NCBI GenBank assembly: GCA_902619825.1
Contig: CACNFT010000002.1
Coordinates: 62,001-126,000, forward strand
DNA: 64,000 nucleotides
DNA from: an uncultured Candidatus Actinomarina sp.
GTDB lineage: Bacteria > Actinomycetota > Acidimicrobiia > Actinomarinales > Actinomarinaceae
Direction of reading: 5' to 3'
The notes beneath the pieces were generated by a model. It was not told where the DNA came from and did no database searches. It worked only from the letters and a program-made list of their open reading frames with translations. The translations under genes were made by a program, and so were the position numbers. Of this stretch, positions 1 through 64,000 are shown one piece after another; position 1 is the first letter of the stretch, and the number at the start of each line of letters is the position of its first letter.

Positions 1-552
1 CCCAGAAACGTAAACACCTTTTTTGTCTCGTTTCACAATTCTGAGATATAAATCTTGGTCTGCCTGTTGATGAGGTGGCTTTGATCTATCACCTTTGACA
101 TCAGTCATTGCGCCACCAATAACGAGATTGGATTCATGCATTTTTGTTAAGAAACTTATAAATTTTTTGTGATAATCAGTCTTATATTTTTCATCAATTT
201 CGTAAGTTACTGAATGAAGAGCATTGAATGCATCCATACCAACACATCTTTGAAAACAAGTCCCAGTTAATTGTCCCAACTTTCTTTGCATTTGGTTTTG
301 TAGATATAAATCTTGATTATTTTCAGCAATATGTAAAAACCTATTAATTGGCTCATTGGTATAAGGAGATATTGCAGAAGCTAATTCAGGTTCTCTCTCA
401 GCAAGAGCATAGGTCTCAGCCATTGCTTCTATGCTTGGTTTTATTATTGGATGTGTCAACGGATCTTCTACAAGCTCACCCATTAAGTAAATTGTTAGGT
501 TTCTATTTTTAAGAGAATCTAGATAATCAGCTTTTGTATGAATTTTTTCCAT
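1..552 (-). CDS. abfD: 4-hydroxybutyryl-CoA dehydratase, N-terminal part (cut by window edge)
   Basis: The first 184 residues of a 4-hydroxybutyryl-CoA dehydratase/vinylacetyl-CoA isomerase are visible; the rest lies outside the window. The enzyme dehydrates 4-hydroxybutyryl-CoA to crotonyl-CoA with a [4Fe-4S] cluster and FAD through a ketyl radical. The segment CFQRCVGMDAFNAL places Cys99 and Cys103 at the same numbers as the cluster ligands of the Clostridium aminobutyricum enzyme, and GAMTDVKGDRS matches the family flavin region. The other two ligands (His292 and Cys299 in the family) cannot be checked. It is the last gene of a minus-strand operon with a kinase, MaoC hydratase and thiolase. 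The relative HpaB (hydroxyphenylacetate monooxygenase) is less likely because of the Cys pair. Confidence 0.93.
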   Translation of the reverse strand, partial: MEKIHTKADYLDSLKNRNLTIYLMGELVEDPLTHPIIKPSIEAMAETYALAEREPELASAISPYTNEPINRFLHIAENNQDLYLQNQMQRKLGQLTGTCFQRCVGMDAFNALHSVTYEIDEKYKTDYHKKFISFLTKMHESNLVIGGAMTDVKGDRSKPPHQQADQDLYLRIVKRDKKGVYVSG

Positions 553-606
553 AAAACATTATAAATTGTAAGATCGTGATTTAAAATTTAGTTACAAATT
601 TAAAAT

Positions 607-1785
607 TTAGATAACTTCAAATAAACCAGCTGCACCCATACCACCACCGACACACATAGTTACAACTACGAATTTTGCGTTTCTTCTTTTACCCTCTATT
701 AATGCATGCATTGTCATTCTTGCACCAGTCATTCCATAGGGATGGCCTATTGATATTGAACCACCATTAACGTTATATATGCTGTTGTCAATACCAAGCT
801 CGTCTCTACAGTATAAAGTTTGAACAGCAAACGCTTCATTTAGTTCCCAGAGGTCTATATCTTCAATTTTTAAGTTGAATTTGTTTAATAAGTCTGGAAC
901 TGCGTATACAGGACCTATTCCCATTTCCTCTGGTGCTAATGCTGATACAGTCATACCTCGATAATATCCAAGTGGTTCGAGGTTTCTTTTTTCTGCTTCA
1001 CTTGCTTCCATTAAAACAACAGAAGCTGAACCATCTGATAATTGTGAAGCATTACCAGCTGTAATGAACTTTCCTTCTCCGTAAACAGGAGGAAGAGAGG
1101 ATAAACCCTCTAAATTTGTCTCTGGTCTATTTCCCTCATCTTTTGTTAATTCAACCTCTTCATCAGTAACTTCACCGGTTTCTTTATTTTTGACACTTTT
1201 TGTTGTAGTTGTTGAAATAATTTCGTCATCAAATTTGTTACCTTCTTGAGCAGCTGCAGTTCTTTGTTGACTTTGTAATGAATATTCATCCTGATATTCT
1301 CTTGTAATATTATATTTTTCAGCAACAAAATCAGCAGTTTCGATCATAGGCATATAAGCGTTATCAGCAAGTTTTACCACATTTGGATCTGGAGCAAATC
1401 GCAATTCAGCAGTTTGAACCAACGATATAGATTCAACACCGCCTGCAACAACAACATTCATATTGTCTGTCATTATTTGTTTTGCACCAGTAGCAATGGC
1501 CATTAGGCCAGAAGAACATTGTCTATCTATTGTCATTCCTGGAACAGTAATTGGTAATCCTGCTGCGATTCCACTTAGTCTTCCAATGTTCAATGCTTGT
1601 GAGCCTTGTTGTTGAGCACAACCCATAATGACATCTTCTATTTCATTTGGATCAACATTTGCTCTTTCAACAGCTTCTTTGATTGAATAAGAACCTAATG
1701 TAGGAGCATCTGTTTTGTTGTATGCTCCACGATAAGCTTTTCCAATAGGTGTTCTTGCTGCTGATACTATTACTGCTTCTCTCAT
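607..1785 (-). CDS. Acetyl-CoA acetyltransferase / 3-ketoacyl-CoA thiolase
   Basis: A 392-residue thiolase, full length for the FadA/AtoB family. It cleaves 3-ketoacyl-CoA (here probably acetoacetyl-CoA) to acetyl-CoA. The acylated Cys is Cys90 in DRQCSSG; the NEAFAVQ motif, the catalytic His in GHPYGMTG and the second Cys in [11 protein letters not shown] are all present. It lies between the MaoC hydratase and the 4-hydroxybutyryl-CoA dehydratase on the same strand, so it most likely performs the final step of that pathway. Chain-length preference cannot be read from the sequence, so no gene symbol is given. Confidence 0.95.
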
Positions 1786-1802
1786 CTTTAGTCTTCTTTC
1801 TT

Positions 1803-2264
1803 CTATTCTGTAATTATAAATAAAGTTAAAGGCTCAACAATAGCTGCTGGCTTATCTTTACCTTCTATTTCAATTGTAGCAGTATGCTTTACCAACCATC
1901 TACCAGCTTTTTTATACTGGACATCTGACAAAACAAATCTTCCTCTAATCTTGCTATTTACTGGCACAGCTTCCATGAAACGAACTTTATCAAGTCCGTA
2001 ATTAATTGCCATTTGAATATTTTCTGGCATGACAGTGTTGTCGGCAGATAAGTAAGTTATCATACTCAATGTCAGGAATCCATGAGCTATTGTAGATCCC
2101 CATGGAGTGCTTTTAGCCATTTCTTCATCAACATGAATAAATTGATGATCGTTTGTACCTTCTGCAAATTGATTTATCCTATCTTGATTTATTTCGAACC
2201 AGTCTGAAACACCAACCTCTTGACCAATATATTTTTCCATTTCCTCTGCAGGTACAATCATCAT
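1803..2264 (-). CDS. MaoC-like (R)-enoyl-CoA hydratase
   Basis: A 153-residue single hot-dog-fold protein of the MaoC dehydratase family, which adds water to trans-2-enoyl-CoA to give the (R)-3-hydroxyacyl-CoA. The catalytic Asp39 and His44 are seen in NDHQFIHVD, followed by the typical [10 protein letters not shown] helix. The start has GGAG five bases upstream and overlaps the kinase stop codon in an ATGA, so translation is coupled. With crotonyl-CoA as the likely substrate it would link the dehydratase to 3-hydroxybutyryl-CoA. The (R) stereochemistry is known for the family, not shown here, and the dehydrogenase at 4546 is normally (S)-specific. Confidence 0.88.
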
Positions 2265-3277
2265 GTTATCTCCTCTAATAAATTTTTATTCGCAGCTTTA
2301 TTTGCAAACTTTATTGTACTGTCCTTAAATGATTCTATTTCATTTTCATTTGTTTTTCCATATGATCCCATGGAATATCTTATGTACACCCCTTCCATTA
2401 TCATTGCATGTTTCCAATAAGATAACCTTGTGTAAAATTCAATATCTTTTAAATCTAGATTTGATTCATTTAGATATAATTTAATTACATCCTCACGTGT
2501 AGGAAATCCACCAGACAGGGTAGGAGAGTAAATAAATGGTGAGTCTTTTTCTTTCTTTGTATTCCAAGATGCTATAACTGTTCCCATATCTGCAAGTGGA
2601 TCTCCTAAAGTACAAAGTTCCCAATCCAGTACTGCTGTTACTTTATTATCTTTTACTCGAACATTATCTAATCTATAATCTCCATGAACTATTCCAACAG
2701 TTTGTTGAGGAGGAATATAATCAAGAAGTAAATTAGTCGCACTTTCTAGTTCTTTTATTTCTCTAACTTTTTGAGATTGGAATTGTTTGTTCCATCTGTT
2801 TATTTGTCTTACTACGTAATCCTCATGTTTTCCTAAATTACTTAATTCTGAATTTATAACATTAAAACCGTGTATTTCTGTAAGAGCTTTAATGAATGAT
2901 TCAGTAATTGTTTTTTTCTGTGATTGGTTATAGCGTTCTGCCACTTGGTCGTTAGCTATCGTATCACCCTCAATAAATTCCATAATATAAAAATCATCTA
3001 TAGATAGCTCCTTCTTGTTATATAGATAAAATGGTTTTGGAACCCTTAAACCATTTTCATTTAAAACTTTTAATATTTTATATTCCCTACCCATATTGTG
3101 TGCAGATTCTAATTTGAGTCCAAATGGAGGCCGTCTTAATACAAATGTATTTGAATCATCAAAAATTTTAAATGTAATATTTGATCTTCCTACTTTAAAT
3201 TGTTCAAAGTTGAAATCTTCTGAAATATCTACAACTGTAGAAATATATTTCTTTAGTTTGTCGCTAAAAAAGTCCAT
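2261..3277 (-). CDS. APH-family kinase next to acyl-CoA dehydrogenase (ACAD10/11- or LvaA-like)
   Basis: A 338-residue aminoglycoside-phosphotransferase-fold kinase. The catalytic loop HGDYRLDN and the metal-binding DWE in VLDWELCTLGDPLADMG are intact. Members that sit beside an acyl-CoA dehydrogenase, such as the kinase domain of animal ACAD10/ACAD11 and LvaA of Pseudomonas levulinate catabolism, phosphorylate the 4-hydroxyl of 4-hydroxyacyl-CoA. Its divergent neighbour at 3338 is such a dehydrogenase, so the same role is inferred here. The start is taken as the ATG at 3277; a TTG one codon upstream is possible. It is the first gene of the minus-strand operon. An antibiotic-resistance role is unlikely. 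Confidence 0.85.
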   Translation of the reverse strand: MDFFSDKLKKYISTVVDISEDFNFEQFKVGRSNITFKIFDDSNTFVLRRPPFGLKLESAHNMGREYKILKVLNENGLRVPKPFYLYNKKELSIDDFYIMEFIEGDTIANDQVAERYNQSQKKTITESFIKALTEIHGFNVINSELSNLGKHEDYVVRQINRWNKQFQSQKVREIKELESATNLLLDYIPPQQTVGIVHGDYRLDNVRVKDNKVTAVLDWELCTLGDPLADMGTVIASWNTKKEKDSPFIYSPTLSGGFPTREDVIKLYLNESNLDLKDIEFYTRLSYWKHAMIMEGVYIRYSMGSYGKTNENEIESFKDSTIKFANKAANKNLLEEIT

Positions 3278-3302
3278 CAAACAACATATTAATGAAAGTT
3301 TT

Positions 3303-3340
3303 TTGGTTCAGAAGTTTAAATTGATACAATAAGGATGATG
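3303..3340 (+). promoter_or_regulatory. Probable leaderless promoter of the acyl-CoA dehydrogenase gene
   Basis: TTGGTT (3303-3308) is followed after 16 bases by TACAAT (3325-3330), and the ATG at 3338 begins seven bases later. That distance puts the transcription start at or next to the start codon, a pattern typical of leaderless actinobacterial mRNAs. An overlapping ATG at 3335 has only AAGG just upstream. Confidence 0.45.
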
Positions 3341-4543
3341 GATTTTAATTTCTCTAAAGAATCACTTGAATTACAAGATAAGCTAAAAACCTTTTTCGTT
3401 GACCATATTTACCCAAATGAGGAGCTCTATGAGAAGGCAATTATTGACTCAGGAGATCCATTGCATATTCCAGAAATATTAAATGAGCTTAAATCAAAAG
3501 CTAAAAGTGAAAATTTGTGGAATTTATTTCTCCCTGATAAGGAATACGGGTATGGATTATCAAATGTTGACTATGCACCATTAGCTGAGATAACAGGTCA
3601 TAATTGGTGGGCTCCTGAAGTATTTAATTGCTCTGCCCCTGATACAGGAAATATGGAAATTTTAGCCGAGTTTGGAACAGCAGAACAAAAAAAACAATGG
3701 CTTGAACCACTTCTTGAAGGAGAAATAAGATCATGCTTTGCAATGACTGAGCCAAATGTAGCTTCCTCAGATGCTACAAACATAGGAAGTTCAATTGTTA
3801 GTGACGGTGACAATTATGTAATTAATGGTCGTAAATGGTGGACTTCAAATGCAATAAATCCAAATGCAAAAATATGTATTTTTATGGGTGTGACAAACCC
3901 AGATAGTCCTCCATACCAAAGGCAGAGCCAAGTATTAGTTCCTATGGATAGCGAGGGACTATCGATAATCAGACCAATGCAAGTATTTGGATATGATGAT
4001 GGATACACGGGACATCCAGAGCTTTTATTTGAAAATGTCGTTGTTCCAAAATCTAACATCATTGGGGGAGAAGGAATGGGATTTAAAATAGCTCAAGCTA
4101 GGCTTGGTCCTGGCAGAATACATCATTGTATGAGGGCAATCGGAATGGCAGAGAGAGCTTTATCTCTTATGATCGACCGATCACTTGAAAGAGAAACATT
4201 TGGTCAAAAATTAGCTGAACAAGGTGTTATTCAAGATTGGATTGCTCGCTCAAGAATAAAAATAGAGGAAGCAAGATTGCTAACTTTGAAAACTGCATGG
4301 CTAATCGATACAGTCGGTAAAGAAGAAGCAAAAATAGAAATCTCATCTATAAAAGTATCTGTTGTTGAGGCTGCTTCTTACGTCATCGACAAAGCTATAC
4401 AAACGTTTGGCGCAATGGGGTTATCCCAAGATACTCCACTAGCAAGGATGTCTGCAGGAGCTCGTGTATTAAGAATTGCAGATGGACCAGATGAAGTTCA
4501 TTTAAGATCAATTGCAAGAAGAGAAATTAATAAACATAGATAA
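3338..4543 (+). CDS. Acyl-CoA dehydrogenase (ACAD10/11- or LvaC-like)
   Basis: A flavin acyl-CoA dehydrogenase of 401 residues. It has the FAD-binding AMTEPNVASSDATN segment, RETFGQ in the C-terminal helical domain and the end motif GPDEVHLRSIAR. Length and sequence type resemble the dehydrogenase domain of ACAD10/ACAD11 and LvaC. In those systems a partner kinase phosphorylates a 4-hydroxyacyl-CoA and the dehydrogenase-fold protein eliminates phosphate to give an enoyl-CoA. The divergently transcribed kinase at 2261 fits that pairing (inference). Ordinary alpha,beta-dehydrogenation feeding EtfAB is the alternative. The next gene follows after 2 bases. Confidence 0.9.
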   Translation: MDFNFSKESLELQDKLKTFFVDHIYPNEELYEKAIIDSGDPLHIPEILNELKSKAKSENLWNLFLPDKEYGYGLSNVDYAPLAEITGHNWWAPEVFNCSAPDTGNMEILAEFGTAEQKKQWLEPLLEGEIRSCFAMTEPNVASSDATNIGSSIVSDGDNYVINGRKWWTSNAINPNAKICIFMGVTNPDSPPYQRQSQVLVPMDSEGLSIIRPMQVFGYDDGYTGHPELLFENVVVPKSNIIGGEGMGFKIAQARLGPGRIHHCMRAIGMAERALSLMIDRSLERETFGQKLAEQGVIQDWIARSRIKIEEARLLTLKTAWLIDTVGKEEAKIEISSIKVSVVEAASYVIDKAIQTFGAMGLSQDTPLARMSAGARVLRIADGPDEVHLRSIARREINKHR

Positions 4544-4545
4544 TT

Positions 4546-5412
4546 ATGGAAAAAGTTGCAGTTATCGGTGGTGGACAAATGGGAAGTCAGATTGCGGCTT
4601 TATCAGCAATGTCAGGTCATGAAACGAGTATCTTTGATAGCAATAAAGAATATTTAGATAGCAAATTAGTTTTTACTAAAGAGAATATAGAAAACTTAGT
4701 TTCTAAAGACTTGATAAAGAGAGAAAGCTTGGATAATTTTAACCAAAATCTTAAAGTTTATGATTCACTTGAAACGGTGGTAGATGATAAAACATTTGTA
4801 ATTGAAGCTGTAGTTGAAAGATTTGACGTAAAAAAAGAAATTTTTACAACGATTTCAAAAAAACTCGATGAGGATGTTGTTCTAGCGACAAACAGTTCAT
4901 TTATAGCTGCATCAGAAATTGCGCAACACTGTAAACATCCCGAGAGATTTATAAATATGCACTTCTTTTACCCTCCATTAAGAATGGATCTCATTGAAAT
5001 TTCATTTCCAGAATCCACTAGCAAAGAAGTAGTTGATAGGACTAAAGAACTGAGCGAATTGATGGGAAGAACAGTTGTAACTTTAAATAAAGAAACACCA
5101 GGCTTTATTGTAAACAGGATGTTAGGTGCGTTAGTTGATGAGGCATATGAATTATATGACGAAGGAATAGCAGACTTCAAAGATATAGACTTGGCAATTA
5201 AAAAAGGATTGAACCATCCACTAGGACCATTTGAATTGACTGATTACTCAGGCTTGGACATTAGTTATTATTCAAAACTTAAAATTTATAATGAAACAAA
5301 AAACCCAAAAGATAAACCCAAAAAATTTCTAGAAGAAAAAGTTAAAGATGGGAAACTGGGTGTAAAAACAGGAGAAGGTTTTTACAATTATGACAAACCT
5401 TCAAAGTCTTGA
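4546..5412 (+). CDS. 3-hydroxyacyl-CoA dehydrogenase (3-hydroxybutyryl-CoA type)
   Basis: A 288-residue monofunctional NAD-dependent 3-hydroxyacyl-CoA dehydrogenase, oxidising 3-hydroxyacyl-CoA to 3-ketoacyl-CoA. The N-terminal Rossmann motif GGGQMG (residues 8-13), the ATNSS loop, the catalytic His-Glu pair in NMHFFYPPLRMDLIEI and the C-terminal PGFIVNRML and HPLGPFEL motifs are present. It follows the acyl-CoA dehydrogenase by two bases and is probably cotranscribed. Size fits the Hbd/FadB2 group acting on short chains. Its 3' end overlaps the end of the opposing PPOX gene by 25 bases. Confidence 0.93.
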   Translation: MEKVAVIGGGQMGSQIAALSAMSGHETSIFDSNKEYLDSKLVFTKENIENLVSKDLIKRESLDNFNQNLKVYDSLETVVDDKTFVIEAVVERFDVKKEIFTTISKKLDEDVVLATNSSFIAASEIAQHCKHPERFINMHFFYPPLRMDLIEISFPESTSKEVVDRTKELSELMGRTVVTLNKETPGFIVNRMLGALVDEAYELYDEGIADFKDIDLAIKKGLNHPLGPFELTDYSGLDISYYSKLKIYNETKNPKDKPKKFLEEKVKDGKLGVKTGEGFYNYDKPSKS

Positions 5413-5807
5413 TCTTTAAGATTAAAAAAGAATTCTCTTTCGGCTTTTATTTTTAAAATTATTCTTTCAGATTGAATTTCAAAAGGGTATGGTTTATTCC
5501 AATATTTCTGAGATAGATCATTAATATTTTTTAAAGCGTCTTCACCTGTAATTTCACCCACTACCTCTCCTCTAATTTCCACAAATTTAAACTCATTGTC
5601 ATGCTTCCAGATCATAACATTGACTCTTGGGTCATCTTTCACATTTAAATATTTTCTACGGTGGATCTCTGTATTTATCAAAATATTTTCACCATCTGTA
5701 TCAACCCACATTACGTGTGTTTGAGGGGCACCACTTTTAAAGAGCGTTGTTAAAGTTGCGTAATTAGGCTCTTTTGCCATTGCAATCGTTTTTTTATCTA
5801 ATCCCAT
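5388..5807 (-). CDS. PPOX-class F420-dependent flavin/deazaflavin protein
   Basis: A 139-residue split beta-barrel protein of the pyridoxamine 5'-phosphate oxidase-like superfamily. The first strands (NYATLTTLFKSGAPQTHVMWVD) followed by NTEIHRRKYLNVKDDPRVN match the F420-binding subgroup common in Actinobacteria. It probably reduces or oxidises an unknown substrate with F420; cofG and cofH in the same window show that the organism makes the cofactor. The substrate cannot be predicted. On the minus strand a TATGAT box lies six bases before the ATG, so the mRNA is probably leaderless. Confidence 0.82.
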   Translation of the reverse strand: MGLDKKTIAMAKEPNYATLTTLFKSGAPQTHVMWVDTDGENILINTEIHRRKYLNVKDDPRVNVMIWKHDNEFKFVEIRGEVVGEITGEDALKNINDLSQKYWNKPYPFEIQSERIILKIKAEREFFFNLKDQDFEGLS

Positions 5808-5812
5808 ATAAT

Positions 5813-5819
5813 TATCATA
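5813..5819. promoter_or_regulatory. Overlapping divergent -10 boxes between PPOX gene and dtd
   Basis: Only 19 bases separate the two divergent start codons. TATCAT (5813-5818, plus strand) ends eight bases before the dtd ATG, and TATGAT (5819-5814, minus strand) ends six bases before the PPOX ATG. The two boxes share five base pairs, so both genes would be leaderless and their promoters mutually exclusive. Confidence 0.4.
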
Positions 5820-5826
5820 GAATATT

Positions 5827-6282
5827 ATGAAAGTTGTTTTACAAAGAGTTAAATCAGCATCAGTGAAAGTTGATAACTCTTTAATTTCAGAAATTAGCAG
5901 TGGCTATCTTCTTTTATGGTGTATTGAAAAAGGTGATACTCCACAAGATATTGAAACTCTCACAAACAAGATTATTAATTTGAGAATATTTCCTGACGAA
6001 CAAGGAAAAATGAATAAATCAATAATTGATGCTGGTGGAGAAATACTTTTAGTAAGCCAATTTACATTAAGTGGAAATATTCAAAAAGGAAATAGACCGT
6101 CATTTATCAATTCTCAAGATCCTGAGATTGCAAAAAAAATGATTGATGATGTTGCTGAGATATTTTCTGACCGATTAACCGTTAAACAAGGTATCTTTGC
6201 AGCTTTAATGGAAGTTTCACTTATTAACGATGGTCCTTTAACAATGTTTATTGAATCAAGAGATGGAAAAATTCAAAGTTAA
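5827..6282 (+). CDS. dtd: D-aminoacyl-tRNA deacylase
   Basis: A 151-residue Dtd protein that hydrolyses D-amino acids (and glycine mischarged on tRNA-Ala) from tRNA. The family start KVVLQRVKSASVKVD, the catalytic SQFTLSGNI...GNRPSF block and the C-terminal NDGPLT (the cross-subunit Gly-Pro type motif) are present. It stands alone in its direction, divergent from the PPOX gene, and its 3' end overlaps the Rad52-like gene by four bases. Confidence 0.96.
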   Translation: MKVVLQRVKSASVKVDNSLISEISSGYLLLWCIEKGDTPQDIETLTNKIINLRIFPDEQGKMNKSIIDAGGEILLVSQFTLSGNIQKGNRPSFINSQDPEIAKKMIDDVAEIFSDRLTVKQGIFAALMEVSLINDGPLTMFIESRDGKIQS

Positions 6283-6707
6283 GCAGATTGTAACTTTATA
6301 TTTTTCTTTCCTTCAGCTTCACTAAGTTTTTTATCCAAATAATATTCTTCACCAGCCCACAGATGTAATCCAAGACCAACTTTCATAGCACATCTTTTGA
6401 ACGCATCTGATTCAGCATGCTTAGCATTCATGCCGTCACTTCCTTGATCGTGTTCAACATCTCCAATTGATGTAATGGTTACTGATTTGCCATCAATTTG
6501 TGTTGTTAGTTTCCCAAAGCAACCAACTACTTTTCCACTATTATCTTGTCTAATTAATTGAACAACTTCCCAATTAAAAGGCCCACATACCTCTAAAAGT
6601 CTTTGAGTAATGACAGAATGAGGAATATAGTTTCCAAATTTACCTTTTGGAGCGGGCTTAATCCACTCATCTGGAAATTGTCTTGATAGTTCATATAATT
6701 GATTCAT
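6279..6707 (-). CDS. Rad52/Rad22-like single-strand annealing protein
   Basis: A 142-residue protein resembling the Rad52 annealing core. The C-terminal half has KHAESDAFKRCAMKVGLGLHLW, like the family AxSDAxKRxAxxxG-LG signature, after a beta-rich part containing GPFNWEV. Such proteins anneal complementary single strands or load recombinases, and are commonest in phages and some actinobacteria. The gene starts in the TAATG overlap with the unknown gene upstream, so the two are translationally coupled. No other phage gene is nearby, suggesting a domesticated recombination module. A catalytic role is not expected. Confidence 0.75.
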   Translation of the reverse strand: MNQLYELSRQFPDEWIKPAPKGKFGNYIPHSVITQRLLEVCGPFNWEVVQLIRQDNSGKVVGCFGKLTTQIDGKSVTITSIGDVEHDQGSDGMNAKHAESDAFKRCAMKVGLGLHLWAGEEYYLDKKLSEAEGKKNIKLQSA

Positions 6708-7267
6708 TATTTCCTTTCTTTATGACCTAGCTCTTTTGCCCACTTTGGGGCCGTACTGTTGTTTGTATTTATACTTTTTAAGTCAGCTTTTTCTTTCCAT
6801 TCTTTATATAAAAAAGTATCACGAATCATATCGGGATTAATATTCTTAGAATTTGAAAAAGCATCAAGACCCTTTAGTTTAGGAACAAAGGTTTGTCCAA
6901 GTATTGCAAGTAGAGATTCAACTAGCTCTTCATTGTTATCTGATTTTTCAATAATCCACTCAATAAATTTTCTTAAATCTTGAACTTTCCAACTATAAGA
7001 TTTGTTAAATACAAATACTTCATCACCAAGCCTTACAGGTCCGTTTTCTTCGACATTTTTTGCAATATTTTGATCATTAAAAGACTTAATATTTGTACTT
7101 GCTTTTTTTACAGTTGAGCTAGTATTTCTAGCTATCCAAAGGAACTCAATATCTTTTGTTTTGGAAAGTTCCTCGCCATATTCAGTAACAGTAATATCAA
7201 AGTCATCACCATCCTGATATGTTATCTCTTTTGTTAAAGATAATATTTCATCTAAATTATTACTCAT
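6707..7267 (-). CDS. Uncharacterised protein coupled to the Rad52-like protein
   Basis: A 186-residue soluble protein that I do not recognise. It is charged and probably mostly helical in the middle (LRKFIEWIIEKSDNNEELVESLLAIL). No signal peptide, membrane segment or Cys cluster is seen. The start is set at the ATG at 7267 because AGGAG lies five bases upstream; the reading frame stays open to 7342 but that part has no better start. Its stop overlaps the Rad52-like start in TAATG, so it probably acts in the same annealing or repair step, for example as a partner or single-strand-binding accessory (inference). Confidence 0.75.
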   Translation of the reverse strand: MSNNLDEILSLTKEITYQDGDDFDITVTEYGEELSKTKDIEFLWIARNTSSTVKKASTNIKSFNDQNIAKNVEENGPVRLGDEVFVFNKSYSWKVQDLRKFIEWIIEKSDNNEELVESLLAILGQTFVPKLKGLDAFSNSKNINPDMIRDTFLYKEWKEKADLKSINTNNSTAPKWAKELGHKERK

Positions 7268-7280
7268 ATGTACTCCTAAA

Positions 7281-7397
7281 CTAAGCGGCTTTTCTATAGT
7301 CTTCATGACATCTACAGCTGTCACTATGTTGGTAGCAAACAATCACTGCTTCCAACCCGCATGATTTAAGAATATCTTCAATTTTGTTATTTTTCAT
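7281..7397 (-). CDS. Possible small Cys-containing protein (38 aa)
   Basis: A 38-residue frame beginning MKNNKIEDILKSC and ending in a short stretch with three further Cys/His-like residues (CYQHSDSCRC). It ends 14 bases before the start of the unknown gene that precedes the Rad52-like gene. A TATTAT box (minus strand, 7410-7405) lies seven bases before its ATG, which fits a leaderless first gene of the three-gene unit. The four Cys and His residues could bind a metal. No homologue is known to me, so a chance frame remains possible. Confidence 0.45.
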   Translation of the reverse strand: MKNNKIEDILKSCGLEAVIVCYQHSDSCRCHEDYRKAA

Positions 7398-7480
7398 AAA
7401 AGAAATAATAGAAAACGGATACGACAAAAAATATAAAAAAACATACAACAAGTAATTTTTTAGAATAAGATAGCCATGTA

Positions 7481-8743
7481 ATGAGTAATTCAGACCTTTT
7501 TGAGTCAAACATGTATAAAGAGGTCATTAAGCAATATGATGAAGTAACTGAATTCATTAATCTTGATTCGAATATTAGAGAAAGATTAAAACTCCCTCAG
7601 AGGGCGCTAACGGTGACATTTCCATTCAGAAGAGATGAGTATGATGAGGTAGAAACTGTAATTGGATACCGAGTACAACACGTCTTATCAATGGGACCAA
7701 CTAAAGGAGGTATCAGATATGCTTCGAATGTAAATTTAGGAGAAGTTACAGCACTAGCAATTTTGATGTCATGGAAGTCCGCAATTGTTGGATTACCCTA
7801 CGGTGGAGCAAAGGGTGGTGTTGCAATTGATCCAACCCCTCTTTCAAAACAAGAGAAACAAAGGGTTACAAGAAGATACACAGCTGAGTTGTTGCCAGTA
7901 ATTGGTGTTGACAAGGACATCCCAGGTCCAGATCTTGGAACAGATGAACAAACTATGGCATGGATCATGGATACCTACAGTAATTTCGTTGGCTCACCAC
8001 AACCAGGAATTGTAACTGGTAAACCAGCTTCACTTGGAGGCTCTATCACAAGAAGAGAAGCAACCGGTAGAGGAGTTGTAGCTATTGCAAACGCTGCTTT
8101 AGATAAATTAAATTTAAAATATGAAAACTCAACAGTTGTTATCCAAGGATTTGGAAATGTTGGGCGGTATGCGGCTCTTGACTCGTATGAAAGAGGAGCA
8201 AAAGTAATTGCTGTAAATGATTTAGGTGGTGCTATTTATAATAAGAATGGAATTAATATTCCTGAACTCTTTAAGCATATAGCTAAAAACAAATCTGTAA
8301 AAGATTTTGATGGTGCAGATAATTTTGACGATGAAATATTAGAAATTGAATGTGATATTTTAATTCCTGCTGCTGTTGGAGGTGTTATCAAATCAAATAA
8401 CGCAAACAATATCAAAGCAAAAATTATTGTTGAGGGAGCAAATTCACCAACAACCCTTAGTGCAGATAAAATATTAAGGGGCAATGGAGTTGTACTAATA
8501 CCTGATATTCTTGCAAATGCAGGTGGTGTTACTGCCAGTTACTTTGAATGGGTCCAAAATACACAGAACTATTTATGGAAAGAAAAAGAATTACACGATC
8601 GATTGATCGATGTTCTGACATCAGCCTTTGAAGAGGTATGGATTATTTCCGAAAAAAATAAAGTTGACTTAAGAACAGCTGCTTTAATTAAAGGAATAAA
8701 AAAAGTGGCTGCTGCAAAATTAACTAGAGGATTATTTCCGTAA
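7481..8743 (+). CDS. gdhA: Glutamate dehydrogenase (Glu/Leu/Phe/Val dehydrogenase family)
   Basis: A 420-residue hexameric-type glutamate dehydrogenase that interconverts glutamate and 2-oxoglutarate plus ammonia. PTKGGIRY contains the substrate Lys75; LPYGGAKGG contains the catalytic Lys111; PGPDLGTDEQTMAW has the catalytic Asp; QGFGNVG is the Rossmann motif for NAD(P). The length fits the short (about 420-residue) group rather than the 450-residue enterobacterial GdhA. NAD versus NADP use cannot be judged. It would supply or burn glutamate next to GABA metabolism. Its last 12 bases overlap the end of the opposing nuclease gene. Confidence 0.95.
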   Translation: MSNSDLFESNMYKEVIKQYDEVTEFINLDSNIRERLKLPQRALTVTFPFRRDEYDEVETVIGYRVQHVLSMGPTKGGIRYASNVNLGEVTALAILMSWKSAIVGLPYGGAKGGVAIDPTPLSKQEKQRVTRRYTAELLPVIGVDKDIPGPDLGTDEQTMAWIMDTYSNFVGSPQPGIVTGKPASLGGSITRREATGRGVVAIANAALDKLNLKYENSTVVIQGFGNVGRYAALDSYERGAKVIAVNDLGGAIYNKNGINIPELFKHIAKNKSVKDFDGADNFDDEILEIECDILIPAAVGGVIKSNNANNIKAKIIVEGANSPTTLSADKILRGNGVVLIPDILANAGGVTASYFEWVQNTQNYLWKEKELHDRLIDVLTSAFEEVWIISEKNKVDLRTAALIKGIKKVAAAKLTRGLFP

Positions 8744-9703
8744 AAATTCTTCTATATCTTTAATTATTTTATTTTTTGTAATATTCAATTCTTCCAAATT
8801 TTTATTGATTTCATCTAGATTTGTATTTTTTAATGGACTGTTATCAGGAAGATTATCTAAACCTCCAACTAAATTTACAGCTTCTAATGTTTCGTTAATT
8901 TCATCTATTTTTTCATTACAATTTTCCAGCTCAACTGTACTTGGTGCGTTTTTATTAAACTCTGGGCAAATTGGCTTGTAGTAACACCAATCACATAATG
9001 TATTTTTGATTGTTGGGAAATTGTTACTTTCAAATGCAACTTTAATATTATTCCATATCTCTAAAATCTCTTTTTCAGCATTTTTAAGCATTTCTTCATC
9101 TACTTTCATTGTGTGAATAGTTGAGTTTTGTAAATAAATTAACTTTAATTCAACTGGTGTTTCACCAATTTCATTTTTAATCAATAATGCATACAACTTC
9201 AATGCAAAAAATCTTGGTTCTTTGTATTTAGCATTTGGAGCTTTTCCTGATTTGTAATCTACAATAATTAATTCACCTTTATCATTTCTATCCATTCGGT
9301 CTAATATTCCACGTAAATTTAAATCCTCTATAGATCCTCTAACCCATCTTTCTCTCTCTAAAGGATCAAATAACGCAGGATTTTCAAGAGTTAAGTAATT
9401 AGAAAGAAGCTTTAATCCATCTAATCCCCATTTCCTTTCTTCGGATTGATCATTAAATAGATGAACATGTTCATCACTTGCTCGTACATCTGTCCAAACT
9501 TTCCTGAATAAATTATGAAGATTTTCTAGATTTCTTTCTTCTTTAGGTAAATCAAATATTTTTTCTAAAGCTTCGTGTATAGTTGTTCCTTTTGCTTGTA
9601 CTTCATTTGTTGGCTCTTTAATTTTGTCAATATTCGCAAACTTAAATTGTTTAGGGCAGGTTTTAAACTGAGATGCTCTTGATGGTGATAAATTTTTAAT
9701 CAT
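8732..9703 (-). CDS. RecB/Cas4-like exonuclease with predicted [4Fe-4S] cluster
   Basis: A 323-residue PD-(D/E)XK nuclease. The expected active-site residues are His43 (TTIHEALEKIF), Asp135 (GILDRMD), Asp149 and Lys151 (VDYKSGK). Cys16 near the start and Cys237, Cys240 and Cys246 near the C-terminal third (CDWCYYKPIC) are spaced as in Cas4 and AddB, where they hold a [4Fe-4S] cluster. Stand-alone proteins of this type are common in Actinobacteria and no cas genes are nearby, so a DNA repair role is more likely than CRISPR adaptation. The C-terminal 60 residues form a predicted coiled coil. Confidence 0.9.
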   Translation of the reverse strand: MIKNLSPSRASQFKTCPKQFKFANIDKIKEPTNEVQAKGTTIHEALEKIFDLPKEERNLENLHNLFRKVWTDVRASDEHVHLFNDQSEERKWGLDGLKLLSNYLTLENPALFDPLERERWVRGSIEDLNLRGILDRMDRNDKGELIIVDYKSGKAPNAKYKEPRFFALKLYALLIKNEIGETPVELKLIYLQNSTIHTMKVDEEMLKNAEKEILEIWNNIKVAFESNNFPTIKNTLCDWCYYKPICPEFNKNAPSTVELENCNEKIDEINETLEAVNLVGGLDNLPDNSPLKNTNLDEINKNLEELNITKNKIIKDIEEFLRK

Positions 9704-9743
9704 ATATAAATCATAACTATTTAATGTTTATTTTATTGTCAAG

Positions 9744-9749
9744 TAATCT
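9744..9749 (+). promoter_or_regulatory. Possible -10 box for the small ORF at 9756
   Basis: TAATCT lies six bases before the GTG at 9756, the spacing of a leaderless start. No clear -35 box is seen upstream. Confidence 0.3.
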
Positions 9750-9755
9750 TTGTCT

Positions 9756-9872
9756 GTGGATAAGTTTTTAAAATTTTTACAAATACTTGGAGTTCTATCA
9801 TTTATCTTGTACTTCATTGTTGCTATTTTATACAATTCTGCCAGCTGGTATAACTATATATTTGGTGGTTAA
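9756..9872 (+). CDS. Possible small membrane protein (38 aa) before ino1
   Basis: A GTG-started frame (a TTG two codons upstream at 9750 is an alternative) encoding a short basic start, MDKFLKFLQ, then one hydrophobic helix of about 20 residues rich in Leu, Ile and Phe, and an aromatic tail ending WYNYIFGG. The composition is that of a single-pass small membrane protein rather than a chance frame, and it fills most of the 216-base gap between the divergent RecB-like gene and ino1. A TAATCT box precedes the GTG by six bases. Function unknown. Confidence 0.5.
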   Translation: MDKFLKFLQILGVLSFILYFIVAILYNSASWYNYIFGG

Positions 9873-9907
9873 ACATAGATGTTATTTTCGTTATACCCCA
9901 TATCAGT

Positions 9908-9913
9908 TAAAGT
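9908..9913 (+). promoter_or_regulatory. Possible -10 box of a leaderless ino1 mRNA
   Basis: TAAAGT ends six bases before the ino1 ATG. No Shine-Dalgarno sequence is visible before this ATG, which supports a leaderless start, but the -35 region is not recognisable. Confidence 0.3.
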
Positions 9914-9919
9914 AATTTA

Positions 9920-10993
9920 ATGACCGATTCAAAAATAAATGTTGCAATTTTAGGTGTAGGAAACTGTGCCAGCTCTTTTGTACAAGGACTTGAATATTAT
10001 AAAAGTGAACAAGATGAAAATGGTTTAATTTCAGATGTAATTGGTGGATATCGTGTTTCAGATATCGAAGTTGTTTGTGCATTTGATATTAATAAATCAA
10101 AAGTAGGAAAAGACTTATCGGAAGCAATATTTGAAGAACCAAACAATACTATAAAATTCTCCGAAGTGCCTAACTTGGGTGTAAATGTAAAACCTGGAAA
10201 AGTTCTTGACGGTATAGGAAAATTTGTAGAAGACATTATTGACCCTACTGAAGATTCTGAAAATGTAATCAAAGATTTAAAAGAATCTGGTGCGGAAATA
10301 TTAATAAATTTACTACCGGTAGGTTCTGATGAGGCTGTTAAATTTTATGCTGATTGTGCGATTGCTGCAAATGTTGGGTTTATAAATTGCATACCTGTTT
10401 TTATTGCTCGAGATGATGAATGGTATAAAAAGTTTAAAGACAATAATGTCCCTCTTATTGGAGACGACATTAAAAGTCAAGTTGGTGCAACAATTGTTCA
10501 TAGAGTTTTAGCTCAGTTATTTTCTGATAGAGGAGTTAATTTAAAAAGATCTTATCAGTTGAACGTGGGTGGAAATATGGATTTTCTTAATATGCTTGAA
10601 GAAGATCGTCTTGAAACAAAAAGAACAAGTAAAACATCCTCAGTTACATCTGTAGCAAACAAAGGTAAAGGAATGGATCCAAAAAATGTTAGAATCGGTC
10701 CATCAGATTATGTCGAATGGCTGGAAGATAGAAAAAAAGCGTTCATTCGCTTAGAGGGTGAATCATTCGGAGGAGTACCTCTAAATATAGAAGTTCAATT
10801 AGAAGTATGGGATTCACCAAATAGTGCAGGTGTTGTAATTGATGCTGTTAGATATATGAAATTTTTTAAAGACGCAGATGATTTAGAATCGCTTGATTTA
10901 GTATCAGCTTGGTTAATGAAGGCTCCTGCTAAGGCTGCAAAAGATTCTGATACTTTACAAAAGTTACATGAACTGACACATCAAGAAGATTAA
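9920..10993 (+). CDS. ino1: Myo-inositol-3-phosphate synthase
   Basis: A 357-residue prokaryotic-type inositol-1-phosphate (1L-myo-inositol-3-phosphate) synthase, which converts glucose 6-phosphate by an NAD-dependent oxidation, aldol cyclisation and reduction. The N-terminal Rossmann motif is GVGNCAS (residues 12-18). The active-site signature GDDIKSQVGATIVHR and the NVGGNMDFLNM segment are intact. In Actinobacteria the product goes to phosphatidylinositol or mycothiol, and in marine bacteria also to inositol solutes. It stands opposite gabT, overlapping its end by four bases. Confidence 0.96.
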   Translation: MTDSKINVAILGVGNCASSFVQGLEYYKSEQDENGLISDVIGGYRVSDIEVVCAFDINKSKVGKDLSEAIFEEPNNTIKFSEVPNLGVNVKPGKVLDGIGKFVEDIIDPTEDSENVIKDLKESGAEILINLLPVGSDEAVKFYADCAIAANVGFINCIPVFIARDDEWYKKFKDNNVPLIGDDIKSQVGATIVHRVLAQLFSDRGVNLKRSYQLNVGGNMDFLNMLEEDRLETKRTSKTSSVTSVANKGKGMDPKNVRIGPSDYVEWLEDRKKAFIRLEGESFGGVPLNIEVQLEVWDSPNSAGVVIDAVRYMKFFKDADDLESLDLVSAWLMKAPAKAAKDSDTLQKLHELTHQED

Positions 10994-12258
10994 ATTTTCT
11001 CCAAAGCGTTATTAAACATTTCCATCGCCTCTTTTACTTGATTTAATGGTGTAGTTAAAGGACCCATAAACCTTATAACGTTTCCATCTTTTCCACAGTT
11101 CACAAGAAGCAATCCGTTCTTTTTTGAATTGTTTATGATTTTCGTAGCTAATTCTTTAGATGCAGTTTTATTTTCCATATCTTCAACAATTTCTACACCC
11201 TTCATTATTCCATAGCCCCTAACATCTCCAACAAACTCAAAATTTTCTTTCATGGTTTCAAGAGATTTCTCCATTATCAACTCTTGTTTGTGTACTTTTT
11301 CTAGGAGATTGTCATTATCAAATACATCTAGAACACCAAGAGCAGCAGCACATGAAATTGGTGAAGCACCAAATGTACTACCAATTCCTGCATCATGAAC
11401 AGAATCCATAATTTTTGATTTGCCAACAACAGCTGCAAGAGGAAATCCTCCACCTATACCTTTAGCTAAAGTAACCATGTCAGGCTCAACATTTACTTTT
11501 GTTGCTCCAAACATTTCGCCAGTTCTTCCAAATCCTGTTTGAACTTCATCAAAAATTAACAAAATGTTATGCTTTTTTGTTATCTCTCTTAGTTTTTTAA
11601 GAAACCTTTTAGAAGCAGGAATGTATCCTCCTTCACCTAGTTGTATTTCAACAACTATTGCAGCTATATCATTAGGGTTATTTTTTTTTGAAATTAAGTT
11701 TTGAAGTTGGTTTATAACTTTATCATCAGATATGCCTCTGTAGTCATATGGAAAATCAATATGGCTTATAAATTTAGGAAATGGTCCAAATCCTTCTTTA
11801 TATGGCTTTTCTTTGCCTGTTAAACCCATAGCTAAGTAAGTTCTCCCATGAAAACCGCCTTTGAATGCAATTATTTTTTCTCTACCAGTTGCATACCTTG
11901 CAATTTTTATTGCATTTTCTACCGCTTCAGCTCCACTATTAACAAGGAAGGTTTTTGTTTTTTGTTTTATTGGATATCTTTTATTTATTTGCTCACATAG
12001 CTCAACGGCATTTTCATGTGGTGCAAACGCAAAGCATGAATGCGAGTAGTCATTTAACTGTTTTCTTACTCTTTTCACAACTCTTGGATTTAAATGTCCA
12101 GTATTGAGAACGGCATATCCGCCTACAAAATCTAGGTAACGGTTATTATTTTTATCCCAAATTTCGGCATTTTTACCTTTAGCTATAAATGAATCCATTG
12201 TTGGATACCACGCAGAGGGAACATTTTTTTTAATTGAACTCATACTCTGGGAAGGCAT
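10990..12258 (-). CDS. gabT: 4-aminobutyrate aminotransferase (class III, PLP)
   Basis: A class-III aminotransferase of 422 residues with the start chosen. It transfers the amino group of GABA to 2-oxoglutarate, giving succinic semialdehyde and glutamate. NSGAEAVENAIKIAR binds the PLP phosphate, IFDEVQTGFGRTG carries the pyridine-nitrogen Asp, and the Schiff-base Lys is in TLAKGIGGG. The frame continues to a TTG at 12294, but the ATG at 12258 sits seven bases behind a good -10 box, so it is preferred. Related ornithine, lysine or 5-aminovalerate enzymes share these motifs, so the substrate is likely but not certain. Confidence 0.85.
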   Translation of the reverse strand: MPSQSMSSIKKNVPSAWYPTMDSFIAKGKNAEIWDKNNNRYLDFVGGYAVLNTGHLNPRVVKRVRKQLNDYSHSCFAFAPHENAVELCEQINKRYPIKQKTKTFLVNSGAEAVENAIKIARYATGREKIIAFKGGFHGRTYLAMGLTGKEKPYKEGFGPFPKFISHIDFPYDYRGISDDKVINQLQNLISKKNNPNDIAAIVVEIQLGEGGYIPASKRFLKKLREITKKHNILLIFDEVQTGFGRTGEMFGATKVNVEPDMVTLAKGIGGGFPLAAVVGKSKIMDSVHDAGIGSTFGASPISCAAALGVLDVFDNDNLLEKVHKQELIMEKSLETMKENFEFVGDVRGYGIMKGVEIVEDMENKTASKELATKIINNSKKNGLLLVNCGKDGNVIRFMGPLTTPLNQVKEAMEMFNNALEKI

Positions 12259-12294
12259 AGATTTTACTGTAACTGAAATACCATAAATACTCAA
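12259..12294 (-). promoter_or_regulatory. Leaderless promoter of gabT
   Basis: On the minus strand TTGAGT (12294-12289), a 17-base spacer and TACAGT (12271-12266) are followed after seven bases by the ATG at 12258. Spacing is ideal for a housekeeping sigma factor and a leaderless mRNA. Confidence 0.5.
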
Positions 12295-12318
12295 TTTAAT
12301 AAGTATTAAAATGATTTA

Positions 12319-12690
12319 ATGGAAACAAGTACTTTAAATTTTATAGGAACGGTCAGTGCTACAATTTGTGGAATAAGTGGATTTATGATGCTGGCAATGA
12401 ATTTCATAAAAAAATATCAAAGTAAAAAAATCGGAAATACTTTAATATTTGTATCAGTCATTTCATTGATAATTCAATCGTTGCTTGTTTCATATACGTA
12501 TACATTAAATGAAAATATTGGATCCTTTTATTTGTTTTATGCAGTAGTTGTATTGTTTACACTTACATTTTTGTACGTTTATAGATTTCAAATGAATGAG
12601 AAATATTATCTTTATTGGGGTATTGCATTGCTTTATCTCATGGGTCTTGAAATGAGAACAATAGATACTATTGGAGAATATCTAAACTAA
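12319..12690 (+). CDS. Small integral membrane protein, unknown
   Basis: A 123-residue protein with about four hydrophobic helices (near residues 8-28, 40-60, 66-86 and 97-113), short basic loops (KKYQSKK) and no recognised catalytic motif. I do not recognise the family. Its stop and the next start share TAATG, so it is coupled to the hydrolase gene and is the first gene of an operon that continues with a membrane-bound Mur ligase and Ddl. A role in the envelope is inferred only from that context. Confidence 0.75.
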   Translation: METSTLNFIGTVSATICGISGFMMLAMNFIKKYQSKKIGNTLIFVSVISLIIQSLLVSYTYTLNENIGSFYLFYAVVVLFTLTFLYVYRFQMNEKYYLYWGIALLYLMGLEMRTIDTIGEYLN

Positions 12691-13397
12691 TGATCGCTAA
12701 AATTCTCTCTGATAATTTAACTTATGCTCAAGTTAATTCCGAGAACCCAAAGATTTGTTTTCTACATGGTTGGGGAGGAGAAAGTAATGACTGGAAAAAT
12801 ATTTCAAAAGATTTTGAGTGTATTGCGATTGACATTCCAGGATTTGGTAAATCAATCCCATTTGAACAAAGTGGATCACCCGAGTTTTATGCAGAATATT
12901 TAGTTGAATTAATTCCAGATTCTGTAGAAATAATCGTTGGTGTCTCATTTGGTGGTGTTATCGCTGTACATTTATCTCAACTAAAAAAATATAAAAAAAT
13001 AGTTGTAATTGGATCTCCACTTATAAGGTCGCCTCTCCAGGAAACCCCTTTTTCCTTGTTTAATTTATATAAATTTTTGAATAAATTTAACATCTTTAGT
13101 GATCAAAGAATGGAGAAGATTAAGAAAAAATATGGATCTGATGATTATAAAAACGCTAACAAGAATTTGAGAGATACTTTAGTTAAGGCTGTAAATCATA
13201 ATATGTCTGAAATTCTTCCTAAATTAAATACACACGTACAACTTGTATATGGTGAATTAGATACAATTGCCCCACTTGAAAATGGAAAAATTGCTGATGG
13301 ACTCATTCCCGATTCAGAATTAACAGTGTTGCTAAAAGAAAATCATTTTTGTTTGAATTCCTCAAAAGATGAAATTATTGAGATAATTAAAAAATGA
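12690..13397 (+). CDS. Alpha/beta-hydrolase fold protein
   Basis: A 235-residue single-domain alpha/beta hydrolase. The oxyanion-region HGWGG, the nucleophile elbow GVSFGG (Ser86), Asp191 in GELDTIAP and His219 in ENHFCLN form a complete catalytic triad. The short, lidless layout and HGWGG start resemble the BioH/MenH-like group. No signal peptide is seen, so it is cytoplasmic. It overlaps the following Mur ligase gene by four bases (ATGA), which ties it to cell-wall or lipid precursor metabolism, but the substrate is unknown. Confidence 0.85.
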   Translation: MIAKILSDNLTYAQVNSENPKICFLHGWGGESNDWKNISKDFECIAIDIPGFGKSIPFEQSGSPEFYAEYLVELIPDSVEIIVGVSFGGVIAVHLSQLKKYKKIVVIGSPLIRSPLQETPFSLFNLYKFLNKFNIFSDQRMEKIKKKYGSDDYKNANKNLRDTLVKAVNHNMSEILPKLNTHVQLVYGELDTIAPLENGKIADGLIPDSELTVLLKENHFCLNSSKDEIIEIIKK

Positions 13398-14920
13398 ATT
13401 TAATTTCTCTCGCTACATTAGTGATAATTACTGTTGGAACATGTTTCAATGCAATTAGATGGCAGAGAATTGCTCAAAGAGAACATTACATACCAGGTTA
13501 TATAACCAAATTTTATTTTAGATGGGTAAGGTCAAGGGGGTTAAATAGGTTCATTTTATTTATTACATTAGTTCTTTGTATCATCTCTCTTTTCTTTACT
13601 TATGTTCCAATAATCATTTCAGTTATCAATGTTTATACACCAGTTGGATTGTCATTAAAGTCAAGAACTAGCAAAGTTGATAAAACAGAAAGACTTAATA
13701 GGGTCACATATTGTTATTACTTCCTTGTAGTTTTAGTTTCTATTTTTTCATACACCTTAGGGTATGGCTATTTTCTTGCTCTAGCTGCAAACATGTTCTC
13801 TTTCTTTATTTTTGATCAAGCACTGAGGCTTATGTTTAATTATGAAAAAAATAAATCCAGACCATTCGTTAATGATGCTTCAAAAAAACTGAACTCTAAC
13901 GTAATTCCTGTAATAGGAATCACAGGTTCATATTCAAAAACAACAACAAAAAATGTTCTTGCCAAGATTCTTGATGAATCAAATAATGTTTTTGTCACTC
14001 CCGAAAGTTACAACAATCGCTTAGGAATAGCAAAATCAATCAATGAAGGATTCAATGACGATCATGAACTAGCAATTATTGAAATGGGAACTTATTCAAA
14101 TGGAGAAATACGTGAAATTTGTTCTTGGGTCAGGCCACATGTATCCGTTATAACCGGAATTGCTCCAGTTCATTTGGAGAGAATGCAATCTTTAGAAAAT
14201 ATTCTTGATGCTAAGTCTGAAATAGTAGAACTCGCCGGTTCGGTAGTAATTAACGGTGATGACGAAATGCTATTGAATGAAGCAAGGCTTTGGACAAATC
14301 AAAAAAATGTTTACGATTGCTCAATTACTTCCAGAGAAGCAACTGTCTGTGTAGAGTACCAAAATGGTAAGCACGATATTTATGTTGCAAATAATTTATT
14401 GGGTTCTGTTAGTGGTCCTAAGCTTCTGCAGCTATCAATATCACTTTCTATAGGGGTCATGCTCGCATTAGATTTGGATGTTAGAAAGTATTTAAATAAA
14501 TTAGATTCTCTTGATAAATCTAAACATCGTCAAAACATTTTGAAAAGTGACTTGGGCCACACAATTATTGATAATTCATTTAATTCTAATCCCATGGGAA
14601 TTGAATATAGTTTAGAGACTCTACAGGAGCTTGGATCAGAAGAATCTGTACGTTATCTTGTCACCCCTGGCATGGTCGAACTTGGTAGTGATCAATATGC
14701 TATAAATTATGCTTTTGCATTAGAGGCTAGTCAGATAGTTGATAAGGCACTCATTGTTGGTAAAACAAATAAGAACTCTTTGAAAGCGGGATTTCAAGAA
14801 AGTGATGTTGATTACGAAATATTTCAAAACAGAGACGAAGCTGTAAATTATCTTAATTCTGTTGTAAAATCAGAAGATATTGTTTTATATGAGAATGATC
14901 TTCCAGACCACTATCCTTAA
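13394..14920 (+). CDS. Membrane-anchored Mur ligase, MurF-like
   Basis: A 508-residue protein. Residues 1-150 hold about four hydrophobic helices; from residue 170 there is an ATP-dependent Mur ligase core with the P-loop GITGSYSKTTT (175-185), the central NNRLGIAKSI and EMGTYSNGEI blocks, and DNSFNSNP near the C-terminal domain boundary. The central features match MurF, which adds D-Ala-D-Ala to UDP-MurNAc-tripeptide, and ddl follows five bases downstream. The membrane part is not found in classical MurF; it may be a paralogue acting at the membrane. Whether a second, soluble murF exists cannot be judged here. Confidence 0.85.
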   Translation: MNLISLATLVIITVGTCFNAIRWQRIAQREHYIPGYITKFYFRWVRSRGLNRFILFITLVLCIISLFFTYVPIIISVINVYTPVGLSLKSRTSKVDKTERLNRVTYCYYFLVVLVSIFSYTLGYGYFLALAANMFSFFIFDQALRLMFNYEKNKSRPFVNDASKKLNSNVIPVIGITGSYSKTTTKNVLAKILDESNNVFVTPESYNNRLGIAKSINEGFNDDHELAIIEMGTYSNGEIREICSWVRPHVSVITGIAPVHLERMQSLENILDAKSEIVELAGSVVINGDDEMLLNEARLWTNQKNVYDCSITSREATVCVEYQNGKHDIYVANNLLGSVSGPKLLQLSISLSIGVMLALDLDVRKYLNKLDSLDKSKHRQNILKSDLGHTIIDNSFNSNPMGIEYSLETLQELGSEESVRYLVTPGMVELGSDQYAINYAFALEASQIVDKALIVGKTNKNSLKAGFQESDVDYEIFQNRDEAVNYLNSVVKSEDIVLYENDLPDHYP

Positions 14921-14925
14921 ATTAA

Positions 14926-16002
14926 ATGAGTAAAACAATTGGAGTAGTATTCGGAGGGCCTTCTCCCGAACATGATATATCTATACTCACCGGTTTACAA
15001 AGTGTTCGAATCTTATCAAAAAAGTATGATGTAATAGCTTTATATTGGTCAAAAAATAATGAATGGTATTTAGTTGATAATGAATACGAATCTGTAGATT
15101 TTTTAAATAATAAAAAAATATATAAAAACAAACTTGAGATGAAATTTAACGATGATCCAGGATTTTATCAAAAAAGAAAAAAGTTACACTTTGATGTCTT
15201 AATCAACGCTTGTCATGGAGGGCCTGGAGAGGATGGCTCACTTCAGTCATTACTAAATATATTTCGAATTAAATTTACTGGCCCAGATCAGATTTCTGCT
15301 CAAATTTGCATGGATAAGTATGCTTTTTACACCCTGATGAAGGAAAATGGGTTGCCTGTCATAGAAAAGAAGTTAATAAATACTGAAAAATTAAATATTG
15401 ATGGAAATTATGTATTAAAACCACGATTTGGAGGCTCATCTATCGGAGTTGAGTTAATAAATGATGGGCCAACCGTTCAAAAACTAATAACGAATTCTGA
15501 TTTATATTCACAAGGAGCTGTTGTTGAAAAATATTTAGAAAATTCAATAGATTTACTTATAGGAGTAAGAAGTTTTCCAGATTTTGATCTATCTGAGATT
15601 GAAAAACCACTCAAAAACGAAACACTCTTTTCATATACTGATAAATATTTGGAAAACGGTGGATTAGAAGGTTCAAAAAGAGAATTACCAGCAAATCTAA
15701 ACGAACAAATAGAAAAAAAATTGATTGAGATGGTCAAAAAAATAAATCATATAATTCCTACCCGCGGCATATACAGATACGATTTTCTATTGCATGAAAA
15801 TGCATTGTATATAAATGAAATAAACACAATTCCCGGAAGCCATGCGCTTTATTTATGGAAGAATTTAAATATTTCAAAATTTGAACTTTTAGACTCCATG
15901 ATTGACGAAGCATTGTCTAGACAAGTTGATAATTGGTCACTTACAGGTTCCGATGGTATTGCATTAAAAAGTGCAAAAGATATTGCATCAAAGCTTGGAT
16001 AA
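14926..16002 (+). CDS. ddl: D-alanine--D-alanine ligase
   Basis: A 358-residue ATP-grasp ligase that joins two D-Ala for peptidoglycan. GVVFGGPSPEHDISI at the start holds the substrate Glu, HGGPGEDGSLQ and FTGPDQISAQ are family signatures, KPRFGGSSIGV is the ATP-grasp loop and NEINTIPGS carries the metal and oxyanion residues. Start ATG is six bases after the Mur ligase stop. D-lactate ligases (VanA type) are less likely given the normal serine-containing GGSSIG loop and the genomic context, but specificity is not proved. Confidence 0.95.
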   Translation: MSKTIGVVFGGPSPEHDISILTGLQSVRILSKKYDVIALYWSKNNEWYLVDNEYESVDFLNNKKIYKNKLEMKFNDDPGFYQKRKKLHFDVLINACHGGPGEDGSLQSLLNIFRIKFTGPDQISAQICMDKYAFYTLMKENGLPVIEKKLINTEKLNIDGNYVLKPRFGGSSIGVELINDGPTVQKLITNSDLYSQGAVVEKYLENSIDLLIGVRSFPDFDLSEIEKPLKNETLFSYTDKYLENGGLEGSKRELPANLNEQIEKKLIEMVKKINHIIPTRGIYRYDFLLHENALYINEINTIPGSHALYLWKNLNISKFELLDSMIDEALSRQVDNWSLTGSDGIALKSAKDIASKLG

Positions 16003-16005
16003 ATC

Positions 16006-16638
16006 ATGTTCGGAATTTACTGGGATTGTGATGGAACAATTATGGATACGGAAAAATCATATGCTTATGCATGGAAAGATTTTTTATCTAGTAAAGGATT
16101 AGATCTACCGATAGAAGAGTTTGATAAATTTGTTGGGATAGATGACAGAATCGTACATGCTGAATTCTCTCAGATTGTTGAACTTGATAATTTCGATTCG
16201 ACAATGGATGAGCTTCATAAAATTATGAGAGTAGAGTTTTCTGAAAAGATACTCTTTAAGGATTCCTTGCAATGCTTGAAAGAATTCCATGGAGATGTCT
16301 TGCAAGCTTGTGTATCAGCATCTCCAAAAGAGGTTCTAAACTTTAAATTACAAGATGCAAAAATTATTAACTATTTCGATCATGTCATAGGTGGAAATGA
16401 AGTTTCGAATAACAAGCCTAGTCCCGACATATATTTAAAAGCTATTGATGAATTAGGTACTACAAAAAATATTATCGTTGAAGATAGTCCAACTGGTATT
16501 TTGTCTGGAAAAGAATCGAATAATTTTGTTATCGCTGTAGACAGAGGTATGTTTACCAAAGATCAACTTTCAAGCGCTGATTTAATAGTAAATGAATTAG
16601 ATCCAATTAATATTAGATCATTACTTCAAACCCTTTAA
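16006..16638 (+). CDS. HAD-superfamily phosphatase/phosphomutase, beta-phosphoglucomutase-like
   Basis: A 210-residue HAD hydrolase. Motif I is WDCDGTIMDTE with the nucleophile Asp8 and acid/base Asp10; the Thr/Ser of motif II is in CVSASP; the motif III Lys is in NNKPSPDIYLKA; motif IV is VEDSPTGI. The cap inserted after motif I places it in the beta-phosphoglucomutase/phosphoglycolate phosphatase branch. It follows ddl by three bases and is the last gene of the cell-wall operon. The substrate is not predictable. Confidence 0.88.
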   Translation: MFGIYWDCDGTIMDTEKSYAYAWKDFLSSKGLDLPIEEFDKFVGIDDRIVHAEFSQIVELDNFDSTMDELHKIMRVEFSEKILFKDSLQCLKEFHGDVLQACVSASPKEVLNFKLQDAKIINYFDHVIGGNEVSNNKPSPDIYLKAIDELGTTKNIIVEDSPTGILSGKESNNFVIAVDRGMFTKDQLSSADLIVNELDPINIRSLLQTL

Positions 16639-16670
16639 TATTTGACTTTTTTTAAAATAAATTACAAAAC

Positions 16671-16699
16671 TGACTTAGGCGCAATATGTGACTAAGTCA
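16671..16699 (-). terminator. Hairpin between convergent genes, possible terminator
   Basis: TGACTTAG (16671-16678) and CTAAGTCA (16692-16699) form a perfect 8-bp stem with a 13-base loop. On the minus strand it is followed by GTTTTG and T-rich sequence, so it may end the photolyase/Ddn transcript; the 3' arm includes the stop codon of the Ddn-like gene. Confidence 0.45.
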
Positions 16700-17114
16700 T
16701 TTCTAATAACATTACTGGAATTTTTCTACTTGTTCTGTTCTGGTACTGTTCATAAACCCCATTATTCATAAAGTCCATTTTTTTCCACCATTCAATTCTT
16801 TCAAGATCATAAATTTCTCTAGCCACTACATTAAATCTTTCTCTACCTATTTGGATTTTTGCTTCCGGATTGTTTTTAAGATTGTGGTACCAACCTGGAT
16901 TTTTAGGATTGCCACCTTTAGAAGCTACTATACAAATTAAATTTTTCTCTTTTAAATACACAAGGACGTTTTTACGCAATTTTCCGGTTTTCCCTCCTAT
17001 ACTTTCAAGAATTAAACAAGGTCTGTCAGATATTGTTTTTCCAAATCTTCCGTTTGAATAGATATAAATATAGTTATGTAAAAACAGTACAAAAAATATA
17101 ATATTTCTTCTCAT
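16692..17114 (-). CDS. Deazaflavin (F420)-dependent nitroreductase family protein, Ddn-like
   Basis: A 140-residue protein of the Ddn/F420H2-dependent quinone reductase family (split beta-barrel). An N-terminal hydrophobic segment precedes GRFGKTISDRPCLILESIGGKTGK, and SKGGNPKNPGWYHNLKNNPEA is the family F420-binding signature. Members reduce menaquinone or nitro compounds at the membrane. The start is the ATG at 17114, which overlaps the photolyase stop (ATGA) and suggests coupling; an ATG at 17141 would overlap that gene by 31 bases. Coupling to a photolyase is suggestive because many photolyases use a deazaflavin antenna. Confidence 0.85.
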   Translation of the reverse strand: MRRNIIFFVLFLHNYIYIYSNGRFGKTISDRPCLILESIGGKTGKLRKNVLVYLKEKNLICIVASKGGNPKNPGWYHNLKNNPEAKIQIGRERFNVVAREIYDLERIEWWKKMDFMNNGVYEQYQNRTSRKIPVMLLEMT

Positions 17115-18307
17115 TGAGCTAATTTTATTTTTTTTCTCCACGCAGAGAAACTTCTTGGATAAAAATCGATTGGAGCAACTAATCTATTTGCTGGAAACTC
17201 CATGGAGGGTTTTATTTGCTGGGTTATCCTTTTATATTTTGGTACTGGTGCAAATGTAGATGCGTAATTTATACCAGATAATACATCTAGTGGATTGTCT
17301 AGATAAACTTTAAGCTCTCTTTTTTCATTAATCTCCTTCAAAGTATCCAGTAAAAAAATAATTCTCTTTGTTGATAAATCTAAACTTTTTAACAACTTTA
17401 TATCGAATATAAACACTACTGGAAGGTCTGAAAGATTATTTAAAGCAGGATCTTCATCACCAAGTGATTCTCCATTAATCCATACAAAATCAGGTTTTTG
17501 GTCAGAAGTTAATACTGTTTTTGGTCCAAAATTTTTTTCTATGTCTAAATCTACCTTGATATCTTTACTAGAGATACTCATTACTTCTGGCCAATTTTCA
17601 ATAGGACAATTATTTATCAATTCACATTCTTTACATATTTTTGGTGCTCTTTTATTGACTTGGAATTTTGAAAACCCATATATCTTCCCTGTTTGAGAAC
17701 CCATTACCCAGTGCCAACCTAATCTATTTGCAAATCTAGAGCCATCTACAAGATGCTTGTACATGTAATTTTCACTTTCTAGCCAGTACTGATTTGTTCT
17801 AAACATCTGATGTGATGAGTACCACATTCTGGTTTGATTTACCATGTAACCTGTTGATTCGAGTTCTTGTTCTACCGTTGAAATACAGTTCATTTTGTCG
17901 TTTTCAACTACTTCGTTAGGATCATTTTGAACATAAAAATTTAGAAATTCCCTGTTCTGGCTTCCAACAATGGCATATAGATGCCTAGAAAATTCTTGCC
18001 ATAAAAGCTCATCTCTAAATTTAGTTTTATCTTGATATTCAAACGAATCTACGTGTTTCCATACTTCATTAAGACTCAAAAGACCATGTCTTATATATGG
18101 TGATAAGTATGAAGATCCCCTTTTTTCAGTTGGATATACATTGTTTCTCTTTTTTGCATAACCATTAATGTCCAAATTGTTAAGGGCTTTATCTGCAAAT
18201 GACTGTCCACCTTTGAATATAGACTCCTGGTAATCATCACAAGTAATATCTTTAAAGAATGTATTTACTATTTCTTCGTTACTTGATTTTAAATTAATTT
18301 CAGGCAT
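17111..18307 (-). CDS. Photolyase/cryptochrome-like protein with domains in swapped order
   Basis: A 398-residue protein. Residues 30-240 match the FAD-binding helical domain of photolyases: SSYLSPYIRHGLLS, LLWQEFSRHLY, then Cys141 in MNCISTVEQELESTGYMVNQTRM, and the late WHWVMGSQTGK segment. Cys141, Cys225, Cys228 and Cys234 (CKECELINNCPIENW) correspond to the [4Fe-4S] ligands of the PhrB/CryB-type bacterial enzymes. Residues 272-360 look like the alpha/beta antenna domain that is normally N-terminal: FVWINGESLGDEDPAL, PVVFIFD, STKRIIFLLDTLKEI and VYLDNPLDVL. The order is therefore FAD domain then alpha/beta domain, a circular permutation. DNA repair or light sensing is inferred; no upstream gene supplies a normal N-terminus. 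Confidence 0.8.
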   Translation of the reverse strand: MPEINLKSSNEEIVNTFFKDITCDDYQESIFKGGQSFADKALNNLDINGYAKKRNNVYPTEKRGSSYLSPYIRHGLLSLNEVWKHVDSFEYQDKTKFRDELLWQEFSRHLYAIVGSQNREFLNFYVQNDPNEVVENDKMNCISTVEQELESTGYMVNQTRMWYSSHQMFRTNQYWLESENYMYKHLVDGSRFANRLGWHWVMGSQTGKIYGFSKFQVNKRAPKICKECELINNCPIENWPEVMSISSKDIKVDLDIEKNFGPKTVLTSDQKPDFVWINGESLGDEDPALNNLSDLPVVFIFDIKLLKSLDLSTKRIIFLLDTLKEINEKRELKVYLDNPLDVLSGINYASTFAPVPKYKRITQQIKPSMEFPANRLVAPIDFYPRSFSAWRKKIKLAQ

Positions 18308-18314
18308 CTAAAAA

Positions 18315-18530
18315 TTAATAGTCACCTTGACCAATTTTGACGTTTGAAATGATTTTGATATCCTCTTCTTCCACGATATCGAAATTTATTCTTTGTCCTT
18401 GTCTTAAAGTTCTAAATATAGAACCTTTTAGCGAACCGGCTTTTAAATAAACTTCTGATTTATCACTGTCTAGAACTACAATACCGTTACCTGAATTAGG
18501 ATCGTACGACTTTACAACCCCCTGAGCCAT
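18315..18530 (-). CDS. Divergent cold-shock-domain protein
   Basis: A 71-residue protein with the five-strand layout of a cold-shock domain: GVVKSYDPNSGNGIVVLD for strands 1-2, then SEVYLKAGSLKG and LRQGQRINFDIVE for the later strands. The usual RNP1 (KGFGFI) and RNP2 (VFVHF) aromatic residues are mostly replaced, so nucleic-acid binding may be weaker or altered. It begins in the TAATG overlap with rpmB and would be made together with L28, which hints at a ribosome or RNA-linked role. Confidence 0.72.
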   Translation of the reverse strand: MAQGVVKSYDPNSGNGIVVLDSDKSEVYLKAGSLKGSIFRTLRQGQRINFDIVEEEDIKIISNVKIGQGDY

Positions 18531-18766
18531 TAAACTTTTTCGCCTCTTTGTCTAATATCTCTTACAACAGATTCAATACCACGCTTGTCGATGATTTTAT
18601 TTCCTTTTGTGCTAACTTTTAACTTTATCCATCTTTTTTCGCTAGGTAGCCAATATTTTTTAGTTTGAATATTTGGTTTAAACCATCGTGGGTTTCTTTT
18701 ATGAGAAAAGGAAACATGTTTTCCTGACCTCGGCACTCTACCTGTAACTTGACATCTGTTAGCCAT
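18530..18766 (-). CDS. rpmB: 50S ribosomal protein L28
   Basis: A 78-residue L28, with the family start MANRCQVTGRVPRSGK, the SFSHKRNPRWFKPN segment and a basic C-terminal half. It is the Cys-poor, zinc-free form. The ATG at 18766 has GAGGG at a normal distance; an in-frame codon 21 bases upstream is not needed. It heads an apparent operon with the cold-shock-domain protein and is divergent from recG, a common bacterial neighbour of rpmB. Confidence 0.96.
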   Translation of the reverse strand: MANRCQVTGRVPRSGKHVSFSHKRNPRWFKPNIQTKKYWLPSEKRWIKLKVSTKGNKIIDKRGIESVVRDIRQRGEKV

Positions 18767-18783
18767 ATAATTCCCTCTAAAAT

Positions 18784-18818
18784 ACAAGTATAACTATAAC
18801 TTGTCTAATAATTATTAG
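18784..18818. promoter_or_regulatory. Divergent promoter region between rpmB and recG with dyads
   Basis: ACAAGT (18784-18789) and ACTTGT (18799-18804) form an inverted repeat around a nine-base centre that contains TATAAC/TATAGT-like boxes on both strands. It is followed by the perfect 14-base palindrome CTAATAATTATTAG (18805-18818). The dyads could be operators or simply symmetrical AT-rich promoter sequence. Confidence 0.35.
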
Positions 18819-18859
18819 GTACTTTGATTTTAAATCTTTTTAGGTATTGTTTGATTGTG

Positions 18860-20950
18860 ATGGAGAGAAGTTTAAGTTATTTAAGTGAAATTTCAGTTTC
18901 TGAATTGAAAGGCTTTGGTGAGAAAAGAATTAATTCTCTGAAGAAGCATGGAATCAATTCAGTTACAGATCTGATAAGAATCTTTCCTAGAAAACATTAC
19001 GACCGATCAAAAATTATGAACTTAAGCGAAGTTCCACCAAATATTGAAAAAGAGATAACTATATTTGGCAAAATTACCGATATTTCAGTTTTTACAACAA
19101 AGACAAGACTCAGAATTACTACTTTAACTATTAATGACGAAACCGGAATTGCAAGAGCAAAATGGTTTGGTCCTCAATACATAGAAAGTAGATTCAAAAA
19201 AGATGATATTGTTGCGGTTGCAGGTGTTCCTGATGTCAAAAAAACAGGAACTGTAGAATTTAAGAATCCAGTTATTGAGTCTTTCTCATCCGAGCAAGAC
19301 CTTTCAGAAACAGGTTCATTCATATCTTTTTATCCAAAAATTGATGGTGTACCAAACAAAGTATTAAGAAGTGGTATTAAACAAGCTTTGGAAAGAATTC
19401 CAGAATTAAAGGATATTATCCCAGATAAAGATAGAAACAAATTTTCTCTTTATACAAGATTAGACAGTTATCAGAAAATCCATTTTCCTGAAAGTTTTGA
19501 GGAATATAAATTAGCAAAAAAACGACTTGCTTTTGATGAATTCATATATTTACAAAGCTTATTTAGTCATTCAAAAGACATTTATAAAACAGAACAAAAA
19601 TCTTATTCAATGAAAATAGATTCCTCATTATTAAAGAGTTTTGAATCAAAAATACCATTTTCACTAACCAATTCGCAAAAAAGTTGTATTAAGGAAATTT
19701 TTGAGGATCTTAGTAGTAATTCCCCAATGAAAAGATTGCTTCAAGGCGATGTTGGATCTGGTAAAACTATTGTTGCTGCAGCTGGTGTCTATGCAGCTAT
19801 TGAGAATGGAAAGCAAGTTGCATTAATGGCCCCAACGGAAGTTTTAGCAGAACAGCATTTAAATTCTTTTGAAAAGTATCTGAATTTTTTTGATATAGAT
19901 ATGCATATTCTGACATCATCTGTAAAAGATAGAAAAAGCGTTATGAAAGTAATCGAAAACGGTGACCCAGCATTGATAATTGGGACACACGCATTAATTC
20001 AGGAAAACGTAAAATTTAATAATTTAGGATTGGCAATTATTGATGAACAGCAACGGTTCGGAGTAGAGCAAAGAAAAAAATTAATGATAAGTGATGATTT
20101 AACACCTCATCAGTTAGTAATGACTGCAACTCCAATTCCAAGAACAACTGCTCTTGCAATATATGGAGATCTAGAGCTCTCAATTATTAATGAAATGCCT
20201 CCAGGAAGAAAAAAAATTAATTCGAAAGTTTTTGCTGGAGGAAAACGTGAAAGTAATGAAGTTTTTAACATTGCACGTGAGCATTTGGAAAAAAAATCAC
20301 AAATTTTTGTTGTTTGCCCATACATTGAAGAAAGTGAAAATAGTGATATTAAAGCTGCTGAAAAAGTATATGAGTTATATAAGTCAGAATTCAACAAATA
20401 TAATGTCGAGTTACTTCATGGAAAAATGAAAGCCGATGAAAAAGAAAATAAAATGCTAAAAATGAAGAATGGTGAAATTGACATCATGGTATCAACAGTT
20501 GTCATTGAAGTTGGTATTGATATCACAAACGCAACATTGATGATAATTGAAAGTGCCGAAAGATTTGGTTTAAACCAATTACATCAACTCAGAGGAAGAG
20601 TTGGTAGAGGAGATAAACAATCTGAATGTATATTTCATATCACAGAAGGAAAAAGTTTTTCAAAGATAACTAAAGATGGGCAGGAAAGGTTAAATGCAAT
20701 AGAACAAAACGATGATGGTTTTAAATTATCTGAGTTAGATTTACAAATACGTGGAGAAGGTAAAGTTACTGGTACATCTCAGTCTGGATTATCAGATCTC
20801 AAGATTGCTAATTTACGAACTGATTATGAAATACTTGAAACCTCAAAAGAGTATTTTACAACTATGGAAGATGAGGAAATTAAATCAGAACTTTTTCTAG
20901 AAGCTAACTTATTGTTTCCAAACTTTGGTAAGACAAAAGATTCTACATGA
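18860..20950 (+). CDS. recG: ATP-dependent DNA helicase RecG
   Basis: A 696-residue RecG that regresses stalled forks and processes branched DNA. The N-terminal wedge/OB domain starts with VSELKGFGEKR and HYDRSK; the helicase core has Walker A GDVGSGKT, the DEQQ box in IDEQQRFGVEQR, TATPIPRT and the C-terminal QLRGRVGRG. The last domain includes QIRGEGKVTGTSQSG, the RecG-specific TRG-like region. The start at the ATG 18860 puts ten residues before the wedge; an earlier frame start at 18824 adds an unlikely hydrophobic dozen. It overlaps rsmD by four bases. Confidence 0.95.
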   Translation: MERSLSYLSEISVSELKGFGEKRINSLKKHGINSVTDLIRIFPRKHYDRSKIMNLSEVPPNIEKEITIFGKITDISVFTTKTRLRITTLTINDETGIARAKWFGPQYIESRFKKDDIVAVAGVPDVKKTGTVEFKNPVIESFSSEQDLSETGSFISFYPKIDGVPNKVLRSGIKQALERIPELKDIIPDKDRNKFSLYTRLDSYQKIHFPESFEEYKLAKKRLAFDEFIYLQSLFSHSKDIYKTEQKSYSMKIDSSLLKSFESKIPFSLTNSQKSCIKEIFEDLSSNSPMKRLLQGDVGSGKTIVAAAGVYAAIENGKQVALMAPTEVLAEQHLNSFEKYLNFFDIDMHILTSSVKDRKSVMKVIENGDPALIIGTHALIQENVKFNNLGLAIIDEQQRFGVEQRKKLMISDDLTPHQLVMTATPIPRTTALAIYGDLELSIINEMPPGRKKINSKVFAGGKRESNEVFNIAREHLEKKSQIFVVCPYIEESENSDIKAAEKVYELYKSEFNKYNVELLHGKMKADEKENKMLKMKNGEIDIMVSTVVIEVGIDITNATLMIIESAERFGLNQLHQLRGRVGRGDKQSECIFHITEGKSFSKITKDGQERLNAIEQNDDGFKLSELDLQIRGEGKVTGTSQSGLSDLKIANLRTDYEILETSKEYFTTMEDEEIKSELFLEANLLFPNFGKTKDST

Positions 20951-21504
20951 GAATTATTGCTGGAAAATTTAAGGGGTTGAACATTAAAACTATTAATGAT
21001 CCATCAACACGACCAATGATGAGTAGGGCTCGGGAAGGCATATTCAATTCACTTCAAAATGACTTTAACAATTCTTTGGTACTTGATTTATTTGCGGGTT
21101 CTGGATCACTTGGTATTGAAGCGTTAAGCCGAGGTGCAAGCTTTGTTACTTTTGTAGATTCATCGGTAGATTGTAAAAAAATTATAGATAAAAATTTATC
21201 CGATATTGATCAAAATTTTACCGTTCTTGTTTTAAGCGTCCACGATTACATTACTCAATCTGAGAAAAAATTTGATATTATTTTTTATGATCCACCATTC
21301 TCTTTGTCAGTTAACGATATAAATACGGACTTAAACACTATACAAAATTTAATGGGAAATAACTCAAAACTTATTATCCATAGACATAAAAGTACAGAGC
21401 AGTTTGTTTATCCAGAAGGACTAGAATTATATATGGAAAAAAAATATGGCCAAAGTAATATAACAATATTGAAAAATGAAAATTTTAATACCAGGATCAT
21501 TTGA
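20947..21504 (+). CDS. rsmD: 16S rRNA (guanine-966-N2)-methyltransferase
   Basis: A 185-residue class-I SAM methyltransferase that modifies G966 of 16S rRNA in the 30S subunit. The family start MRIIAGKFKGLNI, the TRPMMSRAREGIFNSL block, the SAM motif LDLFAGSGSLGIEALSRGA and the catalytic YDPPF (NPPF-type) motif are all visible. It overlaps recG by four bases and coaD by 29 bases, the recG-rsmD-coaD order typical of many bacteria. Confidence 0.95.
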   Translation: MRIIAGKFKGLNIKTINDPSTRPMMSRAREGIFNSLQNDFNNSLVLDLFAGSGSLGIEALSRGASFVTFVDSSVDCKKIIDKNLSDIDQNFTVLVLSVHDYITQSEKKFDIIFYDPPFSLSVNDINTDLNTIQNLMGNNSKLIIHRHKSTEQFVYPEGLELYMEKKYGQSNITILKNENFNTRII

Positions 21505-21940
21505 CCCACCAACAAATGGACATATCGATGTCATTAAACGATCATCTAGTGTTTTTGACGAGGTGATTGTTGGAGTTGTTGTAAATCCACAAAAAGAGTC
21601 AATGTTTGATGTAAGTGAAAGGGAAAGTATGTTGATTGAAATTTTAAAAGATTACAAAAATGTGGAAATTAAAAGTTTTGAAGGATTACTGGTGGATTTT
21701 GCTAAACAGATGAAGGTAAGTGCAATTGTAAAAGGTTTAAGAGCGATGACAGATTTTGATTATGAATTTCAAATGGCTCAAATGAATTTCAATTTGGCAG
21801 ATTTTGAAACAATATTTATTCCAGCTTCTCCAGAATATGGATATGTTTCAAGCTCAATGGTAAAAGAAATATTTTCATACGGTGGCGATGTCAATGCACT
21901 AGTTCCATCAATTGTCGTTGAGAGACTAAAAGATGTCTAA
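21476..21940 (+). CDS. coaD: Phosphopantetheine adenylyltransferase
   Basis: A 154-residue CoaD, the hexameric enzyme that makes dephospho-CoA from 4'-phosphopantetheine and ATP. The nucleotidyltransferase motif GSFDPPTNGHIDVI at the start contains the T/HxGH signature, KGLRAMTDFDYEFQMAQMN is the family-specific helix and YVSSSMVKEI the ISSTxVRE-type motif. Its start lies inside the 3' end of rsmD in another frame, a 29-base overlap, and it overlaps the next gene by eight bases. Confidence 0.96.
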   Translation: MKILIPGSFDPPTNGHIDVIKRSSSVFDEVIVGVVVNPQKESMFDVSERESMLIEILKDYKNVEIKSFEGLLVDFAKQMKVSAIVKGLRAMTDFDYEFQMAQMNFNLADFETIFIPASPEYGYVSSSMVKEIFSYGGDVNALVPSIVVERLKDV

Positions 21941-22436
21941 AGAGGAAATATCTATTGAAGATGTCGTAAGTGGACAAGTAAAAATGGAATATGTTGATCA
22001 ACTAGAATTACTAAGAGAAAATTTGTCTTCAAACTCTTTTTTAAACAATAAATCTAATAAAAAAGAACTACTTAAGCTTGTTGAAAACTTAATTGATTTA
22101 ATGCCTGTCGAACTTCGAACTGCAAGATTTATTGTCCGAGAGCAAGAACTCTATTTAAAAAAAGCAAAGGATGAAGCTGAGGAAATACTTGCTAATGCTG
22201 ACAAAGAGTCATCAAGATTAATATCAGAATCCTTTGTTTTACAAGAAGCAGTTGTAGAAGCTAATGCCCTTGTAAAACAAGCTGAACAAGAAGCAATTTT
22301 AAATAGAGCTAATGTTGAAGATAAACTTGACACTAAGCTTCAAGAAATTCAATTAAAATTTGATGAATTGAATGAAATTATTGAACGCGAGAAATCAAAC
22401 TTAAGACAACCTAGAAAAATTTCTGATCCTGAATAA
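21933..22436 (+). CDS. Coiled-coil protein, DivIVA/SepIVA-like
   Basis: A 167-residue soluble protein that is almost all helix, with a long coiled coil from about residue 60 to 160 (AKDEAEEILANADKESSRL, then VKQAEQEAILNRA). In mycobacteria the same place, between coaD and the YceD gene, holds a DivIVA-domain protein (SepIVA, Rv2927c) needed for septation. That position and the repeated Ala/Glu heptads are the basis of this call. The N-terminal DivIVA motif is not clearly present, so a general scaffold or an ATP-synthase-b-like coiled coil is possible. Confidence 0.6.
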   Translation: MSKEEISIEDVVSGQVKMEYVDQLELLRENLSSNSFLNNKSNKKELLKLVENLIDLMPVELRTARFIVREQELYLKKAKDEAEEILANADKESSRLISESFVLQEAVVEANALVKQAEQEAILNRANVEDKLDTKLQEIQLKFDELNEIIEREKSNLRQPRKISDPE

Positions 22437-22441
22437 ACTAA

Positions 22442-22942
22442 ATGAATAAGCTTCAAACTCAATTTGATGTAAGTTCACTTTTACTAAGCGATAACAGTAT
22501 TCATTTTGATGTACATGGTGTTTTTGATGTCAAATATGCTGGAAATGAAACCTTAAAAGACAAAACAATAAATCTAAAATTGGAAATTAGTAGTTTGTAT
22601 GAAAAATTTTGGATAATTATGGATTTAGATTTTGATTTTAAGTCAGAGTGCTCAAGGTGTCTTGATGAAAATAATATTAATAAGCAAAGTACTTTGAAAT
22701 TAGATTTTTATAAGAATCAGGAAAATGACTATGAGATTGACTTTAATTTAGAAAAAATTGATTTGTCACCAGTTATTTCTGAAGCGATTTTAAACGAAAT
22801 GAAAATTCAATATATATGTAAATCAAGCTGTAAAGGCTTATGTTCAGATTGTGGTAAAAACCAAAATTTATTTGAATGCAAACATCCGAAAAAAAATATA
22901 AAAGAAAGTCCATTTTCTTCTCTAAGTGAGCTAGATTTGTAA
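22442..22942 (+). CDS. yceD: YceD/DUF177 family protein
   Basis: A 166-residue DUF177 protein, the family encoded directly before rpmF in most bacteria and linked to 23S rRNA accumulation. The signature CSRCLDEN lies in the middle, and a Cys-rich tail (CKSSCKGLCSDCGKNQN, then a final Cys in ECKHP) probably binds zinc. The gene starts five bases after the coiled-coil gene and is followed by rpmF after 17 bases with AAAGG before that start. Confidence 0.9.
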   Translation: MNKLQTQFDVSSLLLSDNSIHFDVHGVFDVKYAGNETLKDKTINLKLEISSLYEKFWIIMDLDFDFKSECSRCLDENNINKQSTLKLDFYKNQENDYEIDFNLEKIDLSPVISEAILNEMKIQYICKSSCKGLCSDCGKNQNLFECKHPKKNIKESPFSSLSELDL

Positions 22943-22959
22943 GTTGAAAGGAAATAATT

Positions 22960-23142
22960 ATGGCAGTACCTAAGAAGAAAATGTCAAAATCTAGGACAAG
23001 AAGGCGTAAAGCTCAACATAAAGTAGCAAAACCGCATTATATAATTGATCCTGAAACTGGTGTTGCGAAACAATCTCATAGGGTTAATCCTGTTGATGGG
23101 ACTTATAATGGTCGCCAAGTTAAAGACCCTGAATCAAATTAA
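22960..23142 (+). CDS. rpmF: 50S ribosomal protein L32
   Basis: A 60-residue L32 with the invariant start MAVPKKKMSKSRTRRRKAQ and the following HYIIDPETG. It lacks the zinc-binding Cys pairs of the C+ form (no Cys at all). The start has GAAAGG at a normal distance. It belongs to the yceD-rpmF-plsX group, which links ribosome and lipid synthesis in many bacteria. Confidence 0.97.
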   Translation: MAVPKKKMSKSRTRRRKAQHKVAKPHYIIDPETGVAKQSHRVNPVDGTYNGRQVKDPESN

Positions 23143-23148
23143 TTAATC

Positions 23149-24120
23149 ATGAGTACGATTGCTGTTGATGCAATGGGTGGTGACTCTGCTCCTGAAGAAG
23201 TTGTAAAAGGAGCTATTCTTGCAAAAAAAGAAGGAGTCGATGTAATTCTTTCAGGTGACGAAAATCTTATTAAAAGCTATCTTGGTGATGAAAAAATACC
23301 GGTTATAAATTATCCACAAGTTATATCAATGGATGATGATCCTGCAAAAGCCATAAGATCAAATAAAGATTCCTCAATTATTGGAGCATTAAATTTAGTA
23401 AAGGAAAAAAAAGCTGACGCGGTATTTTCTGCAGGCTCAACAGGTGCAACACTTATTGGTGCAATTTCAGTATTAGGAAAAATTAAAGGTGTAACAAGAC
23501 CTACTATTGCATCTGTATTACCAGGTAAAGAAAAAGAGGTAATACTGGTTGATTCAGGGGCAAACTTAGAAGTAAAGCCAAAAGTTCTATATCAATTTGC
23601 AATCATGGGTTCAAAATTATCAGAACTTTTATTTGATATCGAAAATCCAAGAATTGGACTTATCAACAACGGTGAAGAAAGTTCAAAAGGAAGAGAATTA
23701 GAAAAAGCTACATTTAAACTTCTCAAATCATCACAATTAAATTTTATTGGAAATGTTGAAGGTAAAGATTTTGCAAATTCAAAAGTTGATGTTTTTGTTA
23801 CAGATGGTTTTACAGGGAATGTTGTACTAAAAACTTTGCAAGGAGTTGCAAAATTACAGCAAGATCTTATTTCAAAATCTTTAAAAGAAAATTTATTCAA
23901 ACCTCTTTTAATACCTGTAAAAAATGCAATATCACCTGTAAAAAGTATGCTTAATCCAAATTCAACGAATGGATCTTATTTACTTGGTGTTAATGGACTT
24001 GTAATTATTGGCCATGGTTCTTCAAACTCTGAAGCTATTAAGAACGCATTATTGTTTACAAGTAGAGCTGTAGAAAAGCGATTCATTAACAAATTTACAG
24101 AAGTTTCAAGTGAATTATGA
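23149..24120 (+). CDS. plsX: Phosphate acyltransferase PlsX
   Basis: A 323-residue PlsX, a peripheral membrane enzyme that makes acyl-phosphate from acyl-ACP for phosphatidic acid synthesis. The start IAVDAMGGDSAPEEVVKG is diagnostic; SAGSTGATL, DSGANLEVKP, NNGEESSKG and TDGFTGNVVLKT are further conserved blocks. It lies six bases after rpmF and overlaps rnc by four bases. plsC at 62518 would use its products after the glycerol-phosphate acyltransferase step. Confidence 0.96.
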   Translation: MSTIAVDAMGGDSAPEEVVKGAILAKKEGVDVILSGDENLIKSYLGDEKIPVINYPQVISMDDDPAKAIRSNKDSSIIGALNLVKEKKADAVFSAGSTGATLIGAISVLGKIKGVTRPTIASVLPGKEKEVILVDSGANLEVKPKVLYQFAIMGSKLSELLFDIENPRIGLINNGEESSKGRELEKATFKLLKSSQLNFIGNVEGKDFANSKVDVFVTDGFTGNVVLKTLQGVAKLQQDLISKSLKENLFKPLLIPVKNAISPVKSMLNPNSTNGSYLLGVNGLVIIGHGSSNSEAIKNALLFTSRAVEKRFINKFTEVSSEL

Positions 24121-24800
24121 ATGTAAAGGATTTAAAAAAATTTGAACAAAATATTGGATACTCATTTAAAGATATTGAACATTTAAAAATAGCTCTAACT
24201 CATAAGTCTTATATTGATGAAGATCCAACTTCAAAAACCAATCAAAGATATGAATTCATCGGTGATACCATACTTGATTTCGATTTATCAATATTTCTAT
24301 TTAACAATTATCCAAACTTAGATGAAGGCAGTCTTACAAAAATAAGATCTGGCGCTGTAGATCAAAATGCTCTCGTTGAACTTGGGAAGAAGATTGAGAT
24401 AGGTGATTACTTATTGTTAAGCAAAGCAGAAGATAGCACTGGTGGGAGAGATAAAAGTTCAATCATTGAGGATGCTGTTGAAGCGTTAATTGCTGCAATT
24501 TATTTTGATGGGGGACTAAAAGAAGTAAATAATTTTATTTCAAAATATATATATCCATTGATTGAAAATTTATCAAAAAATCCAGGAGAAAAAGACTACA
24601 AAACACGTCTTCAAGAACATTTTGCTAAAAAAGGTAAAAAAGTAAATTATGAAACTTTATCAAAGGGTCCAGATCATAACAAAGAATTTGAAGCTACTGT
24701 TTTTCTTGAAAATAAAGCCATAGGAAAAGGAACTGGAAAATCGAAGAAAAATGCAGAACAAATGGCTGCAAAGAATGCATTTTCTGATATTACGGAATAA
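24117..24800 (+). CDS. rnc: Ribonuclease III
   Basis: A 227-residue RNase III, which cleaves double-stranded RNA in rRNA and mRNA processing. The endonuclease signature appears as NQRYEFIGDTILDFDLS; the second catalytic region EDAVEALIAAIYFDGG is intact; residues 155-225 form the dsRNA-binding domain (KTRLQEHFAKKGKKVNY, then GTGKSKKNAEQMAAKNA). It is coupled to plsX. It could cut the long hairpins in front of rpsB and pnp in this window (inference). Confidence 0.96.
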   Translation: MNVKDLKKFEQNIGYSFKDIEHLKIALTHKSYIDEDPTSKTNQRYEFIGDTILDFDLSIFLFNNYPNLDEGSLTKIRSGAVDQNALVELGKKIEIGDYLLLSKAEDSTGGRDKSSIIEDAVEALIAAIYFDGGLKEVNNFISKYIYPLIENLSKNPGEKDYKTRLQEHFAKKGKKVNYETLSKGPDHNKEFEATVFLENKAIGKGTGKSKKNAEQMAAKNAFSDITE

Positions 24801-24868
24801 ATCTTTTTCTAATTTAAGCAAAAATATAAATATTTAGTATCCTTAAAGGTAACAACAGGGTTAAATAT

Positions 24869-27517
24869 ATGCACTTAAAATCAATAGTTGCGAGTGGATT
24901 CAAGTCATTTGCTGAAAAAACTACAATTAATTTATCTGAATACACAAACGTAATTGTGGGTCCTAATGGATCTGGAAAATCTAATATAGTTGACGCTATT
25001 TCTTGGGTATTAGGTAATCAAAGTCCGGGTTCTCTAAGAACAAACAAAATGGAAGATGTAATTTTTGCAGGAACAGAAAAACTTGGAGAAAAAGGTTTTG
25101 CTGAAGTATATTTAGTCTTTGACCTAGGCGATAATAACAATTTCAATTCAAGTGAAGTATCTATTGGAAGAAAATTATACAGAGATGGTACTTCTGAATA
25201 TTTCATGAATGGTCTAACTTGTAGGCTACTTGATATTCAAGAATTTCTAAATGATGTGGGTATAGGTAAGCAACAGCACATAATTATCTCTCAAGGCCAA
25301 ATCACAGAAATTCTGAATGCTAAGCCTGAAGACCATAGAATTACTATTGAAGAAGCATCTGGGATACTCCCATATAAATTAAAAAAAGACAAAGCTTTAA
25401 AAAGAATAGAATCTGGGGAAAAAGAAATTAAAAGAGCAAAAGATGTTCTTCGCGAGATAAAAAAACAGATTGATCCATTAAGAAAACAGGCTGAACAAGC
25501 TCAGCTTCATAAGGAATTGTCTGAAGTTTTAAAATTTAACAAAACAAAACTTAATATTATCCAATATAGAAATTTCAATAAAAAGTATGATGATATCAAA
25601 TCACAACTAGAAGAAGTAAACCGATTTATTAATGATCTTGAGTCTAAACTTGAAGTTTTCAAATTAAGCAAGAACAAACTTAGAAAAGATTTTGGAGAAA
25701 ATGTTTCTGTAAAATCTTTTCTTTCAAATGCAATTACTGAAGTAAACAAATACAGTGAAGAATTTAAGTCTATTTATCAAATTTCAACTGAAAGGCAATT
25801 GTCATTAGAAAGAATAAAAGAACAATCTACCAGCGAATTAAAAAGATACACAAATCAGATTTATCAAAACAACAACCAAATTTCACAATTGTCCAAACTA
25901 ATAATTGATAAAAAAGAAATTGCTACAGTTAACTCAAAAAAGATTGAAAGTTTGAATCTTGAAATTGAAGATGTAAAAAGTAAACAATCATCTAGTTTGG
26001 AAGTAAATGAAGCTTTACTTAAAAATGAGATTAAGTTCTTAAAGAATGATCTATCATCTAAAACCGACATACATGATAAATTTACAGACAATTTAAATAA
26101 TTGGATCAAAGATGAAAAAATTATTAATAAACACCTAATGAAGCATGATAAATTCCTTAATAGAAAAAAATTAAATTCTAGATCCTTTAATAAAGTAAAG
26201 ATTCATACAGATAGTTTGTTACATAGAGAGATTACAGATTTGAGTATTCAACAAGAAAATGCATTACTTAATAAAAATGAAATACAAAAAAGTCTTGATG
26301 AGAAACTTTCTTTAATTAGTGAATATAGCAATTCTGATAAATTTAAACAGACTTTAAAAGACAGGGAGGAATCATTACTTACCGAAAAGGAATATTTAGA
26401 AAATGAAACTTCATCAATAAATGAACAACTTATTTCATCTTCTGAAAAGATTAAATATCTTACAGATGAAAATAAAAACCTTTCTAACAAGGTCAAAGAA
26501 TTAAATTCAAATGATAATTCTGAGGAAATAAATAATTATGAAGTTATAAATTCAAAAGCTTCACAAGCTTATAAGATTTTAAATGAACTCTCTTCAAATT
26601 TATCAGAGAGAAATCAAAAACTAGATGAAAACTATAGTGACAATGATGAGCAAATAAATGAAATTGAAGAAAATCTTGAAGATGTTTCAAATAGTTTATT
26701 TAATTACAAAGATAAAAAAAGTGACTTAATGGTTAAAGAATCAGAATATATGTCACAAAGAGCTCTTTATTACTCAAATCTAACAAACATAAGTGGCTTA
26801 AGTATTGATCAAATCAATGAATATGAAACTGGAAATGAGTCAATAAATGATATTGATAATATTATTTCAAAAACTGAAAACCAACTGGATGAACTTGGTA
26901 CTGTAAATTACTTAGCCTCCGAAGATTTTGAATCTTTAAATACTAGATATGAAGATATATCAACAAACATAGAGGAATTGAATACAACTAAAAAAGAACT
27001 TTTAAAATATATAAGTGAAATCGAAGAAGAAATTAAATTTAGAATTGAGAACTCATTCAACACTATTTCTGTAAATTTTGAAGAAGTTTTTGAAAAGCTT
27101 TTCCCTGGTGGTAAGGGATCTTTAACATTAACAAACCCTGAAAACTTACTTGAATCAGGCATAGAAATAAGTGTTCAACCTAGAGGTAAGAAGGTGAAAA
27201 AATTGAGTTTACTTTCTGGAGGAGAACGATCATTAGCTGCGATTGCATTTTTATTCTCTGTATTTAAATCTTTCCCAAGTCCTTTTTACATACTAGATGA
27301 GGTTGAAGCTGCTTTAGATGACGCTAATTTACATAGAATGCTAAATTTACTTGAGTTCGTAAAGGAAGATGCACAGTTTTTAATTGTCACTCATCAGCAA
27401 CAAACTATGCAGGCCGGCGATGTTCTGTATGGAGTAACTATGCAACCAGGATCTGGCTCAAGAGTATTTACAAAAACTAAAAAAGATTTTGAAACTTTAA
27501 TTACGAAAGGGGAGTAA
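24869..27517 (+). CDS. smc: SMC-family chromosome segregation ATPase without a visible hinge
   Basis: An 882-residue SMC protein. The N-terminal head has VASGFKSFAEKT and Walker A GPNGSGKS (31-38); EASGILPYKLKKDKAL is the Smc-type head exit. The C-terminal head has the signature LSGGERS (782-788), Walker B YILDEVEAALDD (807-818) and VTHQQQTM. Bacterial Smc is normally about 1150-1200 residues with a globular hinge halfway. Here residues 170-750 are charged coiled-coil-type sequence throughout, and I see no Gly-rich hinge fold; the midpoint near residues 430-445 is only a basic stretch (NRKKLNSRS). Position after rnc is that of smc. SbcC/RecN do not fit the head sequences. Confidence 0.9.
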   Translation: MHLKSIVASGFKSFAEKTTINLSEYTNVIVGPNGSGKSNIVDAISWVLGNQSPGSLRTNKMEDVIFAGTEKLGEKGFAEVYLVFDLGDNNNFNSSEVSIGRKLYRDGTSEYFMNGLTCRLLDIQEFLNDVGIGKQQHIIISQGQITEILNAKPEDHRITIEEASGILPYKLKKDKALKRIESGEKEIKRAKDVLREIKKQIDPLRKQAEQAQLHKELSEVLKFNKTKLNIIQYRNFNKKYDDIKSQLEEVNRFINDLESKLEVFKLSKNKLRKDFGENVSVKSFLSNAITEVNKYSEEFKSIYQISTERQLSLERIKEQSTSELKRYTNQIYQNNNQISQLSKLIIDKKEIATVNSKKIESLNLEIEDVKSKQSSSLEVNEALLKNEIKFLKNDLSSKTDIHDKFTDNLNNWIKDEKIINKHLMKHDKFLNRKKLNSRSFNKVKIHTDSLLHREITDLSIQQENALLNKNEIQKSLDEKLSLISEYSNSDKFKQTLKDREESLLTEKEYLENETSSINEQLISSSEKIKYLTDENKNLSNKVKELNSNDNSEEINNYEVINSKASQAYKILNELSSNLSERNQKLDENYSDNDEQINEIEENLEDVSNSLFNYKDKKSDLMVKESEYMSQRALYYSNLTNISGLSIDQINEYETGNESINDIDNIISKTENQLDELGTVNYLASEDFESLNTRYEDISTNIEELNTTKKELLKYISEIEEEIKFRIENSFNTISVNFEEVFEKLFPGGKGSLTLTNPENLLESGIEISVQPRGKKVKKLSLLSGGERSLAAIAFLFSVFKSFPSPFYILDEVEAALDDANLHRMLNLLEFVKEDAQFLIVTHQQQTMQAGDVLYGVTMQPGSGSRVFTKTKKDFETLITKGE

Positions 27518-27907
27518 TTGTCTTCTAACGATCAAAAATTAGCAGACTTAGCAAAAGAGATAGCTAAAAAAGCCTATGCACCATACTCTAATTTTCGGGT
27601 AGGCGCGGCTTTAATTACTGACTCTGGAAACATATATACAGGCTGTAATATTGAAAATGCTTCATATCCTGCAACAGTATGTGGTGAAGATGTAGCAATC
27701 TTGAAAGCTATATCAGAAGGTGAGACAAAGATCGATACAATTGCAGTTGCATGTATTGATGCAAAAAGCGAGACAGCAATATTTCCTTGTGGAATTTCAA
27801 GACAGAGGATGTCAGAATTCAATACTGAATATGTAATCGTCGTAAATGATAATGACTTTCAAAAATATAAGTTTGAAGAGGTATTACCTTTTGACTTTAA
27901 GTTTTAA
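27518..27907 (+). CDS. cdd: Cytidine deaminase-family protein with an altered zinc site
   Basis: A 129-residue tetrameric-type cytidine deaminase. YAPYSNFRVGAAL, GCNIENASYP and the catalytic VCGED (Cys55, Glu57) are seen. The second zinc motif, normally PCGxCRQ, reads PCGISRQ, so the third ligand Cys is Ser94; Asp also replaces the usual Arg after the Glu. The start is TTG, directly after the smc stop codon in the same frame; there is no other start before the conserved core, and GGGGAG lies just upstream. With punA, deoB and upp on the other strand it belongs to nucleoside salvage. Activity may be reduced or changed. Confidence 0.85.
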   Translation: MSSNDQKLADLAKEIAKKAYAPYSNFRVGAALITDSGNIYTGCNIENASYPATVCGEDVAILKAISEGETKIDTIAVACIDAKSETAIFPCGISRQRMSEFNTEYVIVVNDNDFQKYKFEEVLPFDFKF

Positions 27908-27908
27908 A

Positions 27909-28829
27909 TTATAAATTTTCAGTAATTTTTGGAACAATAGACAAAGTATCTGCGACTATTCCAAGATCAGAAATTTGGAATATAGGAGCTTCTTCATCCT
28001 TATTAATTGCAATAATATATTTTGAGTCTTTCATTCCAACTTGATGTTGGGTAGCTCCTGAAATACCTAATGCAATATAAACATCAGGTTTGACAGTTTT
28101 ACCAGTTTGACCAACTTGTTGTGAATATGGCATCCAACCTGCATCAACTATGGCTCTTGTACCTCCAATTGCTGCATTAAGCTTACTTGCTAGATCTTCT
28201 ACTAGAGATAAGTTTGAGCTATCAACCATTCCTCTTCCAGCAGATACAACTATTTTTGAATCTTCTAGCTGAGGACCGGTTTTCTCTTCAATAAATATAT
28301 CAAATACCTCAGGATCTTCAGAATTGATTTCAATCGTCTCATAATTTGTGTTGCTAAGTTCTACTTGAACCTCTTCAAAAGATTTAGGTCTTATTAAAAG
28401 AAACTTTTTATCTGAAGTAATTTTTGAATTATATTCACTTTCTCCACCGTTTATTGAATTAGAAGTTATAACATTGCCTTCCTCAATCGAGAAGTTAATA
28501 ACATTTGACACTTGACTGGAACTAAAATCAACAGACAAAAATGCTATTAGATCTCTACCAACATAAGTTGATGGAGCCATAATAAGTGAAATGGATTGTT
28601 CATCAACCATCGTTTTTAAAGTGTTTGCAACTGACCCAAGACTCAATTGCGTTTCATTACATTTTAAATATGTGTTTTTGAAACTCTCAGATCCGATGTT
28701 AGGTGATTCCTCTGTTCCCACTGTTGCAACTTCAAACTCTAGTCCTAATTCTTGTGATTTTGCAATGATTTCCAAAGTTCCACTTGAAAGCTTACCTTCT
28801 ACTACTTCACCAATAATTAATGTTTTCAT
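27909..28829 (-). CDS. etfA: Electron transfer flavoprotein alpha subunit
   Basis: A 306-residue EtfA, the FAD-binding subunit that takes electrons from acyl-CoA dehydrogenases and passes them to the quinone pool. The C-terminal FAD domain signature GRGMVDSSNLSLVEDLA, then VGQTGKTVKPDVYIALGISGATQH, is complete. It overlaps etfB by four bases. The gene product would serve the acyl-CoA dehydrogenase at 3338. Its end is one base from the end of the opposing cdd gene. Confidence 0.95.
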   Translation of the reverse strand: MKTLIIGEVVEGKLSSGTLEIIAKSQELGLEFEVATVGTEESPNIGSESFKNTYLKCNETQLSLGSVANTLKTMVDEQSISLIMAPSTYVGRDLIAFLSVDFSSSQVSNVINFSIEEGNVITSNSINGGESEYNSKITSDKKFLLIRPKSFEEVQVELSNTNYETIEINSEDPEVFDIFIEEKTGPQLEDSKIVVSAGRGMVDSSNLSLVEDLASKLNAAIGGTRAIVDAGWMPYSQQVGQTGKTVKPDVYIALGISGATQHQVGMKDSKYIIAINKDEEAPIFQISDLGIVADTLSIVPKITENL

Positions 28830-29575
28830 ATAGCTTTTAATTCCTTAAGTTTGTCTATTATTACTTGAAAGCCTTCGCCCTCATCTACTATTTTTTCACC
28901 TTGTTTTGTTGTTGAGACATCTTTAATGTCTATAAATTCAATATTCTGAACAGCACTAAATTCGATATCGCTAAGTGATATTTTTTCAACTGGTTTAGAT
29001 TTTGCCGCCATAATGTCTTTAAAGTTTGGATATCTTGGCTCTACACCTCCAGCTGTAACTGATAGGACACAATTTGATGGCATTTGAACTTTTTCTGAAC
29101 CTGTTGATGTCTGTCTAGTAAGAGAAACAGTATCTGCTATATCTACTGCTTTTATATATGAGATACATGGCAATCCAAGCATTCTTGATACTTGTTGTGG
29201 AATTACACCTGAATATCCATCTGTTGATTCAGTACCAAAAATTGTAATATCAGCTTCAACTTTTTTGGAAAGTTCACTTAGGACATTTGCTGTCATTAAT
29301 GAATTTGATCCTGAAAGAGAATCATCCTCTAAAACTAGTGCTTTGTCTGGGCCCATTTGTAAAGCTTGCTGTATACCCTTTTCTGTACCCATTTTTCCCA
29401 TAGAAATAACAGTTACTTCTGCGTCAAATTTTTCTTTTAACTGTAACGCGACTTCAATACCATATCTGTCTGTATCATCTAATACTTGTTCATCCGGCCT
29501 ACTTACAAGACCTTCCGAATATGTAATATCTAAAGCGGGATCTGGAATTTGTTTTGCACAGACTGCTATTTTCAT
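28826..29575 (-). CDS. etfB: Electron transfer flavoprotein beta subunit
   Basis: A 249-residue EtfB, partner of EtfA, binding AMP in a Rossmann-like fold. The start KIAVCAKQIPDPA, the DRYGIEVALQLKEKF segment and the family motif GVEPRYPNFKDIMAAKSKP are intact. The usual bacterial order etfB-etfA is kept, with ATGA coupling. Whether the pair is of the bifurcating type cannot be told from these motifs; the simple respiratory type is assumed because the neighbouring genes are aerobic salvage genes. Confidence 0.95.
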   Translation of the reverse strand: MKIAVCAKQIPDPALDITYSEGLVSRPDEQVLDDTDRYGIEVALQLKEKFDAEVTVISMGKMGTEKGIQQALQMGPDKALVLEDDSLSGSNSLMTANVLSELSKKVEADITIFGTESTDGYSGVIPQQVSRMLGLPCISYIKAVDIADTVSLTRQTSTGSEKVQMPSNCVLSVTAGGVEPRYPNFKDIMAAKSKPVEKISLSDIEFSAVQNIEFIDIKDVSTTKQGEKIVDEGEGFQVIIDKLKELKAI

Positions 29576-29599
29576 ATTTTCTATTTTAATATTACAAAT

Positions 29600-30439
29600 T
29601 TAAATAGCTAAATTAATTTGACCTAAAAAACTTCTCATAAAATTTTGAAATGTTTTTGAGGTTTTATCTGCAATTTCTATTACTTCTTCATGAGATAATG
29701 GTGAATCAGAAATGCCTGCTGCTAAGTTGGTGACCAATGAAAAAGCAGTAACATCAATTCCAGAATGTTTTGCGACTATTGCTTCTGGAACAGTGGACAT
29801 TCCAACTAAATCAGCACCAATAGTTTTTGCAAAATTAACTTCCGAAGGAGTTTCATAAGTTGGTCCAGTAAACCAAGCATAAACACCCTCCTTGTATTCA
29901 AAATATTCTTTAGAAATTTCTTTTGCTAATGCTCTAAACTTCGAATTATAAACTTCTGTCATATCAGGAAATCTTGGTCCAAATTCATCTAAATTTTTAC
30001 CTATTAAAGGGTTATTGCCCGTTAAATTTATATGATCTTTAATTGCAACTATGTCTCCTGGTGAGTAATTAGCATTAATACCACCTGCTGCATTAGTTAC
30101 AATTAGATTTTTAATTCCTAAAGTAGCTAAGACTCTAGTGGGTAATACAAGGTCATGAATGTCATAACCCTCGTAATAATGTGCCCTACCAGATAATATT
30201 GCGGTTATTTTATCTTCAACTTCTACAAAGGTCAGAGTTCCAGAATGCCCTTGTACGGCTGGTTTTATAAAGTTTGGTATTTCCGAATAATCAAAAGTTG
30301 CAATTGGATCAAAGCTATTTTCAAAGCCTCCCATACCTGAGCCTAAAATAATTGCAGACGAAACCTCTGAATTAAAGTTTTCTTTCAGATAATTACTTGC
30401 TTCATTAATTTTATCTAACATTTTGTTTCTATCAGTCAT
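29600..30439 (-). CDS. punA: Purine nucleoside phosphorylase (trimeric type)
   Basis: A 279-residue trimeric PNP that splits guanosine/inosine and phosphate into base and (deoxy)ribose 1-phosphate. ILGSGMGG binds phosphate, GHSGTL and GRAHYYEGY follow, VTNAAGGIN is the central signature, GPTYETPSEV and MSTVPEA shape the purine site. It overlaps deoB by four bases, and deoB acts on its product. MTAP enzymes share the fold but differ in the SxxPE region, so guanosine/inosine is more likely. Confidence 0.93.
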   Translation of the reverse strand: MTDRNKMLDKINEASNYLKENFNSEVSSAIILGSGMGGFENSFDPIATFDYSEIPNFIKPAVQGHSGTLTFVEVEDKITAILSGRAHYYEGYDIHDLVLPTRVLATLGIKNLIVTNAAGGINANYSPGDIVAIKDHINLTGNNPLIGKNLDEFGPRFPDMTEVYNSKFRALAKEISKEYFEYKEGVYAWFTGPTYETPSEVNFAKTIGADLVGMSTVPEAIVAKHSGIDVTAFSLVTNLAAGISDSPLSHEEVIEIADKTSKTFQNFMRSFLGQINLAI

Positions 30440-31593
30440 GATAAATGATTGGCACTGCTTTTACCTGGAAATATATTTTCGATTTCATAAATATCTGAAA
30501 TAGTTGAAGCAATATCTGAAAAAGTATTACCTTCACCAATATATTTCGGATTTAGATTCTTTTTGTAAATAACAAAAGGTACATACTCTCTAGAATGATC
30601 AGTTTTACCATCAGTTGGGTCAGTACCATGATCACCAGTAATAATAATTATATCATCATCATTCAAGACACTCATTAGCTTATCTAAACCATCATCAATA
30701 ATTTTTAAACCTTCATAATATCCTGCTGGATCTTCTCTATGTCCGTAAAGCATGTCTAGGTCAACTAAGTTAATAAAATAAAAATCATAACTGTTATCTT
30801 CATATTCATTAATCAATATTTCTAAACCATTTTTATCACCTTCTGTGTGAATTGAATTACTGAGAAATTCATCACCAAATAAATCAGAAATTTTTCCAAT
30901 TCCCAGAGAATTTTTTCCATATTTAAATAATTGGCTAAGAATTGTTTCTCCTGGGGGAGTAATTCCAAAGTCTTTTCTATCGTAAGTTCTTTGAAAATTA
31001 TCTTTCTCACCAATAAATGGTCTAGCGATTACTCTGCCAATATTGTATTCGTTACAATATTCTCTTGATATCTTGCAAATTTTATAAAGCTCATTTACTG
31101 GGAGAATATCTTCATGAGCTGCTATTTGAAAAACTGAATCACCTGACGTGTAAAGAATTAATTTTCCGCTTCTAAGATGTTCTTCACCAAGTTCATTAAT
31201 TATTTCTGTTCCAGATGCATGATAATTTCCTATAAATTCGTATCCTGATTCTGAAGATATTTTATCAATTAATTCTCTTGGAAAACCTTTTGGAAATACT
31301 GAAAAATCTTTTTGTGTTATTAATCCACCAATTTCCCAATGCCCAGTAGTTGAATCATTTCCTTTTGATGACTCTGCAAGCTTTCCTACAATAGAGCAAG
31401 TTACTTCATCTTTGAGTCCGTTTATATTAGTGATTGCTCCAAAACCAAGCTTTTCAAAAGTAGGTAGATCAAGCTGACCATTTGCTTTTGCTACATTACC
31501 AAAAGTATTTGCGCCTATGTCACCATAATTCTCAGCATCTGGAGCTTCACCAACACCTAGGGAATCTATTACAATCAAAATGCATTTAGACAT
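30436..31593 (-). CDS. deoB: Phosphopentomutase
   Basis: A 385-residue DeoB of the alkaline-phosphatase superfamily, which interconverts (deoxy)ribose 1- and 5-phosphate. The metal-binding Asp in VIDSLGVGEAPDA, the phosphothreonine region in KGNDSTTGHWEI, DLDMLYGHREDP and TGDHGTDPT are seen. The usual Thr of the GNDTTTGHWE loop is Ser here, leaving a following Thr pair, so the acceptor residue should be assigned with care. It lies between upp and punA with a five-base gap and a four-base overlap. Confidence 0.94.
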   Translation of the reverse strand: MSKCILIVIDSLGVGEAPDAENYGDIGANTFGNVAKANGQLDLPTFEKLGFGAITNINGLKDEVTCSIVGKLAESSKGNDSTTGHWEIGGLITQKDFSVFPKGFPRELIDKISSESGYEFIGNYHASGTEIINELGEEHLRSGKLILYTSGDSVFQIAAHEDILPVNELYKICKISREYCNEYNIGRVIARPFIGEKDNFQRTYDRKDFGITPPGETILSQLFKYGKNSLGIGKISDLFGDEFLSNSIHTEGDKNGLEILINEYEDNSYDFYFINLVDLDMLYGHREDPAGYYEGLKIIDDGLDKLMSVLNDDDIIIITGDHGTDPTDGKTDHSREYVPFVIYKKNLNPKYIGEGNTFSDIASTISDIYEIENIFPGKSSANHLS

Positions 31594-31598
31594 TATTT

Positions 31599-32219
31599 TT
31601 AAGTTGTTCCAAATAGCCTATCGCCCATGTCCCCAAGACCAGGAACAATGTACCAGTTATCATCTAATTTTTCATCTATTGAAGCAGTTACTAGCGTAAT
31701 GTCAGGATGGTTTTCCTTGATTTTGTTTATGCCTTCTGGTGCTGAGATTACTGTTAAGGCATGAATATTTTTAGGATTATATTTTTTTACAGTTTCTATG
31801 GCGAACGATAATGAACCTCCAGTTGCTAACATTGGCTCTAAGATAAATACATTTTTATCGACTAAATCAGGAAGTTTTTCATAATAATTTTCTGGTTGAG
31901 CTGTTTCTTCATTTCTTTGAACTCCGATATAACCAAATGAGATATTTGGTATTAATTGTTGTACGCCATCCATAAGTCCAAGACCAGCTCTTAAAACAGA
32001 AATGGCAACCGAATTATTCTCAATTTGTACACCTTTAGTCTTTGTAAGTGGTGTATCTATTTCTTTTGAAAGAGTAGTGAGATGTTTTGTAGCTTCAACG
32101 ACTAAAAAATAAGAAAGTTTTGATGCAGAATCTCTAAATGTATCAAAATCTGTATTTTTGTCTCTTAAATTAGTTAGGTAATGATCTTTAAGAGGATGTG
32201 AAATTTCTATTAATTCCAT
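31599..32219 (-). CDS. upp: Uracil phosphoribosyltransferase
   Basis: A 206-residue Upp that makes UMP from uracil and PRPP. The start HPLKDHYLTNLRDKNTD, the PRPP loop in FILEPMLATGGSLSFAI and the uracil-binding end YIVPGLGDMGDRLFG are family signatures. It is the first gene of the salvage group upp-deoB-punA-etfB-etfA on the minus strand and is divergent from rpsP across 124 bases. Confidence 0.96.
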   Translation of the reverse strand: MELIEISHPLKDHYLTNLRDKNTDFDTFRDSASKLSYFLVVEATKHLTTLSKEIDTPLTKTKGVQIENNSVAISVLRAGLGLMDGVQQLIPNISFGYIGVQRNEETAQPENYYEKLPDLVDKNVFILEPMLATGGSLSFAIETVKKYNPKNIHALTVISAPEGINKIKENHPDITLVTASIDEKLDDNWYIVPGLGDMGDRLFGTT

Positions 32220-32309
32220 ATTTCTTAGGGTACATTAAATAATTTATCTTTACTAGCACTAATTATTTATAGTAAATATAATTCATAAGTCATTAAGTTA
32301 AATGTTAAC

Positions 32310-32339
32310 TAATATAGTTAATTGCTAATAGATAAGGAT
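32310..32339 (+). promoter_or_regulatory. Possible promoter and ribosome-binding site of rpsP
   Basis: TAATAT (32310-32315) could be the -10 box and AAGGAT (32334-32339) is a Shine-Dalgarno sequence four bases before the ATG. Just upstream, AGTTAA (32296-32301) and TTAACT (32305-32310) form a short dyad, repeated as AGTTAA at 32316. No clear -35 box is seen. Confidence 0.3.
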
Positions 32340-32343
32340 TTAA

Positions 32344-32745
32344 ATGCCAGTAAAAATAAGGCTAGCCCAGAGAGGTAAAAAAAAGAATAGAACTTTTAGA
32401 GTTATTGTTGCTGATTCAAGGTCTCCTAGAGATGGAAAATTCATAGAAGATCTTGGATTTTATAATCCACAAGATAATCCCTCATCAGTTGAAATTGATG
32501 TAGAAAAAGCTGTGTCATGGTTAGAAAAAGGCGCTCAACCTTCAGAAAGAGCACAGAAGATATTGGAGATATCGGGAGCATGGGCACAGTGGAGATCCTC
32601 AAAGGGTGAAGTTGTATCCATTCCCACACCTCCAGAACCAAAAATAAAAAGTAGCTCAAAAGCACACAACAAGAAAAATGAAGATCAAGCTGATGATACT
32701 AATGAAGAATCCGCTGAAGAAGAAAATAAAGGCGAAGAAGAATGA
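32344..32745 (+). CDS. rpsP: 30S ribosomal protein S16
   Basis: A 133-residue S16, about 45 residues longer than the E. coli protein. The core starts PVKIRLAQRGKKKNRTFRVIVADSRSPRDG, with GFYNP and the later GAQPSERA block. The tail from about residue 99 is charged and acidic (NEESAEEENKGEEE), as in many actinobacterial S16 proteins. It is the first gene of rpsP-khpA-rimM, overlapping khpA by four bases. Confidence 0.96.
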   Translation: MPVKIRLAQRGKKKNRTFRVIVADSRSPRDGKFIEDLGFYNPQDNPSSVEIDVEKAVSWLEKGAQPSERAQKILEISGAWAQWRSSKGEVVSIPTPPEPKIKSSSKAHNKKNEDQADDTNEESAEEENKGEEE

Positions 32746-32996
32746 GTGATACTGGAAAAATAGTCAGAAACGTTGTTGAATATATAATTTCACAAATTGT
32801 AGAAGATGAAAAATCTGTAAAAGTAGATATCTCATCTTCAGATGATGAGAACGTTGCTATTGAAGTAAGAACCGCTCCTAGTGACATGGGAAGAGTCATT
32901 GGAAAACGTGGTAGAGTTGCACGTGCAATCAGGACTGTAGCACAGGCTGCTGCAGACGAAGAAGGTCTTCAATCAACTGTTGAATTTATTGACTGA
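32742..32996 (+). CDS. khpA: KH-domain RNA-binding protein KhpA
   Basis: An 84-residue single KH-domain protein. The GxxG loop is in MGRVIGKRGRVARAIRT. KhpA forms dimers or pairs with KhpB and binds many RNAs, acting in ribosome assembly and cell-size control. Its place between rpsP and rimM is conserved in Gram-positive bacteria. It overlaps rpsP by four bases and rimM by 17. Confidence 0.94.
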   Translation: MSDTGKIVRNVVEYIISQIVEDEKSVKVDISSSDDENVAIEVRTAPSDMGRVIGKRGRVARAIRTVAQAAADEEGLQSTVEFID

Positions 32997-33456
32997 AAAT
33001 AGATCATATTTAATTGGAAAATTAGGTAAACCTCACGGTCTTCAAGGTTATCAATATATAAATATTGACAAATATTTTAGAGATATAAAAATGAATGATG
33101 TTTCAGTCGTTATAGATAATAATTCCTTAGTAATCGAAGACTTTAAATCACATCTTAAAGATAGAAATTTAATTAAATTTAAACACATCAACTCAATTGA
33201 TGAAGCTGAAAATAATAGAAACTTTGACGTCTACATAGTTGATAAATACAGAACTTTAAAAAATAAAGAACTCCTACCGTGGCCAGGATTTTTTATTAAT
33301 TATGATTTATCAAATGAAGTTATATTGCTGGATTACTTTTATTCTTCAAATTTAATTCTTTGTAATATTAAAAAAAATGATGAGGTATACGTTGTATCTT
33401 ATGACAAAGATAATTTTTTTTATGAAGATGGTAATCTTTATTTAACTATTAATTAA
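32980..33456 (+). CDS. rimM: Ribosome maturation factor RimM (divergent)
   Basis: A 158-residue protein with the RimM N-terminal signature IGKLGKPHGLQGYQYI and a PRC-barrel-like second half (LPWPGFFINYDL, matching the place of the usual LPxDEFYxxDL). RimM assists 30S head assembly by binding S19. The sequence is divergent and slightly short. No ATG is available: translation must start at TTG 32980 or TTG 32989, the latter overlapping the khpA stop. trmD, which normally follows, is 6 kb away. The 3' end overlaps the opposing puuD gene. Confidence 0.82.
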   Translation: MNLLTENRSYLIGKLGKPHGLQGYQYINIDKYFRDIKMNDVSVVIDNNSLVIEDFKSHLKDRNLIKFKHINSIDEAENNRNFDVYIVDKYRTLKNKELLPWPGFFINYDLSNEVILLDYFYSSNLILCNIKKNDEVYVVSYDKDNFFYEDGNLYLTIN

Positions 33457-34146
33457 CCAGTCATATATTTTACTTGTTGGTTCATCTTCTAAATATTCAG
33501 GATGCCACTGTATTCCAATTGCGTCCCAGCCATTGGTTATTTCAATTCCTTCGATAACTCCATCATCAGATCTTGCTGAAATAATTAAATCTTTACCTAA
33601 TTTATCGATACCTTGATGATGTATGCTATTAACTTCAAAATTGTTTGACTGCACAATGCCTTCTAATTTTGTATCTTTTTCAACGATTATTCTATGAACA
33701 TATCTTCTTGCGTCACCATAAGGTTTTTGATGTTCAATTTCATTAAAACCACTTTTTTTTAGATCTTGATGCAGTGTTCCACCTTTGTAAACATTTAATA
33801 GTTGATGGCCTCTACATATAGCCAGTGTTCTAATGTTTTTATTTTCAGCCTCTTTAAGTAAGTTTAATTCTGTTGTGTCACGTAAATCATCTACTCTTTC
33901 TACCGTATCATCTTGGTTTTGGTCATACATTTTGGGATTTATATCACCTCCACCAGTAACTACGAGTGCGTTTATTCCAGATAAATTAATTGTTTCCCTA
34001 TTTTGTTGCGGGATGATATTAACTTGTGCTCCATGATTATTACATTGTTTTATAAAATCAAAATTTAAAACTGAGCATTCAATTTCACCGGCAGACATTT
34101 TTACATCTTTATTTCCTGTACTAATTCCTACTATAAAATTATTCAT
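33442..34146 (-). CDS. puuD: Gamma-glutamyl-GABA hydrolase family protein (class I amidotransferase fold)
   Basis: A 234-residue PuuD-type hydrolase. VVTGGGDINP, the nucleophile Cys in AICRGHQLLNV, HQDL, the SIHHQGIDKLG segment and the catalytic His/Glu in GIQWHPEYLED are all seen. The family removes the gamma-glutamyl group from gamma-glutamyl-GABA, releasing GABA in putrescine breakdown. gabT at 10990 could use the GABA. Other substrates are known in the family, so the symbol is tentative. It is coupled to ridA upstream by an eight-base overlap. Confidence 0.8.
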   Translation of the reverse strand: MNNFIVGISTGNKDVKMSAGEIECSVLNFDFIKQCNNHGAQVNIIPQQNRETINLSGINALVVTGGGDINPKMYDQNQDDTVERVDDLRDTTELNLLKEAENKNIRTLAICRGHQLLNVYKGGTLHQDLKKSGFNEIEHQKPYGDARRYVHRIIVEKDTKLEGIVQSNNFEVNSIHHQGIDKLGKDLIISARSDDGVIEGIEITNGWDAIGIQWHPEYLEDEPTSKIYDWLINS

Positions 34147-34558
34147 TTATATAAAACACAGTTTGAACTTCAACACAGACATTAAGTGGCAAACTTGAAA
34201 CTCCCACTGCAGACCTTGTTGGTTTTTCCGAAAAGAACTCATCTAATTTATCAGTAAAACCATTTAATACTTTAGGTTGATCTATAAAGTCCGGTGAAGA
34301 ATTAACAAATCCTAATACATTTACAGGAATTATTTTTTTTACATCTGAAATTGTTAAAAGTGAAGCAATAGTAAGTTCCGCACATAATGACGCTGCATCG
34401 TACCCTTCCTCTATAGAAATTTCATTAGGAATTTTACCGATAATTTTCTTTTCGTCAGTGATAGGAACATGTCCTGAAGTATATATAAAGTCACCAATCT
34501 TTTTCACTGTTACATAGTTACCAGCTGCTTTTGGTGCCTCAGGCAATTTATCATTCAT
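34139..34558 (-). CDS. RidA/YjgF-family protein
   Basis: A 139-residue RidA-superfamily protein. Members hydrolyse reactive enamine/imine intermediates from PLP enzymes. The start region YVTVKKIGDFIYTSGHVP and the C-terminal RSAVGVSSLPLNVCVEVQTV (with the substrate Arg in the RSAVG segment) fit the family. The ATG at 34558 is preferred; the frame also opens at a TTG at 34576. It overlaps gap by eight bases and puuD by eight bases. The archetypal RidA motif differs, so it may belong to one of the Rid1-7 subfamilies. Confidence 0.85.
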   Translation of the reverse strand: MNDKLPEAPKAAGNYVTVKKIGDFIYTSGHVPITDEKKIIGKIPNEISIEEGYDAASLCAELTIASLLTISDVKKIIPVNVLGFVNSSPDFIDQPKVLNGFTDKLDEFFSEKPTRSAVGVSSLPLNVCVEVQTVFYINE

Positions 34559-35555
34559 CTTTTGATAATTTTTCAAGTAAATCTACAACACGATTTGAAT
34601 AACCCCATTCATTGTCATACCAGCAAACTACTTTGATATGGTTGTTATTTAGTATTTGTGTTGATGAAGCATCATAAATACTTGAATGAGGATTCTTGAG
34701 AATATCTGTAGAAACAAGGGGGATGTCTGAGTAATCTAGAATTCCTTTAAGTTCATTTTCAGAAGCTTTTTTTACTGCATTATTTATGTCTTCAATTGTT
34801 ACTTCTTTTTCTACTTCAACAACAAGGTCTACAACACTACCATTCGGGACAGGAACTCTCATAGCCATACCATCAAGTTTTCCATTTAACTCGGGTAAAA
34901 CCATACCAACAGCCTTAGCTGCACCAGTAGATGTTGGAATTATATTTTGTGTTGCGTTTCTTCCTCTCCTAAAGTCGCTGTGAGTTGTCTCTGCTAGGGC
35001 TTGATCATTTGTATAAGCATGAACAGTTGTCATCAATCCTGATTTAATTTTAAAGTTATCATTTAACACCTTTGCTATTGGAGCTAAACAATTAGTCGTA
35101 CATGATGCATTAGAAATCAATTTATCGTCTGGATTTAAGGAATTGTCGTTTACACCTAAAACTACTGTTGCATCTATTTCATCTTTAGGGGGTACTGTTA
35201 GGACAACTTTTTTTGCACCTGAGGAGATGTGTTTATCTAATGAGTCTTTATCTCTAAAAAAACCAGTTGATTCTACTACCAAATCAACACCTAAATCACT
35301 CCAAGGAATCTCTCCAGGATCACTGTGGGATATTAATTTAATTTTTCTGTCCCCAACAATTAAGTAATCATCCTCTAATTCAACATTCAGGTTTAAAATT
35401 CCCATTATTGAATCATGTTTAAATAGATATGATAATGTTTCTTTATCACCTAGGTCATTAATTGCAATTACGTTTAAATCTGAATTTGATTCAACAATTA
35501 TTCTTAAAATAGACCTACCTATTCTTCCAAAGCCATTTATTCCAATATTATTCAA
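34551..35555 (-). CDS. gap: Glyceraldehyde-3-phosphate dehydrogenase (catalytic copy)
   Basis: A 334-residue GAPDH that oxidises glyceraldehyde 3-phosphate with NAD(P) and phosphate. INGFGRIGR binds the coenzyme, ISNASCTTNCLAPIAKVL holds the nucleophile Cys152, and His179 is in TTVHAYTNDQ. WYDNEWGYSNRVVDLL ends the fold. Translation starts at TTG 35555 with GGAGG six bases upstream; this signal lies inside the end of the tandem GAPDH-like gene, which it overlaps by eight bases, so both products should be made together. Confidence 0.95.
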   Translation of the reverse strand: MNNIGINGFGRIGRSILRIIVESNSDLNVIAINDLGDKETLSYLFKHDSIMGILNLNVELEDDYLIVGDRKIKLISHSDPGEIPWSDLGVDLVVESTGFFRDKDSLDKHISSGAKKVVLTVPPKDEIDATVVLGVNDNSLNPDDKLISNASCTTNCLAPIAKVLNDNFKIKSGLMTTVHAYTNDQALAETTHSDFRRGRNATQNIIPTSTGAAKAVGMVLPELNGKLDGMAMRVPVPNGSVVDLVVEVEKEVTIEDINNAVKKASENELKGILDYSDIPLVSTDILKNPHSSIYDASSTQILNNNHIKVVCWYDNEWGYSNRVVDLLEKLSKDE

Positions 35556-36558
35556 ATTGCTCCTCCGATGATTTCACCGCTTCAATTATCCTTGAGGCAT
35601 AACCCCATCCATTATCAAACCAAATGATTAGTTTTAATTTATCTTCATCAATACACATAGTTGATAATCCATCAATTAACCCGGAGAGAGAATTTCCAAC
35701 CACATCTGAAGAAACAATTGGATCATAAGTAAATCCAATAATATTTTTCAATGAATTATCTTTGATTACTTTCTCAAGATAACTATTCACCTCATCTTTA
35801 GATGTTTTAGTTTTTAAATTCAAAGTCAAATCGATCGTACTTCCATCTGGTACGGGTACTGTCATTGAAAACGAAGCTATTTTATCTTTAAGCATTGGTA
35901 ATGCACTCTCAATAACCTTTGATGAATTAGTAATTGATGGAATAATATTTTCTCCAGCTGCTCGATTTTTTCTAAATCCAGCACCCGCTACATCAGCAAG
36001 ACGATTCGAATTTGAATATCCATGAACCGTTGTTAAAAATACTTCATTAATTCCATACTCAGACTCAATAACTTTTAGAATGGGACCAACCGCGTTTGCA
36101 GTGTTTGAGCCAAAAGAAATAATGTCTGATTCCAAACTTATTGATTCATCGTTACATCCTGACACGAGTAATGGAATATTCGAAAAATCAACTGGAGTTG
36201 AAGCTATAAATACTTTCTTTGCACCTTTAGATATATGATTTTGAGCTTCATCTAAATTTTGAGATTTACCAGTTGCTAATATGACTATATCTGTATTTAG
36301 ACTTGTCCAGTCCGATTCATCTGCATTTTTCCATGAATTAAAGATAGTTTCTTTTCCATTAACCGATATTACGTCATCAGAGACATTTACTTCATGACTC
36401 AATTTTCCATAAATTGAATCGTATTTGAGTAAATAAATTAAATTATCTTTATCTGCAGTATCAGATACAGAAACGATATTTATATTATCTTCTTCCAGAG
36501 TTTGTCTAAAAATGTCTCTACCAACTCTTCCGAAACCAACTAAAGATACGTTAACCAA
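35548..36558 (-). CDS. GAPDH-like protein lacking the catalytic cysteine
   Basis: A 336-residue GAPDH homologue, co-linear with the active copy behind it. The coenzyme motif VGFGRVGRD and His179 (TTVHGYSNSNR) are kept, but the active-site signature SNASCTTN reads SFGSNTANAV, with Asn152 exactly where the nucleophile Cys152 sits in the neighbour. The other fold elements (PVPDGSTIDLTL, WFDNGWGYASRI) are intact, so it should fold and could form mixed tetramers. It is probably a pseudoenzyme with a regulatory or structural role. The start is TTG 36558 with GAGG eight bases upstream. Confidence 0.88.
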   Translation of the reverse strand: MVNVSLVGFGRVGRDIFRQTLEEDNINIVSVSDTADKDNLIYLLKYDSIYGKLSHEVNVSDDVISVNGKETIFNSWKNADESDWTSLNTDIVILATGKSQNLDEAQNHISKGAKKVFIASTPVDFSNIPLLVSGCNDESISLESDIISFGSNTANAVGPILKVIESEYGINEVFLTTVHGYSNSNRLADVAGAGFRKNRAAGENIIPSITNSSKVIESALPMLKDKIASFSMTVPVPDGSTIDLTLNLKTKTSKDEVNSYLEKVIKDNSLKNIIGFTYDPIVSSDVVGNSLSGLIDGLSTMCIDEDKLKLIIWFDNGWGYASRIIEAVKSSEEQFE

Positions 36559-36635
36559 CTGTCATTCCTCACTTCTGTTTTTTTACAAAAATATTGGTAC
36601 AATCAAATAATAATATTATCGAATTGTTGAAAATT

Positions 36636-37760
36636 ATGTCTAATTTAGATAAAAAAATTGAAAATTATATTTTTGGAAATATTCCAACTTCAGAATTACT
36701 TGATAAGGCCTATGATATAAAAGTTCAAAATTTTGGTAAAACAATAACATACAGTCCTAAAGTTTTTATCCCTTTAACAACATTATGTCAGGACTCTTGT
36801 GCCTATTGCACTTTTGTAAAAACCCCAAAAGAGGGAGGTACTTATCTTACATTTGAAGAAGTTGATGCTATCGCAAATGTGGGAGATAAATCAGGATGCT
36901 TTGAAGCTCTATTTACGCTTGGGGATAAACCAGAAATTAAATGGACTTTTGCAAAAGAGGAATTAAGACGATTAGGTTTTAGTACAACTTTTGATTACTT
37001 GATTGAAAATGCAAAAAGAGTAAATGAAAAATACCATTTATTTCCTCACATTAATCCTGGTTTAATGTCAAGAAAGGAAATTAAACAATACAGGCAATAT
37101 TCACCATCTGGTGGCTTAATGCTTGAATCCTTTTCAAAAACCTTATCTCAGAAAGGTAATGCACATTATGGTGCAAAAACTAAAGATATAAACTTAAGAT
37201 TAGAAACTCTTGAAAATGCAATGAATGAAAAATATCCAATGACCACAGGTCTATTGTTGGGAATTACTGATACTAAAAATGAAATCATTCAAGATATATA
37301 TCAACTTATTCAAACCTGTAAAGTAAATACATCCATTCAAGAAGTGATACTTCAAAATTTCAGAGCAAAGCAAAATACATTAATGAAGAATCATTCAGAA
37401 ATTGTAAACGATCTATTTATGAGAATAATTGCAACAACACGGTTATTTTTGCCAAATCACATTTCATTACAAATACCTCCAAATTTAGCAAGCAATATTG
37501 AATTATTTTTAAAATCTGGAATAAATGATCTTGGAGGAATATCTCCAAAAACAATTGATTGGGTTAATCCAGATCATAAATGGCCAAATTTAATCGAACT
37601 TAAAGACGTAATTAAACAAACAGATCAAAATCTTATCCCTCGTTTACCTGTCTATCCTTCATATATAAATAAAGATTGGTTAAGCCCAAGTATTTATGAA
37701 AAAGTAAGTAATGTAGTTAATGAAAATGGATACCCAAAAGAACATGAATTTACTAAATAA
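36636..37760 (+). CDS. cofG: 7,8-didemethyl-8-hydroxy-5-deazariboflavin synthase subunit CofG
   Basis: A radical-SAM enzyme of about 374 residues that, with CofH, forms the deazaflavin ring (FO) of coenzyme F420 from tyrosine and the flavin precursor. The cluster Cys triplet is CQDSCAYC (CxxxCxxC), followed by FVKTPKEGGTYLTFEEV and the later NFRAKQNTLM, PPNLAS and DLGGISP blocks. The ATG at 36636 is taken as start; the frame opens 14 codons earlier at TTG 36594. In most Actinobacteria CofG and CofH are fused as FbiC; here they are separate overlapping genes. Confidence 0.93.
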   Translation: MSNLDKKIENYIFGNIPTSELLDKAYDIKVQNFGKTITYSPKVFIPLTTLCQDSCAYCTFVKTPKEGGTYLTFEEVDAIANVGDKSGCFEALFTLGDKPEIKWTFAKEELRRLGFSTTFDYLIENAKRVNEKYHLFPHINPGLMSRKEIKQYRQYSPSGGLMLESFSKTLSQKGNAHYGAKTKDINLRLETLENAMNEKYPMTTGLLLGITDTKNEIIQDIYQLIQTCKVNTSIQEVILQNFRAKQNTLMKNHSEIVNDLFMRIIATTRLFLPNHISLQIPPNLASNIELFLKSGINDLGGISPKTIDWVNPDHKWPNLIELKDVIKQTDQNLIPRLPVYPSYINKDWLSPSIYEKVSNVVNENGYPKEHEFTK

Positions 37761-39591
37761 CATATCTTTTTTGAGGATTCGTCCGTGTGATTCAGATAAT
37801 GAAATTTATCTAAATTCAAGAAAAAAAGAGGGAACTTCATCTTTTTATATAGACAAACCCGTTGATCTTGAAAAAATACATAAAAAAGATTTCCAAACAA
37901 TTTCAGACAACAAACATGATGAATCATTTCAGTGGTTTGTAACTTACAAAAATTGGAAAGAATTTGAAGATGTTGATTCCCACAGGATAGTTTATAGATC
38001 CTCTAACAATTTAGAAAATGACATTGAAGTAATTACAAGATTAAATCCATCCTATGTACTTCTAACAGATTTAGAAAACATTAAATTTCTAAAGAATATT
38101 CAACCATCACTTAATTTTAAAATATCAAAATATGTTAACTCCATAGAGGAAGCAAAAGAATCTATGGCAAAAGGAGTCCAAGATCTCTGGCTAAGAGACT
38201 GGAGTTATAAAGATATAAAAGAGTTAAAAAATAATTCAAATTTTGAATTATTCGAGAGAACACTATTTTCACTTGTTAATGTAAATAAAGCTCGAAAATT
38301 ACTATCAAAAATTCAATTTACTAATTTTTTACAATTACGAGATGTAAGAGGCTATAAACGATTTCCTACAAATTGGTCTCCAGGCTCTGGAAAGGAAATT
38401 CCAAAACTAAATGGATTAACATATAACCTTTCATCTTCCTTCAAATCAACTAATTTTGAAAAAATCTTATCTAAAGCTCAAGAAGGAAATGAGATTAGTA
38501 ATGATGAATTAGAAGAACTTTTTAAAACGTCTGGTATGTATATAAACAAAATCGCAGAAGTTGCAGATAATTTAAATCGTTCAATTAATAAAGATGATGT
38601 AACATTTGTCAAAAATCGTAATATTAATTACACAAACCAATGCTATTTTAAGTGTGGCTTTTGTGGATTCTCAAAAGGACCAAAAAGTCTTAATCTCAAA
38701 GAAAAACCATATAACCTAGAGCCACAAGAAGTTGTGAATCGAAGTGTTGAAGCTTTTAACGACGGAGCTTCTGAAGTATGCCTCCAAGGGGGTATTCATC
38801 CTGAGTACACGGGTAAATTTTATCTAGAACTTGTAAAACAGATTAAAAAAGAAGTACCTGATTTACATATACATGGATTTACTCCTTTAGAAATTTGGCA
38901 GGGTGCTGAGACTATAAATTTAAGTGTCGAAGATTACCTAATCTTACTAAAGGATGCAGGATTAAATACACTACCAGGGACAGCAGCTGAAATACTTGAT
39001 AACAGAATAAGAAAATATTTATGTCCAGATAAAATTACATCTGAACAATGGGGATATGTTATGGAAGTGGCCCATTCTTTAGAAATTAAATCTACAGCGA
39101 CAATTATGTTTGGTCACATTGATGATATAAAATCTTGGGTCAATCATTTTGATTTAATTAAAATGATTCAAAAGAGAACTAAGGGCTTTACTGAAATAGT
39201 TCCATTGCCTTTTGTACACATGGGTTCTCCAATTTTTCTTCAGGGAAAAAGCATGCCAGGACCTACTTGGGATGAAGTAACTTTAATCCATGCTCTTGCA
39301 AGAATTTATTTTTATGGCTCAATTGATAATATTCAGGCAAGTTGGGTAAAACTGGGACACGATGGTGCTTCAAAACTACTTCATGCAGGTGTTAATGACC
39401 TTGGTGGAACACTAATTAATGAAAATATTAGTAGAGCTTCAGGTGCTGATCATGGTCAGCACACAACCGATATAGAATTTGTTGAACTTATTGAGAAAAG
39501 TAATAAGAAGCCTTTTTTAAGAAATACTCTTTATACAGAAAAAAAGAGCTTGTCTGCAATTTCAAATTTAGAGAATGTTATCAAACTTTAA
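37720..39591 (+). CDS. cofH: FO synthase subunit CofH with an extra N-terminal domain
   Basis: A 623-residue protein. Residues from about 255 are a complete CofH: NINYTNQCYFKCGFCGF contains the radical-SAM triplet Cys308, Cys312 and Cys315, followed by CLQGGIHPEYTG, LHIHGFTPLEI, GLNTLPGTAAEIL and GVNDLGGTL. Residues 1-250 are not CofG and I do not recognise them; they seem to alternate strands and helices (NPSYVLLTDLENIKFLKNI, then SIEEAKESMAKGVQDLWLRD). CofH alone is usually 350-400 residues. The start overlaps cofG by 41 bases; an ATG at 37744 would shorten this to 17. It overlaps trmD by 17 bases. Confidence 0.9.
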   Translation: MKMDTQKNMNLLNNISFLRIRPCDSDNEIYLNSRKKEGTSSFYIDKPVDLEKIHKKDFQTISDNKHDESFQWFVTYKNWKEFEDVDSHRIVYRSSNNLENDIEVITRLNPSYVLLTDLENIKFLKNIQPSLNFKISKYVNSIEEAKESMAKGVQDLWLRDWSYKDIKELKNNSNFELFERTLFSLVNVNKARKLLSKIQFTNFLQLRDVRGYKRFPTNWSPGSGKEIPKLNGLTYNLSSSFKSTNFEKILSKAQEGNEISNDELEELFKTSGMYINKIAEVADNLNRSINKDDVTFVKNRNINYTNQCYFKCGFCGFSKGPKSLNLKEKPYNLEPQEVVNRSVEAFNDGASEVCLQGGIHPEYTGKFYLELVKQIKKEVPDLHIHGFTPLEIWQGAETINLSVEDYLILLKDAGLNTLPGTAAEILDNRIRKYLCPDKITSEQWGYVMEVAHSLEIKSTATIMFGHIDDIKSWVNHFDLIKMIQKRTKGFTEIVPLPFVHMGSPIFLQGKSMPGPTWDEVTLIHALARIYFYGSIDNIQASWVKLGHDGASKLLHAGVNDLGGTLINENISRASGADHGQHTTDIEFVELIEKSNKKPFLRNTLYTEKKSLSAISNLENVIKL

Positions 39592-40213
39592 CGTTATTAC
39601 TTTATTCCCTGAGATATTTCAAAAGTGGATAAATGTTGGCGTTCTTTCCCATGGTATTAAAGAAAAATTATTTGAATTTAGCAGCACTAATTTAAGAGAT
39701 TATGGCATTGGTAGTTATAAACAAGTGGATGACGCTCCTTACGGTGGAGGACCAGGGATGGTATTAATGGTTGAGCCTTTAGATTATGCAATTAAGGAAT
39801 CGAAGAAAGATATCAACATATTTTTATCACCAAGCGGACAACAATTAAATGAAGATTTGATACAAGATCTTCACGGATATGAATCAGCGAATATTATTTG
39901 TGGAAGATATGAAGGCTTTGATCAAAGAATAATCGAAATGCATAGCGATTATGAAATTGCGATCGGACAGACGGTTGTATCTGGTGGAGAGGTTCCTGCG
40001 ATGTTTTTAATTGAAGCTTTAGTAAGAAAAATTCCAGGAATTCTTGGGAATTCAGAATCTCTAACAAATGAATCATTTACAAACAACAAATCTGATTTTC
40101 CTGTATATACAAGACCTGAAATTTATGAAAATCTTAATGTTCCTGAAGTCTTGTTATCTGGTGATCATAGAAGAATTGAAGAATGGAAAAAGAATAATTT
40201 AAAAGACATTTAA
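39575..40213 (+). CDS. trmD: tRNA (guanine-37-N1)-methyltransferase
   Basis: A 212-residue TrmD of the SPOUT (knotted) class that methylates G37 of tRNAs. VITLFPEIF, the DDAPYGGGPGMVL loop, LSPSGQQLNE, ICGRYEGFDQRI and the knot segment IGQTVVSGGEVPAM are intact; YTRPEIYENLNVPEVLLSGDH marks the C-terminal domain. It ends soon after HRRIEEWKK, about 25 residues short of typical TrmD. It stands before rplS as in most bacteria, but is separated from rimM by a 6 kb gene cassette. Confidence 0.95.
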   Translation: MLSNFNVITLFPEIFQKWINVGVLSHGIKEKLFEFSSTNLRDYGIGSYKQVDDAPYGGGPGMVLMVEPLDYAIKESKKDINIFLSPSGQQLNEDLIQDLHGYESANIICGRYEGFDQRIIEMHSDYEIAIGQTVVSGGEVPAMFLIEALVRKIPGILGNSESLTNESFTNNKSDFPVYTRPEIYENLNVPEVLLSGDHRRIEEWKKNNLKDI

Positions 40214-40249
40214 ACTCTTTTTATATCTATAATTTCAATCTGAGGGAAC

Positions 40250-40597
40250 ATGAATTTAATACAAGAAATTGAAAACAATCAACTCAAAACAGATTTACCT
40301 GATATTAAATCTGGTGATACTGTAAAAGTTAATGTCAAAGTTTCAGAGGGCAATAGAGAGAGAATTCAAACCTATGAGGGTGTTGTTATCTCTTTAAAGG
40401 GTGTTACTGTCAACAAAACGATAACAGTCCGCAAACTTTCTTTTGGTGTTGGTGTTGAAAGAATATTTCCAATACATGCGCCAATTATTGATTCAATAGA
40501 AGTTACTCGAAAAGGTAAAGTAAGAAGATCAAAACTTTATTATCTAAGAGATAGAATCGGAAAATCTGCAAAAATCAAAGAAGACAGAACTACCTAA
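40250..40597 (+). CDS. rplS: 50S ribosomal protein L19
   Basis: A 115-residue L19 found at the 30S-50S interface. The family core [25 protein letters not shown], then [21 protein letters not shown] and the basic [20 protein letters not shown] end are visible. GAGGG precedes the ATG at a normal distance. It lies 36 bases after trmD and before lepB in a conserved order. Confidence 0.97.
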
Positions 40598-40608
40598 AGT
40601 AAAATAAA

Positions 40609-41199
40609 ATTATTATTAAATTTCTTAAAAATTTCACAACTATATTAGCTGCCTTTGTAATAGCTACTGTTTTAAGAACATTTTTATTTCAAATATATTT
40701 CATTCCAAGTTTGTCAATGTTCCCAAATATAAATATTGACGATAGAGTTTTAGTTGTAAAAGATGAGATTATTGATTTCGAATATAATTTAGGTGATATT
40801 GTCGTATTCTACGCTCCACAGTCCTCAATTCCATTAAGCACCGATCTATTGATTAGTAATTTAAAAATATGGAATTTAATAACTCAAAATGAAGTTAATG
40901 ATCAAGCCACGGTTTATATTAAGCGAATAGTAGGTACACCTGGCGATCAGATAAATATAGAAAGTAATGGATCAATTTTCGTTAATGACATTGAGTTAGA
41001 AATCAAAAATGTAAATAATACAAACAACGGAGATACTTTTGAAATTAAATTATCTGAATATGAATATTTTCTTATAGGAGATAACAGAGAGAACAGTTTC
41101 GATTCAAGGATGTTTGGTCCTATCTCAAGCGATAGAATAATTGGTAAAGCCTATTTTAAAATATATCCGTTTAGTGAATTCAAGAATTTAAATGATTGA
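40609..41199 (+). CDS. lepB: Signal peptidase I, apparent non-canonical start codon
   Basis: A type-I signal peptidase. The frame codes for the expected N-terminal membrane anchor FTTILAAFVIATVLRTFLF directly before the catalytic PSLSMFP (Ser36 counted from ATT 40609). The catalytic Lys105 is in YIKRIVGTPGD, and GDNRENSFDSRMFGPI is box E. Between the in-frame stop at 40600-40602 and the Ser there is no ATG, GTG or TTG except TTG 40711, which would delete the anchor. ATT at 40609, 40612 or 40615, or ATA, is therefore the probable start; an assembly error is the alternative. The gene follows rplS by 11 bases and overlaps rnhB by eight. Confidence 0.82.
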   Translation: MIIKFLKNFTTILAAFVIATVLRTFLFQIYFIPSLSMFPNINIDDRVLVVKDEIIDFEYNLGDIVVFYAPQSSIPLSTDLLISNLKIWNLITQNEVNDQATVYIKRIVGTPGDQINIESNGSIFVNDIELEIKNVNNTNNGDTFEIKLSEYEYFLIGDNRENSFDSRMFGPISSDRIIGKAYFKIYPFSEFKNLND

Positions 41200-41794
41200 A
41201 TATCAAAATTGGGCCAAAAATAAAAATCAAAGAATTATCGGCGCTGACGAAGTTGGTCGTGGTTCGTTAGCTGGGCCTATTGTTGGAGCTGCCGTTAAGC
41301 TTGAATTTCAACATTTAGATTTGTTAAGTGATGTAAAAGATTCTAAAAAATTATCTCCGAAAAAAAGAGAAGAAATTTATGAAAGGGTAAAAGAAAATAG
41401 AATCGAATATTTTATTTCAGAATGTTCAAATTTACATATTGACCAAAATGGCATATCTGTCTCAAACAAAGAAGTGTTGTTTAATTCCATCAATAAGTTG
41501 TATCAGAAATCAGACAAGGTCTATGTTGATCATTTCAAAATAGACAAATTTGGTTCCATATCTCTGGTTAGGGGAGAAGATAATAGTTACTCCATTGCAC
41601 TGGCAAGTATTATTGCAAAGGTCTACAGAGATAATTTAATGGTTGATTTTGGAACAAAATATCCTCAATATTTATTTGAAAAAAATAAAGGTTACGGAAC
41701 AAGAGAACATTTAAATATGATTGAAAAATATGGAGTTTGTGATATCCATAGACTTTCTTTTAACTTAGGGCCCACGCAACAACTGCAACGGTAA
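41192..41794 (+). CDS. rnhB: Ribonuclease HII
   Basis: A 200-residue RNase HII that removes ribonucleotides from DNA and RNA-DNA hybrids. GADEVGRGSLAGP holds the first catalytic Asp-Glu pair, DSKKLSPKKRE follows, YVDHFKID supplies the third Asp, and SIALASIIAKVYRD is the family signature with the fourth acidic site nearby. It overlaps lepB by eight bases. Its last 35 bases overlap a possible small gene on the other strand. Confidence 0.95.
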   Translation: MIEYQNWAKNKNQRIIGADEVGRGSLAGPIVGAAVKLEFQHLDLLSDVKDSKKLSPKKREEIYERVKENRIEYFISECSNLHIDQNGISVSNKEVLFNSINKLYQKSDKVYVDHFKIDKFGSISLVRGEDNSYSIALASIIAKVYRDNLMVDFGTKYPQYLFEKNKGYGTREHLNMIEKYGVCDIHRLSFNLGPTQQLQR

Positions 41795-41867
41795 TGATTA
41801 ACGCAAATATGATATTTGCATAATCTACTCTGTTAGCCTTATATGGTTTATTCGGATCAAAGCCCAT
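41760..41867 (-). CDS. Probable small single-pass membrane protein (35 aa)
   Basis: A 35-residue frame: a polar start (MGFDPNKPYKANRVDY) and one hydrophobic helix (ANIIFALIITVAVVAWALS). Composition and layout look like a genuine small membrane protein, not noise. TAGAAT on the minus strand lies six bases before the ATG, as in leaderless mRNAs. The gene overlaps the 3' end of rnhB by 35 bases and is divergent from the enoyl-CoA hydratase gene. Function unknown; too short for routine gene calling. Confidence 0.6.
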   Translation of the reverse strand: MGFDPNKPYKANRVDYANIIFALIITVAVVAWALS

Positions 41868-41873
41868 GTCTAC

Positions 41874-41898
41874 ATTCTATATAAAAACTGATTAATAT
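41874..41898. promoter_or_regulatory. Divergent leaderless promoters, small protein / enoyl-CoA hydratase
   Basis: The two ATGs are 38 bases apart. On the minus strand TAGAAT (41879-41874) ends six bases before the small-protein ATG; on the plus strand TAATAT (41893-41898) ends seven bases before the hydratase ATG. Neither start has a Shine-Dalgarno sequence. Confidence 0.45.
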
Positions 41899-41905
41899 TT
41901 ATATT

Positions 41906-42661
41906 ATGGTTTTAGAAAGTAACGTAACAAATAACTCCTTGATTATTTCTTTTAATAGTCCAAAAACCTCTAATTCTATATCTGCTGATGATTGGAAAGA
42001 GTTAAAAGAGAAAATTAAAGAATTTGAAAAAAGTGACACAAAATATTTAGTTTTAAATAGAGTTAATGACAACTTCTCTTCCGGTGCTCAATTAGCTGAA
42101 AATTTAAATGCATCTATGGAAGATGTTTCTGAAGCTTCAAAAATGTTATGGGAATGTAAAAAACCTGTGATTGCTGTTGTAGATGGTGTCTGCGCAGGTG
42201 CTGCTTCAAATATGATATTGCTTAGTGATTTCATTATTGCAACACCTGAAACAAGATTTATCGAAGTCTTTGCAAGAAGAGGTTTAGTCGTAGATTTCAG
42301 TGGTTCGTGGATCTTACCAAGAATAATTGGAGTTCAGAAAGCCAAGGAGCTTATGATGACTGCTACTGAGATAAACGGGAATACATTAAATGATTACGGG
42401 GTTCTCTACAAACTAGTTGAGAAATCAGATTTAGACAGTGAACTAGATAATTTAGTTAGTCTTCTTGACAAGCAAAGTTTTATATCAATTTGTATGATAA
42501 AAGATCAAATAAGAAAAGGTTTGAACACAAACTTTGATGAGTCTTTAAGTAATGAAACTGACAATCAAAATAGCAGATTTGTACATTCGGATGTAATGGA
42601 AGGTATGACTGCATTTATAGAAAAAAGACAACCCGATTATAAAAATACATTGGATGCATAA
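41906..42661 (+). CDS. Enoyl-CoA hydratase/isomerase (crotonase) family protein
   Basis: A 251-residue crotonase-fold protein. The CoA and oxyanion loop FSSGAQLAENL, the VDGVCAGAASNMILLSDFIIA core and the RRGLVVDFSGSWILPRIIG helix fit the family. In classical hydratases two Glu residues are catalytic; here the position after the second oxyanion glycine reads RRGLVVDFSG, with Asp where isomerases or atypical members often differ. It may hydrate or isomerise enoyl-CoA in the pathway at 1-5.4 kb, but is not next to it. Confidence 0.88.
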   Translation: MVLESNVTNNSLIISFNSPKTSNSISADDWKELKEKIKEFEKSDTKYLVLNRVNDNFSSGAQLAENLNASMEDVSEASKMLWECKKPVIAVVDGVCAGAASNMILLSDFIIATPETRFIEVFARRGLVVDFSGSWILPRIIGVQKAKELMMTATEINGNTLNDYGVLYKLVEKSDLDSELDNLVSLLDKQSFISICMIKDQIRKGLNTNFDESLSNETDNQNSRFVHSDVMEGMTAFIEKRQPDYKNTLDA

Positions 42662-42670
42662 ATTAAATTA

Positions 42671-42698
42671 ATATTTATTCAAATTAATGAATAAATAT
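42671..42698. repeat. Perfect inverted repeat before the solute-binding protein gene
   Basis: ATATTTATTCA (42671-42681) and TGAATAAATAT (42688-42698) form an 11-bp stem with a six-base loop. No T-run follows, so it looks less like a terminator than like an operator; a TATACA box lies 13 bases downstream. Confidence 0.4.
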
Positions 42699-42711
42699 GC
42701 AATAATAATTT

Positions 42712-42725
42712 TATACAAATGGAGG
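42712..42725 (+). promoter_or_regulatory. Possible -10 box and strong ribosome-binding site of the solute-binding protein
   Basis: TATACA (42712-42717) is a candidate -10 box. GGAGG (42721-42725) stands eight bases before TTG 42734 and decides that start; an ATG at 42719 overlaps the binding site itself and would add five residues before the signal peptide. The two elements are so close that transcription must start further upstream if this site is to be in the mRNA, so the -10 assignment is uncertain. Confidence 0.35.
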
Positions 42726-42733
42726 TCTATAAC

Positions 42734-43618
42734 TTGAAAAGTAAAAAGACATTAATTTTATTTTTCGCTTTAGCAATGGTAGCAACCGCATGTTCTAGTG
42801 CGGCGGTTCCTTGTGATGAAGTAGAAATTACAACTGGTGAAAATGGTTTACCAGATCTAGATGGATGTGAGTTCACATTTGCTGTTGAAAATGCATACTT
42901 ACCTTTTAACTACATTGATGCCGAAACTGGTGAAGCAATGGGTTGGGATTATGATGTATTCAACTACATGGGTGAATTGATGAACTTTACACCTGTTTAT
43001 GTTCCTACAGCTTGGGATGGAATGATTCAAGCAACTGCTGATGGTCAATTCATGATCGCTGGAGATGGAATTACAATAACTGCTGAAAGAGATGAGATTG
43101 TTGATTTTTCAGTTGGTTATATTAATTTAGCTCAAAGAGTACTTGTAGCTGTTGGTAATACTGAAATTACAAGTATTGAAGATCTTAAGAGTGGTGATTA
43201 CATAGTTGCAACTCAAAAAGGAACAACTAATTACGATTTTGCTGTAAATGCTTTGGGTGAAGACAAAGTAAAAGCATTTGATGACTTTAACTTTGCTATC
43301 CAAGCAGTTATATCTGGAGACGCTGATGCATCGATTATTGATGAAACAGCTGGTCTAGGTTACATGGGAGCAAACAAAGGTGACGTAAAACTTGTTGGCG
43401 GAGACTTAACATCTGAACAACTTGGATTCGCGTTTCCTAATGGAAGCCCACTAGTTGATGTTATCAACAAGGGTCTTGCAGAAATGGAATCAAATGGAAA
43501 ACTTGCAGAAATAAATGCTAAGTTTTTCTCTCCTGATTTTACAGTCACTTACGATGACATTGCTGAATGTGATGAAAACATTCCTGCAGAGTACATACCA
43601 GATGATTGTGAATTATAA
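42734..43618 (+). CDS. Amino-acid ABC transporter substrate-binding lipoprotein (family 3)
   Basis: A 294-residue periplasmic-type binding protein. The first 20 residues are a lipoprotein signal peptide (MKSKKTLILFFALAMVATAC, cleaved before Cys20). The mature part is a family-3 two-lobe domain: FTFAVENAYLPFNYID, MGWDYDVFNYMGE, AWDGMIQATADGQF, then ERDEIVDFSVGY and the C-terminal LAEINAKFF. Polar amino acids are the usual ligands; which one is unknown. Translation starts at TTG 42734 with GGAGG. The matching permease follows after a hairpin; no ATPase gene is nearby. Confidence 0.93.
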   Translation: MKSKKTLILFFALAMVATACSSAAVPCDEVEITTGENGLPDLDGCEFTFAVENAYLPFNYIDAETGEAMGWDYDVFNYMGELMNFTPVYVPTAWDGMIQATADGQFMIAGDGITITAERDEIVDFSVGYINLAQRVLVAVGNTEITSIEDLKSGDYIVATQKGTTNYDFAVNALGEDKVKAFDDFNFAIQAVISGDADASIIDETAGLGYMGANKGDVKLVGGDLTSEQLGFAFPNGSPLVDVINKGLAEMESNGKLAEINAKFFSPDFTVTYDDIAECDENIPAEYIPDDCEL

Positions 43619-43648
43619 TTTTTAAATTTTAAAAAAATTTAAATTTGT

Positions 43649-43674
43649 AATAGGCACGGAAGTCCGTGCCTATT
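43649..43674 (+). terminator. GC-rich hairpin between binding protein and permease genes
   Basis: AATAGGCACGG (43649-43659) and CCGTGCCTATT (43664-43674) form a perfect 11-bp stem with a four-base loop. Only a weak T-rich stretch follows. Such hairpins commonly protect or partly terminate the message so that more binding protein than permease is made. Confidence 0.6.
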
Positions 43675-43692
43675 GCTTTATTATGGTGGATA

Positions 43693-44451
43693 ATGAAAAT
43701 AAAAAATTTACTTAAAGCTGAAAATTGGTGGATAATCATTCTAGCTTTCACTATCATTTGGATGTTATTTACGATATTCACTGAGCCAGAATATACAAAA
43801 GCACTTAATTTCATAATCCCTGGATTAAGAATTACATTTCTATCAACAATAATTTCTTTTCTTATAGCAATTGTTTTAGGTCTTATATCGGGTATTGGTC
43901 GAATTTCTGATAATAAGATAGCCAGCACTTTATCTAGAACATATATCGAATTTATTAGAGGAGTTCCTGTTTTGATATTAATATTCACTATTGCTTTCGT
44001 AGTAGTTGTTGATGCAGCTGAATTTCTAAATATTAATAATGGAAATGTTCCAATGATTATAAGAGCAATAATTGCTTTATCAGTATTTTATGGTGCATAT
44101 ATCGCTGAGGTTTTTAGAGCAGGTATTGAATCTGTATCATCTGGTCAACGTGAAGGTGGAGCATCCCTGGGGATGTCAGAAAGACAAATAATGAGATTTA
44201 TAGTACTTCCCCAAGCTTTCAGAAATATGCTTCCTGCATTAGGTAATGACTTTATATCTATGATGAAAGACTCATCACTACTTTCTGTTTTAGCAGTTGA
44301 AGATTTGACTTACAGAGGTCGTTTATATTCTGGTAGTACATTTAGATTTGCAGAAACATACCTTGTTCTTACAGTTCTCTATCTTATAATTACTTTATTG
44401 CTTTCAGGTTTACAAAGAAGGTTGGAACGAAGGCTTGAAAACACAGAATAA
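43693..44451 (+). CDS. Amino-acid ABC transporter permease (His/Glu/Gln/Arg family)
   Basis: A 252-residue permease of the polar amino-acid family with about five membrane helices. RTYIEFIRGVPVLILIF is the family N-terminal signature and REGGASLGMSERQIMRFIVLP the EAA loop that contacts the ATPase. The ATG at 43693 has GGTGGA at a normal distance; an earlier in-frame codon at 43666 lies within the hairpin and is not used. It pairs with the binding protein just upstream. The ATPase subunit must be encoded elsewhere. Overlaps xerC by 17 bases. Confidence 0.92.
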   Translation: MKIKNLLKAENWWIIILAFTIIWMLFTIFTEPEYTKALNFIIPGLRITFLSTIISFLIAIVLGLISGIGRISDNKIASTLSRTYIEFIRGVPVLILIFTIAFVVVVDAAEFLNINNGNVPMIIRAIIALSVFYGAYIAEVFRAGIESVSSGQREGGASLGMSERQIMRFIVLPQAFRNMLPALGNDFISMMKDSSLLSVLAVEDLTYRGRLYSGSTFRFAETYLVLTVLYLIITLLLSGLQRRLERRLENTE

Positions 44452-45292
44452 AGAATTACTAGAAAAATACATAAATTATCTTGAAAATGTAAAAAACTAT
44501 TCAGATCATACATGCACGGCTTACAAAAATGATTTAGAACAATATTTAGATTATTTAAAAAATACAAAAAAAAATTTATTTGATAATGAAGATTTTGTCG
44601 ATTATTTATTTAGTCTTGAACTTGCAAAGTCTACAATCAATCGAAAACTAACTTCAGTTAATAACTTTCTATTATGGTCCTCAAAACTTGATAAATATAA
44701 AGGAAAAACATTTAGAAAATCAGAAAATCTTAAAACAGAGAAAAAATTACCTAATATTTTGACATCAAATTACATAAATAATCTCATAGATAAATTGCCA
44801 ACATCTACAGCTAAAGATGTTCGTAATAAAGCAATTATTGAATTACTTTATTCTTCAGGTTTAAGAGTTTCCGAATTAGTTAATTTGAAAGTAAATGATG
44901 TAAAAAATGATCGATCTTTGCGGGTTATTGGAAAAGGAAGAAAAGAACGAATACTACCTATGACAGACCAAGCATATAAAATTATATCACTTTGGTTAAA
45001 AAATAATCGTACAGAATTTCTAAAAAATAATAACAATCAATTTATATTCTTAGGTGTAAGAGGACATCAAATTACTGATAGGGAAGTAAGAAGAGTTGTA
45101 AAATTAATTACTGGAACCTTCCCTCATAATATTCGTCATACGTTTGCTACTCATGTACTTGATGGTGGTGCTGATTTACGTGTTGTTCAAGAACTACTAG
45201 GACATTCTGATCCAGGAACAACTCAGATATATACTCATATATCAAAAAAGAAGCTTCAAGAAAAATATAAAAGAACTCATCCAAGGGGTTGA
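44435..45292 (+). CDS. xerC: Tyrosine recombinase XerC/XerD
   Basis: A 285-residue tyrosine recombinase. The N-terminal SAM-like domain (LENVKNYSDHTCTAYKNDL) is followed by the catalytic part with Arg in SSGLRVSELVNL, Lys in KGRKERILPM, HNIRHTFATH, LLGHSDPGTTQIYTH with the nucleophile Tyr. Xer proteins resolve chromosome dimers at dif. Position before rpsB is that of xerC in Actinobacteria, but XerC and XerD are hard to tell apart. The only start is TTG 44435, inside the permease gene. Confidence 0.93.
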   Translation: MKTQNKELLEKYINYLENVKNYSDHTCTAYKNDLEQYLDYLKNTKKNLFDNEDFVDYLFSLELAKSTINRKLTSVNNFLLWSSKLDKYKGKTFRKSENLKTEKKLPNILTSNYINNLIDKLPTSTAKDVRNKAIIELLYSSGLRVSELVNLKVNDVKNDRSLRVIGKGRKERILPMTDQAYKIISLWLKNNRTEFLKNNNNQFIFLGVRGHQITDREVRRVVKLITGTFPHNIRHTFATHVLDGGADLRVVQELLGHSDPGTTQIYTHISKKKLQEKYKRTHPRG

Positions 45293-45332
45293 ATAAAACC
45301 TTTATTTGATTATCATTTAGTTTAAATAGACA

Positions 45333-45394
45333 CCATATTTGCAAGTTTCCTTGGTGAACGAAAGTTTGGAAACCGCGAAAGCAAAGAAATATGG
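45333..45394 (+). ncRNA. Candidate structured leader RNA of rpsB
   Basis: A 62-base unit folds by eye into a junction. The closing stem is CCATATTT (45333-45340) with AAATATGG (45387-45394). Inside are GTTTCC (45345-45350) with GGAAAC (45368-45373), capped by AAC-GAAA-GTT (45357-45366), and a small GC-GAAA-GC hairpin (45375-45382). Both loops are GNRA tetraloops, which is unlikely by chance in AT-rich DNA. It ends 22 bases before the rpsB start. It is probably an S2 autoregulatory leader; I could not match it to a known riboswitch. Confidence 0.55.
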
Positions 45395-45416
45395 GATGAA
45401 TAACCAAAGGAGAAAT

Positions 45417-46130
45417 ATGTCAACAACAATGAAAGACCTGCTCGAAGCAGGAGTTCATTTCGGTCACCAAACACAACGTTGGAATCCAAAAATGGATAAA
45501 TATATATATGGTGATAAAAGTGGAATTCATATACTTGATTTAAGAATTACTTATGAGTCACTTGAAAAAGCACAAGATTTTGTTCAGAAACTTGTAGCTA
45601 ACAGTGGAAAGGTTTTATTTGTAGGTACAAAACCTCAAGCACAAAAAGTTATTGAGGAACAAGCATTGAAAGCTCAAATGCCATATGTAAACCACAGATG
45701 GTTGGGAGGTATGTTAACTAACTTCAAAACGATTATTAAAAGAGTTGTATATCTCAATGAACTTAACGCTTTGGAAAGTTCTGGTGAAATAAATGCTTAT
45801 CCAAAACCTGAAAGATTACGAATCAGAAGAGAAATTGATAAATTAACCAAATCTATTGGAGGAATAGCAAATATGAATAAATTGCCAGAGGCAATATTTA
45901 TTGTTGATTTGTTAAATGAAACTACTGCATTAACTGAAGCAAGCAAATTAGATATACCTATTATCGGTTTAGCGGATTCTAATGTAGATCCAGAAAATGT
46001 TGATTTTGTTATTCCGGGTAATGATGATGCTATTAGATCCATTGAGGTTGTAGCAACTGCAATAGCTGATGCCTGCTTGAAAGGTCTTGGAAAGAGAAAA
46101 GAAGTAGAAGATGGAGAAAATCAAGAATGA
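45417..46130 (+). CDS. rpsB: 30S ribosomal protein S2
   Basis: A 237-residue S2. MKDLLEAGVHFGHQTQRWNPKM, GDKSGIHILDL, VLFVGTKPQAQK, NHRWLGGMLTNFKT and IGLADSNVDPENVDFVIPGNDDA are family signatures. The ATG at 45417 has AAAGGAG at a normal distance; the frame is open upstream to 45339 but that part overlaps the structured leader and is not coding. It overlaps tsf by four bases. Confidence 0.97.
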   Translation: MSTTMKDLLEAGVHFGHQTQRWNPKMDKYIYGDKSGIHILDLRITYESLEKAQDFVQKLVANSGKVLFVGTKPQAQKVIEEQALKAQMPYVNHRWLGGMLTNFKTIIKRVVYLNELNALESSGEINAYPKPERLRIRREIDKLTKSIGGIANMNKLPEAIFIVDLLNETTALTEASKLDIPIIGLADSNVDPENVDFVIPGNDDAIRSIEVVATAIADACLKGLGKRKEVEDGENQE

Positions 46131-46735
46131 GTATTTCAGCTTCAGACGTAAAAAAGCTAAGAGATATGACAGGCGCTGGCATGATGGATGCTAAGGAGGC
46201 GCTAAAAGAAACAAACGGCGATTTTGATGCTGCCGTAAAGTATCTGAGAGAAAAAGGGTTAGCTGATTCTAAAAAAAGATCTGATAGAGAAGCAAATCAA
46301 GGCACAATTGGTGAATACATTCATTTTCAACAAGATAGAGCAGTAGCTGGAGTTTTAGTTGAATTGGCTTGTGAAACAGATTTTGTTGCTAAGTCACCAG
46401 AGTTTAAAGATATTGCAAAACAAATTGCTATGCATGTTGCAGCAATGAGACCTGGTTATCTAAATATAGAAGATATTCCAGAAGATAAAATTAACGAAGA
46501 AAAAGAAATTATTTTAAAACAATCTGAAAACGAGGGTAAGCCAAAAGAAGTTATGGAAAAAATAGTAGAAGGTAAAATTTCATCCTTTTACAGTGAGACT
46601 GTTTTAAATGAACAAATATTTGTAAACCCTGAAATTTATGAAGGAAAAGTTGGGGTAATGATTGAAGAAATGTCTGGTAAATTAGGTGAAAGAATTTACA
46701 TTAAGAAATTTTCTCATCTAGAGGTGGGCAAATAA
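46127..46735 (+). CDS. tsf: Elongation factor Ts
   Basis: A 202-residue EF-Ts, the nucleotide exchange factor of EF-Tu. The N-terminal UBA-like domain has VKKLRDMTGAGMMDAKEAL; ALACETDFVAKS-type sequence (VELACETDFVAKSPEF) is the EF-Tu contact. The protein is the short form with one full and one reduced core subdomain. It overlaps rpsB by four bases and lies three bases before pyrH. Confidence 0.96.
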   Translation: MSISASDVKKLRDMTGAGMMDAKEALKETNGDFDAAVKYLREKGLADSKKRSDREANQGTIGEYIHFQQDRAVAGVLVELACETDFVAKSPEFKDIAKQIAMHVAAMRPGYLNIEDIPEDKINEEKEIILKQSENEGKPKEVMEKIVEGKISSFYSETVLNEQIFVNPEIYEGKVGVMIEEMSGKLGERIYIKKFSHLEVGK

Positions 46736-46738
46736 AAC

Positions 46739-47440
46739 ATGTCCAGAGTTTTACTTAAACTTTCTGGAGAATCATTTGCAGATCAAGATACTAATTTTGG
46801 TATTGAATCTAATACACTAACTAGAATTGCTGACGAAATTTCAAAGGCTAGTGAAACAGGTATACAAATTGGAATTGTTGTAGGCGGAGGAAACTTTTTT
46901 AGAGGAGTAAGCGAATCTGCGAAAAACATGGCTCAAGCAAATGCTGATTATATGGGTATGCTTGCTACTGTAATTAATGCAATTGCCCTTAAGGATGCAC
47001 TAGATAAAAATGGAACAAATACAAGAGTTCAATCTGCAATCACAATGACATCTGTTGCAGAGCCATACATAAGATTGCGAGCAATTAGACACCTTGAAAA
47101 GGGTAGGGTTGTTATTTTTGCAGCTGGTACAGGTAATCCATATTTTACAACTGACACAGCCGCATCTTTGAGAGCAGCAGAAATTGAAGCTGAAATAGTT
47201 CTCAAATCAACTCGAGTTGATGGCGTTTATAGTGATGATCCTGAAAAAAACTCTTCTGCTGAACTTTATGAGCAACTTACCTACAAAGAAGTATTAGATA
47301 ATAAACTTTCAGTAATGGACTTAACAGCAATTACATTATGTGAAGAAAACAATATGCCAATAAGAGTCTTTGATGGAACAAAGGATGGAAATATTTTTAA
47401 AGTTTTACAGGGTGAAAAAATGGGAACAATAATTTCGTAA
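46739..47440 (+). CDS. pyrH: UMP kinase
   Basis: A 233-residue hexameric UMP kinase of the amino-acid kinase family. LLKLSGESF at the start binds phosphates, [11 protein letters not shown] the substrate, [13 protein letters not shown] the UMP site and [16 protein letters not shown] the ATP site. It follows tsf by three bases and precedes frr by two, the universal tsf-pyrH-frr order. Confidence 0.97.
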
Positions 47441-47442
47441 TT

Positions 47443-47994
47443 ATGGCAGATAATATCATTTCAGAAGTTGAACTAGAGATGGGTATTTCAATTGAACATC
47501 TTGTTGAAGAGTTTGGAAAAATTAGAACTGGAAGAGCTAATCCAAGTTTAGTTACCGGCATACAGGTCGAATATTATGGTGTGAAAACACCTCTTCAACA
47601 ATTAGCATCTGTCAGTGTTCCCGATCCTAGATTGCTTGTAGTTCAACCATTTGATAAAAACTCATTTGAAGAGATTGAGAAAGCTATCCAAAATGCAGAT
47701 ATGGGGTTAAATCCTGCAACTGATGGAGATATTATAAGGATACCTATACCTGCTTTGTCTGAGGAAAGAAGGAAAGAATTAACTAAAGTCGCCTCAAAAG
47801 CTGCAGAAGATACAAAAGTTTCTATTAGATCTCACAGAAGGTCAGGAATTGACCAGCTTTCAAAGTTAAAAGATGATTTACCAGCTGATGATTTGAAAAG
47901 ATATGAAACTCAGATACAAAACCTGACAGATAAGTTTGTCGAGAAAATTGATGAACTTTACAAAATAAAAGAAAATGAGTTACTCGAAGTTTAA
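47443..47994 (+). CDS. frr: Ribosome recycling factor
   Basis: A 183-residue RRF, which splits post-termination ribosomes with EF-G. The long helical domain begins LVEEFGKIRTGRANPSLV and continues with PLQQLASVSVPDPRLLVVQPFD; the C-terminal helices contain EERRKELTKVASKAAEDTKVSIRSHRR. Its 3' end overlaps the cdsA start by 20 bases in a different frame. Confidence 0.97.
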   Translation: MADNIISEVELEMGISIEHLVEEFGKIRTGRANPSLVTGIQVEYYGVKTPLQQLASVSVPDPRLLVVQPFDKNSFEEIEKAIQNADMGLNPATDGDIIRIPIPALSEERRKELTKVASKAAEDTKVSIRSHRRSGIDQLSKLKDDLPADDLKRYETQIQNLTDKFVEKIDELYKIKENELLEV

Positions 47995-48880
47995 ATTCTT
48001 TTTTTCTTCAGATGAAGAAGGAACATTTTGGCCAGGTGTTGTTGAGCTACCGGTAGATAATGAGGTGTCTGGTGTTGAGCCAATTAATGATGAAAATAAA
48101 AATCAGCGAATCATTACAGGTGTAATATTATTTGCAATTCTCTCCTTATTTTTTATTTCTAAGCTAAGTGCTTTCATATTGTTTGTATTAGTCGCATTCA
48201 TCGCTGCTAAAGAATGGTTTGACCTTTTTGAATATAGTATTTTCATACCATATCCTTTACTCTTATTTTCAGCACTTGCACCATTGTTAGTTGTTTATTT
48301 TTATGAATTATCAAACATATTTATTCCATATTTTATATTTCCACTTGGATTGATAATTTATTTAGGTTTTTATACAAATTTTTCAATTTATGAAAAGTTT
48401 GGAAGCGCTATGGTTTTTCATTCATGGTTTTCAATAGGGATTGCATCAATAGGGTGGCTTTTAAAATCTCAAGAATTAATTTTTGTCTACCTTTCAATAA
48501 TTGCAATTGCAATATCTGATATTTTTGCATATGAGATTGGCAAAAGATTTGGTTCTAGAAAACTTGCTGAAAATATATCACCAAATAAAACTGTAGAAGG
48601 ATTTTTAGCTGGTTTGTTAATTGGAACTTTATTTATGAGCTTTAATATTGCAATCAATCTTGATAAAAGTTATCTTTCATCATTTTTAGTTTCAACAGTA
48701 TTTATCTCTTTAGGAGTTGTTGGTGATTTATTTATGTCAAAGATTAAGCGATCAATTGATGTTAAGGATTCTGGTACTATATTTCCTGGTCATGGTGGTT
48801 TACTTGATAGAATTGACTCTTATTTAATTAGTTTTCCTTACCTTTTAATTGTTTTACAATTTTTTTATTTAAATCTCTAG
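47975..48880 (+). CDS. cdsA: Phosphatidate cytidylyltransferase
   Basis: A 301-residue integral membrane enzyme making CDP-diacylglycerol from phosphatidate and CTP. About 40 polar residues precede eight or so membrane helices. The Cds signature is in the C-terminal third: SDIFAYEIGKRFGSRKLAENISPNKTVEGFLAG and KRSIDVKDSGTIFPGHGGLLDRIDS, with the metal-binding Asp residues. CDP-diacylglycerol could be joined to the inositol phosphate made by ino1 to form phosphatidylinositol. dxr, often next, is absent here. Confidence 0.94.
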   Translation: MSYSKFKFFFSSDEEGTFWPGVVELPVDNEVSGVEPINDENKNQRIITGVILFAILSLFFISKLSAFILFVLVAFIAAKEWFDLFEYSIFIPYPLLLFSALAPLLVVYFYELSNIFIPYFIFPLGLIIYLGFYTNFSIYEKFGSAMVFHSWFSIGIASIGWLLKSQELIFVYLSIIAIAISDIFAYEIGKRFGSRKLAENISPNKTVEGFLAGLLIGTLFMSFNIAINLDKSYLSSFLVSTVFISLGVVGDLFMSKIKRSIDVKDSGTIFPGHGGLLDRIDSYLISFPYLLIVLQFFYLNL

Positions 48881-48896
48881 GTGAGATAATAAGTAT

Positions 48897-49997
48897 ATGA
48901 ATGGGATATTGACTATATTAATGCTTACCTTTTTCGTGGTAATGCATGAAGCAGGACATTATTTTGCTGCTAGATATTCTAAGGTTGCTGTTTCTGAGTT
49001 TTTTGTTGGTTTTGGCCCAAAAATATTTTCTTTTAAACGAAACGGTACAGAATATGGTTTAAAAGGGATCCCATTCGGGGGATATGTAAAGATACCCGGT
49101 ATGGACGAGTCTGAGCAAGTTGAAGGATATGAAGATAGTGAATTGTTTCATACTTCAAAATGGACGACAAAACTTTTTATTGCCTCTGCAGGGATAATTG
49201 TTAATTTTTTAACAGCCTGGATTATGATATTTGCGATCTTTATTACAAATGGAGTTACACAGCCAACCTTGAATATTGAGACGATAGGTGATTCAATCAA
49301 TCAACAAGATATTTCTCCATCTCAATCAGCTGGTCTTAGACCTGGGGATACAATAACTCAATTTAATGGTCAAGATGTTGAGACTTGGGACCAACTAGTT
49401 TCGATTATAGAAGTCAATCCTGGTCAAGAAGTCAGTATTAAATATCTTCGGGGTAACAGTGTTTATCTAACTTCTGCAATTTTAGAAACGCGCAACATCA
49501 ATGGTTCAGAAATTGGTTATCTTGGTGTTTCACCAGTAATACAACAAAAAGATGTTGGAATTTTAGATGCAGCATTATTTACTACAAGTTTAGAAATTGA
49601 AATGACTATCGCGGCAGTAGATGGAATATTTACTTTACTTAGTCCAGATAATATCAGGACACTACTGGGTACTTACTCTGGAGAAGTTGTTCCCGACGAA
49701 GCTAGACCATTAAGTCCAATAGGCCTTGCCCAGGCTGGAAGTCAAATTGCTGATAATGGATATGTAAATCTTTTCAGCTTACTTGCTTTTGTTAATGTTT
49801 TTCTTGCCGTTTTTAATGCAATTCCCTTGATACCTTTAGATGGAGGTCGAGTTTTGTTATCTTTGATTGAAGGAGTAACAGGGAAAAAAATATCAGATAA
49901 AAAACTTTATCCTGTTGCAGCTGTTGTAATATTTGTATTCGTTTTTATTGGAATAACAGCATTTTATTTAGATATAACGCAACCAATTAACTTATGA
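48897..49997 (+). CDS. rseP: Site-2-type zinc metalloprotease RseP/Rip1
   Basis: A 366-residue intramembrane protease. The zinc motif is MHEAGHYF (His17, Glu18, His21) in the first helix, followed by FFVGFGPKIFSFKRNGTEYGLKGIPFGGYVKI. A PDZ domain occupies about residues 125-200 (GLRPGDTITQFNGQDVETW), and the second metal site LDGGRVL lies near the C-terminus. It cuts membrane-bound anti-sigma factors or signal peptides. It overlaps ispG by four bases. Confidence 0.95.
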   Translation: MNGILTILMLTFFVVMHEAGHYFAARYSKVAVSEFFVGFGPKIFSFKRNGTEYGLKGIPFGGYVKIPGMDESEQVEGYEDSELFHTSKWTTKLFIASAGIIVNFLTAWIMIFAIFITNGVTQPTLNIETIGDSINQQDISPSQSAGLRPGDTITQFNGQDVETWDQLVSIIEVNPGQEVSIKYLRGNSVYLTSAILETRNINGSEIGYLGVSPVIQQKDVGILDAALFTTSLEIEMTIAAVDGIFTLLSPDNIRTLLGTYSGEVVPDEARPLSPIGLAQAGSQIADNGYVNLFSLLAFVNVFLAVFNAIPLIPLDGGRVLLSLIEGVTGKKISDKKLYPVAAVVIFVFVFIGITAFYLDITQPINL

Positions 49998-51214
49998 TAT
50001 ACAGCAGAAGAAAGACATCTCAAATTCAAGTAGGTAAAGTTGGAATTGGTTCTAATTTTCCTATATCAGTGCAGTCGATGACAACTACTAAGACTAGAGA
50101 TGTAGACGGTACACTTGCACAGATTTATGAAATTGCTTCAAATGGAGCGGACATTGTGAGAGTTACTTGCAATGAGGTTGAAGCTGCTGAAGGTCTTGTT
50201 GAGATTACCCAAAGAAGCCCAGTCCCTATTATTGCTGACATACATTTTCAGTATAAGTTAGCGCTTGCTGCAATTGATGCAGGTGTAGACGGTCTGAGAC
50301 TTAATCCTGGAAATATTAGAAAAGAATCGCAGATAAAAGAAGTAGCAAAAGCAGCATTAAGTGCAAACATCCCTATACGAATTGGGGTAAATGGTGGATC
50401 ACTTGATAAAGATTTACTTGAGAAATATGGAGACGCTACTCCTGAAGCTTTGGTTGAGTCAGCTATGACAGAATTAAAGTACCTTGAGGATGTTGATTTC
50501 TTTAATATAAAGATTTCTGTAAAACATTCAAACGTACCACTAATGATTGAGTCATACAGATTGCTTGCAGAGAAAGTTGAGTACCCTTTACATTTAGGGG
50601 TAACCGAAGCAGGGCCTCTACCAGGAGGACTTATAAAATCAACGGCGGGTATATCAACATTATTAAATGAAGGGATTGGGGATACAATAAGATATTCATT
50701 GACCGCCGACCCTATAGAAGAAGCCAAAAGTGGTAGACAGCTACTCGAATATTTAGGACTCAGAGAGAGAAATTCTCTCGATTTGATTGCATGTCCAAGC
50801 TGCGGCAGGGCAGAAGTTGATGTTATTAAAGTTGCTGAAGAAGCACAAGAGGCATTGAGTAAAGAAGATATACCCCTTCAGGTTGCTGTTATGGGTTGCG
50901 TAGTCAATGGACCCGGAGAGGCTAGATCAGCAGATCTTGGTATTGCTGCAGGAAAAAATAAGGGCCATTTGTTTATACGCGGTGAGGTTGTGAGAGTTGT
51001 AAATGAAAAAGACATGGTTACTTCTTTACTGGATGAAGCCCGTTTGATTGTAGAAGAAGGAATCGAATCTAGATTGGCAGCTGCAGATGATAATGCAGCA
51101 GAACTAGCTCAAAAAGATGTTGAAGATTTATTAAACTCTCAAGGTGATATAAATAACTTTACGGAGAGAAAAAAATCAGTTGTTGAGATTACTTCAAAAC
51201 AAGATAATGATTAG
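49994..51214 (+). CDS. ispG: 4-hydroxy-3-methylbut-2-enyl diphosphate synthase
   Basis: A 406-residue IspG (GcpE), the [4Fe-4S] enzyme of the MEP isoprenoid pathway. PISVQSMTTTKTRD is the N-terminal TIM-barrel signature, ADIHFQYKLALAA and RLNPGNI follow, and the cluster Cys residues are in ACPSCGRAEVD and MGCVVNGPGEA. A 30-residue charged tail extends beyond the core. It is coupled to rseP and stands 21 bases before proS. Confidence 0.96.
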   Translation: MIYSRRKTSQIQVGKVGIGSNFPISVQSMTTTKTRDVDGTLAQIYEIASNGADIVRVTCNEVEAAEGLVEITQRSPVPIIADIHFQYKLALAAIDAGVDGLRLNPGNIRKESQIKEVAKAALSANIPIRIGVNGGSLDKDLLEKYGDATPEALVESAMTELKYLEDVDFFNIKISVKHSNVPLMIESYRLLAEKVEYPLHLGVTEAGPLPGGLIKSTAGISTLLNEGIGDTIRYSLTADPIEEAKSGRQLLEYLGLRERNSLDLIACPSCGRAEVDVIKVAEEAQEALSKEDIPLQVAVMGCVVNGPGEARSADLGIAAGKNKGHLFIRGEVVRVVNEKDMVTSLLDEARLIVEEGIESRLAAADDNAAELAQKDVEDLLNSQGDINNFTERKKSVVEITSKQDND

Positions 51215-51235
51215 TTAACGTAATAGAATATACCT

Positions 51236-52660
51236 ATGGTAAAAAAACTGACTCCCATGTCTGAGGATTTTAATCAATGGTATACCGAAATTGTACAACT
51301 AGCTGATCTTGCCGATTATTCACCTGTAAAAGGAACTATGGTTATTAAACCTTATGGCTATGCGATATGGGAAAATATACAGTCTTACTTAGATAAAAGA
51401 TTTAAAGAGACAGGTCATAAAAATGCGTATTTTCCAATGTTTATACCCAAATCATTTATAGAAAAAGAAGCTGAACATGTTGAAGGCTTTTCTCCAGAGT
51501 TAGCAACTGTTACACATGCTGGTGGTAAAGAATTGGAGGAACCATTAATTGTTAGACCAACTTCTGAAACGATAATAAACCATATGTTCGCAAAGTGGAT
51601 ATCAAGCCATAGAGATCTACCGATGCTTATCAATCAATGGTCAAATGTTGTCAGATGGGAAATGAGAACAAGACTATTTTTAAGGACATCAGAATTTCTA
51701 TGGCAAGAGGGGCACACTGCTCATGCAACAATTGATGAAGCTAAAGAAGAAGCATTAAAAATGCTAGATATATATGAAGAGTTCGCAAAACAAGCAGCAG
51801 CTGTATCTGTTATCAAAGGGACAAAGTCAAATATAGAAAAATTTGCAGGTGCTACAACAACGTATTCAATTGAAGCAATGATGAATGACATGAAAGCACT
51901 GCAAGCAGGTACCTCTCACGAATTAGGACAAAACTTTTCAAAAGCATTTGATATTACATTTTCTGATGAGAATAATGAATTACAACATCCATATCAAACT
52001 AGTTGGGGAGTGAGCACAAGATTGGTAGGTATGATAATCATGGCTCATGGAGATGATAAAGGTTTAAAACTTCCACCTAAATTGGCACCTCATCAAATAG
52101 TCATCGTTCCGATAATCCCAAATGACAAAGATAAAGATTCAGTAATGACAGTTGTTAATCAATTAAACGACTCTCTTAGTGAATTTAGAGTAATTGTTGA
52201 TGATAGATCAGAAGTTTCACCAGGTTTTAAATTTAATGAGTGGGAGCAGAAAGGGGTTCCATTGAGAGTTGAGGTAGGACCTAAAGATATTGAAAAAAAT
52301 ACAATTCTTGTTTCTAGAAGAGATGATGAGTCCAAAAATTCATACCCTATGGATGATGTCCAAAAAACTTTAAAAAAACTTCTTAATGAAATTCAAGATA
52401 ACTTATATAAAAATTCTGAAAATACTCTTAAAAACAATACAACGCATGTTGAATCTTTTAATGAATTAACAGAAGTATTAAACAGTAAGAAAGGTTTTGT
52501 ATCGTGTTTTTGGAAGGAAAATAAAGAAGATGAGTTAAAAATTAAAGAGGAGACTAGCGCAACCCTTAGATGTTATCCTTTAGAAAATACTGATTCACAA
52601 AAAGCAGTTAATTCAGATTCTGAAGATGGTAATTTTACTATATTTTCTAAAGCTTATTAA
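51236..52660 (+). CDS. proS: Prolyl-tRNA synthetase, archaeal/eukaryotic-type
   Basis: A 474-residue class-II synthetase of the short form without the bacterial editing insertion. Motif 1 is in GTMVIKPYGYAIWENI, motif 2 in VVRWEMRTRLFLRTSEFLWQEGHTAH, and motif 3 in YQTSWGVSTRLVGMIIM. The anticodon-binding domain is followed by a C-terminal zinc-like domain ending FTIFSKAY, typical of this type. Actinobacteria often have the long bacterial form, so the type is worth noting. The tail's Cys pattern is reduced (FVSCFWKE, LRCYP). Confidence 0.94.
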   Translation: MVKKLTPMSEDFNQWYTEIVQLADLADYSPVKGTMVIKPYGYAIWENIQSYLDKRFKETGHKNAYFPMFIPKSFIEKEAEHVEGFSPELATVTHAGGKELEEPLIVRPTSETIINHMFAKWISSHRDLPMLINQWSNVVRWEMRTRLFLRTSEFLWQEGHTAHATIDEAKEEALKMLDIYEEFAKQAAAVSVIKGTKSNIEKFAGATTTYSIEAMMNDMKALQAGTSHELGQNFSKAFDITFSDENNELQHPYQTSWGVSTRLVGMIIMAHGDDKGLKLPPKLAPHQIVIVPIIPNDKDKDSVMTVVNQLNDSLSEFRVIVDDRSEVSPGFKFNEWEQKGVPLRVEVGPKDIEKNTILVSRRDDESKNSYPMDDVQKTLKKLLNEIQDNLYKNSENTLKNNTTHVESFNELTEVLNSKKGFVSCFWKENKEDELKIKEETSATLRCYPLENTDSQKAVNSDSEDGNFTIFSKAY

Positions 52661-52720
52661 AAATTCTTTATCTTAAATCAAAATTACGTTAAAATTAAAT
52701 TAACAACTTAACTACAAAAT

Positions 52721-52745
52721 AGTGGGTTCAAAGCCCACTTTTTTT
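52721..52745 (+). terminator. Rho-independent terminator after proS
   Basis: AGTGGG (52721-52726) and CCCACT (52734-52739) form a stem that can extend inward by two pairs; a run of seven T follows (52739-52745). It ends six bases before the rimP ribosome-binding site, so it also sits in the rimP leader and could attenuate the nusA operon. Confidence 0.75.
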
Positions 52746-52763
52746 ATGAATGGAGGTGATCAA

Positions 52764-53237
52764 GTGGTTATCAAAAACAACATCTCCCTTGCTATTTCAA
52801 CATATTTGGAAACTGAAAATCTTGAATTATATGATTTAAACATTGCAGGCAACGAATCAATTTCTAAAGTCGAGGTATTTATCTTTTCACATGAAGACCA
52901 GGAATTGAGTACCTTTGAGAGACTCAATTATCAAATACAAAGACTTCTTGAAGACATAGGGCTTGAAAAAGGCACTTATGAATTAATCCTTTCTAGTCCA
53001 GGTGTCGAACGTTCTTTAAAAACAAAAAGACATTTTGAATTGGCTCTAAATGAAGAAATAAAAATAAATCTCATTAATCCAAAGAATGGAGAGTACACAT
53101 TCATTGGAAACTTGGTGAATATAAACGATAAAGATGTACAGATATTAAATGATGGACTGACTCATAATTTTGAATACGAAAATATTAAGAAAGCAAATAT
53201 TAGATTTAACAAATTTAGGCAAAAAGTAAAAAGTTGA
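52764..53237 (+). CDS. rimP: Ribosome maturation factor RimP
   Basis: A 157-residue RimP, needed for 30S assembly. The N-terminal half contains LELYDLNIAG and the domain linker LSSPGVERSLKTKRHFE, which is the family signature (SPGxxRPL-type); a small SH3-like domain ends the protein. The start is GTG 52764 with GGAGGTGAT, a full match to the 16S rRNA tail, seven bases upstream. The frame is open to 52722 but that part is the terminator hairpin. It stands before nusA as usual. Confidence 0.93.
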   Translation: MVIKNNISLAISTYLETENLELYDLNIAGNESISKVEVFIFSHEDQELSTFERLNYQIQRLLEDIGLEKGTYELILSSPGVERSLKTKRHFELALNEEIKINLINPKNGEYTFIGNLVNINDKDVQILNDGLTHNFEYENIKKANIRFNKFRQKVKS

Positions 53238-53244
53238 GGTAAAT

Positions 53245-54264
53245 ATGAAATTAGGAAGTGATATTAAACAAGCTATAGAATCTCTTGCTTTAGATAAAGG
53301 TGTCGATGTAGATAGTATGTATGAAGCTTTGGTATCAGCCTTCAGGTCAGCTTATATGAGAATTCCTGGAGCTGCAGAAGAAGCAAGAGTTACGTTAGAT
53401 CCTGATAGTGGTGAAATAACTGTTTATGCTCAAGAACTTGATGTTGATGGAAATGTAATTAAAGAATGGGAACCTGATATAAGTGATTCTGACTTTGGAA
53501 GAATAGCTGCTCAATCATTCAAACAAATGATGTCAACAAAAGTAAGAGATGCAAAAAGGGCTACTGTACTAGATGCATATATTGGTAGAGAGGGTGAGTT
53601 AATTACTGGTATTGTTACTCAATTTGATCCAAGGTTTAACCAAACAATAATTGACTTACAAGACGCAGAAGCTGTAATCCCATCTAGTGAACGTATACCT
53701 TTTGAACGTCTTGAAAGAGGAAACCGCATAAAAGCATTAATTACTGAGATAAGAACTGAGTCAAAGGGTATACCTATTGTTGTCAGTAGAAATAGGGCAG
53801 AATTTGTACAAAGAATGTTGGAATTAGAAGTTCCAGAATTAACTGATGGAACTGTTGAGTTACGAGCTATAGCTAGAGAAGCTGGAAGTAGAACAAAGAT
53901 TGCAGTATTCTCGAACGATCCAAATGTTGATCCAAAAGGAGCATGTGTTGGTTCACGTGGTTCTAGAGTTAGACAAATAGTTAATGAACTCAAAGGTGAA
54001 AAATTAGATGTTGTTGAGTGGAGAGAAGATAAAGTAAGATTCATAATTGAAGCTCTTGGTCCAGCTGACATTGATGAAGTTATTCTTGACGAGGATACAA
54101 AATCAGCAAAAGTAATTGTAAAAGATAGTCAACTTTCACTTGCTATTGGGAAAGAAGGACAAAATGCGCGTCTCGCTGCCAAATTAACTGGTTACAAAAT
54201 CGATATTGAGGGTTTAGGAGATTCACCTCCTGAGGAGGAAGAGCCTACAAAAGAAGAAGAATAG
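53245..54264 (+). CDS. nusA: Transcription termination/antitermination factor NusA
   Basis: A 339-residue NusA. The N-terminal polymerase-binding domain runs to about residue 105, an S1 domain follows (GREGELITGIVTQF), and two KH domains contain GACVGSRGSRVRQIVNEL and LAIGKEGQNARLAAKLTGYKIDI. An acidic tail ends the protein; the extra acidic repeats of E. coli NusA are absent, as in other Actinobacteria. It follows rimP by seven bases with GAGG before its start. Confidence 0.96.
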   Translation: MKLGSDIKQAIESLALDKGVDVDSMYEALVSAFRSAYMRIPGAAEEARVTLDPDSGEITVYAQELDVDGNVIKEWEPDISDSDFGRIAAQSFKQMMSTKVRDAKRATVLDAYIGREGELITGIVTQFDPRFNQTIIDLQDAEAVIPSSERIPFERLERGNRIKALITEIRTESKGIPIVVSRNRAEFVQRMLELEVPELTDGTVELRAIAREAGSRTKIAVFSNDPNVDPKGACVGSRGSRVRQIVNELKGEKLDVVEWREDKVRFIIEALGPADIDEVILDEDTKSAKVIVKDSQLSLAIGKEGQNARLAAKLTGYKIDIEGLGDSPPEEEEPTKEEE

Positions 54265-54269
54265 ATTAA

Positions 54270-56303
54270 ATGGCAAAAAAACGTATTCACCAAATAGCAA
54301 AAGAACTTGATATTGCATCTGCTGACGTGCTTCATAAAGCAAAAGAATTAGGCTTTGAAGTTAAAACAGCATCATCAGGGTTAGTACCAGAAGATGAAGA
54401 ATTGTTAAAACTAGCTTTTGCAGAAGAATCTTCAGTACTAGACATTGAAGAAGAAACAAATGTTGAAATTAATGAGGAAGCCACTCTTACAGAAGAAGAT
54501 AAAGTAATTGAAGAAAATGAAACAATTGATGAAGCTGAAAATGTAGATATAAACATAATTGAAGTTACCGAAGGATCAACTCCAGAGGAAATAGCATCTA
54601 TATTTGATCTTGATGCCACTACAGTTGTTGCAGACTTGATGTCACTTGGCATAATGCAGTCACTCACTTCGACATTAAATAATGATGAGATTGAAAAACT
54701 TTTTGAAAAATATAATGCAATACCAGAGTTTGTAGAAAAAGTAGAAATAAAAAGATCAGACATAATTGAATCTGAGAAATTTGAAGATGCCCCAGATTCG
54801 TTGAAAACAAGACCTGCAATCATAACTGTTATGGGCCATGTCGACCACGGAAAAACGAGTTTGTTGGATTATATAAGAAAAGAAAAAGTTGCTTCTGGTG
54901 AAGCCGGTGGAATTACACAACATGTTGGTGCATACAATGTAACTAATGAATCAGGAAGTGTTACTTTTATAGATACTCCAGGCCATGAAGCTTTTACCCA
55001 AATGAGAGCCAGGGGAGCAGATGTAACAGATATAGTAATTCTTGTTGTTGCTGCAGATGATGGAATAATGCCTCAAACAATAGAAGCAATTAATCATACA
55101 AAAGCTGCAGATGTCCCAATGGTTGTAGCAATAAATAAATGTGATTTGCCCGAAGCAAATCCAACACTAGTAAAAGCAGATCTTACAAAATACGAAGTAG
55201 TATCTGAAGATTTAGGAGGCGATATTCCAGTCGTTGAGATTTCAGCGACTACCGGTGACGGTATAGATGATTTATTAGAAACTCTAAATTTGGTTGCCGA
55301 GATTGAAGAATTAAAAAGCAACTACGAAGCTGATCCATCTGGCTTCATAATTGAATCAAGGATGGAGGTTGGCAAAGGTAACGTCGCTACTGTAATTGTA
55401 AAAAGGGGAACACTCAAAGCTGGTGACTTTATTTATGCTGGAGGAGCATTTTGTAGAGTTAAGTCCCTGTTTGATCATAATGGAGTGACATTGAAATCAG
55501 TAGCCCCTGGTTCACCTGCTGACATTATTGGTTGGGACACTTCTCCCATTGCTGGAGACCAATTTGTTGCTGCAAAGAATCAAAAAACTGCGAAAAACAA
55601 GGCTGAAGAAAATCAAAATAAATTAAAACAATTCGATGATACTTCTTACACAGTCGAATCTCGTGTATCAGAGATGATGCAATTACTTCAAGAAGGTGAA
55701 TTAAATACTATAAATATAATTGTTAAAGCTGATACAAATGGTTCTGTTGAGGCAATAAAAGACAGTCTTTTAAAACTTTCTGATGGTGATGTAAGTATTC
55801 AGATTGTACATGCTGCTGTTGGAGGTATCGTATTGTCCGATGTGGATCTAGCTAGTGCAACAGGTTCAATGATTGTAGGGTTCAATGTAAGACCTGATAG
55901 TCAAGCTAGAAATATGGGCCAAAGTAAAGGTATTGATATTAGAACCTACAACATTATTTATGAATTGATAGATGACATAAGTGAAGCTGTAGTTGGTGAA
56001 CTTACTTTAAGAACTGAGGAGTCTGTAATTGGTATGGTGGATGTCAAAACAACATTTAAAGCTCCAAAAGTCGGTGTTGTAGCAGGTTCAGTAGTTTCAG
56101 AGGGTAAAGTTGAACTTGGAGCTAAAGCTAGATTGCTAAGAGATGGAGTTGTTATATACGACGGCAGTATCGTTTCTCTGCGAAGATTTAAGGATGACGT
56201 AGAAAGCGTAAATGAAGGTCTTGAGTGTGGTATTGGCTTATCTGATTATAAAGATATCAAACAAGGTGACGTTATTGAAATCTTGGGAGAAGTTGCAGTC
56301 TAA
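54270..56303 (+). CDS. infB: Translation initiation factor IF-2
   Basis: A 677-residue IF2, shorter than the 900-1000 residues of most Actinobacteria because the N-terminal linker is reduced. The N-terminus [17 protein letters not shown] is the IF2N domain; a second one lies near residues 100-150. The G domain has [18 protein letters not shown] and NKCD, followed by domains II to IV with the initiator-tRNA-binding end. The ylxR gene usually found between nusA and infB is missing; the two genes are five bases apart. Confidence 0.97.
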
Positions 56304-56308
56304 GTCTT

Positions 56309-56656
56309 ATGGATAAGAACTTAAGAGGTGGAAGAATAAACAGAATCAATCCAATGATTCAACAAATTGTTTCTGATTGTTTTTTAAATAGTTCTGATCC
56401 AGATCTAAATAAAGCAACTGTTACATATGTATCGACTTCACCAGATTTGAAAAAAACCACCATACTCGTCTCTTCAATTGAAAATAACAAATCATCACTT
56501 AATAACTCTCTTGCAAGAAATAAACAAAAGATTCAAAAAGTACTTTCAAAGGAAATGAAAACTAAATATGTCCCTTCAATTACATTTGAACTGGATAAAT
56601 CATTTGATGACATCGATAGAATAAATAAGATTATCGGAACAATAAATGAAAACTAA
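56309..56656 (+). CDS. rbfA: 30S ribosome-binding factor RbfA
   Basis: A 115-residue RbfA, a KH-like cold-shock assembly factor that binds near helix 1 of 16S rRNA. The N-terminal RINRINPMIQQIVSD, the strand VTYVSTSPDLKKTTILVS and the FELDKSFDDIDRINKII end match the family. The pattern is divergent but its place between infB and nrnA is the expected one. It overlaps nrnA by 11 bases. Confidence 0.9.
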   Translation: MDKNLRGGRINRINPMIQQIVSDCFLNSSDPDLNKATVTYVSTSPDLKKTTILVSSIENNKSSLNNSLARNKQKIQKVLSKEMKTKYVPSITFELDKSFDDIDRINKIIGTINEN

Positions 56657-57590
56657 GTTAATTGATTATGTTGATAATGGTCCAATTTTTATAACTGGTC
56701 ATGTAAATCCAGATGGAGATGCTTTAGGATCTGCTTTTGCCTTAAAATTATTTTTAGATTCACAAAGTATTATATCTGATGTGGATTTCGATATAACAAC
56801 TAAATTACCATCTAATCTTAATCACCTACCTTATCACCTAATATCTGATGACTTAAAAGAAAAATACAACACTGTATTTGTATTTGATTGTGGAAATTCA
56901 TCAAGGCTTGGTAAATACGAAGAAGTTGTACTAGCAGCTGAAAATGTTGTCGTAATTGATCATCATGTTGATCCATCTTTTGGAGATGTACAGATAATTG
57001 ATCCTCATGCAGCGAGTACAACACAAGTTTTGTTCAGACAATTTAAAGATGAAAATATTGAAATTAATGAAGAAATGGCAAACTGTCTACTTACAGGTTT
57101 AATTACCGATACGGGTCGTTTTCAATACTCAAATACAACTTCAGAAGTATTTAGTATTGCTGCTGAGCTTTTAGGCAATGGAGCTAATCTTTCTAAAATA
57201 AGTGAAAATATATATGGTTCAATAGAGTTCAACGCATTAACTCTTCAAAGCAAGATAATTGAAAGAATAGTCCTAAATGAAGACTTACAATTTGCACATT
57301 CAATTGTATTTCAAAATGACTATAAAGATTATCAAGTAGAACCAGAAGAAACAGATTTTCTTATTGACGTTGTAAGACTTGTTAAGGAATCAACAGTTGC
57401 ATTACTTATAAAAGAGCAAGAAGACGGTTCATTTAAGGGAAGTCTAAGATCTAGAGGCGATATAGATGTCCAAAAAATTGCTTCTATTTTTGGTGGAGGG
57501 GGACATGTAGCTGCAAGTGGTTTTTCTAGTAACCAATCACCTGAATTTATTCTTGAAAAAATTGAACATGAAATTAGAAAATCAATCTGA
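56646..57590 (+). CDS. nrnA: DHH-family nanoRNase / pAp phosphatase
   Basis: A 314-residue DHH/DHHA1 phosphoesterase. GHVNPDGDALGSA is motif I, VFDCGN motif II, VIDHHVDP the DHH motif and LLTGLITDTGRF motif IV; the C-terminal GGGGHVAASGF binds substrate. The family degrades short oligoribonucleotides and 3'-phosphoadenosine 5'-phosphate or c-di-AMP-derived dinucleotides. It overlaps rbfA by 11 bases and truB by 23. Confidence 0.94.
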   Translation: MKTKLIDYVDNGPIFITGHVNPDGDALGSAFALKLFLDSQSIISDVDFDITTKLPSNLNHLPYHLISDDLKEKYNTVFVFDCGNSSRLGKYEEVVLAAENVVVIDHHVDPSFGDVQIIDPHAASTTQVLFRQFKDENIEINEEMANCLLTGLITDTGRFQYSNTTSEVFSIAAELLGNGANLSKISENIYGSIEFNALTLQSKIIERIVLNEDLQFAHSIVFQNDYKDYQVEPEETDFLIDVVRLVKESTVALLIKEQEDGSFKGSLRSRGDIDVQKIASIFGGGGHVAASGFSSNQSPEFILEKIEHEIRKSI

Positions 57591-58449
57591 CTTTTATTTA
57601 CTTTATAAACCTGATAGCTGGACATCTCAAGATCTTTGTACATTTTTTAAAAAAAAATATAATTTTAAGAAGGTTGGACATTCCGGAACATTAGATCCAA
57701 GCGCGGAAGGATTAATGTTGATCGCAACAAATAAATATACAAAATTATTTGATTACATTGACAACACTCATAAGACATATGAATTCGAGGCTTTGTTTGG
57801 GTTTGAATCAGAAACCAATGATACTGATTCAGAGTTGGTAGAAATTGAGTCAATAAATTTGGAAAGTAAATTAGAAGAATTGGATAAGGGTATTTCAGGA
57901 CTTACAGGCAACATTAAACAGGTACCTCCAATTTATTCAGCTATAAAAGTAAAAGGTAAACGACTATATAAGTATGCACGACAAGAAAAAGAAGTAGAGT
58001 TGCCGATACGAGATGTAGAAGTGAATAATTTCAAATTAATTAGTTATGAGGGAAATAAAGCAAAATTTATAGCAACAGTAAGTAAGGGAACCTACATCAG
58101 ATCATTAATTGTAGACTTGGCTAAATCAATTGGTACAAAAGCAGTGGTATCTTCAATTAATAGAATTGAAATTGGAACTTTAAATAAAAATAATGCAAAT
58201 GTTATTAAAAACATTGAACAGTTAGAGAGATCAATTACACCTGAACCATTAGATTGGAGAATTTTGTTTGATATCCCAACTATTTCAGTGGAGGATTCTG
58301 TTTTAAAAGACATTAAAAATGGAAATTTTCTGAAAAGTTCATTATTTGGAACTGATGTTCCACATATAATAGAAAATAAAAATTCAATTGTTGCCATTTA
58401 TGAACCATACAATGAAAATAAGTTCAAACCACAAAAAGTTTTAATATGA
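57568..58449 (+). CDS. truB: tRNA pseudouridine-55 synthase
   Basis: A 293-residue TruB. LLYKPDSWTSQD starts the fold; the catalytic Asp is in KVGHSGTLDPSAEGLMLI, followed by TKLFDYIDNTHKTYEFEALFG, QVPPIYSAIKVKGKRLY and GTYIRSLIVDLA. The ATG at 57568 is taken because conserved sequence begins ten residues later; the frame is open to 57517 within nrnA. It overlaps ribF by four bases. Confidence 0.95.
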   Translation: MKLENQSDFYLLYKPDSWTSQDLCTFFKKKYNFKKVGHSGTLDPSAEGLMLIATNKYTKLFDYIDNTHKTYEFEALFGFESETNDTDSELVEIESINLESKLEELDKGISGLTGNIKQVPPIYSAIKVKGKRLYKYARQEKEVELPIRDVEVNNFKLISYEGNKAKFIATVSKGTYIRSLIVDLAKSIGTKAVVSSINRIEIGTLNKNNANVIKNIEQLERSITPEPLDWRILFDIPTISVEDSVLKDIKNGNFLKSSLFGTDVPHIIENKNSIVAIYEPYNENKFKPQKVLI

Positions 58450-59342
58450 AAATTTACGAAAAATTAGATACAACAGCAAAAATTAGTGATAATTCTGAAA
58501 TTATCTGCATTGGTGCTTTTGATGGAGTTCACTTAGCCCACCAAGAGTTATTCAAAAAAACAAGAGATTTAAATAAACAATTCGATATTGTTACATTCGA
58601 CGTGTTGCCCAAAATTTATTTCAATGATTCTCTTAAACCTTTAGTTTCAAAAAAGGAGAGAAGTGAAATCTTTGAAACATTTATACCAAAAAATTTAATT
58701 TATTTAAATTTTGAACAATTCAATCGAATATCATCTGGTGATTTTTGTACGTTCTTGCATCAAAACCTTGGGATAAAAAAAATTGTTGTTGGTAAAGATT
58801 TTAAATTTGGTAAAAACAGATCTGGAGATATTAATTCTTTGATTGATTCTTTTGGTGAAGATAATATTTTTCTCCTAGAAGATTATTTAATAAATAATGA
58901 AAAAGTTTCATCTACTAAATTACGATATTATCTATCTTCTGGTGAGATTGATAAAGCTAATAATCTATTAGGTAGAGACTATTGTCTCACCGGTAAAGTA
59001 AAAAAAGGGAAACAGTTAGGAAGTGAATTAGGTTTTCCAACTGCAAATCTCACACTAGATGAAGAAGTCTTTTTACCAACATTCGGTGTATATTATGGTG
59101 TTGTTGAAGTTGATAAAAAAAGGTTTAATTGCATTGCTAACATTGGATTAAATCCAACTGTTGATGATGAAGATTCTGTAAAAATTGAAGCACATATTTT
59201 AAATTTTAATGATGATATATATCACAGGGAAATAAAGCTTTTTTTGAAAAATTTTATCCGTGATGAGCAAAAGTTTGAAAATATTGATGAGCTAAAAAAC
59301 CAAGTTTTGGATGATATTGAATCCGCAAAGAAATACATATAA
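58446..59342 (+). CDS. ribF: Bifunctional riboflavin kinase / FAD synthetase
   Basis: A 298-residue RibF. The N-terminal FMN adenylyltransferase domain has GAFDGVHLAHQELF, with Ala for the usual Gly, and GKDFKFGKNRSGDI. The C-terminal riboflavin kinase domain has GRDYCLTGKVKKGKQLGSELGFPTANL and CIANIGLNPTVDD. It supplies FMN and FAD to the acyl-CoA dehydrogenase, EtfA and photolyase in this window. It is coupled to truB and precedes rpsO by 39 bases. Confidence 0.95.
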   Translation: MKIYEKLDTTAKISDNSEIICIGAFDGVHLAHQELFKKTRDLNKQFDIVTFDVLPKIYFNDSLKPLVSKKERSEIFETFIPKNLIYLNFEQFNRISSGDFCTFLHQNLGIKKIVVGKDFKFGKNRSGDINSLIDSFGEDNIFLLEDYLINNEKVSSTKLRYYLSSGEIDKANNLLGRDYCLTGKVKKGKQLGSELGFPTANLTLDEEVFLPTFGVYYGVVEVDKKRFNCIANIGLNPTVDDEDSVKIEAHILNFNDDIYHREIKLFLKNFIRDEQKFENIDELKNQVLDDIESAKKYI

Positions 59343-59367
59343 TTTACACTTTAGATCTATTGACTAC

Positions 59368-59373
59368 TAATAT
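59368..59373 (+). promoter_or_regulatory. Possible -10 box of rpsO
   Basis: TAATAT ends eight bases before the rpsO ATG, which has no Shine-Dalgarno sequence. A leaderless rpsO start is possible. No clear -35 box was found. Confidence 0.3.
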
Positions 59374-59381
59374 TATTTCGA

Positions 59382-59639
59382 ATGACAACCAAAGAAAAAA
59401 TAATTAAAGAATACGGTAAATCTGAAAATGATACTGGTTCAACTGAAGTACAGGTTGCTTTACTTACACAAAGAATAAATGATTTAACCGATCATTTAAA
59501 AATACACAAGAAAGACCATCACACAAGAAGAGGATTATTGATGCTTGTGGGTAAAAGAAAAAGGCTTCTTCAATATCTTGAAAATCAAGATGTTGAGAGA
59601 TATCGTTCTTTAATTGATAAACTTGGTTTAAGAAAGTAA
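59382..59639 (+). CDS. rpsO: 30S ribosomal protein S15
   Basis: An 85-residue S15. [30 protein letters not shown] is the family signature and [21 protein letters not shown] binds 16S rRNA. No ribosome-binding site is seen before the ATG. The rpsO-pnp order is universal; the 83-base gap to pnp holds two hairpins. Confidence 0.97.
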
Positions 59640-59661
59640 ATAAATATAAGATAGAGCGTTG

Positions 59662-59718
59662 TTAATTGAGAGCTTTTAAGGAAAGCTGGCAATTAATAAC
59701 CTCATCTTGGAAATGAGG
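59662..59718 (+). promoter_or_regulatory. Two leader hairpins of pnp, the second covering the ribosome-binding site
   Basis: The first hairpin pairs TTAATTG (59662-59668) with CAATTAA (59690-59696), and inside it AGCTTT (59671-59676) with AAAGCT (59682-59687). The second pairs CCTCAT (59700-59705) with ATGAGG (59713-59718). The GAGG at 59715-59718, the only ribosome-binding site before the pnp ATG at 59723, lies in the 3' arm. In E. coli the same intergenic region holds an RNase III-cut hairpin through which PNPase represses itself; a similar use is inferred. Confidence 0.6.
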
Positions 59719-59722
59719 ATAA

Positions 59723-61999
59723 ATGTCCGTAACAAATGTCACATGCAATATTGGTGATAAAGAAATTAAATTTGAAACAGGTAAATTAGCTCTCCAGGCT
59801 CCTGGTTCTGTAGTTGTAACATCTGGAGATACAAATGTACTTGTAACAACAGTTGCAAATGAATCAGTTAGAGAAGGAATTGATTTCTTTCCTTTGACTG
59901 TCGATGTCGAAGAGAGAATGTATGCCGCTGGTAAAATTCCTGGTGGATTTTTTAGAAGAGAAGGAAGGCAAACAGAGAAAGCAATTTTAGCTTGTCGATT
60001 AATTGATAGACCACTAAGACCTTCTTTCAAAGATGGTTTTAGATGTGAAACACAAATTATTGCTACAGTTTTGAGTGTTGATAACGAAAACGAATATGAC
60101 GTTTTATCTTTAAATGCTGCCTCACTTGGTTTACAACTTGCTGGTATTCCATTGGAATCACCAGTTGGTGCAGTAAGGATGTCTCTCATTAATGATGAAT
60201 GGGTTGTACAAGCTACAAATACAGAACAAGAAGATTCAATTTTTGACATGGTCATAGCTGGAAAACTCAATGAAAATAATGAAATTGATATTGTGATGGT
60301 TGAAGCTGGCGCTAAGGAAAATACATTTGAAAAAATAGACGAAGGAAGCCTTGCTCCATCTGAAGTAATAGTTGCAGACGGTATAGACATGTCTAAAGAT
60401 TATATTTTATCATTAATAAATTCACAAAAAGAGCTTGTTGCAATGAATGATATCCCAACTGTTGATTGGCCACTAATTGAAGATTACACCGATGAACTAA
60501 AGTCAAAAATTGAAACAAGTTGCAAAGACGAACTTAATGAAATTGCCTCAATAATTGATAGGTCTGATAGAAGTTCACGACAAAATGAATTACAAGAAAA
60601 AGTTGTTGAAGAATTTTTAGATGAAGAAGAGGATAACTCTAAAGCTATCAAATTAGCTTATAAATCAATATTTAAAGAATTAGTTAGGGATAGAGTTGTT
60701 AGTGGAGGTCCAAGACTTGATGGAAGATCTCCCACAGATATTAGAAATATTTCTTCTGAAATCAATTTGTTACCTATGGTTCATGGATCATCTTTGTTTC
60801 TTAGAGGTGAAACTCAGGTATTGAATGTAACAACATTGGGCATGTCAAGGCTTGAACAAATGTTAGACACTATAGATACAGTTACCTCAAAGAGGTATAT
60901 GCATCATTACAATTTTCCACCATATTCAACAGGTGAGGCCTACATGATGAGGGGACCAAAAAGAAGGGAGATAGGCCATGGTGCTTTGGCAGAAAAAGCG
61001 ATACTACCTGTTATTCCTCCAAAGGCTGACTTTCCCTACACCATAAGAGTTGTGAGTGAAGCTATTTCATCAAATGGCTCTACTTCTCAAGCATCTGTAT
61101 GTGCATCAAGTCTTTCTTTGATGGCAGCCGGTGTGCCAATTAGAGAACACGTTTCAGGTATAGCAATGGGTTTGATATCTAAAAATAATGAATTTGTAAC
61201 TTTAACCGATATTTTAGGTGCAGAGGATGCATTAGGTGATATGGACTTTAAAGTTGCGGGAACCAGAGGAGTAATAACTGCTCTTCAACTAGATATGAAA
61301 ATTGAAGGTCTACCATCCGATATTTTAAGAAAAGCTCTTGAGCAAGCAAAAGATGCACGACATCATATCTTGGATATCATGGAAGATACTATTTCAGAAC
61401 CGGCTGATTCTTTATCTGGTAATGCTCCAAGACTTGAATCAATTGAACTACCTAAAGATAAAATTGGCGAGGTAATTGGGCCTAAAGGAAAAAATATTAG
61501 GAAGATTGAAGAGGAAACTGGTGCAAGTGTTGAGATTGATGATGATGGAATACTCACACTTGGTTCAACAGAACAAGAATCTCTTGATACAGCGAAAGAG
61601 ATGGTAATGGCAATTATTGATCCTGAGGAACCAGAATTAAATCAAGAGTACGAAGGAGAGGTTGTTAGTCTTGCTAAATATGGGGCGTTTATTAACATTC
61701 TCCCTGGAAGAGATGGATTAATGCATATATCAAAATTTCACTCTGAAATTAGAGTTAGCGACCCCGAAAAGGTACTTACAGTAGGAGACAAAATTCAGGT
61801 TGTAGTTGACTCAATTGAAAATGGAAAAGTTGGTTTAACACCTGTAAACGATATAGAAATACCAGAAGATGCTATTGAGAAGAGACAATCTGGTAAGAAA
61901 GAGAGAAAACCAAGATCTTCAAAGCCTCGTGAAAACAATGATGGTAATAAGAAAAGAAAGAGAGTTTCTTTCGAAGACGAATTTGAAAAGGGTATTTAA
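59723..61999 (+). CDS. pnp: Polyribonucleotide nucleotidyltransferase
   Basis: A 758-residue PNPase, a trimeric 3'-5' phosphorolytic exoribonuclease. It has two RNase PH domains (first VDVEERMYAAGKIPGGFFRREGR; second RGETQVLNVTTLG and YNFPPYSTGEAYMMRGPKRREIGHG), a KH domain with EVIGPKGKNIRKIEEETGA and an S1 domain with GEVVSLAKYGAFINIL. A basic 40-residue tail (KERKPRSSKPRE) follows. Start by the hairpin-covered GAGG. Its stop is directly next to the end of the opposing UPF0316 gene. Confidence 0.97.
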   Translation: MSVTNVTCNIGDKEIKFETGKLALQAPGSVVVTSGDTNVLVTTVANESVREGIDFFPLTVDVEERMYAAGKIPGGFFRREGRQTEKAILACRLIDRPLRPSFKDGFRCETQIIATVLSVDNENEYDVLSLNAASLGLQLAGIPLESPVGAVRMSLINDEWVVQATNTEQEDSIFDMVIAGKLNENNEIDIVMVEAGAKENTFEKIDEGSLAPSEVIVADGIDMSKDYILSLINSQKELVAMNDIPTVDWPLIEDYTDELKSKIETSCKDELNEIASIIDRSDRSSRQNELQEKVVEEFLDEEEDNSKAIKLAYKSIFKELVRDRVVSGGPRLDGRSPTDIRNISSEINLLPMVHGSSLFLRGETQVLNVTTLGMSRLEQMLDTIDTVTSKRYMHHYNFPPYSTGEAYMMRGPKRREIGHGALAEKAILPVIPPKADFPYTIRVVSEAISSNGSTSQASVCASSLSLMAAGVPIREHVSGIAMGLISKNNEFVTLTDILGAEDALGDMDFKVAGTRGVITALQLDMKIEGLPSDILRKALEQAKDARHHILDIMEDTISEPADSLSGNAPRLESIELPKDKIGEVIGPKGKNIRKIEEETGASVEIDDDGILTLGSTEQESLDTAKEMVMAIIDPEEPELNQEYEGEVVSLAKYGAFINILPGRDGLMHISKFHSEIRVSDPEKVLTVGDKIQVVVDSIENGKVGLTPVNDIEIPEDAIEKRQSGKKERKPRSSKPRENNDGNKKRKRVSFEDEFEKGI

Positions 62000-62515
62000 T
62001 TACTTTCGATTTGCAGTAAGTTTCGTTGGATTTGTTGATTCCGTTGTGATGTAAGCGTCTGGACTAATAGTTGAGACAATTTTCAGAACTTCTTTAACTT
62101 TTTTTCTTGGTGTGACACACCAAGAAATAGTTACTTCTCCCTCCATACCTTCTCCATTTATTACAGTTACACCATGTCCATTACTCCGTAGTTCTTTCGC
62201 TAATTTTTTACTATCACTATCTTTTGGAGAAAAAATACGGACAACAACATCACCAATTGCAATAGATGATTCAATGTACGATCCAACTATAGTCCCTGCA
62301 GCAAATCCCAAAGCATAACCTACTGCCAAATAAGGATCGTTTAAATCTTTTATAACTTGAGATATAGCAATAATCCAAATACCTGATTCAATAAATCCAA
62401 GAATTGCACCAAAAAATGGCTTTCCTTTATTTACATAAAGTGTTCTTAAAGTTCCTAAACTTTGGTCGATAAGACGAAGTATAAAAATATAACCAGCTGC
62501 TAAAAGTAATTCCAT
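62000..62515 (-). CDS. UPF0316/DUF2179-type membrane protein
   Basis: A 171-residue protein with three membrane helices in the first 90 residues (YIFILRLIDQSLGTLRTLYVNKG and GAILGFIESGIWIIAISQVI are the family signatures) and a soluble C-terminal domain of the DUF2179 (YitT-tail-like) type that includes GHGVTVINGEGMEGE. The soluble domain may bind a small ligand or nucleotide. The function is unknown in all bacteria. It follows plsC on the same strand after two bases. Confidence 0.85.
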   Translation of the reverse strand: MELLLAAGYIFILRLIDQSLGTLRTLYVNKGKPFFGAILGFIESGIWIIAISQVIKDLNDPYLAVGYALGFAAGTIVGSYIESSIAIGDVVVRIFSPKDSDSKKLAKELRSNGHGVTVINGEGMEGEVTISWCVTPRKKVKEVLKIVSTISPDAYITTESTNPTKLTANRK

Positions 62516-62517
62516 AA

Positions 62518-63252
62518 TTAGCTTTTAAGTTTTAAAGTCATATCGTCGTAGACACTTTTCATCTTTTTATGAGTTTCTTTTACAAGGTCTTCTATATTTT
62601 CTTTTGTATATTTAGACATGTCTATAGGTTCTAATGTCTTAATGAATGCTTTTCCACTAGTCATGAATTTTCGACCCTTAGGCCAAATATCACCAGTACC
62701 AGCTATCACTACTGGTAAGATCCTTACATTATTTTGTTGTGCTATGTGAAATGCACCACTTTTAAATTCTTTAAATTCATTTTTATCCACTCTTGTTCCT
62801 TGAGGGTAAACCATTAAAGACCACCCATTCTTAAAAAGATTTCTAGCCTGTTCATTTATTGATTCTCTATCATTTGGATTGTCTCTATCAACTTTTATAA
62901 AGTTAAATGCTCTGGCTGCTGTTCTGAAGATAGGTAATTTATAAACTTCTTTTTTAGCCATGAATGCCCATTTAATTTTAAGAAGTTTGAATAATATTAA
63001 CGAGTCAATATTTGATAAGTGGTTTGATATAACAACATATGATTCATTTTTTTTATATTCGACAGCTTTTGTAAATGTAGTTTTTGCTCTAGCTGCCCAT
63101 AACCATGGATTTACCCATGATTGTGCAATGTGATATTTTAGAGAACCGTACTTACTAAAAAGGCCTACTAACCAAATACTGTAAGTTACTGGAATTGTAT
63201 AAAGTACCATAATAAATAAGTTGATCCAGCTTAATAATTTATTCTTGAGCAT
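62518..63252 (-). CDS. plsC: 1-acyl-sn-glycerol-3-phosphate acyltransferase
   Basis: A 244-residue membrane-associated acyltransferase. The first helix (MVLYTIPVTYSIWLVGLF) is followed by the catalytic NHLSNID (the NHxxxxD motif is SNHLSNIDS), FIKVDRDNPNDRES and YPQGTRVDKNEFKEFKSGA, where the usual PEGTR reads PQGTR. It makes phosphatidate from lysophosphatidate for CdsA. It is divergent from the formyl-THF cyclo-ligase gene by 38 bases. Confidence 0.92.
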   Translation of the reverse strand: MLKNKLLSWINLFIMVLYTIPVTYSIWLVGLFSKYGSLKYHIAQSWVNPWLWAARAKTTFTKAVEYKKNESYVVISNHLSNIDSLILFKLLKIKWAFMAKKEVYKLPIFRTAARAFNFIKVDRDNPNDRESINEQARNLFKNGWSLMVYPQGTRVDKNEFKEFKSGAFHIAQQNNVRILPVVIAGTGDIWPKGRKFMTSGKAFIKTLEPIDMSKYTKENIEDLVKETHKKMKSVYDDMTLKLKS

Positions 63253-63290
63253 GGGCTTATATTACAGTGATATCATATTCATAAGTAAAA

Positions 63291-63800
63291 ATGGACGAAA
63301 AAAAAATTTTTAGAAGTAACTTAAAAAAAGTTGATTACAAAGAATTTAATCTATCGAATAAAAATCAAAAATTTATATCAAAATTAATAGAAAGGAAAAA
63401 AATATGTACATATATTCCATTGGACTCTGAACTAGATATTAATTTATTCTTAAATACATTTTTAGAAATTCAAACAACTTTTCTTGATGATAATGAGTTA
63501 AATGTTTGTCTTTTGAAAGAACCTTTTGTAATCAACAAACTTAAAATTATGGAACCACAAAATATAGAGATAGCTAACAGTACTGAAATATTTTTTGTAC
63601 CAGGATTGGCATTTTCAAAATCTGGAGTACGACTCGGTAGGGGAAAGGGACTTTATGATAGACTTTTAGCAAAATATCCAAATTCAATAAAGGTAGGAAT
63701 ATGTTCAAGTGTAAATCTTTATGATAAGTTACCCCAAGAATCACACGATATACTAATGGATTATGTTCTCACAGAGAACGAAAATTTTAAAATACATTAA
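63291..63800 (+). CDS. 5-formyltetrahydrofolate cyclo-ligase family protein
   Basis: A 169-residue 5-formyl-THF cyclo-ligase. The diagnostic C-terminal block is complete: FVPGLAFSKSGVRLGRGKGLYDRLL, then KVGICSSVNLYDKLPQESHDILMD. The N-terminal half is short (about 15 residues under the usual size) and divergent, with the Arg-rich ATP region reduced. It converts 5-formyl-THF to methenyl-THF with ATP. It starts 38 bases from plsC. Confidence 0.9.
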   Translation: MDEKKIFRSNLKKVDYKEFNLSNKNQKFISKLIERKKICTYIPLDSELDINLFLNTFLEIQTTFLDDNELNVCLLKEPFVINKLKIMEPQNIEIANSTEIFFVPGLAFSKSGVRLGRGKGLYDRLLAKYPNSIKVGICSSVNLYDKLPQESHDILMDYVLTENENFKIH

Positions 63801-63811
63801 AATTACAAATT

Positions 63812-64000
63812 ATGGATATAAGCATCAATGTTGGTTATTTTGGACCTCATATTTCAGAAGACAAAGATTTAATCAAAAAATTAGACGATATAGGAGTATC
63901 TTGTGTCTGGACGGCTGAAGCTTATGGCTTCGATGCAGTAACACCTCTTGCATATTTCTCCGCTTTGACTGAGAAGATGAATATTGGTTCAGGTATTATG
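63812..64000 (+). CDS. LLM-class F420-dependent oxidoreductase, N-terminal part (cut by window edge)
   Basis: The first 63 residues of a luciferase-like monooxygenase-family protein. INVGYFGPHISEDKDLIKKLDDIGVSCVWTAEAYGFDAVTPLAYFSALTEKMNIGSGIM shows the TIM-barrel start, with GVSCVWTAEAYG and the MNIGSGIM strand typical of the F420-using actinobacterial group (W.AEAYG.DA pattern). It is 11 bases after the cyclo-ligase gene. FMN use remains possible because only the first two strands are seen. Confidence 0.85.
   Translation, partial: MDISINVGYFGPHISEDKDLIKKLDDIGVSCVWTAEAYGFDAVTPLAYFSALTEKMNIGSGIM

Follow-up and report, generated by a model that had tools for sequence, protein, structure and literature searches.

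What kind of element stands between an xerC-like gene and rpsB, the gene for ribosomal protein S2, in Candidatus Actinomarina, and how might it act on the gene that follows? The window, by which we mean the whole stretch of 64,000 nucleotides that was analysed, belongs to a genome of 1.08 Mb in 13 contigs with a GC content of 29-35%. An earlier note on this DNA had described nested stems with two GNRA tetraloops at 45333-45394 and had taken them for an RNA, by first choice a leader bound by S2, otherwise a small-molecule sensor. Our analysis indicates that the element is very probably an S2 autoregulatory leader, a compact AT-rich form of the rpsB motif (Rfam t44) that covers 45324-45412. This kind of leader is already known; what is new is its presence across Actinomycetota and the placing of its pseudoknot on the ribosome-binding site.

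The locus and its promoter

The genes around the leader, which we take from their translations and from general knowledge to be xerC-like, rpsB, tsf, pyrH, frr and cdsA-like, are listed with the parts of the leader in Table 1. Orthologues of rpsB, identified by tblastn, numbered 36 in the genus and about 200 in the class. Out of 42 genus genomes searched, 36 had rpsB in reach, and these yielded 26 distinct leader sequences. The leader was found at the same position in all 36, and the arrangement of the Shine-Dalgarno (SD) sequence and the ATG seen in the window is common to them.

Table 1. Features of the rpsB locus, in positions of the window
Feature	Position	Strand	Basis or remark
xerC-like recombinase gene	44435-45292		precedes leader in gene order
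-35 box TTGAAT	45289..45294	+	overlaps xerC stop codon; TTGA[AT]T in 36/36 genus loci
-10 box TATCAT	45311..45316	+	TANNNT in 36/36 genus loci
Whole leader RNA (very probably S2 leader)	45324..45412	+	covariance model R2 match 45324-45413
P1 5' strand CCATATTT	45333..45340	+	pairs with 45387-45394, 8 bp; compensatory changes
P2 5' strand GTTTCC	45345..45350	+	6 bp with 45368-45373; formed in all 26 distinct sequences
Pseudoknot strand 1 UUGGU, in P2 bulge	45351..45355	+	genus-invariant; outer positions covary in class
Tip hairpin GAAC-GAAA-GTTT	45356..45367	+	A-U to G-C in two sequences; loop always GAAA/GTAA
Tip core AAC-GAAA-GTT	45357-45366	+	present in sequence
P2 3' strand GGAAAC	45368..45373	+	pairs with 45345-45350
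P3 hairpin GC-GAAA-GC, 2 bp	45375..45382	+	always paired (G-C or G-U); loop varies
P1 3' strand AAATATGG	45387..45394	+	pairs with 45333-45340
Pseudoknot strand 2 ACCAA	45403..45407	+	2-base overlap with SD; genus-invariant; covaries with strand 1 in class
SD sequence AAAGGAG of rpsB	45406..45412	+	genus-invariant; 4 nt before ATG 45417
rpsB, ribosomal protein S2	45417..46130	+	ORF and gene order; tblastn orthologues
tsf, pyrH, frr, cdsA-like	46127, 46739, 47443, 47975	+	ORFs, gene order

In each of the 36 loci, the spacer between TTGA[AT]T and TANNNT is exactly 16 nt, and the distance from TANNNT to the sequence AGACACC is 11-13 nt. From this promoter the transcript is predicted to start at about 45322-45326, and it would therefore begin with the leader. 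A start downstream of 45394, which the earlier note had named as one of two results that would speak against its reading, is not what this conserved promoter predicts. In 36/36 loci the rpsB -35 box lies on the xerC-like stop codon (promoter 45289-45316), so that coding DNA and promoter overlap tightly in this streamlined genome.

When one genome per GTDB species was searched, the core sequence of the leader was found in 35 contigs, and the records carrying it bear only the names Candidatus Actinomarina, Actinomarinales, OCS155 cluster, or Acidimicrobiia, Acidimicrobiaceae and Actinomycetota, which makes the host a marine actinobacterium of the Actinomarina type. By pattern search, each genus genome has a single copy of the core, and it always stands before rpsB. 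The sole exact match to TTGGTGANCGNAAGNTTGG in the class outside Actinomarina was at G074:C146:45134-45152. A viral match, 18 nt long and exact, fell in a phage-like contig without rpsB (L002) and was put down to chance. A search of phage DNA gave, in records without annotation, short weak matches only, which began where rpsB begins.

Fold and covariation within the genus

All the pairings that the earlier note had listed, P1, P2, the tip AAC-GAAA-GTT and the GC-GAAA-GC hairpin, are present where it had placed them. Its limits hold for the stems but not for the full element, which is larger and includes a pseudoknot that had been missed; the leader extends to 45412 because the second pseudoknot strand covers the SD sequence.

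Single-sequence folding of the leader gave a z of -1.38, with 16 of 200 shuffles folding equally well, and the MFE model paired the middle part differently. Because folding energy alone is not significant, the case for the leader rests on comparative evidence. Among the 26 distinct genus sequences, double-sided changes were found in P1 at pairs 4 (U-A/C-G), 5 (A-U/G-C) and 7 (U-A/C-G), in P2 at pairs 1 (G-C/A-U) and 2 (U-A/C-G), and in the tip at pair 3 (A-U/G-C). The covariation that the earlier note had proposed to look for in relatives is thus present in three of its stems. P2 pairs 3-6 are invariant in the genus, and the pairing of P3 is kept throughout. An automatic pair count on a MAFFT alignment supported P2, the tip and P3, and gave P1 as 59% paired because many rows had the 3' strand displaced by a column in the alignment. 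The stem pairs were recounted directly, a count in which L015 was mis-extracted, GGGATG occurring twice in that sequence.

Mean pairwise identity within the genus was 0.858 for the leader, 0.618 for the promoter spacer, 0.786 for rpsB and 0.443 for the fourfold sites of rpsB. As to the two GNRA tetraloops, the first stood, being always GAAA or GTAA in the genus; the second, on P3, varies (GAAA, ATTA, ATAA, ATAT, TTAG, TTTA) and hence does not define the element.

Kinship with the S2 leader family

An Rfam scan of the window, at gathering cut-offs and at E 10, returned nothing relevant, and RF00127 (t44) did not match even at E 10. Across 296 genomes of the phylum, the t44 model gave weak sub-threshold matches in 24, and all of the 20 that were fetched lay directly before rpsB. 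Rfam files RF00127 t44 as 'Gene; sRNA', and its match in E. coli is at L068:461-547; the cut-off of 44 bits excludes every actinobacterial match found.

A covariance model from 15 leaders of the class (R1) matched two genus leaders independently, with E 0.0014 and 0.005, and matched 63 leaders of class and phylum. Those 63 actinobacterial leaders, among which neither Actinomarina nor E. coli is represented, served to build a second model (R2). Run on the window with filters off, R2 gave 45324-45413 as the best match in 64 kb (25.0 bits, E 0.0012; the next at 13.6 bits), its E-values being rough because calibration was short. All 26 genus leaders were matched at the same place, at 19.7-26.4 bits over a background of at most 10.7. 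Part of the score stems from the conserved 3' end, AACAACCA..GGAGA. R2 also matched the E. coli t44 leader (28.2 bits), with P1 and the 3' parts in register and the middle out of register. With default filters the window was reported by neither R1 nor R2, and an R2 search of its own genome did not report it either.

The complete motif occurs in the rpsB upstream regions of many families of the same class. In L100 it reads CACACGUCUGC-UGACCCUCA-CUGGU-CGGGCGCGUCCCG-AAGGGGGUC-AUCCGUGAAACGGAU-..-GCAGGCGGAGGAACAACCAGAAAGGAG, with the parts in the same order as in the window, P3 included. L114 alone folds to the same shape. The GC-rich S2 leaders of family f10 and other families of the class (L089-L146) share with the window the order P1, P2, bulged NUGGU, tip, P3, P1', AACAACCA and AAAGGAG, but differ by longer GC-rich hairpins and by keeping CACACG/GCGGAGG. 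P3 is retained in f10, the closely related sister family, which has a longer hairpin at this position, and several other families are without it. In the phylum at large, R2 leaders were detected in 90 of 296 sampled genomes and 65 of 199 genera, the 90 being a lower bound under strict filters that miss the Actinomarina form. The gene rpsB stood just downstream of 29 of the 30 R2 matches fetched, the remaining one lying near a contig end, which makes 29 of 29 testable. This strict linkage, and homology to the E. coli and proteobacterial S2 leader through such intermediates, support the S2 leader that the earlier note had preferred.

The rpsB motif, or S2 leader, has been listed in Proteobacteria, Cyanobacteria and some Firmicutes (Meyer et al. 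2009, PMC2704228); Actinomycetota, the host phylum here, is absent from that list. The Actinomarina leader and t44 (RF00127) share their place before rpsB-tsf, a pseudoknot in which the junction strand forms five pairs with the 3' extension after P1, and conserved edges, CAC on the 5' side and AACC on the 3' side. They differ in that P1 of Actinomarina is AT-rich and without the near-invariant CACACG/CGGAGG outer bases, and in that its leader scores under any Rfam threshold. At these outer positions the window has GACACCAU / AUGGGAUG, where only ACAC and GGA.G are kept. The outer bases are common among the members that we saw and are not given as defining in PMC2704228; we read their absence as a sign of divergence within the family. 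Compared directly, the E. coli t44 sequence is CACACACGUAUC..GGGGUG..GAUACGUGGAGGCAUAACCCC and that of the window GACACCAU..UUGGUG..AUGGGAUGAAUAACCAA.

The actinobacterial L31 and L17 leaders (Eckert and Weinberg 2020, PMC7247131) resemble the S2 leader in that a ribosomal protein acts back on the mRNA that encodes it, but concern other genes and other ligands; the same paper lists no S2 leader for Actinobacteria. Open-licence papers on rpsB leaders in Actinobacteria yielded nothing further, and an earlier report is possible.

The pseudoknot and a proposed control of translation

UUGGU and ACCAA form five pairs that overlap the SD sequence. The pseudoknot is uninformative within the genus, because both strands are invariant there, and its covariation was scored in the class. 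At position -1, where the base that precedes GGU faces the one that follows ACC, 33 of 44 sequences had a Watson-Crick pair (shuffled mean 15.8), and with one sequence taken per genus so had 23 of 32 (shuffled mean 11.2); no count as high arose in 20,000 shuffles, in a test that disregards kinship between genera. All four pairs, C-G, U-A, G-C and A-U, are found at this position, which is unpaired in about 9 of the 32 genera. Enrichment extends to the next pair outward (16/32 versus 8.1 expected).

L126 and L133, both of genus g75, were left out of this count. They have before rpsB a longer variant, which starts with AACGUCACAGGC, contains CACUGGUCGGG and AAAACCAG, and is matched by R1. Further variants were seen just before rpsB in L137, L143, L145, L147 and L148, from class families that include f13 and f31. 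They have AACCG beside the SD sequence and a hairpin-like stretch, CGGUCG, with no clear P1 or CACACG, and are possibly reduced leaders that retain the pseudoknot part alone.

In E. coli, excess S2 represses rpsB-tsf via the 5'UTR, with S1 needed for efficiency, and the mechanism has been called unclear because the SD sequence and the start codon are outside the operator (PMC10931766). By homology with E. coli, S2 would be the ligand of the Actinomarina leader as well. The rpsB-tsf mRNA would begin just upstream of P1, and S2 in excess of free 30S subunits would bind the folded leader, made of P1, P2 with its bulged UUGGU, the tip and P3. Bound S2 would stabilise the UUGGU/ACCAA pseudoknot, the helix of which ends on the SD sequence, so that 30S loading would be blocked and translation of rpsB and of the genes behind it reduced. 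Since one pseudoknot strand overlaps the SD sequence by 2 bases, the pseudoknot of the family, if stabilised by S2, would occupy the ribosome-binding site. In E. coli, by contrast, this strand lies well upstream of the SD sequence; as the operator there does not include it (PMC10931766), closing of the SD sequence would be specific to the lineage studied here. That the S2 leader of Actinomycetota is a direct lock, with the pseudoknot on or next to the SD sequence and possibly a competing anti-SD helix in addition, is a tentative proposal, though one that we regard as quite possible.

The anti-SD helix could also be the core of a two-fold switch, in which UUCCUUGGU (the P2 5' strand plus the bulge) would pair with ACCAAAGGAG, hiding the SD sequence and competing with P2, while S2, temperature or translation would decide which of the two, the anti-SD form or the P1/P2 form, is adopted. 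RNAalifold selected this helix, its nine pairs are all invariant in the 26 sequences, and the invariance of P2 pairs 3-6 would fit such a dual use. However, its nearest-neighbour energy is -10.6 kcal/mol versus -15.3 for P1, P2, tip and P3 together, no covariation supports it, and the complementarity past the five pseudoknot pairs is absent in class members such as L100; we consider such a switch unlikely.

It appears less likely again that a leader of the same family responds to EF-Ts, or to an S2-S1 complex, and not to S2 alone. This would accord with the position of tsf directly after rpsB and with the requirement for S1 in efficient repression by S2 in E. coli (PMC10931766), but the sole member tested in vivo, that of E. 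coli, is under S2 control, and all 29 testable phylum matches lie directly before rpsB. A small-molecule riboswitch, the second choice of the earlier note, found no support and is very improbable: a compact junction and invariant bases near the SD sequence would suit it, but there is no Rfam riboswitch match, each genus genome has one copy, always before rpsB, and the kinship is with S2 leaders. Hardly any credence can be given to a reading without RNA, be it a conserved DNA site, a small ORF or an S2 that extends further at its N-terminus. In the window the frame stays open upstream as far as 45339, but other genus members have stops in frame or non-triplet length changes, and the stem changes are compensatory.

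With an S2 leader as the preferred reading, the Rfam t44 model has a gap through which the Actinomarina leader is missed. On this reading, S2 leaders occur across Actinomycetota, even in one of the smallest free-living genomes. With the pseudoknot placed on the SD sequence, their actinobacterial form would offer a simple, testable version of the S2 translation stop.
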